Positions 1-32,782 of a stretch of DNA of 32,782 nt are shown here, one piece after another. Source of the stretch: a virus; the IMG/VR virus record IMGVR_UViG_3300032282_001648, positions 1 to 32,782 of that record. One strand, 5' to 3'. The position numbers and the translations under genes were made by a program. Position 1 is the stretch's first letter; each line of letters starts with the position of its first letter. The notes under the pieces were generated by a model. It was not told the origin of the DNA, ran no database searches, and saw only the letters and a list, made by a program, of their open reading frames with translations.

Positions 1-1
1 G

Positions 2-226
2 TTACCTCTCAACAACATACGTTGACAGGAACGTCACTGCTTCCTGACTGGTCGGATTATCAACAGGAATTAGATCGCTTGGAATTTGACACGAATAGAT
101 TCCGCCATCAACTCCCGAATATACGGTCGTCACCGACTCACCATCGGTATTGAGCGTCACCTCTTGAATAACCACTTCTTGAGAAACGTCAGGCTGAATA
201 ATTACATCTTGCGGTTGATCAAGCAT
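2..226 (-). CDS. Small virion-module protein of unknown function (74 aa)
   Basis: A 74-residue ORF whose ATG lies one base after the stop of the preceding leftward gene, so translation is probably coupled. A longer reading from 352 would run antiparallel in frame through the upstream gene and has no good ribosome site, whereas GGGAG precedes this ATG. The protein is acidic and hydrophilic, starts MLDQPQDVIIQ, and has no cysteine pair, membrane segment or recognisable motif. Its place at the end of the portal-proximal cluster suggests a virion or assembly role, but this rests on context only. The stop TAA is at the extreme left edge of the window, so the next leftward gene is not visible. Confidence 0.6.
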   Translation of the reverse strand: MLDQPQDVIIQPDVSQEVVIQEVTLNTDGESVTTVYSGVDGGIYSCQIPSDLIPVDNPTSQEAVTFLSTYVVER

Positions 227-227
227 C

Positions 228-1193
228 CTAGGCTCCCGTATATCCAACAGCAGTAACGTAGATAGTGGTTGATGCGGTACCGCACGCAAACCACAAAGCC
301 GTATTAGCCGAAGTGGCAATCGGAACTGGCAAAGTAATGTTTGATCCGCCAAGAGCGGGAGCCAACGTGGTCAGCAGTGTCGAACCGCCGTTTCCGTCCT
401 TCAACGTAATCAACGAGGTTGCTGTACCAGTATTAGCAACAGAAATAGACGTAATGTAATTCTTGAGTCCAGAGCCAGCCGCCGCAAGTACCGAAGTGTC
501 AGAAGTGCCTGTTGCCGAAGAAGAACCCCTAACAGCGGTCACCGTAGAAGGCGTAGAAGTAACAGTAAGCGCCGTACCACTAGCAATACCCTGCACGGTA
601 ATGACATCAGCGCTTGCGGTGCCAGCAGTACCAAGCGCAGGTTGCTTTACAGCAGTAGCAAATCCAGTGATCGCCGCAGGCGGCGTCAACGTGGTCACTT
701 GAGAGGCAGTCAACACCACGGGCACACTCGCCGCATCCAACGCCTGCCCAAGCGCAGGCACCTTACCATCGATACTAGACAAACTAGAATTAGCGGTCGT
801 CTGGTTAGCAGACGTAGCCGCACCAGAAGGCAACGGCAGGGAGCCCGCAGACACGGGAAGGGCCGTAGCCCGCAACTGAGTGTCCGTCAGAGGCCCTGTA
901 ACGGCCACAGAGCCGCTCACAGCGACTGTGCCGTCCACGGTGAGACTTCCACCCCCATCGTCCACAGAAAGCGTACTGCCGTTGTCGTCCACATGGACGA
1001 CGCCTTGCACGCGAGTCACATCAACATCAAGCCCGTGTGTAGCGTCACCAGCAATGCCCACATTGCTGTCAAGAGTGCCATCCACCAACTTGACCCGCTG
1101 GAAATGCACGCCGCTGACATCGTCCGTCGCAATGACGGACGAAGAGGGCACAGTAGCGGGGGTACCAGACTGAGTAGTAAGATTATCGGCCAT
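228..1193 (-). CDS. Putative virion surface or decoration protein rich in Ser/Thr/Ala/Val (321 aa)
   Basis: A low-complexity beta-rich protein. The N-terminal third has short repeats of the type VDGTVAVSGSVAVTG, the middle has LPLPSGAATSANQTTANSSL followed by a VPVVLTASQ segment, and the C-terminal 100 residues (GLKNYITSISVANTGTATSLITLKDGNGG) look like a compact beta domain. This modular pattern is common in structural proteins of uncultured tailed phages. No enzymatic motif or signal peptide is visible. Its TAA overlaps by one base with the downstream region, and its ATG overlaps the stop of the 92-aa gene (TAATG), so it belongs to the same late operon as the portal. A decoration, head-fibre or receptor-binding role is inferred from composition and position. 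Confidence 0.7.
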   Translation of the reverse strand: MADNLTTQSGTPATVPSSSVIATDDVSGVHFQRVKLVDGTLDSNVGIAGDATHGLDVDVTRVQGVVHVDDNGSTLSVDDGGGSLTVDGTVAVSGSVAVTGPLTDTQLRATALPVSAGSLPLPSGAATSANQTTANSSLSSIDGKVPALGQALDAASVPVVLTASQVTTLTPPAAITGFATAVKQPALGTAGTASADVITVQGIASGTALTVTSTPSTVTAVRGSSSATGTSDTSVLAAAGSGLKNYITSISVANTGTATSLITLKDGNGGSTLLTTLAPALGGSNITLPVPIATSANTALWFACGTASTTIYVTAVGYTGA

Positions 1194-1471
1194 TAGGTGT
1201 AAGTCTCCGTAGTTCGGTTATCCCAAACAGAACTACCAAAAGCAGTCCACTTGGTATATGTCGGATTGCCTCCAGCGTCCAATCCGATCTTTTTGATTGT
1301 CCACGACGCCGCCGAGGTCGCCGTTCCTAGAGGTGCGGTTCCAACGTAAATGGCCAACGCCGTGAAGTCGTATTGGCGATCCAATCGCCCATCATCAAGT
1401 TCAAATTGTCCCCCGTTGCCAATGCGCAACGTAGTGACTTTCATCAAATCGCGTTCATCATAAACGTTCAT
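1193..1471 (-). CDS. Conserved phage protein of unknown function (92 aa)
   Basis: A 92-residue protein with a beta-rich pattern: TLRIGNGGQFELDDG, then YDFTALAIYVGTAPLGTATS, then a conserved-looking WTIKKIGLDAGGNPTYTKW tract and a WDNRTTETY end. No cysteines, membrane helices or catalytic motif are seen. Proteins of this look accompany decoration-type virion proteins in metagenomic phage genomes, so a small accessory virion role is plausible, but this is inference. Its start overlaps the end of the 65-aa gene by four bases (ATGA), and its stop overlaps the start of the 321-aa gene by one base, so the three are probably translated as a coupled set. Confidence 0.65.
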   Translation of the reverse strand: MNVYDERDLMKVTTLRIGNGGQFELDDGRLDRQYDFTALAIYVGTAPLGTATSAASWTIKKIGLDAGGNPTYTKWTAFGSSVWDNRTTETYT

Positions 1472-1665
1472 GACGGATACTTAGCCACATTATCTTGAGT
1501 CATCAAAGTCTTGCCATCACGAGAAAGTGGCAACTTCTGAGAAGTATCAGGCAAATGAATATGAATTACCATTCCATTAGGCAACGTAACCTTGCCCTGT
1601 TCATCTTCCTGCAACCTCTTCTTGCGCTTTTCAATCCACTTCTTCAACATCTCGGCATCAATCAT
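1468..1665 (-). CDS. Short charged helical protein of unknown function (65 aa)
   Basis: The N-terminal 25 residues (LKKWIEKRKKRLQEDEQGK) are predicted by eye to form a strongly charged helix. They are followed by a short beta-like stretch, VTLPNGMVIHIHLPDTSQ. The ATG overlaps the portal stop in an ATGA arrangement, which supports it as a real coupled gene. There is no recognised family. Its location directly after the portal gene would fit a small portal-associated or head-completion factor, but the sequence itself does not show that. Confidence 0.6.
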   Translation of the reverse strand: MIDAEMLKKWIEKRKKRLQEDEQGKVTLPNGMVIHIHLPDTSQKLPLSRDGKTLMTQDNVAKYPS

Positions 1666-3581
1666 GCGCCCATCCCAAACTCGGGTGGCGGACTAGCACC
1701 AGCCTGTTGCGCGCTCATAATACCAGACATTTGTTCTTGCGGCGGCACCGCTTCTGCGCCAGCATCCGACTGCTGATCGGGGCTAGGAGGCGCAGCACCC
1801 GATCCATCAGGAGGCATCATAGGCGGTGCCGCCACAACAAAGCGCTCGGGATTCTTAATACCAAACCCCTCGCGCAAAACATGCATAGCAATAGACATCG
1901 GATCAACAACAGAACCAATCAACGGACCCATCGTATTCATCAACGCAATAGCCTGCTGACGCTTAAACGTTTCATTCTGCGGTTGAGTTGAACCCGCCTC
2001 AACCTCAAAATCAAACTCACCTTCAATATCCTCACGCGAATACGGCACCCACACTTGAGCGCCCTGCTCCGTCGTAATGCGAGCAACCTTCTCGGTAGTC
2101 AAAAACGCCTGAGCCAACTGCACCAAACGCTGCGCAATCTCAGAAATAAACGACTCAATACGAGCCAACTTATCCGCAGCACGAGCATTAGCAGCATCCT
2201 GAATAATAGACGCCTCAGTCGCAGTACGCCGCACCTCAGGCAACGCACCACGCATATACTCATTCACACCCGTCACGCGATCAATATCAGACTCAATCAC
2301 CTCAGAATGATTATTATAAAACTGAGCATTAGCAGCATTACGCGGAACAGGAGCAACAACCTCAGGGAATGGCGTATCGTCACGCACGGGCACAAGCGCA
2401 TTAGTATTGCTACTCGTTAGTGCATCAATGCCATCAACATCCAAAGCATCCTTGCGAACAAGATACTTAGGAATATCCAATTTGCGAGCCAACACCATAG
2501 CAGAACGAGTATGATTCAACTCATTCTGCAACGGTTCAATAGCCTCAATCTCCCCAATAGTATAAAACTGGTCAGGAACCTCATAATTACGCAACATCAC
2601 AAACGGATGCCCATACGGATACGGGAACGGCGTTGGCTTAACTAGGAACCCAACATCCTTTTGCTGATCAGCAAAAATAGACAAAGTACCACGAGAAACA
2701 TCATAAAATTCCCAAATAGTCACACGGCCAAGATCATCAGGAACATTCTGCTTATTGTCCTCATTAAACCACTTCAACGAACCATCAGACTTCAACTTCC
2801 GACGAGCCGACTTATTAAACCGCTCATCAGACTTAGCCTGCTCCAGCGGCATAACAACCCGCTGAGCAATCCACTGAAGATCCTTCATACAAGTAGCCTC
2901 AGGATCAATAAACACATCAAACGGCGACACGCGCTCAAAGAACGGCGAATCCTCCGTAACTTCAGTAGTCGTAGTTTCCTGAGAATCAATAATATCAGAC
3001 TCAGACGGCATTTCAGCAGCCATATCAGGATTCTGCTGAGCATACTGATCCAACAAATCATTCTGCACACGAATGTTCTGCTGCATCTCCTCTTCGGTCA
3101 GATCACGAATTTCCTCATGGAAATTCCAACCAACCTTGCCCCAACCATGCCCATAAATCAAAAAGTCCTGAACAATACGACGATTCTCTTCACGGAAATC
3201 AAAATGACGCCACCAATAGTTGGCAATAGCCTCAACCATCAACGCCTTATTCTGCTGATCCATATCTTCATCGCGAGAAGACACAGTAATCTTAGGATAG
3301 TTTACAGCAACAGAAGGACCAATCACGTTAATCGTAGAAAACGCAATAGCAACAGCAATGCGATCGTCCTCAGACCAACCATCAAACATCTTCAAGCGAT
3401 ACACATCACGCAAACGCTTCCACGTGCGATCAAACTTTTCGTCTTCACGCCAACGCTTAGCAGACGTAATACGATCGCGGTATCGCTTCAACAAAGAAGC
3501 ATCGCTCACAACAGGCAAACCAGAATCCGCTGGTGCGCCCCAAGTGCCAACTTCATTCGGCGTAGGAGTAATACCAACCAT
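1662..3581 (-). CDS. Portal protein (head-tail connector, 639 aa)
   Basis: Forms the dodecameric ring at one capsid vertex through which DNA is packaged and ejected, and which anchors the tail. The size, its place just downstream of the large terminase, and the pattern of the protein fit portals of the short-tailed, P22-like type. Visible portal-like stretches are an N-terminal helical part with WKRLRDVYRLKMFDGWSEDD, a central VSPFDVFIDPEA tract, and the helix-rich segment TGVNEYMRGALPEVRRTATE followed by a long helix reading IESFISEIAQRLVQLAQAF (the stem/wing region). The C-terminus is Pro/Gln/Ala-rich and probably disordered. I chose the ATG at 3581, which has AGGTGGG upstream and overlaps the previous stop (TGATG). 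An in-frame GTG lies three codons earlier at 3590. Confidence 0.9.
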   Translation of the reverse strand: MVGITPTPNEVGTWGAPADSGLPVVSDASLLKRYRDRITSAKRWREDEKFDRTWKRLRDVYRLKMFDGWSEDDRIAVAIAFSTINVIGPSVAVNYPKITVSSRDEDMDQQNKALMVEAIANYWWRHFDFREENRRIVQDFLIYGHGWGKVGWNFHEEIRDLTEEEMQQNIRVQNDLLDQYAQQNPDMAAEMPSESDIIDSQETTTTEVTEDSPFFERVSPFDVFIDPEATCMKDLQWIAQRVVMPLEQAKSDERFNKSARRKLKSDGSLKWFNEDNKQNVPDDLGRVTIWEFYDVSRGTLSIFADQQKDVGFLVKPTPFPYPYGHPFVMLRNYEVPDQFYTIGEIEAIEPLQNELNHTRSAMVLARKLDIPKYLVRKDALDVDGIDALTSSNTNALVPVRDDTPFPEVVAPVPRNAANAQFYNNHSEVIESDIDRVTGVNEYMRGALPEVRRTATEASIIQDAANARAADKLARIESFISEIAQRLVQLAQAFLTTEKVARITTEQGAQVWVPYSREDIEGEFDFEVEAGSTQPQNETFKRQQAIALMNTMGPLIGSVVDPMSIAMHVLREGFGIKNPERFVVAAPPMMPPDGSGAAPPSPDQQSDAGAEAVPPQEQMSGIMSAQQAGASPPPEFGMGA

Positions 3582-3853
3582 CAAACCCACCTAGTTCCCA
3601 CAGGTTCGGCCTCCACGTTATCTTCCTTCAACACGCGTTCCTGTTCCTCAATGCGTTCACCCAAAGTAGGACCATGAAAATCCTCTTTGCCATACGTAAA
3701 CTGCAATCTAATAGTGCTTACCTTGCAAGCAAAACAACCGTCTACGCGCGTAAGATGAAGCCGATCATGTTCGGCATCCTCACACCTAGCACACAAACCA
3801 TCTAGGTCAACCGCTTTTCTATGCAAACAAGTGTCCATCATGTAAGAGGTCAC
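3581..3853 (-). CDS. Small zinc-finger-like protein between terminase and portal (90 aa)
   Basis: A cysteine-rich small protein. C9, H11, C21, C24, C40 and C43 form CxH, CxxC and CxxC groups that could bind one or two zinc ions. The C-terminal half (FTYGKEDFHGPTLGERIEEQ) is helical and charged. The GTG start overlaps the terminase stop (GTGA) and has GGGGA about five bases upstream. Two ATG codons four and five codons later are possible but lack a ribosome site. Placement between terminase and portal suggests a role in packaging or head assembly. The exact function is unknown. Confidence 0.7.
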   Translation of the reverse strand: MTSYMMDTCLHRKAVDLDGLCARCEDAEHDRLHLTRVDGCFACKVSTIRLQFTYGKEDFHGPTLGERIEEQERVLKEDNVEAEPVGTRWV

Positions 3854-5448
3854 AATGTCCCCTGCATATTGTGCGCCCCCAACGGAACGGCCTGTTCTTT
3901 GGAATCACGCAAAATCCGATCCTTAAAATAATTAAACGTACCGTAAACCTCTTCAGGTTTACGATACTCAGGTGCTACCGCAAAACGGAGCATCTGGTTA
4001 GCAATAGCAAGAGCAATAACCCGATCGTCAAACGGACTGCCACCCATTTGTCCTCGTTCGTTGCGAACATACGTCAACATCTCCCCAACAGTAGCCTTAT
4101 CATGAATCACAAGTCCCTGACGCACCGACATACCCAACTCGTCAATCATCAATGGCTTAGATGCCTTTGTCGTCAACCAACCAATCTTAGACTGCCGATT
4201 CTGCCATGTGGTCTTACCATCCAACTCGCGCCTAACGTAAATCTTGGGATACGTCAAACGCTGCAAAGCCTTATTTGTTGTCAAACCGTGGTTATTCGTT
4301 TCAACGGCAATCAAAGCCTGATTATAACGCCATGCGGTTTTAGCAATTTCCTCAGCAAAAAGATCAGGATCAATATGCCCGTGCCACTGAGCAACCTGCT
4401 CATTAGTCTGAAGACAAAGTACTTGAAGACAAGAATAATCTCCATGTTCCAAACCTTCAGCAACGTCAGCGCCAATTACATACTGATGATCTAGAAGTGG
4501 TGGTACCCATTGCTTATAGTTAGTTTCTGAAGATACCTTGATAAACGTCGGAGAGCGCTTCGACCCTTGAACTTCAGCGTCCAAATATCCATATTCAGGA
4601 ACCCTCGTTTCCATCTTTCGTAGAGAATCAACATCAAAAACAGGATTACCCGAACGAATAAACGCTTCTTCAGGATTATCAGGATACTCCTGCGCCAACT
4701 GCCACGGTAGCATATTGGCTTGCTTAACCTCATACCAATCATCATTACGATCAGTATTAGCCGACCACGGATAAAACAAATGCGTAAACTGACTATTACC
4801 AGACACCGCCTTGTTCCAAAACTCGTGGAAGAAATTACCAGCACCATTAGCCGTACTCAAACCAATGACACGACCACCAACGTCAGTTACAGGCTCAATA
4901 GAAGCCCACGCCTCCTCAGCATTCTCAAAGAACGCCCACTCGTCCACAATAATCAAGGACACCGCACTACCACGCGCAGGATCCTCCTTAGACGGCATCG
5001 ACTCAATACTAGACCCATTATCAAACGTAATCTTCATCACGTTCTTATCAACACGCTTAGCAGCCCGTTCCTTCAACCACTCAGGCAACCGCTTCCAAGC
5101 ATAATCAGTCTTAGACAACAACTTCTGAGCCTCGCGCTCATTACGAGACAACATGACAATAACATTGTCAGGCCAAAACATTGCCAACCACAAACAATAC
5201 GAAGCAAACAGCGTAGAATACCCAATCTGACGGGCCTTCAAAATAATAACGTACCGATCCTCCATAACCCGCTGCAACGTGTCCAACTGCGCCTCACGCA
5301 AATCAAACAACAACGCACCATGCTCAGGATGCTGAATATACACGTTCTCCGTCAAAAACCGAACACAAGCATCAAAATCCTTAGCAGACTTACCACGCCA
5401 ACGACGAAACTTGCCCTCCTGCAAAAGTTCAGTCTTAGAAAACCCCAC
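3850..5448 (-). CDS. terL: Terminase large subunit (532 aa)
   Basis: The DNA-packaging motor: an N-terminal ATPase translocates DNA into the prohead, and a C-terminal RNase H-fold nuclease cuts the concatemer. The ATPase shows a variant Walker A at 71-79 (KARQIGYST), Walker B LIIVDE at 165-170 with D169 and E170, and the coupling motif STAN at 198-201. The nuclease shows GADVAEG with D328, AVETNNHG with E383, and FDDRVIALA with D474/D475, which are the three acidic metal-binding positions. Length is normal for the family. The start is GTG at 5448, overlapping the small-terminase stop (TAGTG) with GAGGGG just upstream. It is the second gene of the leftward late operon. Confidence 0.95.
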   Translation of the reverse strand: MGFSKTELLQEGKFRRWRGKSAKDFDACVRFLTENVYIQHPEHGALLFDLREAQLDTLQRVMEDRYVIILKARQIGYSTLFASYCLWLAMFWPDNVIVMLSRNEREAQKLLSKTDYAWKRLPEWLKERAAKRVDKNVMKITFDNGSSIESMPSKEDPARGSAVSLIIVDEWAFFENAEEAWASIEPVTDVGGRVIGLSTANGAGNFFHEFWNKAVSGNSQFTHLFYPWSANTDRNDDWYEVKQANMLPWQLAQEYPDNPEEAFIRSGNPVFDVDSLRKMETRVPEYGYLDAEVQGSKRSPTFIKVSSETNYKQWVPPLLDHQYVIGADVAEGLEHGDYSCLQVLCLQTNEQVAQWHGHIDPDLFAEEIAKTAWRYNQALIAVETNNHGLTTNKALQRLTYPKIYVRRELDGKTTWQNRQSKIGWLTTKASKPLMIDELGMSVRQGLVIHDKATVGEMLTYVRNERGQMGGSPFDDRVIALAIANQMLRFAVAPEYRKPEEVYGTFNYFKDRILRDSKEQAVPLGAHNMQGTL

Positions 5449-5861
5449 TACCCCTCACCCAACAACGCCTGCAACTCCGCAGCCAACTCATCATCAGACA
5501 ACCCAGCCACACGAGCATCCTCAATCACAACCCGCTTAGGCTGCAACCGATCCACATACTGCAAATACAACGACGCCGCCTTCGTATCCCCACGACTAGC
5601 AGCCGTCCACAAACTATCCACAACCGCCTGAATCCTATCAGGCGACACATTCAACTCAGCCAACCGCTGCTCATACGCAGCCTTAAACCAACGATCATTC
5701 TGCCAACGAAACACGGTAGACTCCGCAACACCATGCGAACGCGCCCACTCCTTCTTCGACCCCAACCGCTCAGGATCAGCCAACCACTCAATATACTCCA
5801 ACTGCAACGCAGACAACAAACCACCCTGCGCCTTAACCCGTGCCACAGACTCATGTGCCAT
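5448..5861 (-). CDS. terS: Terminase small subunit (137 aa)
   Basis: Recognises the packaging start site and hands DNA to the large subunit. The sequence contains a helix-turn-helix around SKKEWARSHGVAESTVFRWQ (about residues 37-56), typical of phage small terminases, followed by a helical oligomerisation region with PDRIQAVVDSLWTAASRGDT and YLQYVDRLQPKRVV, and an acidic C-terminal tail (LSDDELAAELQALLGEG). The ATG at 5861 is preceded by AAGGAGGTG, the strongest ribosome site on this strand. The longer in-frame reading to 6032 lacks one and would run through the divergent gene. It is the first gene of the leftward packaging operon. The adjacent divergent region (5862-5906) is the natural place for the late promoter and possibly a packaging site. 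Confidence 0.9.
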   Translation of the reverse strand: MAHESVARVKAQGGLLSALQLEYIEWLADPERLGSKKEWARSHGVAESTVFRWQNDRWFKAAYEQRLAELNVSPDRIQAVVDSLWTAASRGDTKAASLYLQYVDRLQPKRVVIEDARVAGLSDDELAAELQALLGEG

Positions 5862-5882
5862 ACCGACACCTCCTTCACCCAC

Positions 5883-5900
5883 AGGGGACACTTGTCCCCT
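5883..5900. promoter_or_regulatory. 18-bp palindrome between divergent genes, candidate operator
   Basis: The 45-bp gap between the small terminase start (leftward) and the 49-aa ORF (rightward) holds an almost perfect palindrome: AGGGGACA, two central bases, TGTCCCCT. Its symmetry and its position between divergent transcription starts fit a dimeric regulator site. It could also act as a small hairpin at the head of the terminase transcript. No convincing -10/-35 pair for the leftward genes was found nearby, so that promoter may depend on a phage activator. Confidence 0.45.
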
Positions 5901-5906
5901 TAAGAC

Positions 5907-6056
5907 ATGAAACGACGCACCATCTGCCCCAACTGTGATCAGCAACACAACGATCCTTACGCCGAAGACAGTGACTGGTGCTATACTTGCGTCATCGAAA
6001 CCCTCGCCAACCAAGAAGACGACGACATTCAACTTGGCGAAACTTTCGGCCCATAA
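5907..6056 (+). CDS. Small zinc-ribbon-like protein (49 aa)
   Basis: Starts MKRRTICPNC. It carries two cysteine pairs (CPNC at 7-10 and CYTC at 25-28) separated by 14 residues, the spacing of a small zinc ribbon, and ends in an acidic tail rich in Asp and Glu. Such proteins often act as transcription or translation adaptors in phages, but no specific family is recognised. The ribosome site is weak, which is the main doubt. The cysteine pattern and the clean TAA support a real gene. It is the first rightward gene after the divergent operator and is followed by the structured-RNA region. Confidence 0.5.
   Translation: MKRRTICPNCDQQHNDPYAEDSDWCYTCVIETLANQEDDDIQLGETFGP
5979..5987 (+). promoter_or_regulatory. 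Candidate extended -10 box (TGCTATACT) inside the 49-aa ORF
   Basis: TGC immediately precedes TATACT, matching an extended -10 element. The same TATACT hexamer is found in front of the genes at 11523 and 14823. No good -35 hexamer lies 16-18 bp upstream. If used, transcription would begin near 5994 and produce an RNA that runs to the terminator at 6256-6279. It lies within coding sequence and could be chance. Confidence 0.25.
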
Positions 6057-6279
6057 TACGAGACACTCGTAAAAGCGGGATTAGCGCCCGACCGCTAGGA
6101 TCGGGTCCACGCACAGCGTGGGGATGCTAGGGACTGACCACCCTCGTAAGGCGCTCGCAGAATGTAGAGACTCCGATCATGTGTCCTCAGCGGGTCTACC
6201 TCAGTCGTGCCCACCTACCGTGGGCAACAAGAGAAGAAGACACATGGCAAAGGGCGCAGCGCATAGGCGCTGCTTTTTT
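6057..6279 (+). ncRNA. Putative structured, possibly pseudoknotted non-coding RNA
   Basis: This stretch holds no convincing ORF but many complementary segments: TACGAG/CTCGTA (6057-6071); CCCGA 6087-6091 with TCGGG 6101-6105, overlapping an alternative TAGCG 6082-6086 with CGCTA 6093-6097; CCACGC/GCGTGG (6107-6121); and TGCCCAC/GTGGGCA (6208-6226). GTAGA plus CTC at 6164-6173 can pair with GGGTCTAC at 6192-6199, while CATGTGTC at 6178-6185, inside that loop, pairs perfectly with GACACATG at 6239-6246. Together these make an H-type pseudoknot. It ends in a typical intrinsic terminator. The structure is inferred by eye and there is no match to a known RNA class. Alternatives are a leader RNA or a packaging-site region next to the terminase genes. 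The rest of the gap, 6280-6388, shows only a short CA repeat (about 6305-6318). Confidence 0.35.
6256..6279 (+). terminator. Intrinsic terminator with six-T tract
   Basis: Stem GCAGCGC (6256-6262), loop ATAG, stem GCGCTGC (6267-6273), then six T residues. This is the classic rho-independent layout and the best T-tract in the window. It closes the structured-RNA region on the rightward strand and isolates the next promoter at 6389. Confidence 0.75.
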
Positions 6280-6388
6280 ACCCAGCACTCGTAACGAGCA
6301 GGTAAAACACACACACACAACGATCCAGAAGCCACACATAATGTTCACGGAGAGTGACTTTCCAAGAGCCACCCCACACCACACCAAA

Positions 6389-6417
6389 TTGCGGCTACCT
6401 CCTTATATATACATAAT
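6389..6417 (+). promoter_or_regulatory. Candidate sigma-70-type promoter for the high-G+C gene
   Basis: TTGCGG at 6389-6394, a 17-bp spacer containing an AT-rich TTATATATA run, and CATAAT at 6412-6417 (five of six matches to TATAAT). Predicted transcription start is near 6424, giving a leader of about 155 nt that begins with an exceptional C-rich tract (6421-6455). The AT-rich island contrasts sharply with the G+C-rich sequence that follows. Confidence 0.5.
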
Positions 6418-6578
6418 GGATGGCCCCCCTCCCCCCCGCGCCCCCGCCCGCCCGCATGCGCACCCGCTCCCGCGCATCATCGCACGTAAGGAGCCGATTG
6501 GCATCGGGCTTGACTCGGTCGGCAGGGATGAGGAACGGCATCCGCCGCTCCCGCTCACACACACACAGGAGAAGCCCC

Positions 6579-6932
6579 ATGTCCAGCACTCTCGCACGCA
6601 TCGACGCGTGCACGCCCACGAAGAAGCCCGCGTCCGCTCTCGTGCACGGGGAGGTGATCCTCGTCGCGGGCGCTGGCAAGCGTGCGGTCGTGAAGAAGGG
6701 TCGCGCGAAGGCGTTCCTCGCGTACCCGAAGCGGGGCCTGCAGGCGCCCGAGGCCATGCCCACGGGCGAGGTGACGGTCATCGCCCGCATGAACGGCGGG
6801 GTCTTCAGCGACCCGTCCGCCCGCTCGGACGAGGCGAAGGCCCTCGTGGGCGAGCGCAAGGCCGCCAAGGCGCAGGCGAAGATGAGCAAGGCGCAGGCGA
6901 TCGAGGCTCTGCTGGCGCTGCTGGCTGAGTGA
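6579..6932 (+). CDS. High-G+C, Ala/Lys-rich basic protein of unknown function (117 aa)
   Basis: Starts at an ATG with AGGAG upstream (around 6567). Only eight of its 117 codons end in A or T, unlike every neighbouring gene. The N-terminal part has a possible beta domain (ALVHGEVILVAGAGKRAVVK, then TGEVTVIARMNGGVF), and the last 35 residues form a charged, Ala-rich helix (KAAKAQAKMSKAQAIEALL). There are no cysteine pairs beyond one Cys, no signal peptide and no recognised family. It stands alone with its own promoter, long leader and strong terminator, which suggests high expression early in infection. The codon bias suggests either acquisition from a high-G+C actinobacterium or adaptation to such a host's tRNAs. 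Confidence 0.75.
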   Translation: MSSTLARIDACTPTKKPASALVHGEVILVAGAGKRAVVKKGRAKAFLAYPKRGLQAPEAMPTGEVTVIARMNGGVFSDPSARSDEAKALVGERKAAKAQAKMSKAQAIEALLALLAE

Positions 6933-6944
6933 CACACGAAGCAG

Positions 6945-6976
6945 GGCGGGCGACCTTCGGGTCGCCCGCCTTTCTT
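6945..6976 (+). terminator. Strong intrinsic terminator, copy 1 of a repeated module
   Basis: An 11-bp stem, GGCGGGCGACC with GGTCGCCCGCC, closed by a TTCG tetraloop and followed by TTTCTT. It lies directly after the high-G+C gene. The same 32 bases recur exactly at 7898-7929. A further 9-bp hairpin (CGTGACGGC/GCCGTCACG) follows at 6979-7001. Confidence 0.85.
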
Positions 6977-6978
6977 CG

Positions 6979-7001
6979 CGTGACGGCAAGTCGCCGTCAC
7001 G
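6979..7001 (+). promoter_or_regulatory. Second hairpin after the terminator, in the leader of the 7021 gene
   Basis: CGTGACGGC at 6979-6987 pairs with GCCGTCACG at 6993-7001 around loop AAGTC. It lies between the terminator and the GTG start at 7021 and has no T-tract. An imperfect version (TGACGGC/GCCGTTCA) follows the second terminator copy near 7933-7952. It may be a processing site or part of a leader repeated with the terminator. Confidence 0.45.
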
Positions 7002-7020
7002 TGTATCGGAAGGGGTTAAC

Positions 7021-7341
7021 GTGTCTGTTCATTTCGTTGACGATGGCGAGCGTTGGGGCTTGCGGCCTACGTTCCTGAGCATGCGTGGTCACGCTAATTC
7101 GTGGCGTGTTGAGGACCCGACAACGAGTGTGCCGTCGGCGTTCATCGTGGAACACATTCTCAGCAACTCGTGTGTGTTGGTTGAGGCCGACGAGTTGGGC
7201 TTCTGCGTGTACGAGTTCGAGATGTGCTGCGAGCAGCGCATTCTGTTCAGGGCCCGCAAGATGAGCGATGGCACGTATCAGGTGTTGGAGTTCGGTGCGA
7301 ACGTGACGGACGACCTGCCGACGTACGAGGAGGACGAGTGA
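7021..7341 (+). CDS. Unknown early protein (106 aa)
   Basis: The GTG start has GAAGGGG about five bases upstream. The protein has a mixed beta/alpha pattern (VLVEADELGFCVYEFEMCC, then RILFRARKMSDGTYQVLEFG) and an acidic C-terminal tail (LPTYEEDE). No family is recognised. It is the first of a chain of small overlapping genes between two copies of the same terminator, so it is probably co-transcribed with the next three. Small unknown proteins in this position of early phage operons often act on host functions, but nothing in this sequence shows its target. Confidence 0.65.
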   Translation: MSVHFVDDGERWGLRPTFLSMRGHANSWRVEDPTTSVPSAFIVEHILSNSCVLVEADELGFCVYEFEMCCEQRILFRARKMSDGTYQVLEFGANVTDDLPTYEEDE

Positions 7342-7496
7342 TGCGCATCTTCCTCGTTCCGATCGGCCTTGGCGTACTGTTTATGTACGCTTCGGCCAAT
7401 GGTGTGACTTCGTTCGGTCCGCTGATTACGTGGGTGATCCTCTTGGGTTCGCTCGCAACGATCCTGTTGATCGCTGCGGAGGGTCATGATGAGTGA
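7341..7496 (+). CDS. Small two-helix membrane protein (51 aa)
   Basis: The ATG shares one base with the preceding TGA (TGATG). The protein consists almost entirely of two hydrophobic segments, IFLVPIGLGVLFMYA at about 3-17 and PLITWVILLGSLATILLIAA at about 27-46, with a short charged C-terminus (EGHDE). It is predicted to span the inner membrane twice. No family is recognised. Possible roles include superinfection exclusion or membrane modification. It is too far from the lysis cassette to be an obvious holin. Confidence 0.65.
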   Translation: MRIFLVPIGLGVLFMYASANGVTSFGPLITWVILLGSLATILLIAAEGHDE

Positions 7497-7716
7497 TCAT
7501 GACAAGCGTGTGCTGCGGGCTCGTGTGTTGCTTCGGCGGGCTCGTGAACGTCTTGCGTTGTGCAACGAGAAGGTTGCGTGGCATCGTGCGCAGGGCGTTG
7601 AGGACGACACTGAGGCTATGCAGGTGTTGTTCTGGAAGGTCGAACAGGCGCAGGTTGGTCTGGATGTTGCGATGGCGCATCTTGAGAACCTGATTGGCGT
7701 TCAGGAGGACGATTGA
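7489..7716 (+). CDS. Helical coiled-coil protein of unknown function (75 aa)
   Basis: Overlaps the end of the membrane-protein gene. ATG at 7489 is preferred to the adjacent ATG at 7486 because GGAGGG at 7478-7483 is then correctly spaced. The whole protein reads as amphipathic helix (VLRARVLLRRARERLALC, then FWKVEQAQVGLDVAMAHLEN). No motif or family is recognised. It is translationally coupled upstream and downstream, so it probably works with its neighbours. Confidence 0.6.
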   Translation: MSDHDKRVLRARVLLRRARERLALCNEKVAWHRAQGVEDDTEAMQVLFWKVEQAQVGLDVAMAHLENLIGVQEDD

Positions 7717-7880
7717 CGAAACTCCAGACGAAACGTTCGTACGTTCGTGCGTGTCCGTATGGTTGTTGTACGGATACGGGGCAGCCGTCGAATAGGCGTG
7801 GTCGGCTGTTGCGTATGCGACTCAATCGTCGCCGCAGCGAACGTGCTTGGCGAAAGGAATACAACGCTTACGAAGTGTGA
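7713..7880 (+). CDS. Very basic Cys-containing small protein, TTG start (55 aa)
   Basis: The TTG start overlaps the previous stop (TTGA) and is preceded by a perfect AGGAGG four bases upstream, so initiation at TTG is well supported. The protein has a CPYGCC cluster at residues 14-19 and an arginine-rich C-terminal half (RRGRLLRMRLNRRRSERAWR), consistent with a nucleic-acid-binding peptide. No family is recognised. It is the last gene before the second terminator copy. Confidence 0.6.
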   Translation: MTKLQTKRSYVRACPYGCCTDTGQPSNRRGRLLRMRLNRRRSERAWRKEYNAYEV

Positions 7881-7897
7881 GCGTTGCAAGATGGGAT

Positions 7898-7929
7898 GGC
7901 GGGCGACCTTCGGGTCGCCCGCCTTTCTT
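7898..7929 (+). terminator. Strong intrinsic terminator, copy 2 of a repeated module
   Basis: Sequence identical over 32 bases to 6945-6976: the same 11-bp stem, TTCG loop and TTTCTT tail. It ends the four-gene cluster 7021-7880. After a one-base deletion the similarity continues through GCGTGACGGCA, so the copy extends into the next leader. Confidence 0.85.
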
Positions 7930-7977
7930 GCGTGACGGCAGGTAGCCGTTCATCACATGTCCACAGGAGGACACTTC

Positions 7978-8325
7978 ATGTTTCAGGATCAGAACATCAC
8001 GAGCGCTACGCTGACTCCGCTTTCGGATGACCCGAAGGTGTGGCAGTACGAGCGTGAGGCCGAGTGGGCGGACGCGTGGAATGCGTTCGATGCGGCGAAC
8101 GAGGCGTACATGAAGGCTGCTGATCTGGCGATTCGTGCGGAGGACGAGGCCATCATGCAGGAACACCTGCTGGAAGCGGCGTACGCCGCACGCAAGGCGG
8201 CGTCGGCCAACGAGTGGCTGATGCGTGACAGGCTGGTGGCTGCTCGTCAGGCGTTCTTTGCCGTGGACAAGGACCGTGACTTGGCGTACTTCTCGTACGA
8301 GAACCAGATCGGGGAGCATGCATGA
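7978..8325 (+). CDS. Acidic, Ala-rich helical protein of unknown function (115 aa)
   Basis: The ATG at 7978 follows CAGGAGG at normal spacing; an in-frame ATG seven codons earlier lacks such a site. After a short N-terminal strand the protein is one long helical domain rich in Ala, Glu and aromatic residues (WQYEREAEWADAWNAFDAAN, LLEAAYAARKAASANEWL). It looks like a coiled-coil or helical bundle. No family is recognised. It opens the second small-gene cluster after the second terminator copy. Confidence 0.65.
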   Translation: MFQDQNITSATLTPLSDDPKVWQYEREAEWADAWNAFDAANEAYMKAADLAIRAEDEAIMQEHLLEAAYAARKAASANEWLMRDRLVAARQAFFAVDKDRDLAYFSYENQIGEHA

Positions 8326-8543
8326 TGAACGAGCGTCGTTGGCAAGTCGAAATCGAATACGCGAACGAGTCGGGAGGAGGTGGGGTGCGCATGTTCAGTG
8401 GTGTGCGTGCCCCATCTTCGGGCAAGGCGATCGACAAGGCGATCGACTGGCTTGAGAACGATGGCTTCGATGTGAACATGATCTCGTCGGCTGATGCCGA
8501 AGAGTTGCCTAGTGCCTACACCCATGAAAGGGGTACCAAGTGA
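8322..8543 (+). CDS. Small alpha/beta protein, possible paralogue of the 8926 gene (73 aa)
   Basis: The start overlaps the previous stop (ATGA), with GGGGAG upstream. It reads RWQVEIEYANESGGGGVRMF, then SSGKAIDKAIDWLENDGFDV. The order (W-x-V-x-x-x-Y-x-N strand, a second strand, then a K-A-rich helix, then a final strand) parallels the 58-aa product at 8926-9102. No family is recognised. The glycine run probably forms a hairpin turn. Confidence 0.6.
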   Translation: MMNERRWQVEIEYANESGGGGVRMFSGVRAPSSGKAIDKAIDWLENDGFDVNMISSADAEELPSAYTHERGTK

Positions 8544-8929
8544 AGATGTACGTGAACGCTGCTGGTGAAACGCGTATGAAGTTGCACGCTGCGGAGGCAT
8601 TGGACGACCTCATGTGCGAGTACCTTGAGGACCCCGTGATCAGCGACGACGACGCCTTGTGGCACGGTCTGCACGTGTTGCAGGCTCGCTGGACGATGGC
8701 TCTCACGAAGGCTCGTGTGACTACGGCTGATATGGACGACGACAAGTACGAGCGTGCGTTGCTTCGTACGATCAGCGTTGACACGACGATCAGTGAGCGT
8801 GAGATGGAGGCGATCGAAGCGATCGTGTGCATTTACGGCAACAAGCGTTGGAATAAGTGCGGCGCTTCGCTTGCTGATGCTCAGACGGTTGCTCATGCGT
8901 TCGGCATCGACCTTGGAGATGACGCATGA
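8540..8929 (+). CDS. Acidic protein of unknown function (129 aa)
   Basis: The GTG start overlaps the previous TGA (GTGA), with AAAGGGG six bases upstream. The protein is helical and acidic (LDDLMCEYLEDPVISDDDAL), with a C-terminal helix-turn-helix-like pattern (EREMEAIEAIVCIYGNKRW, then LADAQTVAHAFGIDLGDD). No family is recognised. A DNA-binding or DNA-mimic role would be speculation. It sits between the two possibly paralogous small genes. Confidence 0.6.
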   Translation: MKMYVNAAGETRMKLHAAEALDDLMCEYLEDPVISDDDALWHGLHVLQARWTMALTKARVTTADMDDDKYERALLRTISVDTTISEREMEAIEAIVCIYGNKRWNKCGASLADAQTVAHAFGIDLGDDA

Positions 8930-9102
8930 CTACGTGGGAAGTGATCGTGCATTACGGCAACGGCAATTCGTGGCGGATTCCCGTCATGGCAAGCAACGCT
9001 GCGAAGGCAGCGTCGGCAGGTGTGCAAGCGTTCTTCGATTACTTCGGTGAGGACGAGGGCACAGTCAAGGTGAGCGCAACGCTCAAGAACAAGGAGCAGT
9101 AA
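8926..9102 (+). CDS. Small alpha/beta protein, possible paralogue of the 8322 gene (58 aa)
   Basis: The ATG overlaps the previous stop (ATGA). The layout WEVIVHYGNGNSW, IPVMASNAAKAASAGVQAFF, then GTVKVSATLK repeats the strand-strand-helix-strand order of the 73-aa protein at 8322, including W-[EQ]-V near the start and a Lys-Ala helix. Similarity is weak and seen only by eye. It may represent a small family of host-interacting or structural-fold proteins. Function is unknown. Confidence 0.55.
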   Translation: MTTWEVIVHYGNGNSWRIPVMASNAAKAASAGVQAFFDYFGEDEGTVKVSATLKNKEQ

Positions 9103-9103
9103 C

Positions 9104-9658
9104 GTGGGTATTCAGACAAGCAGCGATACGTACGTGTTTCATGTTACGTTGGAGGCGGAGGGCGACCTTCCCGACAACGCGAACGTTGAGTATCTGGTTT
9201 CACATGCGTTGTTTCACTGGTTTAACGTACTCAACTATCGCAATCCGTTCGGTGTGATCGGAGTGAAGTGTGACCATTCGTACACGGACAAGGAGTTGGA
9301 GGACGCTATGCCCCTGAACACCAAGAACGAGTACATCTTGTGGCGTACGGACAAGGGACCTCGCCCCGATTGGGTGTGCAAAGGAAACTGCGGCGTTCGT
9401 GCATTCGTTATCACGACGCTTGACTGGCAGGATATCCCGAAGGATAGGTGGGAATGCCTGAACAACGACGAGGCATGGCCCAACCCGTACTATGGTGATG
9501 AGCGTGCATCGTGGAGCAGCGAAGACAATAGCGTCAAGATGCTGCGTTCACGTGGCGATTGTCACGACTCTTACCAAGCACGTGATGCGCTCAAGGCAAC
9601 CGCCAACAAGATGGACCACATCCTGTTCGTTGATCACACTGGATCGGAGTACGCATAA
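9104..9658 (+). CDS. Unknown early protein (184 aa)
   Basis: The GTG start follows AAGGAG. The N-terminal part has a beta-alpha pattern (TYVFHVTLEAEGDLPD, then VEYLVSHALFHWFNVLNYRN). The middle has two nearby cysteines (VCKGNCGVRAFVITTLDW), and the rest is Trp/Asp/Asn-rich (WPNPYYGDERASWSSEDNSV). No catalytic motif is recognised. It is the largest protein of the small-gene cluster and is followed one base later by a zinc-ribbon gene. Confidence 0.65.
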   Translation: MGIQTSSDTYVFHVTLEAEGDLPDNANVEYLVSHALFHWFNVLNYRNPFGVIGVKCDHSYTDKELEDAMPLNTKNEYILWRTDKGPRPDWVCKGNCGVRAFVITTLDWQDIPKDRWECLNNDEAWPNPYYGDERASWSSEDNSVKMLRSRGDCHDSYQARDALKATANKMDHILFVDHTGSEYA

Positions 9659-9659
9659 G

Positions 9660-9866
9660 ATGGTTATGCACGGTGAAACTATCGCAACGGGTGCGGCTGG
9701 CACGTGTCCCGACTGCAAGGTTGTTCTCGTCCCCAAGGTGTACGAAACGTGCGCCTTCTACGTTGGCACGTGGTGCAATTGTGGCCCATATTCGCGTGAG
9801 TCTGGCTACTACAAAACGCGTGAAGAAGCCGAAGCCGCTCTCAAGACGGGCAATTATGGGAGGTAA
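9660..9866 (+). CDS. Small zinc-ribbon protein (68 aa)
   Basis: Begins one base after the previous stop. It has CPDC at 16-19 and a second group with C31, C39 and C41 (TWCNCG), consistent with one zinc site, followed by a helix (TREEAEAALKTG). An alternative start two codons downstream is possible. No family is recognised. It probably binds nucleic acid or a protein partner. It is immediately followed by the Gp88-family gene, whose ribosome site lies in its last codons. Confidence 0.6.
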   Translation: MVMHGETIATGAAGTCPDCKVVLVPKVYETCAFYVGTWCNCGPYSRESGYYKTREEAEAALKTGNYGR

Positions 9867-9867
9867 G

Positions 9868-10719
9868 ATGGAATTCATTCCGTTGCGTGAAGCCAACGAG
9901 GAATACGGCAAGTACCGTGAACTCGTGGGTTATCGCCCCGTTGCTGGCGATTGGTTCACTACGGGTAATCCGAAGTTAAACAAGAATGCGCTGGTTACGT
10001 TGGGCAATTCGTATCTTCCGCATCGCAAGGCTGGGGTCGTTGCTCGTGACCTTGACTTGCCTGATCATGTGCGTATTGCACTGCGTAAACATAATGCGTG
10101 TGATCATGCTTCGCCGTTGTGTTCGATTGGGTGTCTGAATACGGCTGGGCGTGGCAAGTTTCAGCCCATTCAGTATGCTCGTCTTGCACGTACGTTGCTG
10201 CGTATCTGTAACGAGGATGCTATGTATTCGCTGAATGTGCATCTGCTTTACAAGGCGTTGATCAAGCATGACGGTAATGTTGCACGACGGCTTAACGTGA
10301 TTAGCGATGAGCCGTGGGAGTTGCTGTTTCCCGATGAGTATTGGCAGCGGTTCCCCAACGTGCAGCATTATGATTACACCGCCGATTCCAAGCGTGCCGA
10401 ACTGTGGTGTGATGGATTCACGTACGATGGCAAGCGTTTCCCTGCCAACTATCACTTGACGCTTAGCGCCAAGGAGCATCACGGCTTGGACTGGATTCAC
10501 TGGTTCGTGGAACTTGGCGTGAATGTCGCTGTTGTATGCGATACGCCCGCTAAGCAGCCGAAGCCTGCCGAGTGGTTCGGATTGCCTGCGATTGATGGCG
10601 ATCTGAGTGACGAGCGTTGGCTTGATCCGCAAGGTGTAGTGGTTCTATTGTCCGCCAAGGGGCAGGCTCGTAAGCAGGCTGTCGGGTGGAATAAGTTCGT
10701 CAAGCCTACATCGGCTTGA
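9868..10719 (+). CDS. Gp88-family phage protein (283 aa)
   Basis: The pattern matches the phage family named after mycobacteriophage gene product 88: CSIGCLNTAGRG (about 85-96), ARLARTLL (104-111), RLNVISDEPWE (141-151), FPNVQHYDYT (162-171) and NYHLTLS (194-200), with a C-terminal part bearing VNVAVVC. Conserved Cys85 and Cys89 may bind metal. The family's biochemical role is not established, so no reaction is given. The ATG at 9868 has GGGAGG four bases upstream and is preferred over the ATG at 9856. It ends the small-gene cluster and is followed by a new promoter region. Confidence 0.75.
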   Translation: MEFIPLREANEEYGKYRELVGYRPVAGDWFTTGNPKLNKNALVTLGNSYLPHRKAGVVARDLDLPDHVRIALRKHNACDHASPLCSIGCLNTAGRGKFQPIQYARLARTLLRICNEDAMYSLNVHLLYKALIKHDGNVARRLNVISDEPWELLFPDEYWQRFPNVQHYDYTADSKRAELWCDGFTYDGKRFPANYHLTLSAKEHHGLDWIHWFVELGVNVAVVCDTPAKQPKPAEWFGLPAIDGDLSDERWLDPQGVVVLLSAKGQARKQAVGWNKFVKPTSA

Positions 10720-10730
10720 TATCAGCACTT

Positions 10731-10746
10731 GCGTACAATCGTACGT
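10731..10746 (+). promoter_or_regulatory. Candidate -10 box inside a small palindrome
   Basis: TACAAT at 10734-10739 (five of six matches to TATAAT) lies within CGTAC-AATC-GTACG, a 5-bp inverted repeat that could be an operator. No clear -35 lies at 17 bp. The next gene starts at 10783, so a leader of about 35 nt would result, similar to the leaders of the 11523 and 14823 genes. Confidence 0.35.
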
Positions 10747-10782
10747 AGGTAAACAACAACAACCGAAGGGTAAACAAGCACC

Positions 10783-11421
10783 ATGATGAACGACTTCATT
10801 AACATCAACACGACCGCATTCGTTGAGGCCGTTACCGATGCTACGTCCACGCTACAGGGCGATGTCACTACCCTCTTCAACAAGGTGCGTGCCTTGGAAA
10901 CCGACCAGAACCTGCAGAACACGCAGTTCGACAGCAGCGATAACCAGTTCACGCAGCATATCGTAGACATTATGTGCGACAACATTGACGATGTCGTGCG
11001 CGAAGCCGATCTCAGCAACGTGATTCGTGATAATCTCGATTCTGCGCTGAACGACGTTAATTGGAGCGAGTACATCGATAACGACACGGTTACTGACGCT
11101 CTTGGCATTTCACGTTATGACGAGGTTCTCACGGGCAGCAACTACAGCGATCATCTTGACCTGAGCGAGTTCGTTATCAACGACGATCTTGAGTCTTTCG
11201 TGACTGAGAATGATTTCGATGAGCGCGTGAAGGCTTCCTTGGAGGGTATTACGCTTAATGACAGTATGTCTCCGCACGCCAAGGACATTCTGCTTGACCT
11301 GCTGGAACTCGTCGCCAACCTTACGCAGCACGTTACTAATCTGCGTACAATGTGCGGCCTGCCCAATGCCGACCTTGCAACGACTCTTCCGAATCTGCGC
11401 AAGAAGATCATCACCAACTGA
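10783..11421 (+). CDS. Acidic Asn/Asp-rich protein of unknown function (212 aa)
   Basis: Starts MMNDFININTTAF. It has an N-terminal coiled-coil-like part (TLFNKVRALETDQNLQNTQF), a central stretch of recurring short units with Asp, Asn and Tyr (VREADLSNVIRDNLDSALND, WSEYIDNDTV, LDLSEFVINDDLESFV), and a C-terminal helix (DILLDLLELVANLTQHVTNL). The overall charge is strongly negative. It has its own promoter region upstream and a small hairpin after it. No family is recognised. The acidity could fit DNA mimicry or an assembly role; both are guesses. Confidence 0.6.
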   Translation: MMNDFININTTAFVEAVTDATSTLQGDVTTLFNKVRALETDQNLQNTQFDSSDNQFTQHIVDIMCDNIDDVVREADLSNVIRDNLDSALNDVNWSEYIDNDTVTDALGISRYDEVLTGSNYSDHLDLSEFVINDDLESFVTENDFDERVKASLEGITLNDSMSPHAKDILLDLLELVANLTQHVTNLRTMCGLPNADLATTLPNLRKKIITN

Positions 11422-11440
11422 TGAAACGAACGGGCACGCT

Positions 11441-11453
11441 GGGAAGCGTTCCC
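11441..11453 (+). other. Small inverted repeat GGGAA-GCG-TTCCC
   Basis: A 5-bp perfect inverted repeat with a 3-base centre lies between the end of the 10783 gene and the TATACT element at 11473. It could be a weak hairpin ending the upstream message or an operator for the promoter next to it. Confidence 0.3.
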
Positions 11454-11459
11454 AATTCG

Positions 11460-11478
11460 TTAACAGCAACGCTATACT
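11460..11478 (+). promoter_or_regulatory. Promoter element TTAACA-N7-TATACT, copy 1
   Basis: TTAACA at 11460-11465, seven bases, TATACT at 11473-11478. The same arrangement occurs at 14761-14779 ahead of another early gene. The 7-bp gap is too short for a -35/-10 pair, so TATACT is likely the -10 and TTAACA either spacer sequence or an activator or repressor contact. Predicted start near 11485, with GGAGGG at 11508 and the ATG at 11523. Confidence 0.5.
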
Positions 11479-11522
11479 TACCCAAGTAACACAACAACAA
11501 TCCCTTGGAGGGAACACACACC

Positions 11523-12512
11523 ATGAGTCACGAACTGGAAATCATCGACGGTCGCGCGCTTGTTCTTGCCCGTGATCCCATGTGGCACTCGCTTGGTCAG
11601 GTTACAGGCGACAACTTCGACGCTGCATGGATCGAACGTTATGCACCCGAAATCCTTTCGGATGTTCACCTTCACCCGACCTACGTCATCGTGAGCGATG
11701 AGGACTGCGGAGTTTCGTACGTCGAAACCCCGAACAAAGCCGCCATCGTTCGTGAGTACGACAACAAGATCGTGGGCGAGGGTCTTGGCAAGGCGTCGTA
11801 CGGCGTCGTGCAGCCTTCCGAGGCATACGAGTGGGGCCAGACCATCAGCGGGTTCGCTGGTCTTCCCCTCGTGAGCGCTGGCACGCTGCGAGAGGGACGC
11901 CAGTTCTTCTTCACGTACCAGATGGGCGATGAGGCACCGTGCGGCATCAACTACACGCCGTACCTTACCGTGACCTCATCGCACGACGGCAGCCTCAGCC
12001 TCATGGCACTGTTCAGCGACATCATCACGGTCTGCGCCAACACGCTTGCATGGACCCTCAGCGAGGCTAAGGGTCCGAACAATCGTGTGACGCTCAAGCA
12101 CACTGCCAACGTTGATCAGCGTATGGTCATGGCGCTTGCCGCACTGCGTGGTGCTGCGGAGCATGTTGAGAAGGTCAACAAGCAGATCGAAACGCTTGCG
12201 AACATTCGACTGTCTTCGTTCGACAAGATTCGCATGATGGACAACCTGTTCCCGTACATTGCGGAGGATGGGCGAGCCAAGACTATGCGTGATAAGACCC
12301 GTGATTCCGTGCGTTCGCTGATGCGTTCGCAGGTTGTCGAAGACGGCCTTCAGGACACGGGCTGGGCTTGGGTGCAGGCCGTCAACACGTACGAAAACTG
12401 GAACACGCCGATCCGCAACAGTGATCGTGCAGAGCGCCAGTTCGACGCTATCGTCAAGGGCAACCAGAGCCTCACGAACGGTGCGCTTGAGCAGGTTCTC
12501 GCTCTTGTCTAA
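11523..12512 (+). CDS. DUF932 phage/plasmid-like protein (329 aa)
   Basis: Matches the DUF932 (phage/plasmid-like, TIGR03299) family found in many phages and plasmids. The typical N-terminus is ARDPMWHSLGQV, followed by YVIVSDEDCGVSYVETPNKA, GEGLGKASYGVVQPSEAYEW, a FFFTYQMGDE strand, YLTVTSSHDGSLSLMALFS, and CANTLAWTLSEAKGPNNRVT with a helical C-terminal half (VEKVNKQIETLANI). Its biochemical function is unknown; it is usually found in early, replication-linked regions. ATG at 11523 is preceded by GGAGGG; an upstream in-frame TTG at 11505 is less likely. It has its own promoter element and is followed by a strong hairpin. Confidence 0.85.
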   Translation: MSHELEIIDGRALVLARDPMWHSLGQVTGDNFDAAWIERYAPEILSDVHLHPTYVIVSDEDCGVSYVETPNKAAIVREYDNKIVGEGLGKASYGVVQPSEAYEWGQTISGFAGLPLVSAGTLREGRQFFFTYQMGDEAPCGINYTPYLTVTSSHDGSLSLMALFSDIITVCANTLAWTLSEAKGPNNRVTLKHTANVDQRMVMALAALRGAAEHVEKVNKQIETLANIRLSSFDKIRMMDNLFPYIAEDGRAKTMRDKTRDSVRSLMRSQVVEDGLQDTGWAWVQAVNTYENWNTPIRNSDRAERQFDAIVKGNQSLTNGALEQVLALV

Positions 12513-12533
12513 GACGAACACCAACACATACAC

Positions 12534-12561
12534 GAAGGGGGCGGGTTCGCCCGCCCCCTTC
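12534..12561 (+). terminator. 12-bp TTCG-loop hairpin, probable terminator
   Basis: GAAGGGGGCGGG pairs perfectly with CCCGCCCCCTTC around a TTCG loop, 21 bases after the DUF932 stop. There is no T-tract, so termination may be partial, or the stem may protect the 3' end of the message. It is the third TTCG-closed hairpin in the rightward unit. Confidence 0.6.
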
Positions 12562-12581
12562 ATCACCCCGCAGGAGACTAA

Positions 12582-12845
12582 GTGAGCATATTTCTAACAA
12601 GTGAAGACGGACGGTGGTCGGTCAATCTACTGACGCTCGAAGCCGTACATATTCGTGAAAACATTCTGGCTGACACGAACCTATCCGTTGAGCGATGGGA
12701 ACTCGTGGCCGAACCGAACAGCGTTGTCATTGCAGCACGTAACGACCTGCCTGTAAGCGCTGGAACGTGGCTAGGGGAAATCATGGCAGACTCAATCGGA
12801 GAAGACGAAGAGGGATATCAGAAGTACAATTTCGAGGGACTGTAA
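12582..12845 (+). CDS. Unknown early protein, GTG start (87 aa)
   Basis: The GTG start has CAGGAG seven bases upstream. The product is a small alpha/beta protein (GRWSVNLLTLEAVHIREN, RWELVAEPNSVVIAARNDLP) with an acidic C-terminal end (IGEDEEGYQKYNFEGL). No family is recognised. Its TAA shares a base with the ATG of the following zinc-finger gene (TAATG), so the pair is likely co-translated. Confidence 0.6.
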   Translation: MSIFLTSEDGRWSVNLLTLEAVHIRENILADTNLSVERWELVAEPNSVVIAARNDLPVSAGTWLGEIMADSIGEDEEGYQKYNFEGL

Positions 12846-12988
12846 TGGCACACAAAGAACGCACGCTCGTATGTCCAAAGTGTGGTTCCGTGCAGAAAGT
12901 GTTGTTCGACAGCGCTCGCGCATGGCATACTACGTGCAAGAAGATTTCCAGCAGACAGTTTCCGCCCGAAATGAAAGAATCTAAATGA
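12845..12988 (+). CDS. Small zinc-finger-like protein (47 aa)
   Basis: Starts MAHKERTLVCPKCGSV. It contains a CPKC pair at 10-13 and another Cys at 31 (HTTCKKI) with a nearby His28, which may complete a zinc site. The rest is basic and helical. The start overlaps the previous stop, and its own stop overlaps the ATG of a 22-aa reading frame. It probably binds nucleic acid. No family is recognised. Confidence 0.55.
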   Translation: MAHKERTLVCPKCGSVQKVLFDSARAWHTTCKKISSRQFPPEMKESK

Positions 12989-13053
12989 CAAGCACGATCA
13001 TCCTTATCGCTATTGGCACGTATTTCGTTTTTGCATTTGCCCGCTTGCGATAG
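12985..13053 (+). CDS. Possible 22-aa single-pass membrane peptide
   Basis: The ATG overlaps the stop of the zinc-finger gene (ATGA). The reading frame encodes one hydrophobic helix (IILIAIGTYFVFAFA) flanked by polar residues and ending in RLR. The four-base overlap typical of coupled genes here is the main support. Its small size means chance is possible. If real, it would be a tiny inner-membrane protein. Confidence 0.35.
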   Translation: MTSTIILIAIGTYFVFAFARLR

Positions 13054-13095
13054 TTGTTAGCCATTTCAGTTATCTGACCAGTTCCAGTAGACTCT

Positions 13096-13136
13096 CGGAG
13101 CCGCCGCTCCTCCCTGAAGGAGGAGCGGCGGCTCCG
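13096..13136. repeat. Perfect 18-bp-stem hairpin (palindromic element, copy A)
   Basis: Arms CGGAGCCGCCGCTCCTCC (13096-13113) and its exact complement (13119-13136) enclose the loop CTGAA. This is the longest perfect stem in the window. It lies in the 109-bp gap before the 13163 gene, without a T-tract. Its core, GCTCCT-CC-CTGAAGGA, closely resembles the hairpin inside the HNH gene at 18417-18449. It could terminate upstream transcription, fold the leader of the next gene, or be a mobile palindrome. Confidence 0.7.
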
Positions 13137-13162
13137 CAGACGCGAAGCCACAGGAGCAATAC

Positions 13163-13903
13163 ATGACAAGCACCTCCACACACGATGACCTTGCGGACGT
13201 TGTGCCTTCGGACAAGTTCTGGCAAGAGTTCCCCGATGGCGTGATCCCCATCAAGCACACGGAACACCTCGTCTGGCGCAATCCCGAAGACAAAGAAGAC
13301 GTACTGCAAGCGCTCAAAGACACCATCGCCGTCTTCGACCAGACACGCAACATCCTCCGCACGCGTACACCCGAAGACATCATGAGCCTCATCGATACAT
13401 ATCGTGAAATGCCCGTCAAGCAATACGCAGAACGACGAGAAATCCTCACCACGCTCTGCACAGAAGGACTGTCACTTCGCACGGTTACGCGTTTGATCGA
13501 AGAGCCGAACGCCGTTACGCGTGTCATTCAGGCAATGATGAATTCGCATAGCACCTCGTCGCCTGAGTATTGCGAGAACATTCTTCTTGCAGACGAAATG
13601 AAGATGACGGGTGCATCAAACGAGCAAATTAGCCAAGTTACTGGCCTGAACACGACCTCGTTGCGCGTTATTGACCGTTGGCGTGAATGTTCAGACGCTG
13701 GGTACGAGGGATGCCTCAAGTGGGCATTCACGCAAATCATGAATGGCATGAACACTGCGGAAGTTATTCGATTGATGAATGTCAAGTTCCCGCAAGATGC
13801 GAAGCATATTCCGTATCACACTGTGTATTCGCTCGCTAGGCCCAACCGTCTTGAGCGCAATAAGAAGCGCTTCGGATGGACTGAGAACAAGGAGCAAGCA
13901 TGA
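13163..13903 (+). CDS. Multi-helix-turn-helix DNA-binding protein (246 aa)
   Basis: Contains at least three segments with HTH spacing: LSLRTVTRLIEEPNAVTRVI (about 93-112), GASNEQISQVTGLNTTSLRV (about 150-169), and a C-terminal MNTAEVIRLMN followed by IPYHTVYSLARP (about 194-228). No enzymatic motif is visible. The ATG follows AGGAG. It heads the replication module and overlaps the Cas4/RecB-like gene (ATGA). An origin-binding or regulatory role is plausible, but its family is not recognised. The first 100 codons favour C-ending codons and the rest G/T-ending ones, suggesting a mosaic gene. Confidence 0.65.
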   Translation: MTSTSTHDDLADVVPSDKFWQEFPDGVIPIKHTEHLVWRNPEDKEDVLQALKDTIAVFDQTRNILRTRTPEDIMSLIDTYREMPVKQYAERREILTTLCTEGLSLRTVTRLIEEPNAVTRVIQAMMNSHSTSSPEYCENILLADEMKMTGASNEQISQVTGLNTTSLRVIDRWRECSDAGYEGCLKWAFTQIMNGMNTAEVIRLMNVKFPQDAKHIPYHTVYSLARPNRLERNKKRFGWTENKEQA

Positions 13904-14664
13904 CAAAGCACGAACATACATTCCGCCAGTCGTGGCTTAAGGAGGTGACGCTCTGCCCCGAACGTGCCCGACGCACGTTGACGGGCACTATGCCCGAACG
14001 TGAAACCGACGCTGCCGCAATTGGAACGGCGGTTCATGCGGGTATTGAAGCAACGCTGTTGGGCAAGGTCGAAGATTACGGGCACGCTAGCGCTATTGCG
14101 TATGCGGAGTTTGAGAAGATCGAAGCGCATCCAGCATTTACGTGGACTAAGTATAGTCATCGTGTAGCGCAGGATCGGATCAATACATATCTTGCGCATT
14201 GGTGGGGCATCAAGGACATGTTTCGTCCGATCGATGTTGAGTGGACGTTCAACAAGGTGTTGTGGGAAGACGACGATCGCATCATTCGCGTGTCGGGCAC
14301 GATTGATCTTGTTGACGAACGCCTTGGCTTGATCGACTGGAAAACGAGCGGCAACGGAGCGTACGAAACGTGGGAATACGATCGTTGGGCGATCCAGCCT
14401 ACCGTGTATACGTTTGCTCGTCATGATGCCGATCAGGTGCAGCATCCGTTTACGTATAATGTGATGCACAAGGAAGGTGTCCAGACGTTTACCGTGTGGC
14501 GCAGTGCCAAGGATTGGAACTGGCTGGTGCAGCGTGCAATCCAGTTGGCGAAAATGATTGAGGCGGATCTTGACGAATGGTCAATGCATGATAATCATGC
14601 ATTGTGTAGCGCTAAGTGGTGTCCCGCTTGGGATACTTGCAAGGGTGCGTATTACTATTCGTAA
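13900..14664 (+). CDS. Cas4/RecB-like PD-(D/E)XK nuclease with probable Fe-S cluster (254 aa)
   Basis: A nuclease of the PDDEXK_1 (Cas4/RecB/AddB C-terminal) type. Visible motifs are GTAVHAGIE with H46, VSGTIDLVD with D136, LIDWKTS with D146 and K148, and QPTVY with Q166 and Y170. Four cysteines, C19 near the N-terminus and C236, C241 and C247 at the C-terminus (CSAKWCPAWDTC), match the arrangement that holds a 4Fe-4S cluster in Cas4 and AddB. Such phage enzymes process DNA ends in recombination and replication. The ATG overlaps the previous stop. The gene is followed five bases later by a tRNA. No cas genes are present, so a CRISPR role is not implied. Confidence 0.85.
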   Translation: MTKHEHTFRQSWLKEVTLCPERARRTLTGTMPERETDAAAIGTAVHAGIEATLLGKVEDYGHASAIAYAEFEKIEAHPAFTWTKYSHRVAQDRINTYLAHWWGIKDMFRPIDVEWTFNKVLWEDDDRIIRVSGTIDLVDERLGLIDWKTSGNGAYETWEYDRWAIQPTVYTFARHDADQVQHPFTYNVMHKEGVQTFTVWRSAKDWNWLVQRAIQLAKMIEADLDEWSMHDNHALCSAKWCPAWDTCKGAYYYS

Positions 14665-14669
14665 CATTT

Positions 14670-14753
14670 GCGGGAGTGGCGGAACAGGCAGACGCGACAG
14701 ACTCAAACTCTGTTGCCCGCAAGGGCGTGGGGGTTCGATTCCCCCCTCCCGCA
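14670..14753 (+). tRNA. tRNA-Leu(CAA)
   Basis: A full cloverleaf can be read: acceptor GCGGGAG/CTCCCGC, a D-arm of the Leu type (GCGGAACAGGCAGACGC), anticodon stem ACAGA/TCTGT with loop CT-CAA-AC, a long variable arm GCCC-GCAA-GGGC, and T-arm GGGGG-TTCGATT-CCCCC, with discriminator A at 14753. Anticodon CAA reads UUG. CCA is not encoded. The long variable arm identifies a class II tRNA. UUG codons are common in the rightward phage genes, so the tRNA may supplement a codon that is scarce in the host. Confidence 0.93.
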
Positions 14754-14755
14754 CG

Positions 14756-14788
14756 CTACGTTAACAGTCCGAATATACTGTTGCGTAG
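14756..14788 (+). promoter_or_regulatory. Promoter element TTAACA-N7-TATACT, copy 2, inside an imperfect inverted repeat
   Basis: TTAACA at 14761-14766 and TATACT at 14774-14779 repeat the arrangement at 11460-11478. Here they lie in an inverted repeat: CTACGTTAACAGT (14756-14768) against ACTGTTGCGTAG (14777-14788), with one bulge and one wobble. It could be an operator over the promoter of the 14823 gene, or a hairpin at the 3' side of the tRNA. Confidence 0.45.
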
Positions 14789-14822
14789 AAACACAACCAT
14801 CCCATAACAAGGAGCAATACCT

Positions 14823-15419
14823 GTGAGTAACGTTCGGCAGACTGGTTACACTGTTGACGAGAGCGGCAATATCATCGACGCTAAGTACGAGACTCCTCGT
14901 CTTACCGTGTCGTATGAGCGTAAGGTCAACCTTGGCAATTACGAGAGCGCTAGCGTTTTCGTGAGCATGCAGGTCGATGCTGGCGAGGACAAGGATGCTA
15001 CGCTTTCGGCCATCAAGGATGCATTCCTTACCGTCCGAAGCACTGCGTACGAGCAGTTGGGGATTCAGTTCACGATCGATGAGAACCTCATTGCACGTGA
15101 GCGTCTTGAGCGTACGTTCGGTCCGATTGAGGTCGTTGAGGGCGACGACGCTAAGCCGTACAATGCGCCTCCTGCTGCCCCTCAGCCGCCCAGCAAGCCC
15201 CGCAGCGACACGGTCGCACCCAAGACCAAGAAGGCCCTGTGGGAAGAGTTGGCGTCAAACCCGAGCATGTGGTTTGACAATCGGGAAGGTAAGCGCAACC
15301 CGAAGGCTCCCGACTTCAAGCGCAAGAACACTGGCGAGGGACTCTGGATGACGTACAACGGTGCGAGCGCCGTTCCTGCGGGCATCACGGTCCCCGATAG
15401 CGGTTTCGCTAACGGCTGA
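14823..15419 (+). CDS. Putative single-strand DNA-binding protein with PDF-type C-terminal motif (198 aa)
   Basis: The N-terminal half (LTVSYERKVNLGNYESASVF, then VSMQVDAGEDKDATLSAIKD) looks like a small beta domain of the kind found in phage single-strand-binding proteins. A Pro-rich linker (about 111-130) leads to a C-terminal motif with W140, W150, D152-N153-R154, P163-D164-F165 and W175. This resembles the PDF motif of plant organellar single-strand-binding proteins (OSB family), which itself binds ssDNA. The GTG start follows AAGGAG. Placement just ahead of helicase and primase supports an ssDNA-binding role. The assignment is from memory of motifs, not a search. Confidence 0.55.
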   Translation: MSNVRQTGYTVDESGNIIDAKYETPRLTVSYERKVNLGNYESASVFVSMQVDAGEDKDATLSAIKDAFLTVRSTAYEQLGIQFTIDENLIARERLERTFGPIEVVEGDDAKPYNAPPAAPQPPSKPRSDTVAPKTKKALWEELASNPSMWFDNREGKRNPKAPDFKRKNTGEGLWMTYNGASAVPAGITVPDSGFANG

Positions 15420-15697
15420 TGCTCCGCCAGCATTCAACGCTGGTTGCCGAAGCGATTGTAGCGGCGGAGGTCGGGCGCATGCTGGGGGATGCGTCCGACC
15501 CCCGCCCTACTATTACGGCAGGCGAAATCATCAGCAAATACCAACTCAATTGGGGCACCTACAAGCAAGGCACAAAGCAACGCGCCGTCGCTGCCCAACA
15601 TTTGCGGGCCGCCCTCAAGCGTCACCCGCTACTAGATGCGCAACCCTATAAGCGCAACAAATACACCGTGTATACGCTCATCGAAGGAGCAAGATGA
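15419..15697 (+). CDS. Small protein with possible winged-helix fold (92 aa)
   Basis: The ATG shares a base with the previous stop (TGATG) and there is no clear ribosome site, so it probably depends on coupling to the upstream gene. Sequence such as TAGEIISKYQLNWGTY, then VAAQHLRAALKRHPLL and RNKYTVYTLI, has the helix-helix-beta-hairpin order of a small winged-helix domain. It lies between the putative ssDNA-binding protein and the helicase, so it may be a helicase-loading or origin-binding factor. That role is inferred from position only. Confidence 0.6.
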   Translation: MLRQHSTLVAEAIVAAEVGRMLGDASDPRPTITAGEIISKYQLNWGTYKQGTKQRAVAAQHLRAALKRHPLLDAQPYKRNKYTVYTLIEGAR

Positions 15698-16770
15698 CTC
15701 AAGCACTTAGCATGGACGAAATCCAGCAGCGCCTCAACGCTATGCGTGACGGCAAGTTGGATCAGATCATTTCTGGAACGCCTGCACCAACCGACATGTA
15801 CCGTTACGTCAGGCCGTTCCACACCACGTACGAATCGATCCTTGGCGCACTAGAAAACCCTGACGCTCGCATCATGCTGGGACTCCCCGCAATCGATGTC
15901 CTCACTCGCGGCTTTGGTCCCAAGGAACTCATTTACGTGAGCGGATTTGCTCACTCAGGCAAGACACAATTGATCAACACCATGATCACACACAACCTTG
16001 ACAAGCGCATCCTGTTCTTCAGCATGGACGACCCCGCAGAAATGATCCTGCTCAAGTTGGCCTGCATGACCACAGGATTCAACGCCGATATTCTGGAACG
16101 CCGAATCCGTCAAGGCGATCAAGAAGCCAAGGTCAGCCTCAAGACCGCTGCAGTAGACACATTCCAGAACCTCATCGTCGTAGACGAAAGCCTTGGCCTC
16201 AGCGCCATGACCCAAGCCGTAGCGGAAGCCACAACGTACTGGAACGCCCCACCAGATGCGATCATCATCGACTATCTGGAACTCATGCAGGGCAACTCCT
16301 ACAGCGACGACGCAAGCGCCAACGTCAAGGCCAAGTCCCAAGCCCTCAAGCGATGGGTCAAGGACCAAGGCTGCCCCGTCATCGTCGTACACCAAGCAAC
16401 CCGCTCAAAGGGTGCGCCCGGCGCACCCATTAGCATGCTCAGCATGGCGTATGGTGGCGAGCAGGAAGCCACTATGGTCATCGGTGTTCGTCGCAAGCGT
16501 GATGATCAGACGTTGGATTCGTGGGATCGTCAATGCCAGCAGGATACGATCACGTTGCATTTGGCGAAGAACAAGCGGCCTCCTGCACGCGTGACTCCAG
16601 CCGAAGGCGTTGACTTTTTCATGGACGCTGACACTGGTCTGATTCGTGCTTTGCGGGAGTCGGATCGTCGTGGTCAGCAGCAGTTGCCTGAGAACATTGC
16701 GAACAGTGCTGCGGATGCGTTTCGGATTGCCCAACAGCGAATGATGGAGAACGATCTTGACAACGGATGA
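15694..16770 (+). CDS. RecA-fold replicative helicase, DnaB-like (358 aa)
   Basis: A P-loop ATPase of the DnaB/RepA type that would unwind DNA at the phage fork. Walker A is GFAHSGKT at 84-91, followed by FFSMDDPAE (about 108-116) with the likely catalytic acidic residue. Walker B is IIIDYLEL at 190-197. The sensor-like VVHQ is at 231-234, and a basic RRKR tract at 266-269 may include the arginine finger. The N-terminal DnaB primase-interaction domain is missing, so it is a minimal helicase. The ATG overlaps the previous stop (ATGA). Codon usage changes abruptly near 16430, next to a 19-bp palindrome, which suggests recombination within the gene. Confidence 0.85.
   Translation: MTQALSMDEIQQRLNAMRDGKLDQIISGTPAPTDMYRYVRPFHTTYESILGALENPDARIMLGLPAIDVLTRGFGPKELIYVSGFAHSGKTQLINTMITHNLDKRILFFSMDDPAEMILLKLACMTTGFNADILERRIRQGDQEAKVSLKTAAVDTFQNLIVVDESLGLSAMTQAVAEATTYWNAPPDAIIIDYLELMQGNSYSDDASANVKAKSQALKRWVKDQGCPVIVVHQATRSKGAPGAPISMLSMAYGGEQEATMVIGVRRKRDDQTLDSWDRQCQQDTITLHLAKNKRPPARVTPAEGVDFFMDADTGLIRALRESDRRGQQQLPENIANSAADAFRIAQQRMMENDLDNG
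16410..16428. repeat. 19-bp palindrome within the helicase gene
   Basis: GGGTGCGCC, one central base, GGCGCACCC. It encodes helicase residues around 239-246 (a Gly/Ala/Pro loop after the sensor motif) and coincides with a switch from C-ending to G/T-ending codons. Confidence 0.5.
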
Positions 16771-17695
16771 ACGGTTTTATCAATACGTATCGCTTTTTAG
16801 TGGCAACACTTCTGCGTACGGTACGGAACAGGGCGGATGCGTTCGGCAGGAAGCAACTCCCGCTCGCTATATGGCCCATCTCAATGGTGAAGAATCGATT
16901 GGGATTTATCCGATGGTGTGCATCGACAATGAATGGATCGTTCATTGGGGTTGCGTTGACCTTGATGTCAAGGCCGACCATAAGCGTCGATGGGATTACG
17001 AGACACGAGAAGACGCATGGACCGCTGCTTGCAACTTGAAGCGAGCGTTGCATGCGATGGACCTTGAAGCATGGGTAGAGTCCACCAAGTCTGGTGGTTT
17101 CCATGTATGGGTTTTTAGTCGTGATTGGGTGTATGCAGCGGATATGCGGCATTGCCTTCTAGCGGCCTGTCGCCTCGTTGATGTACCGCCTACTGAGGTG
17201 AATCCCAAGAACACGCACTTTGATGATCCGACAGCATTGGGCAATTACGTTAGGCTTCCGTACCCAGCCGCATTTGCGGGTGGCGTTACTCGCCCGATGG
17301 TGGATACGGACGGTAATCCAATCGCATGGAACGACTTTGTTGACCATGCGTGGCGGAGCCGTTCGGACCAGACCACGATCAGCGAGATCGCAGCACTGTA
17401 TGTTCCACCACCCAAGCCAACGATTCATCACGAAGCGACACGTACGATTGTACCCAGCGAATTGGGCACAGTGTCACGCAGGCTTCGTGCGATCATTGAG
17501 AACGGTCCCCTGAAGCAAGAGGATCGTAGCGGATGGCTTTACTATGTTGCGCGTTTGTGCGCTGACGATGGCCTGACCGTATGTGAAGCCGAAGAAATTG
17601 TAGCATTGTGCGACGAGCGGCACACTCGCAAATTTGTGGACCGCCGTGATGGTGCTGCTCGCATCGCTGCGACTGTAGAAAAGGCATACTCATGA
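16757..17695 (+). CDS. Archaeo-eukaryotic-type primase, TTG start (312 aa)
   Basis: Synthesises primers and possibly longer DNA at the phage fork. Motifs of the AEP superfamily are visible: motif I HWGCVDLDV with D68 and D70, motif II STKSGGFHVWVF (about 109-120) with the S-G-x-x-H signature, and NPKN plus NYVRLPY (149-169) near motif III. The C-terminal part (about 235-312) is helical, like the PriCT domains often fused to phage primases. The start is TTG at 16757 with GGAG seven bases upstream, overlapping the helicase end by 14 bases. The nearby ATG at 16767 is in another frame. The helicase-primase pairing makes the role fairly secure. Confidence 0.8.
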   Translation: MTTDERFYQYVSLFSGNTSAYGTEQGGCVRQEATPARYMAHLNGEESIGIYPMVCIDNEWIVHWGCVDLDVKADHKRRWDYETREDAWTAACNLKRALHAMDLEAWVESTKSGGFHVWVFSRDWVYAADMRHCLLAACRLVDVPPTEVNPKNTHFDDPTALGNYVRLPYPAAFAGGVTRPMVDTDGNPIAWNDFVDHAWRSRSDQTTISEIAALYVPPPKPTIHHEATRTIVPSELGTVSRRLRAIIENGPLKQEDRSGWLYYVARLCADDGLTVCEAEEIVALCDERHTRKFVDRRDGAARIAATVEKAYS

Positions 17696-18165
17696 AGGTT
17701 TATCTTGCGGGTCCAATGGGCAGCAAGCCGATGTTCAATTTTCAAGTATTTGAAGAATGCTCACGTTGGCTTCAATACGCATTTGGTTGGGAGGTAGTTA
17801 GTCCACACCAACTTGATATTGATAGCGGACGCATGGATTACACATGTCGTACCGAACAGGGCACTGATTACTCGTTTCGACAGTTCAGTTCTGTAAACAT
17901 GTCAGGCACCTACAACAAGTGGGATGCACTGGCGGACGACATGCGTAACATGTTCGATTGCGAAAAGTTCATTATCATGGACGGCTGGCAAGAAGCATAC
18001 GGAGTCATCAAGCAGATTATGGTTGCAAAGTGGATGGGCATGGAATTGCTGCAAATTTCACGCACCAAAAACGGCTACATGCTTTCACGCACTGAAGTAG
18101 CGGAAACCACACTAGCCCACCTTTACAATGCCCACGCCAATGGCTACAAGGTAACAACCACATGA
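17692..18165 (+). CDS. Nucleoside 2-deoxyribosyltransferase-like / DUF4406-type protein (157 aa)
   Basis: The start MKVYLAGPM and the later FIIMDGWQEAYGVIKQIMVA are hallmarks of the nucleoside deoxyribosyltransferase-like fold, where the first motif forms the nucleotide-binding loop and the second follows the central strand. Relatives in phages act in nucleotide salvage or modification, although the exact substrate is not shown here. The middle section (about 45-80) is longer than in minimal members. The ATG overlaps the primase stop (ATGA). Together with the diphosphohydrolase-like gene at 19564 it suggests control of deoxynucleotide pools. Confidence 0.7.
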   Translation: MKVYLAGPMGSKPMFNFQVFEECSRWLQYAFGWEVVSPHQLDIDSGRMDYTCRTEQGTDYSFRQFSSVNMSGTYNKWDALADDMRNMFDCEKFIIMDGWQEAYGVIKQIMVAKWMGMELLQISRTKNGYMLSRTEVAETTLAHLYNAHANGYKVTTT

Positions 18166-18608
18166 AGCGACGACCTTGCGCAAAATGTGAACGCAATCGT
18201 GCAGAAAAGTTTTTTACATCCAAGAAAGGGAAAGTTTGTGCTGACTGCCGTAAAGCGTCATCTCGCAAATTGGCGAGGACGACGCATCTCCAAACTAATT
18301 ATGGGATATCACACGACGAGTACGAGGCACTCCTCGCTCAACAGAGCCAAGCATGCGCCATCTGTCGTGGAATTCGACGCGGATCATACGATGTAGACCA
18401 TGACCATCGCCTTGAGAAGCGGCTCCTTTCTGAAGGAAAGGAGCCGCTTAAGGCTCGTCGCGCAAGCATCCGTGGGCTACTTTGCCGACGATGTAACCGA
18501 AGGTTACTGCCTGCTACACTAGACGACACAAAGATTATGCAAGGCGCAATCGATTACATTATGAATCCGCCCGCCCGAAGCATCCTCAAGGAACACAATG
18601 TCATTTAA
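18162..18608 (+). CDS. HNH endonuclease, endonuclease VII-like (148 aa)
   Basis: Metal-dependent nuclease of the recombination endonuclease VII group. N-terminal CAKC (6-9) and CADC (26-29) pairs form one zinc site. CAIC (65-68) with CRRC (108-111) forms the second, and VDHDH (78-82) plus N112 makes the beta-beta-alpha metal active site. Relatives usually run from the HDH motif almost directly into RGLLC, whereas here about 17 extra residues (84-102) intervene. Part of them, residues 86-96, is encoded by a perfect 14-bp-stem palindrome. The ATG overlaps the previous stop. It probably resolves branched DNA before packaging. Confidence 0.85.
   Translation: MKRRPCAKCERNRAEKFFTSKKGKVCADCRKASSRKLARTTHLQTNYGISHDEYEALLAQQSQACAICRGIRRGSYDVDHDHRLEKRLLSEGKEPLKARRASIRGLLCRRCNRRLLPATLDDTKIMQGAIDYIMNPPARSILKEHNVI
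18417..18449. repeat. 14-bp-stem palindrome inside the HNH gene (palindromic element, copy B)
   Basis: Arms AAGCGGCTCCTTTC (18417-18430) and its exact complement (18436-18449) enclose TGAAG. The core GCTCCT-TT-CTGAAGGA parallels GCTCCT-CC-CTGAAGGA of the hairpin at 13096-13136. It lies in frame and codes for part of an apparent insertion in the nuclease. Confidence 0.65.
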
Positions 18609-19071
18609 AGACCGCGATTTCACCTATCGTTTAAGCGCAATGGGCGACCAAGCCGAAGGCGCTTTTGAAATGTGGTGCCAAAACAACGAGCAAAACTATA
18701 TTCGTTGGGGACTGGACCGTCCACCGCTCAACCTTAGAATGATTCCCACACGTTTGCGTTACGCACCAGACTATTTGATGTCCCACAATTTTGTGGAATG
18801 CCAAGGTTTCGGAGCCGACCAGACGTTCAAACTGAAAGTTGAAAAGCATGGTGCGCTTCATTGGTGGAACGATCTTCACCCTGTTGACATGTGGTGTCTG
18901 GACAGTCATAACCAGCGTGCATGCTTTCTAACGCTTGGCGATTTTGATCGCCTGCTTGGGACAGCAGGAGCAGAATTGCGAGCATTTCCCGAAGGCAAAA
19001 CATACTTTGCTGTTGAAGGCGACGCATTGTTTGAGGCCGCTGGAGCCAGAACGTATGCCACGGAAGCGTGA
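18598..19071 (+). CDS. Putative PD-(D/E)XK nuclease (157 aa)
   Basis: Shows a degenerate nuclease signature: E20, then RYAPDYL with P57-D58, then VECQG with E67 and Q69 in place of the usual E-x-K, followed by QTFKLKVEKHG, whose K78 or K80 may supply the lysine. The fold resembles phage holiday-junction-type or VRR-type resolvases; the exact subfamily is uncertain. The start overlaps the end of the HNH gene by 11 bases. Located between an HNH nuclease and a sigma-like regulator, it is probably part of the recombination and processing set. Confidence 0.6.
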   Translation: MSFKDRDFTYRLSAMGDQAEGAFEMWCQNNEQNYIRWGLDRPPLNLRMIPTRLRYAPDYLMSHNFVECQGFGADQTFKLKVEKHGALHWWNDLHPVDMWCLDSHNQRACFLTLGDFDRLLGTAGAELRAFPEGKTYFAVEGDALFEAAGARTYATEA

Positions 19072-19414
19072 GATCGCATATGATCCACTCATAGATCCGC
19101 CTCGTCGCGTTGAGCGGCGAGCAGCAACTACCATGCAAGCATTAATGGAGGCCAAGCCACATGAACCCATTCAACGCAGTCTGGAAGAATTGCTCCCACT
19201 ACGGGAATGTTTGTCAGAAGCGTTTGACCAACTTAACGAACGTGATCGGTGGATTGTCAACAGCATTCTTATCGAACGTAAAAGCATCAGAAGTACTGCT
19301 GCGGACCTCTCGCTCGCTAAATCACACGTGGACCGACTCTATAAAGCAGCGTTACGACGATTGAAAACTACCCTAGAGAACAACCCAACAATCTTGGAGT
19401 ATCTCAATGACTGA
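19055..19414 (+). CDS. Sigma-70 region-4-like transcription regulator (119 aa)
   Basis: The C-terminal half has the sigma region 4 pattern: LNERDRWIVNSILIERKSI (about 60-78), then an HTH (STAADLSLAKSHVDRLYKAA, 80-99) and LRRLKTTL. The N-terminal part is basic and lacks regions 2 and 3, so it is not a complete sigma factor. It is more like the small phage activators with a region-4 HTH. The ATG at 19055 follows GGAG and overlaps the previous gene by 17 bases. Its place at the end of the early unit makes it a good candidate for switching on the leftward late genes. Confidence 0.7.
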   Translation: MPRKREIAYDPLIDPPRRVERRAATTMQALMEAKPHEPIQRSLEELLPLRECLSEAFDQLNERDRWIVNSILIERKSIRSTAADLSLAKSHVDRLYKAALRRLKTTLENNPTILEYLND

Positions 19415-19571
19415 AACGGAGCGTCTTCGTGCAGAAAATGAACGACTCGTCAACCTCCTCAAGCGCATCACCGAAATCATCCATGCAGCCAGCCGCACTC
19501 TCTACAATCTTGAGTACGGGATGGGAACTACAGGTATCGGAGACTTGGACACAGGAAAAACCCATGACTGA
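19407..19571 (+). CDS. Small coiled-coil protein (54 aa)
   Basis: The ATG overlaps the end of the regulator gene by eight bases, with GGAG upstream. The first 35 residues (ETERLRAENERLVNLLKRIT) form a leucine-heptad coiled coil, and the tail is Gly/Thr-rich. No family is recognised. It overlaps the next gene by eight bases, so it is embedded in a tightly coupled chain. It may be a dimerising accessory factor. Confidence 0.55.
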   Translation: MTETERLRAENERLVNLLKRITEIIHAASRTLYNLEYGMGTTGIGDLDTGKTHD

Positions 19572-19908
19572 GGAACGTGTCGTCAACCCGATTACAGGCG
19601 GCGAGAAAGGCAAGAAGATCGAACGCTACGACCTGATCCCCTCACGCCCTTTGCGTGAGGTCGCCCGCAACTACGGAATCGGTGCACAAAAGTATGCCGA
19701 ACGAAATTGGGAAAAAGGAGTAGCATGGTCGTTAAACTTTGGTGCCCTCAACCGTCACCTGTGGGCTTGGTGGGAAGGAGAAAAGTACGACGAGGCAGGA
19801 TTCCATCACCTATCGGCTGTCGTTTTTCACGCAATGGCATTGATGGAATATGAAATGACACATCCCGAAATGGACGACCGTCCAGAAGGAACTACCAATG
19901 AGCGATAA
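19564..19908 (+). CDS. dATP/dGTP diphosphohydrolase-like protein (114 aa)
   Basis: Matches the phage domain named dATP/dGTP diphosphohydrolase N-terminal: RYDLIPSRPLREVARNYGIG, then AQKYAERNWEKG, ALNRHLWAWWEGEKYDE and GFHHLSAVVFHAMALMEYE. Members hydrolyse purine deoxynucleotides to monophosphates and pyrophosphate, shaping the dNTP pool. Only this single domain is present, at the length typical of stand-alone phage versions. The ATG at 19564 follows AGGAAA and overlaps the coiled-coil gene. No purZ-like gene is visible, so base substitution in the genome is not implied. Confidence 0.75.
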   Translation: MTEERVVNPITGGEKGKKIERYDLIPSRPLREVARNYGIGAQKYAERNWEKGVAWSLNFGALNRHLWAWWEGEKYDEAGFHHLSAVVFHAMALMEYEMTHPEMDDRPEGTTNER

Positions 19909-20182
19909 CACTGAAATTGATGTGCTTCAGGAAATGCGTACAAATAATACGGAACGTTTGAAGCGGCTTCAGCAGCAGGGAAATGATCTTTCCCCGATCC
20001 CCTTTGTAGATACAAAGATTAATGTGCTAGTGGATATGCTTTTGCATGGTCCATTTAGGCATTTGTTTGAATTGGCTTACGAAAATCAGGTGAGTGATTT
20101 GTTGTCTAATATTGAGGCAACGATCGAACGATCAAAGATTATTGTGCCAACGCCAGACGTTCAGGTCAGCCAAGACTCTTAA
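19898..20182 (+). CDS. Helical protein of unknown function, last rightward gene (94 aa)
   Basis: The start overlaps the previous gene by 11 bases. The protein is helical (IDVLQEMRTNNTERLKRLQQ, then LFELAYENQVSDLLSNIEAT) with a hydrophobic central turn (VDMLLHGPFRHLF). No motif or family is recognised. It ends at the convergence of the two transcription units, overlapping the tail of the leftward 82-aa gene by 17 bases. Confidence 0.65.
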   Translation: MSDNTEIDVLQEMRTNNTERLKRLQQQGNDLSPIPFVDTKINVLVDMLLHGPFRHLFELAYENQVSDLLSNIEATIERSKIIVPTPDVQVSQDS

Positions 20183-20414
20183 GGAAATGGATGAACCGCA
20201 TGATCGGCAAGTCGTCGTGAGGCGGCTGGTTTGGGACTTGCACGTCCCAAGGCAATCTAGGTGCAAACGGTTCGGAATGGCGCCCGTAGGGTGCGCCAAC
20301 TTCGTATCCAGCATCCTGCGGTGACCGCGGACCCATCGGGCCTGCCCCGCCACCAGCAGGACCCTGCCGCTTAGAACGACGATCAACCCATCGTTCAGCC
20401 TGAGAATTGTTCAT
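20166..20414 (-). CDS. Pro/Gly-rich small protein, last leftward gene of the lysis cassette (82 aa)
   Basis: The ATG overlaps the amidase stop (ATGA). The sequence is rich in Pro, Gly and Arg (RRSKRQGPAGGGAGPMGPRS, then HSEPFAPRLPWDVQVPNQPP) and looks disordered. No family is recognised. Within it lies a 7-bp inverted repeat (TTGGGAC/GTCCCAA, 20231-20250) that could help end the converging transcripts, although there is no T-tract. Its tail overlaps the 3' end of the rightward gene. Confidence 0.55.
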   Translation of the reverse strand: MNNSQAERWVDRRSKRQGPAGGGAGPMGPRSPQDAGYEVGAPYGRHSEPFAPRLPWDVQVPNQPPHDDLPIMRFIHFLKSLG

Positions 20415-21235
20415 GGAAACTTTACTCCCAAAACGTGAGCCAACACGCTACGCGTCTGCGGTCCCACAATACCATCAATCTTCAAATGAAAGAACTTCTG
20501 CACATTCTTCACAGCAGTTTCCGTCGCAGAACCAAAATCCCCATCAACCTTAATCTGCTGACCAGCCCCAGCCACAAGAGCAAACTGCAACTCTCGCACA
20601 GACTGGCCCTTAGAACCCTTCACCAAAAACGGTCCATTCATAAACCGCAACGACAAATCATGCGCTGCTTTATACAGCGTATGAAACACCGTCTTCCCAG
20701 CACCAGAAGGCGCGGGAGGGGGTGCAGGCTGGCCCAAACGAGCCGCAGCACGAGCCACAATCTCGCCGCGCTGAGCGACAATTTGGGTGCCGGGGCACCC
20801 AAAGTGTCCGCCCCATTCCTTGCCGCCAGCACCGTGGTAAATGAGTCCACGACCGCCACGCGGATCATCCGTGATTTGGAGCGGAACACCGTAAGTCTGG
20901 TGCAGCCAAGCCAAAATGTCGGCAGCAATGGTCAACTGAGCGTCAGTCAAGGCTTCGCCCTTATCGCCAAAGCCTTCAAATTCAACGCCAATCCATTCGT
21001 TGTTGCCAGCAGCCTGCGTCCATGCACGATTGTCTAGGTCAACCAACTGAGCGCACTTACCTTGCTTGCTGACAACAAAATAACACGACACATTACTGGC
21101 AGCGTTATTGCACCACGAGATTGTGCCCTCGTAAGAGCCAACAGCAGTGTGCAATACCATGCCACGAGGCGGGCGCGTAACGCCGCCAACAGTAAAGTTG
21201 CGAACAGGTCGCCAGTCAGCAAAAGGTGCACGCAT
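20411..21235 (-). CDS. Endolysin: N-acetylmuramoyl-L-alanine amidase with peptidoglycan-binding domain (274 aa)
   Basis: Cuts the bond between MurNAc and the stem peptide to lyse the host. The N-terminal amidase_2 domain (about 20-165) has VLHTAVG with H29, a second His at H134 (IYHGAGG) or H144, and C147 in GHFGCPG as zinc ligands. A Pro-rich linker (170-178) leads to a PG_binding_1 domain (about 203-270: VKGSKGQSVRELQFAL, VDGDFGSATETAVKNVQKFF, IDGIVGPQT). There is no signal peptide, so a holin is needed. The ATG overlaps the stop of the preceding 58-aa gene (TGATG). Confidence 0.93.
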   Translation of the reverse strand: MRAPFADWRPVRNFTVGGVTRPPRGMVLHTAVGSYEGTISWCNNAASNVSCYFVVSKQGKCAQLVDLDNRAWTQAAGNNEWIGVEFEGFGDKGEALTDAQLTIAADILAWLHQTYGVPLQITDDPRGGRGLIYHGAGGKEWGGHFGCPGTQIVAQRGEIVARAAARLGQPAPPPAPSGAGKTVFHTLYKAAHDLSLRFMNGPFLVKGSKGQSVRELQFALVAGAGQQIKVDGDFGSATETAVKNVQKFFHLKIDGIVGPQTRSVLAHVLGVKFP

Positions 21236-21411
21236 CAGCAGGCCTTTTCGCCCTTCAACTTACCGCACTCAGCACCAAGGCGCGTACTGCCGTAAGTCTT
21301 TCCAGCCTTAGTAGCAGACAAAGGGGCATTGGCCCGATCGGCTGCAACAATAACGCGCTTGCTGGTGTGTCCAGCAATCGCTCGTCCCTTACTCGTATGA
21401 TGCTGAGCCAT
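21235..21411 (-). CDS. Small basic protein in the lysis cassette (58 aa)
   Basis: The ATG is preceded by GGGAG at good spacing, and its stop overlaps the amidase start by one base. The product is basic and Ala/Gly-rich (HHTSKGRAIAGHTSKRVIVA, TKAGKTYGSTRLGAEC), with two cysteines near the end. There is no membrane helix. No family is recognised. Tight coupling on both sides supports a real gene, probably an accessory lysis or late protein. Confidence 0.55.
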   Translation of the reverse strand: MAQHHTSKGRAIAGHTSKRVIVAADRANAPLSATKAGKTYGSTRLGAECGKLKGEKAC

Positions 21412-21667
21412 TTGAATCTCCCAAATGTTCTAGGCTGATAACACAGCCCTTCGGATAAGTAGTCAAACCTGCAACCATATCGTCTTTGTAGTCAATGTCT
21501 TGTGCCAAAATCACGTATTTGTCGTCATTTCGGATTAGCCAACCTACAGATTCCATAACTGCTGGTGAAGGTTTAACCTTTTTGCGGTCAGTCCATGACC
21601 CTTCGTGTGGAGCAATATCTTCCCACACGAGATATACAAATGCTGGTTTCTTACGCCGCAGTGCCAC
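21389..21667 (-). CDS. Small conserved beta-rich phage protein (92 aa)
   Basis: The GTG start lies inside the end of the preceding holin-like gene. The layout FVYLVWEDIAPHEGSW, SVGWLIRNDDKYVILAQDID and GLTTYPKGCVISLEHL is typical of a widespread small phage protein family of unknown function, apparently an SH3-like beta barrel. It overlaps its neighbours by 17 and 23 bases. Its exact role is unknown, and the lysis context may be incidental. Confidence 0.65.
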   Translation of the reverse strand: MALRRKKPAFVYLVWEDIAPHEGSWTDRKKVKPSPAVMESVGWLIRNDDKYVILAQDIDYKDDMVAGLTTYPKGCVISLEHLGDSNGSASYE

Positions 21668-21812
21668 GCCAGTCCGTCACACCCTGAACGCCCAAATAGG
21701 CGGCAACCACACCAGCGGCAGCAACATACTGCTTTTCTGCGCACAACGTTGCAAAGGCTGCAACGGTCAAAAGAAACTTGCGGCTAGTGAGCCGTCGAAT
21801 AATTCCGCTCAT
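21651..21812 (-). CDS. Holin-like small membrane protein (53 aa)
   Basis: After a basic N-terminus (MSGIIRRLTSRK) comes a hydrophobic run, FLLTVAAFATLCA, then a second weaker one, YVAAAGVVAAYLGVQG. The order basic-TM-short polar-TM, the small size and the position a few genes before the endolysin fit a two-helix phage holin or anchoring protein. GGAG precedes the ATG. It is one of two membrane proteins here; the other is the 107-aa protein upstream. Confidence 0.6.
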   Translation of the reverse strand: MSGIIRRLTSRKFLLTVAAFATLCAEKQYVAAAGVVAAYLGVQGVTDWRGTAA

Positions 21813-21841
21813 TTATACAATCTCCATAAAATACTAATTGC

Positions 21842-22165
21842 CTACTCTACAGGGAAGGTTGTCCCCTGCGGGACACGCTCAGAAAGGACTGCGATGTCCC
21901 CTCTCAACTCGTGTACCTGTGTATGAACTTCATCAATTTTGCCCGCCAAAACGGCGTGGTCTTGGCGCGCCCTGAACACTTCTTGAGTAACTGCTTGAAC
22001 GATATTTTGGGTGGAAAGTAGACTGGCGGTTACTTGCTCATCCAGCGTATTGCGGATTCCAGCAAATGCCTTGCTGTTCCGCTTCGACCTAATAGTTAAA
22101 TACGCAAGAAAAACAGCCTGTGTAGACCCAATCAACGCAATGCCAACATCAAACAAATTACTCAT
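21842..22165 (-). CDS. Membrane-anchored coiled-coil protein, holin candidate (107 aa)
   Basis: One N-terminal membrane helix (about 7-25, VGIALIGSTQAVFLAYLTI), a basic stop-transfer stretch (RSKRNSK), then a long coiled coil (IRNTLDEQVTASLLSTQNIV, IDEVHTQVHELRGDIAVLSE). This resembles small phage lysis proteins with one helix and a cytoplasmic coiled coil. It begins five bases after the stop of the giant virion protein and is the first gene of the lysis group. It could be the holin or an antiholin paired with the 53-aa protein. Confidence 0.6.
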   Translation of the reverse strand: MSNLFDVGIALIGSTQAVFLAYLTIRSKRNSKAFAGIRNTLDEQVTASLLSTQNIVQAVTQEVFRARQDHAVLAGKIDEVHTQVHELRGDIAVLSERVPQGTTFPVE

Positions 22166-22170
22166 AACCT

Positions 22171-25100
22171 TTACTTCTTCTTAGCCGCAGCCGCAGCAAA
22201 CCTGCGACGCAAAATCTCAGATTCAATATCACTCTTAGTATTGGTTCGCAACGGCAAACCAAAGAACGACGCCACCGACGCCCCACGCCGCTGCTCGTAC
22301 TTGCCCTCATTCGGGAACAAGCGTCGTGCCCTAGCATACGGAGGCGCAAACTGCTCTACCGCATAAGCGGCGCGCCCCTGCCCACCAGCAAACTCGCTCA
22401 ATGTTCGCCCAAGCGCATTGTTAAACATGAACGGCTTGTCCATATGCTTGCGGTCCTTAGGCAACGGAATGCCCTTAAAGAATTGCTCACCCTTCATAAA
22501 CTCCAACGGAGTTTTAACAACAGGCGTCATCATGGACAGATAGTTATCTGCCAAACCAGTGTAAGACTTAGCCTGTCGGGGATTAAAATTCTTAAAGTCG
22601 GGCAAAGAACTAGCAATCGTTTGCGTAAATGGAAGATCGGGAGTGATATACAAACGTTGACCAGTTTTACCAAACGGAGTCCGAATACCAAACAAGTCAT
22701 TTGCAATATACGACGGCACAATCTTTTCGGGATCAGACATCGATTCAATTTCATTCTTGGCAATAAAATACTTTGTATACTTGTTGGGACTAGACGCAAT
22801 CATTTCCATCTGCAATGGCATGTTGTAACGAGTCCACGTATAGAACGGAATAAAGCGCTTTACAGTGCCGCGTTCAAACGCAGACAAGTCGGCGTAATCA
22901 AAGTGGTAACGCACAATATCGTCGATTGCCGTGTCAAGCGTCTGGCCCTTCAGCAGTCGGTCCCAACCAAGACCGCCACGCAAGTAAAATTCTACGTTTT
23001 CACCAGCCTTAGCACTAACCTGAATGGGAGCAAAGTCTGAAGCCCACGGCTTCAGCGACATGCCCGCTTTGGCGCCCAATTCGGCATTACCGTACTGGCC
23101 GCCACCAAGATACTCAAGCAATCGTGCCATGTTTTCAGACTCTTGAGGCGGCAACGTGCCCCTTTGCCAAGCCTTGTAAGCCTTGCGGAACTTCGCAACC
23201 GACCCAATTTCAACGTCCGCAAGATAGTTGTTAAACGTTCCACCAAGATAGTTACGCAAATGAAAACCTGGAGTTGCAACCTGCCAACGCTTCAACCAAC
23301 CAACAAGCGTATCGTAATGCTTCAAAAACTTCTTGAAACCTTCAGGCGTCGTAACCTTACCAACACGATTCAAAGCCTCAGCAATTTCACGCGGCGTATA
23401 CAGGTTCGGATTCGACGCCAACTCCTGATATGCGCCACTGGCAATAGCCTCACGAATTCGTTCCTGCGTCGAAGTCAACGCAATGTTTTGTTCCGCAGTC
23501 CTAACAGCCTCATCATAAAAACGCTGACTAGTAAGGAACTGTGCTTCGGCACGACGGGCCTCAGCCACGTGCACCAACGCCGCACGACCAGCCTCATTAG
23601 TCGTCTGACGAGCAGCATCCAACAACTCATCAGCCTGCGTAGACACTGCGCGAGCCTTTTCCAACGCACTAACAACCTGTGGGCTACCGCGTCCCTGCGT
23701 CTTCACAAACTGAATCTGCTCATCCAAAATGTTTGTAAAGTCGCTACGATCAGTCAAAATACTTCTAATGCGAGCAGCAGAACTACGAGCATCAACAGCA
23801 GTCCCAATAGCGTCTGCAAACAAATTATCAGACGATTCAGCAGCAGCAGCAGGATCTGCAGAAGAAATACCCTCCACGTGCGAAGCAAACAAATCGTCCT
23901 TCGACATCGGAGCAGGAGTAGTCTCAATACCCATCGCCTGCTTTGTGGCCTCTAGGCGAGCATTCTTGGCAGCCTCAAACGGGTCAGGCGGAATTTCGCC
24001 TGCTCCACCAGTAGGCGGCTTGGGCGGCGGGACCGCCCCACCGCCAGCACCACCAGCAGCCGCAACCAACTCCTCAGCATCACGTGCAGCATTAACCTGC
24101 TGATCGGCAACAATGCGAGTAGTTGCACGACCAACATCCACGGCACCAGCCTTTGGCGCATTCTTAGCAAAATTAGACCATGCCCGATTAGCCGCAGTAA
24201 CACCAGAACGGTTCAAACCCTTGGCGCTCTGGTATTCAGACTTATCCAAAATGCGACGCAACTGCTTCTGCTGACGTTCCGTCAGCATGCCCATCCGTCG
24301 CTCCACCTCAGTAGCATCCTGCCATGCAGCCTGCCCACCCTGCAACTTGGCCTCAAACGGCACACTGCGAGGACGAGCCGCAACACCAGCCACAGGAGCC
24401 TCCACAGGGGCCGTAGGAGCGATTTCAGCGACAGGTTGGGGCGCAACCCCAGCCGCCTCTCCAGCGGCCTTTGTAGCGCCCTCAGAACCGCCAGCAACAC
24501 TGGCATAAATGCGGTTCAATTCCCTACGAGCAGACCGTCGCAAAGCACCCTTCTGCGTCTTGTTTGCAGGATCAAGCAGAATCGCGTCCACCTGAGCCTG
24601 AGCCTCAGGCGATGCAGCCAAAGCCGCTCGCCGCTCAGCAGCCACCGCAGGATCATCCCACAACGGACCAAACGCATCACTCGTAGAAGCAACAGCAGCA
24701 GGGGGCGCAGTTTCAGGAACAACAGCCGTTTCAGGTGCCTCAGTCGCAACCTTAGTTGCCTTCGGCACACTGCCTTCAGCAATCTTCTGCTCCACATTCT
24801 TAATCATGTTATCAATCTTGATAACACCACGCTCAGAAACAACCCCATTAGAATCCAAAAACTTTGGATCTTCCATCACGTTCTTAATGCGACCAGCCAA
24901 ACCAGAATCCGCAGAACTAGCAGCCTTAATACGATCAGCAAAAGTTGCGGTATCAATATCCTGTGCACGAGCCGCACGCTTAGCCTTATACGCCTCACGC
25001 TCAGCCGACTTGGCACCCTTAGCAGCACGCTGCTCAACCTGCTGAGTTGCTTCCTCAGCAACTGATTCCACAACAGAATCCGCAGTTTCAACCGCAGGCG

Positions 25101-28100
25101 TAGTGGCCGCAGGAACAGCAGCACCAGTCTTGCTTTCAGCAAACTTGATCATCCCATCAAGTTTCTTAGCACCAGCCTTCGTCAAACCAGTCTCAGGATC
25201 AAAATACTTCGGGTCCTTCAAAATAGCAGCAGCCCGATCAGGCAAAGACGAATCCCTAGCAGCCAACTCCTTAATACGCGCAATCTTGGTCCCAACATCA
25301 TCACCAGTTTGCGCAACCTCAGGCGCAACACTTTCAACAACGTTGTCAGCAGTTTCGTTAACCACATTATCTACAAGATTTGCCTCGTTAGCAGTATCTT
25401 CTGCCAACAACTTTGCCTGCTCCTTAAGAATAAGATCCTTAAAAGCCTTCTTGCCGCCAGTCGTCAACTTGCCATCAACAACATGCTTAGGATCAGCCAT
25501 AAGATCAGTAATCTTAGCCAAAATTTCAGGATCACTCTCAGACAAAGAGTAAACAATTTCCACATACTGCTGAACATCTTCTGGCGCATTAGCAATAGCA
25601 TCAGCCATAGCCGCCGAAGGAGGAGCCTTAACAGGCTTAGGCTTAGCCGTATTCAAAGCAGATTCAAACAAACCAAGATCATCTTCAAGCGTTCCACCAG
25701 ATGCCCAACGAGAATCCACAACTTTCTTGTTGCCCCAACCCACACCACGCGGTTCAACAGTTTCTACAAGTTTATTAATTCCCTCAGTTGCCGCAACTTC
25801 ATCATGCGAAATACGCATAGCATTCAAATAGCCGCGAGAACTTTCGTTGTAATATTCATTATAAACATTACTTTCGATCTTCTCCAAACGCTTTTGACCG
25901 CGTGCGCTAAGTTCACCATTCTTCTTAAACAACTTCTCAGTTGGTTTAGCAGCAGCATCTTCAGCACGAGCGCGACGCATAACCTCTTCCAACATTTGAT
26001 CATATTCTTGATCAAAATTATCAAGAGTGGACTTACCGCGCGACCAATCCCAAGCAATATTCAACTTATTCTTACGAGCCAAAGCAATATCGCGAGCCGT
26101 TTCGCTAGCAGACGCCTTTTCAACAGCCATGTTGCCGCGAATGCGAGGCTTAATCCCAAGCCTTGTTGCTTCTTCATCAAGCGCAGTACGCGCATTCTTT
26201 AGATCAAACAAAATTTCAGTAACATGTTCAGCCGCAGAATCAATCAACTCAAAATTATTAGCACGCTTATTCAGCACTTCAATAACTTCAGGACGCAAAT
26301 GTCCACCCAATTTTTGAATCCTAGGCAACACGTTCTCATAAAAATGACGAACAATTTCCCACGGCTTCATTCCGCTATGACTTGCTTGGAACTCAACAAA
26401 TTCCTGCAAAACCTTGTTGATACGCGTAGTATCAATTCCAGTCGCGCCCTGCCAAACAGAAACAGCCTTACCCTTACCCGTGCCCTTAAAATTCACGGAA
26501 AGCAACGCTTCTTCAAGATTAGAAATATCGTTTGAATAACCACCACGAGTCCAACCAAAATGCAAATCCACACGATCCGCAAGATTAGTTTGCAAACTAC
26601 GCAATTCTCCAATGATGCCACGATCAGTCATGTCAATCATTGCTTGCTGAACTGATGTTTCCCCAGCAATAATAGCCTGTCGATATTCTTCAATGCGACT
26701 AAACAAATCCTTTGCCGTAGCACGAAATTCGGTATTCAGAACATCACCAAGAACAGAATCAAATTCTGGATGCAACGGTTGAATACGGCTATGAATCATA
26801 GCAATATCATCAACACTCAATTCACCATTTGCGCGCAAACTCCGCAAAAGATTACCAGCGTCTTCAGGTTCCAATTCTGCAATCTGACGAGCATACTCAT
26901 CCAACCGATTAGTATATTCAGGATCAGTTTTCAACAATTCATTATAACGTTCAGCAGCAGTGTGTTCTTGCATATAAATTTCCTGAACCTTGGCGATATC
27001 ACCATAGGTTTCAGCCATAACATCAGGAGTATATGCTTGTGCAGCAAGACTACCGTAAGCAGTCTCTCCACCACGCAAATCACCAATAGCACGAGCCTGA
27101 TTTCCAGCAAACCCAATGCTTGCAAGACGGTCCGAAACCTCACGCGCCGCCTTTTCTCTAGCCTCTGGACCATACCCCAAACTAGAAAGCGTCTTCGGAT
27201 CAAACGCTCCAATATCGTCCAAATACTGTCGCTCAATCACATCGGCAACATCAGCACTCAAATTCTGATGCGCAACAAACTCGTCAATCATCTTACGAGC
27301 CTGCCTTGGCTTAACCTGAGCCAACATGCGCTTAAATTCAACAATCGTCTGCTCTTTATCCGTCAAACGAACAACAGGAGCCTTCTTGCCCTTTGAATAT
27401 GCCTTCTTAATAACATCATACTCTTTTTGAGTAATGCTACCTTCAGCCAACTGTTCATCAAGGCGCGCCAAACGCGCCTCCTTGGCAGCCTTTGCTTCTG
27501 CAGCCCTCGCAGCCCTTTCAGCCTTTTCAGCCGCCTTGCGAATTTCCTTCAACTCGGAAGCAGTCTTTTCGCCTTCCTTAATATACCATTGGGCAATCTC
27601 CATTGACTGTTCATCGCCAATTTGAGCAGCATGCGCATAAATAGACATGCCTTCCTCAAACAACTCATCAGCGCGAGCCGACTCGCCCCTCAAGGAAATA
27701 ACTCGCTCCATAATATCGCCAGCAACAGTATCGTTGTTTGCGCCAGCCAACTTATTCAAAAATTCCATACTGGAATACTTGCGTTGAATTGGCCCACGCG
27801 CTTTAGCCTGTTCCAACAAAATTGAGCGCTGCTTAGGCGACATTCCTTCTGGAAGAAACATATTGTCAGCCGATTCTGTAAAAAGATCAGTTGCGCCCTT
27901 AGGTCCAAATTCGCTAGAACCAGCAATATTAGTTACACTACGAGTACCAACCTCGGTATGACCACCCCGAATTCCAGCACCCGCAGAACTTTCATGCCTA
28001 GCCGCACGAGAAGCCCAAATTTGATCCAACTGTGGATCGCCAGAAGGCTCAGGAACATACCGATCAATACTAGAAATTTTGCTCGGAGGAGGCACAATTT

Positions 28101-30828
28101 GTTTCACGGGCGACTTGCCCTTCATGCGCTCCTTTGCCGCATCCATGCCAAGTTGTTCGGTTTGTTCAATTTGCGCTTGCGCTGCATCGGCAATATCCAT
28201 GTCCACCTCGGCGGTACCAACCTTGCCAGTCGCACTTTCAAACTGCGACCCAAAATCAGTACCAGCCAAACGTACCTTAGTGCGCGAAGCCCCACCAATA
28301 GCCCGTTCAGTTTCAGTCAATTGCTGCCGCAAAGAAGACAAACGCTCACGAGCAACTTGCTTAACCTGCTGACTAGCGTTAGGAAATTGCTTAATCTTGT
28401 TTTCAAGTTCAACAATTTTCTGCTGAATTTCACTTTTAACCCGAATCAAACGATTCACTTCAGCATCAACAGCAGCAACTCGCTCCGCCTGCACGCCAGC
28501 AACTTCACCATCAGGGTGCGCTCCACCCCGAATACGCGGTTGCGGCCCGCGTTGTCCGCCACGCAAACGAATCTCACCCTCAGGATTCATGCCACGCACA
28601 TTGGAACGCGGTTGCGGAACGCGACCCTGTTCCCACTGCTCAAAACGAGTATTCAACCAATCACCAAACGTGCGAGTCTCACCACGATTAGCAACCAACG
28701 CCTGATACTCAACCAAAGCATTATCCAACTGCGTTGGAGTCAAATGATCCAAAATGCGCATGTCCAACTTGCCGCTATTCACCGCACGATTAATAACCTC
28801 ATTACCAAGATCAATATCCTGCGGACGCACAGGCGTCCGACCCTGCAATTGCAACTCTTCCAACACGCTGTTATACGCACGATCGCCCTGAGCCGCAGCC
28901 TCAGGAATCACCTGCTGAAGTTCAGACTGCGCAGCATCCGCAGCAACCTGAGATTCAGCAGCAGTCTTATTGGCAGTATCAACTTCGCCCTTCAGTGAAT
29001 TCAACGTCTTGTCGATACCCTGCTTCACCTTAGCAAAATTAGCCTGCTGCTTCAACTTAAACTTAAAAGGCATAGCCGTGTCGTCAAGAAGAACACCAGT
29101 ATCACGCAAATGCCCAAGCACGCGACGACGCGCTACAGCATTTGTCATGCCCTTAATGTATTCCTCCATCGTCTTAATAACATCATCCTCATAGAAACCA
29201 ACATCAACGCCAGTATCCTGAGCAAGACGATTCATATTCTCACGAACAGTAGCGTTAGTTTCGCCAGCCTGAGGAAGAATAGTACGCGCACGAGTAGACG
29301 CAGGACGGCCAGTCCCAACACCAGTACCCTGCGAATAACCGCGAGCCTGCTTCCACTCATCAGTCAAAATACGCGGGAAATAGTTATCCAACTCTTCGAT
29401 CGGAACACCCTCGCGCTCCGCAACCCGATACATTTCATGCAAGAACGACTTAAGTTCCGTTGCGCCCTTAATCTTGACCAACTCGGCAGGATCACTAATA
29501 GACTCAATCGCATTACGAGCGGTCTTCATTTCCTCCTGAGTCAAATTCAAATCTTTGACAATATTGCGACGGAACACTTCAGTAGCACGCTTGCCCAAAC
29601 GCCCCGTACCATCCGCTGCGCCGCCCTCAATGGCCTTAAAGCCATTGTCTTCCAACAAGCGCATGCCAGCAGCGTTGTACGCGTTGCCCTTACGCACCGC
29701 AGTACGCAATTCAATACCCTGCCAAGCCTTTTCTGGATCACCAGAACGCAACAACTTATACGACTCAGGGGCAGCACCAGACAACTTGGTGCCCAACTTC
29801 CCACCAAATTCCGTAGCCCGCAACGCATTACGCGGCACAGCCAACTTTCTAACAATCGGATTAGTAACCTTACGAGGCAACAGCGGGATAACAACTTCCT
29901 CGCCCTTGTAACCAAGCAAACGTCCACCACGACCAGTAAACGGAACCCTCAATCCCACGCCATGATGGGTCTTGGGGAAATACTTAACCGCCTGCTCGCC
30001 ACTCAGACCAGAAGCACCCTTCTTGCCTACGGTAGCAACCGCTTCACGCGCAGCAACAAGTTCGGTTTCCTTTGCCAAACCTTCCGCAGCAGCACGAGCA
30101 ATTGCCTGCTCCGCAGCGCTAGCACCCTTAGCAGCAGCAGCCTGCGCCGCCTTTTCTCCAGCCTCCGTAATCAGAACGCCAACACGTTCCATGATGCCGC
30201 GACCAACAGCCTGAACGCTACCCTTAATGCCGCCAGTAGCCCACGTAATCGGGTCCAACCCGATATCACCAGCAAGACCAATACCGATCTTGACGCCGCG
30301 ATTATTAAGAATTGTTCCATCGTCCCAAGTGTGCTTGTCCAAGCCACGCTGCAAGTACGTGCCGACGCCAGTATGCGCCCACATGTCCTTGCGGTTCTTT
30401 TCATTCTCATAAGAGTTTACAATACCCGCAACATCAAAACCCTTACCCTGAACCGCATCAGCAATCTCACCAACAGCACCAAGACCAACACCACGACCCA
30501 AAGCACCAATCGCTCCACCAACATCACCCTGCTCAACTTCCTGAGCAAAATCGCTTACGTGAGAAGCAACATAAGAACGAGAAAGATCAAGAGTCTTCAA
30601 CGCCTTACCAACAGGCGACTCCATCACGTCGGCCAAAGCACCCTTCCAGCCGCCAATGTTCGTACCCTTTGCCTTTTGACGCGCAGCAAGAGCAGCCGCA
30701 TTGCGTGCAACATACTGCTTAGAAGTATTAGCACGCCTTGCCTGCATATTCTGATTATAAAAAGCAGTGCGGTTACTAACACCGCGCGCCGCCTCAAGTG
30801 CTGCATCAAAATTCGGGTAATTAGCCAT
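22171..30828 (-). CDS. Giant internal virion / ejection protein (2885 aa)
   Basis: Probably packed inside the capsid and injected with the DNA to help it cross the cell envelope. The N-terminal region (about 1-480) includes GLAGDIGLDPITWATGG near residue 185, a motif seen in giant virion proteins of short-tailed phages. The C-terminal region (about 2460-2885) has PGFHLRNYLGG near 2520 and RFIPFYTWTRYNMP near 2660. The middle is long helical and Ala/Glu/Lys-rich sequence (for example about 1097-1127), including six loose repeats between about 1620 and 2220. No polymerase or lysozyme motif was recognised. It fills 8.7 kb, over a quarter of the window. The ATG overlaps the previous stop (TAATG). 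Confidence 0.8.
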   Translation of the reverse strand: MANYPNFDAALEAARGVSNRTAFYNQNMQARRANTSKQYVARNAAALAARQKAKGTNIGGWKGALADVMESPVGKALKTLDLSRSYVASHVSDFAQEVEQGDVGGAIGALGRGVGLGAVGEIADAVQGKGFDVAGIVNSYENEKNRKDMWAHTGVGTYLQRGLDKHTWDDGTILNNRGVKIGIGLAGDIGLDPITWATGGIKGSVQAVGRGIMERVGVLITEAGEKAAQAAAAKGASAAEQAIARAAAEGLAKETELVAAREAVATVGKKGASGLSGEQAVKYFPKTHHGVGLRVPFTGRGGRLLGYKGEEVVIPLLPRKVTNPIVRKLAVPRNALRATEFGGKLGTKLSGAAPESYKLLRSGDPEKAWQGIELRTAVRKGNAYNAAGMRLLEDNGFKAIEGGAADGTGRLGKRATEVFRRNIVKDLNLTQEEMKTARNAIESISDPAELVKIKGATELKSFLHEMYRVAEREGVPIEELDNYFPRILTDEWKQARGYSQGTGVGTGRPASTRARTILPQAGETNATVRENMNRLAQDTGVDVGFYEDDVIKTMEEYIKGMTNAVARRRVLGHLRDTGVLLDDTAMPFKFKLKQQANFAKVKQGIDKTLNSLKGEVDTANKTAAESQVAADAAQSELQQVIPEAAAQGDRAYNSVLEELQLQGRTPVRPQDIDLGNEVINRAVNSGKLDMRILDHLTPTQLDNALVEYQALVANRGETRTFGDWLNTRFEQWEQGRVPQPRSNVRGMNPEGEIRLRGGQRGPQPRIRGGAHPDGEVAGVQAERVAAVDAEVNRLIRVKSEIQQKIVELENKIKQFPNASQQVKQVARERLSSLRQQLTETERAIGGASRTKVRLAGTDFGSQFESATGKVGTAEVDMDIADAAQAQIEQTEQLGMDAAKERMKGKSPVKQIVPPPSKISSIDRYVPEPSGDPQLDQIWASRAARHESSAGAGIRGGHTEVGTRSVTNIAGSSEFGPKGATDLFTESADNMFLPEGMSPKQRSILLEQAKARGPIQRKYSSMEFLNKLAGANNDTVAGDIMERVISLRGESARADELFEEGMSIYAHAAQIGDEQSMEIAQWYIKEGEKTASELKEIRKAAEKAERAARAAEAKAAKEARLARLDEQLAEGSITQKEYDVIKKAYSKGKKAPVVRLTDKEQTIVEFKRMLAQVKPRQARKMIDEFVAHQNLSADVADVIERQYLDDIGAFDPKTLSSLGYGPEAREKAAREVSDRLASIGFAGNQARAIGDLRGGETAYGSLAAQAYTPDVMAETYGDIAKVQEIYMQEHTAAERYNELLKTDPEYTNRLDEYARQIAELEPEDAGNLLRSLRANGELSVDDIAMIHSRIQPLHPEFDSVLGDVLNTEFRATAKDLFSRIEEYRQAIIAGETSVQQAMIDMTDRGIIGELRSLQTNLADRVDLHFGWTRGGYSNDISNLEEALLSVNFKGTGKGKAVSVWQGATGIDTTRINKVLQEFVEFQASHSGMKPWEIVRHFYENVLPRIQKLGGHLRPEVIEVLNKRANNFELIDSAAEHVTEILFDLKNARTALDEEATRLGIKPRIRGNMAVEKASASETARDIALARKNKLNIAWDWSRGKSTLDNFDQEYDQMLEEVMRRARAEDAAAKPTEKLFKKNGELSARGQKRLEKIESNVYNEYYNESSRGYLNAMRISHDEVAATEGINKLVETVEPRGVGWGNKKVVDSRWASGGTLEDDLGLFESALNTAKPKPVKAPPSAAMADAIANAPEDVQQYVEIVYSLSESDPEILAKITDLMADPKHVVDGKLTTGGKKAFKDLILKEQAKLLAEDTANEANLVDNVVNETADNVVESVAPEVAQTGDDVGTKIARIKELAARDSSLPDRAAAILKDPKYFDPETGLTKAGAKKLDGMIKFAESKTGAAVPAATTPAVETADSVVESVAEEATQQVEQRAAKGAKSAEREAYKAKRAARAQDIDTATFADRIKAASSADSGLAGRIKNVMEDPKFLDSNGVVSERGVIKIDNMIKNVEQKIAEGSVPKATKVATEAPETAVVPETAPPAAVASTSDAFGPLWDDPAVAAERRAALAASPEAQAQVDAILLDPANKTQKGALRRSARRELNRIYASVAGGSEGATKAAGEAAGVAPQPVAEIAPTAPVEAPVAGVAARPRSVPFEAKLQGGQAAWQDATEVERRMGMLTERQQKQLRRILDKSEYQSAKGLNRSGVTAANRAWSNFAKNAPKAGAVDVGRATTRIVADQQVNAARDAEELVAAAGGAGGGAVPPPKPPTGGAGEIPPDPFEAAKNARLEATKQAMGIETTPAPMSKDDLFASHVEGISSADPAAAAESSDNLFADAIGTAVDARSSAARIRSILTDRSDFTNILDEQIQFVKTQGRGSPQVVSALEKARAVSTQADELLDAARQTTNEAGRAALVHVAEARRAEAQFLTSQRFYDEAVRTAEQNIALTSTQERIREAIASGAYQELASNPNLYTPREIAEALNRVGKVTTPEGFKKFLKHYDTLVGWLKRWQVATPGFHLRNYLGGTFNNYLADVEIGSVAKFRKAYKAWQRGTLPPQESENMARLLEYLGGGQYGNAELGAKAGMSLKPWASDFAPIQVSAKAGENVEFYLRGGLGWDRLLKGQTLDTAIDDIVRYHFDYADLSAFERGTVKRFIPFYTWTRYNMPLQMEMIASSPNKYTKYFIAKNEIESMSDPEKIVPSYIANDLFGIRTPFGKTGQRLYITPDLPFTQTIASSLPDFKNFNPRQAKSYTGLADNYLSMMTPVVKTPLEFMKGEQFFKGIPLPKDRKHMDKPFMFNNALGRTLSEFAGGQGRAAYAVEQFAPPYARARRLFPNEGKYEQRRGASVASFFGLPLRTNTKSDIESEILRRRFAAAAAKKK
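24170..25960 (-). repeat. Six diverged protein-level repeats in the giant virion protein
   Basis: A unit of about 45-50 residues recurs near residues 1620-1655, 1757-1800, 1847-1898, 1962-2013, 2064-2110 and 2173-2220. Its shared shape is a helix with D-x-x-L, then D-P-K-x-x-x or similar, then G-x-[LV]-[ST]-x-x-G-x-K-x-[LI]-x-x-[IM], as in KDPKYFDPETGLTKAGAKKL and EDPKFLDSNGVVSERGVIKI. Copies are separated by Ala/Pro/Val-rich linkers. At the DNA level they are too diverged to look like direct repeats. Confidence 0.55.
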
Positions 30829-32210
30829 TATCGTCCTGCATACTTAGATCCGCGACCCGCCACAGCAGCATCACGCATTGCCAAAGCATCATCCAAATTA
30901 ATAGTAGGTTGCTGGTTATACAACTTAGTCAATGTCGTCAACTGCTTATTAATACGACGCCTACCCTTTCCGCCAAGCGTAGCCTGCAAAGCCATCGGAT
31001 TAGCCCTAGCACGCAAACGACGCGCCATCTCCTGCAACAACGGCTGAGACTTCTTAAACGACAATCCACTAATAGCCCGCTCATATGGAGTATAAGCATC
31101 AGCCTGAGCAAGATCCTGCGCATAATTAAACGTAGAAGGACCCATCTCACCAGTAGTTCCATCAGTGGAACCACCTCCGCTGCCGCCGCCGCCACCACCA
31201 CCGCCGCCGCCTCCAGCGGCGGCAGCAGCAGCATCCATCTTAGCCTGAGCAATCTGACCCAAAATACCAGTCTGATAAGCACCACGAGTCTGGTATGCAC
31301 CAGACAAACGATCGGCAGCATTAGCCTCCGACATTGCCTGCAAATTGCGCATATAAGAATCCTGATTCATTGCAGCATTCTGCAAAGCCTGCAACTGCAA
31401 ACTACCCTCCACATTGGCAGGAGCAGTCATGCCGCCAAAACCTTGAGCCTGCAAATCATTACCACCAGAAGCCACAGTCTGCTGAAGATCAGCATACCGC
31501 TGCATCAAGGCACGATTAGTCGCATCCATCAGCCCCTGTTGCATCGTGCGATCCTGCTGACGCAACGCATTCATTCGGTTAGCAGTATCAGCGTAAACAG
31601 AGTTTACGCGATCCATTGCCTGCTGACCCATCATGTCGTAATTGGGCATAGCAGGCATGCCGCCACCAGTGTCGGCAGGCGAAGTATTACCAGTGTTGGC
31701 AGGCGGAGTATTACCAGTGTAATAAGGACTATTAGGATCGTTCTTGACACCAGCGTCCTGATAAAAATGCCAAGCATCAGCACCAGCACCAGCATTAGCA
31801 CCAGCACCAGCACCAGCACCAGACGTAGAAGCAGCACCAATTTGCGAAGTTCTTGCCGCTGCTGGCGTTGCTGTTACGCTGGGCCAAGCGCTAGACGTAG
31901 AATATGAAGGTCCCATAGGTCCCGTACCAGTACCCAAAGACGGATCTGGCCTGTAACGCCACGCAGTTTCATAACCTGCACGAATAGGAGGTCCAATCCA
32001 TCGTCCATTTTGATAACCGCCTCGCGGTTGAATGGGATTACCTTGATCATTGCGCGGCCACCAACGGTTCGGAAGATCCTTAGCGCGCAAACTTCTGCTT
32101 TTTTGAACAAACGCACGATTAGCAGCAGCAGTCCGTCGCGACGCGCCTTGACGCTTTAGGGCATCTTTTCTTTCTTGTTCTCTTGTATCAACAACTCCGC
32201 GATCCACCAT
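30828..32210 (-). CDS. Putative internal virion protein with Gly/Ala low-complexity segments (460 aa)
   Basis: A basic N-terminus (about 1-50), then a Gly/Pro/Trp-rich stretch (about 50-110). Next is a GAGAGAGANAGAGADA-type segment near 132-147 and a long helical region rich in Gln, Asn and Met (MNALRQQDRTMQQGLMDATN, LQLQALQNAAMNQDSYMRNL). This is followed by an uninterrupted run of glycines (near 335-346) and a basic helical C-terminus (LLQEMARRLRARANPMALQA). This composition, with its place directly before the giant protein, matches small ejection proteins of short-tailed phages. It starts one base after the previous stop, and its own stop overlaps the giant gene's ATG. Confidence 0.65.
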   Translation of the reverse strand: MVDRGVVDTREQERKDALKRQGASRRTAAANRAFVQKSRSLRAKDLPNRWWPRNDQGNPIQPRGGYQNGRWIGPPIRAGYETAWRYRPDPSLGTGTGPMGPSYSTSSAWPSVTATPAAARTSQIGAASTSGAGAGAGANAGAGADAWHFYQDAGVKNDPNSPYYTGNTPPANTGNTSPADTGGGMPAMPNYDMMGQQAMDRVNSVYADTANRMNALRQQDRTMQQGLMDATNRALMQRYADLQQTVASGGNDLQAQGFGGMTAPANVEGSLQLQALQNAAMNQDSYMRNLQAMSEANAADRLSGAYQTRGAYQTGILGQIAQAKMDAAAAAAGGGGGGGGGGGSGGGSTDGTTGEMGPSTFNYAQDLAQADAYTPYERAISGLSFKKSQPLLQEMARRLRARANPMALQATLGGKGRRRINKQLTTLTKLYNQQPTINLDDALAMRDAAVAGRGSKYAGR

Positions 32211-32211
32211 A

Positions 32212-32637
32212 TTACATGACTCCAGTCAACTGAGCAGCAATCTGTGCCCGCCTAAAACGTTCCTGCTCATCAATATCACCCATAGTATTCCACAAATTCT
32301 GGTTATACCCAACCTGCTGCTGCGCATAACGTGCCTTCTGGTTATAATAATCGCGAGCAAGACTACCAAATGCGTCATTGCGTTCCGTATTGTAGCGAGA
32401 CAAATTCTCGCCATAAATGCCACTGTCCTGAAGGCCGCGCCGCGAGTAGATGGACGGCAAACGCGTCCTACTTTGATTCCAATTGGTTGTGGCCTGCCGC
32501 AAAGTGTCAGAATAATTCTGATCGGCGGCATTGGAATTAAACCCTAGCGAATTGGTCTGGTTTGACCAAGTCTGCTGGGCCTGACGACGGCGATTGCCGT
32601 AAGACATAACTTCATCGGGATTCAAATCGTAAGCCAT
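32212..32637 (-). CDS. Putative internal virion protein, Gln/Asn-rich (141 aa)
   Basis: A helical protein rich in Gln, Asn, Arg and Tyr (RRRQAQQTWSNQTNSLGFNS, DTLRQATTNWNQSRTRLPSI, YYNQKARYAQQQVGYNQNLW). It has no membrane segment or enzyme motif. The composition is similar to the next two proteins, so the three probably form one ejection complex. The ATG is preceded by AGAAGGT. It lies 29 bases after the end of the partial gene at the window edge. Confidence 0.65.
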   Translation of the reverse strand: MAYDLNPDEVMSYGNRRRQAQQTWSNQTNSLGFNSNAADQNYSDTLRQATTNWNQSRTRLPSIYSRRGLQDSGIYGENLSRYNTERNDAFGSLARDYYNQKARYAQQQVGYNQNLWNTMGDIDEQERFRRAQIAAQLTGVM

Positions 32638-32666
32638 AGTACCTTCTAAATAGGTTAAGTCGTCCC

Positions 32667-32782
32667 CTAGTCGGTGGGGAATCTAAAGTTATAAATTCGG
32701 CCATAGAGGCTGTCCCAAGGCTTGTTGCCCCAGTTTTTCCATTGACCATCCATGTCAAATCCACCATCTGGATTTGACCCGA
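32667..32782 (-). CDS. Partial virion protein, C-terminal 37 residues only
   Basis: The frame is open from the right edge of the window to a TAG at 32667-32669. The visible end is rich in Gly, Asn, Trp and Asp (PDGGFDMDGQWKNWGNKPWD, then SLYGRIYNFRFPTD), without stops or frameshifts. The start lies outside the window, so neither size nor function can be given. The tandem order and spacing indicate it belongs to the same leftward virion operon. Confidence 0.6.
   Translation of the reverse strand, partial: GSNPDGGFDMDGQWKNWGNKPWDSLYGRIYNFRFPTD

Follow-up and report, generated by a model that had tools for sequence, protein, structure and literature searches.

The window, by which we mean the whole stretch of DNA analysed, is a 32.8-kb virus record of an uncultured phage, in which leftward and rightward genes diverge from one intergenic region. 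The leftward genes include TerS (5448-5861), TerL and an SU10/P22-like portal, and the rightward block, at approximately 6.5-20 kb, encodes GP88, DUF932, a DnaB-like helicase, a primase domain and endonuclease VII. A tRNA-Leu (CAA) gene is situated within this replication block (14670-14754). Farther along, a leftward ORF of 2885 residues (22171-30828), probably a large virion protein, has a counterpart of 2526 residues at the matching place in the record G003. A 49-aa ORF with two CxxC pairs (5907-6056) resembles a zinc ribbon and gave no Pfam match; by eye, similar ORFs occupy the same place in the small relatives.

Between the two diverging gene blocks, directly downstream of the 49-aa ORF, lies the core of a conserved structured RNA (Table 1). 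Ten distinct copies are known, seven of them from small phages, the window counted, and three from a lineage of large phages. The other six small-phage copies (L017, L018, L019, L021, L022 and L023) were found through relatives of TerS and patterns of conserved blocks; L020 and L025 repeat two small-phage copies and were left out of the distinct count. The same searches yielded the large-lineage copies, which are L016 (190-kb contig), L041 (68-kb contig) and L104 (contig filed under a Janthinobacterium assembly). The covariance model R1 matched 11 records at E ≤ 2e-32. It was unmatched in sister small phages and likewise in MW202803, the GenBank entry with the closest related terminase, which lacks the RNA. 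The collections searched may leave out records that resemble the window very closely.

Table 1. Features of the RNA locus, in coordinates of the window.
Feature	Position	Strand	Sequence or remark
Candidate sigma70-type promoter	6028-6057	+	TTCAAC-N18-CATAAT; start expected near 6063-6065
RNA core	6068-6206	+	Matched by R1 (147 positions) at 146 bits; ten distinct copies
P1	6075-6079 with 6154-6158	+	GCGGG/CUCGC; closes junction; nearly invariant; one G-U pair
P2	6086-6091 with 6101-6106	+	Loop with conserved UAGGA
Candidate tertiary contact	6097-6098 with 6200-6201	+	AG (P2 loop) with CU (after P5)
P3	6107-6112 with 6116-6121	+	CCACGC/GCGUGG
P4	6129-6132 with 6141-6144	+	UGA in loop
P5	6164-6168 with 6195-6199	+	GUAGA/UCUAC; loop length varies
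Candidate long pseudoknot	6178-6185 with 6239-6246	+	CATGTGTC/GACACATG; one register in six of seven small phages
Hairpin	6208-6226	+	UGCCCAC/GUGGGCA; directly 3' of core; predicted from folding 110 nt downstream
Intrinsic terminator	6256-6279	+	GCAGCGC-ATAG-GCGCTGC-TTTTTT (U6); directly after the RNA

The core of the window is 62-68% identical to those of the large-phage copies, and the highly conserved blocks are CGUAAAAG, AYUAGC, GGA, AA-GCGC, AAUGUAG and CUAC-UCA. A coding interpretation of the region was rejected because the core lengths (139, 146, 147, 146, 141, 136, 137, 152, 153 and 154 nt) differ by non-multiples of three. No conserved reading frame spans the core, in line with the absence of a gene claimed by the sequence-only reading.

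The same reading had proposed testing for compensatory changes with a covariance model. For R1, a structure of 27 pairs was written by hand for alignment A4. The test is favoured by the fact that this structure was drawn after inspecting the same alignment and its RNAalifold consensus, yet the shuffles and slid controls remain far apart from it. Standard pairs filled 95.1% of the pair cells compared with 77.8% in shuffles, and both-sided cells numbered 44 compared with 13.9. The covariation score was 0.477; shuffles gave 0.162 and slid controls no more than 0.139. Both-sided compensatory changes were present in 15 of the 27 pairs, all within P2, P3 and P4 (15/17). The plus strand is fixed by the excess of G-U cells (21) over A-C cells (2). 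Folding of the single sequence was only mildly unusual (z -1.88 on the plus and -2.77 on the minus strand), so that folding energy by itself is weak evidence and it is the homologues that settle the reality of the structure.

According to the alignment, P1 closes a multiway junction holding P2, P3 and P4, and the hairpin P5 follows. Both-sided changes occurred in five of the six pairs of P2 (98.3% of cells paired), in all six of P3 (100%) and in four of the five of P4 (77.6%), the innermost tested pair of the last being unformed in the window. P1 was paired in 100% of cells with one-sided changes only, and P5 in 98%; as both hardly vary, they are conserved helices not proven by covariation. 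A pairing of AGCGCC with GGCGCU was rejected, being broken in L018, L019 and L021. Hairpins follow the core also in the other small phages, with differing sequences.

Several finer elements had been proposed from the window alone. The hairpin given as joining 6164-6173 with 6192-6199 was confirmed as P5, with the shorter arms 6164-6168 and 6195-6199. In a compact pseudoknot suggested for 6082-6105, the CCCGA/UCGGG arm is real and equals P2, while the UAGC/GCUA arm had no compensatory change and had one of its four pairs broken in six of the eight sequences with letters there; this pseudoknot is not supported. The exact complementarity of CATGTGTC and GACACATG, read as an H-type pseudoknot, is present. 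When the P5 loop was paired against the 100 downstream bases and their dinucleotide shuffles, the pairing gave p = 0.10 in the window and 0.013 in L022, with a Fisher value of 0.04 over all ten copies. Six small phages share a 9-nt register in which 46 of 54 pairs are Watson-Crick, and 16 of 720 permutations were as good, figures that flatter the register because partners were chosen partly by complementarity. No equivalent was found in L023, L041 and L104, where the best pairings were at chance level, and L016 has a different pairing of the P5 loop common to no other copy. The pattern is thus suggestive of a long pseudoknot in small phages, not family-wide. A contact of the P2 loop with the CU that follows P5 is possible: it is paired in all ten copies (shuffles 49/500) and rests on a single compensatory swap, from G-C to C-G, in L023. 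An anti-Shine-Dalgarno switch with GGAGGUAG of L016 was dropped, since neither L041 nor L104 retains that sequence.

Searches for a known class, also proposed earlier, placed no Rfam 15 family on the RNA of the window at the gathering threshold or at E ≤ 5, the sole gathering-level match being a tRNA elsewhere. The nine homologue loci likewise had no family matched on the RNA, and permissive scans returned only scores far under gathering. Four versions of the RNA were used in blast searches of GenBank phages, with no match or short weak ones only. Among 84,980 species genomes scanned with an exact pattern, one copy turned up; diverged copies would escape such a scan. In 300 genomes of the order of the Janthinobacterium assembly, no copy other than that assembly's own was found, and a viral scan through the clp-like gene described below added no large phages. 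The pattern matches L015, L024, L026-L040, L042-L103, L105, L106 and L107 were judged by reading to be chance or coding (L026-L077 as grouped 80-base stretches, six in full). No phage RNA of this kind was described in the titles and abstracts covered, which mostly exclude subscription journals. With covariation above both controls, the R1 matches and no Rfam family, the earlier suggestion of a new phage RNA outside known classes is borne out, and the core at 6068-6206 on the plus strand almost certainly represents a new class of structured phage RNA, one that would extend the list of such classes beyond Rfam.

Upstream of the RNA, an extended -10 noted earlier was replaced by a homologous sigma70-type promoter, which is weak in the window (p = 0.043 for the best-scoring alignment) and strong in small relatives. 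At the homologous position, six of the seven small phages have TTGACA or TTGACC promoters (p 0.001-0.004 each); their hexamers end 19-44 nt ahead of the core, and the Fisher p over all ten copies is 4e-11. The promoters upstream of the three large-phage copies were not above chance (p 0.18-0.40). The terminator with six Ts was correctly recognised by the sequence-only reading, and none with a U-tract was recognised just past the RNA in the other nine copies. Within the rightward block of the window, two identical strong intrinsic terminators (6945-6970 and 7898-7923) have an 11-bp stem and a TTCG loop, and a similar one is present in L022 (5896-5921). The gene block of the large phages yielded no strong terminators.

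The two lineages that have this RNA in common have almost no proteins in common. The small-phage copies adjoin terminase genes. In phages of the large lineage, the RNA separates a recA gene pointing leftward from a clp-like gene pointing rightward (both named from their translations). TerL is 9.4-9.6 kb away, and the core precedes the clp-like start codon by some tens of bases with no terminator recognised between. Where the record length allows judgement, the RNA heads a same-strand gene block of 14-16 kb in both lineages, which consists of replication genes in the window and of virion and terminase genes over approximately 16 kb in the large phage. The first genes of the blocks differ between the lineages and look unrelated, and the first likely gene of the window starts about 370 nt past the core, beyond the terminator.

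This arrangement bears on two explanations that each fit one lineage only. A packaging or genome-end element, either a pRNA-like RNA or a pac/cos landmark, was among the roles suggested earlier and would suit the small-phage copies, which adjoin TerS and lie approximately 180 nt from another conserved DNA site. It is disfavoured because the large-phage copies lie far from TerL, between recA and clp; the RNA is also absent from sister small phages with related TerS, and pRNA was unmatched in Rfam, so that we consider such a role very unlikely. The phi29 pRNA (Rfam RF00044) is likewise a structured phage RNA of similar size, with which the small-phage copies share the nearness to terminase genes; no RF00044 match was found, and the large-phage copies are far from terminase. 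A cis-regulatory leader responding to a ligand or protein and controlling the first downstream gene would suit the large phages, where the RNA forms the 5' leader of the clp-like gene, and a multiway junction with a hairpin is a common riboswitch layout. However, the first genes look unrelated between the lineages, and in the window the first one lies far past the core and its terminator; control of this kind appears rather unlikely.

Comparison of the proteins of the window and G003 with all 190 kb of the large-phage record G001 gave few matches: repeated short ones typical of a cell-wall-binding domain, a 101-residue match (G003 only) and a 24-residue match, although short or very diverged proteins would be missed. 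The only matches of the window look like the repeated cell-wall-binding domain. On these comparisons, it seems unlikely that the two lineages share a phage protein partner, which points to a conserved host machine as the target or to an RNA acting alone. Since the fold and most of the sequence are kept across lineages with almost no common proteins, the RNA probably targets something that all hosts have. Conceivably, this RNA alone captures RNA polymerase or the ribosome, a machine universal among hosts, and moved between unrelated lineages as a stand-alone module without a protein partner, though we would put this at somewhat less than an even chance.

Of the roles suggested earlier, an early/late switch and a small RNA acting on the host are both viable, and control of transcription suits the genomic position best. 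The explanation that we favour, tentatively, is a leader RNA acting in cis on the host transcription machinery in the manner of HK022 put. Host RNA polymerase would transcribe the RNA from the sigma70-type promoter at the head of the long one-directional block; the nascent RNA would fold and bind the elongating polymerase or another universal host factor, and the bound leader would let the 14-16 kb block be transcribed with greater processivity or resistance to terminators. The strong small-phage promoters and the intrinsic terminators inside the block of the window and L022 are consistent with this. In the large phages, the block has no strong terminators and the promoters are not above chance, and both speak against a leader. 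Moreover, any non-coding RNA would find room in divergent intergenic regions, and the U6 terminator close behind the RNA of the window suits a discrete RNA equally well.

Such a discrete RNA, of approximately 215 nt (about 6063 to 6279), would act in trans by binding host or phage mRNAs or a conserved host machine, for which RNA polymerase, the ribosome and an RNase were considered. It is a serious contender, itself well short of probable. Its own promoter in the small phages, the terminator of the window, the hairpins after the core in other small phages and the lack of a common protein partner all agree with it. In the large phages, however, the RNA would need to be processed from mRNA, because the core adjoins the clp-like start with no recognised terminator between, and in none of the other six small phages was a counterpart of the window's U-tract terminator recognised. 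The window terminator thus points to a discrete RNA, and the absence of a recognised one before clp to a leader. The leader is preferred, by a small margin, because the RNA precedes unrelated first genes yet always heads a long same-strand block. A counter-defence RNA, or a decoy aimed at a host system, would explain the patchy distribution over unrelated phages and the strong sequence constraint in unpaired blocks; no likeness to a known RNA family was found, and we give this a slim chance at best.

In HK022, put RNA is situated downstream of early promoters and works in cis with no need of phage proteins, on terminators at least 10 kb away; it consists of approximately 70 nt with two stem-loops (PMC9378689). 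The present RNA resembles it in heading a long block behind a promoter on the same strand, with no dedicated phage protein evident, although this placement includes a strong promoter in six of the seven small phages, a weak one in the window and chance-level ones in the large phages. It differs in its core of 136-154 nt with five helices and a multiway junction. As a put-like antiterminator, its nascent form would bind the zinc-binding domain of the RNA polymerase beta' subunit and cause readthrough. Other structured RNAs offer more partial likenesses. The EAR RNA of Bacillus eps operons is similarly situated in the upstream part of a long operon; the present RNA differs in being phage-borne, outside an exopolysaccharide operon and without a matched Rfam family. 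RNA C and RNA D of T4 (the species 1 and 2 stable RNAs), whose role is unexplained, are phage RNAs of similar length. One difference is their position at a cluster of tRNA genes; another is that RNA C, as read from its sequence, terminates in a T-arm like that of tRNAs. Identity with them was rejected, since R1, searched up to E = 10, had no match in L118, the tRNA region of T4. To our knowledge, few phage RNAs act without protein, and the RNA described here would offer a compact system in which to test how transcription or translation is controlled by RNA only.

Some further features were observed in the records. In L104, phage genes are joined at approximately 2200-3010 to a host-like gene resembling a chemotaxis receptor, possibly through misassembly or insertion. 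The 190-kb phage record G001 has about ten tRNA genes and a predicted tmRNA gene (L133, 9798-10188). At 6386-6412 of the window, AAATTGCGGCTACCTCCTTATATATAC is nearly unchanged in L017, L018, L021 and L022 and occurs as a variant in L019. Its opposite strand contains a perfect Shine-Dalgarno sequence (AAGGAGGT) with no conserved frame behind it, and in several relatives it is followed by G/C runs with a GGTACC-like palindrome. This segment is a candidate packaging or terminus site.
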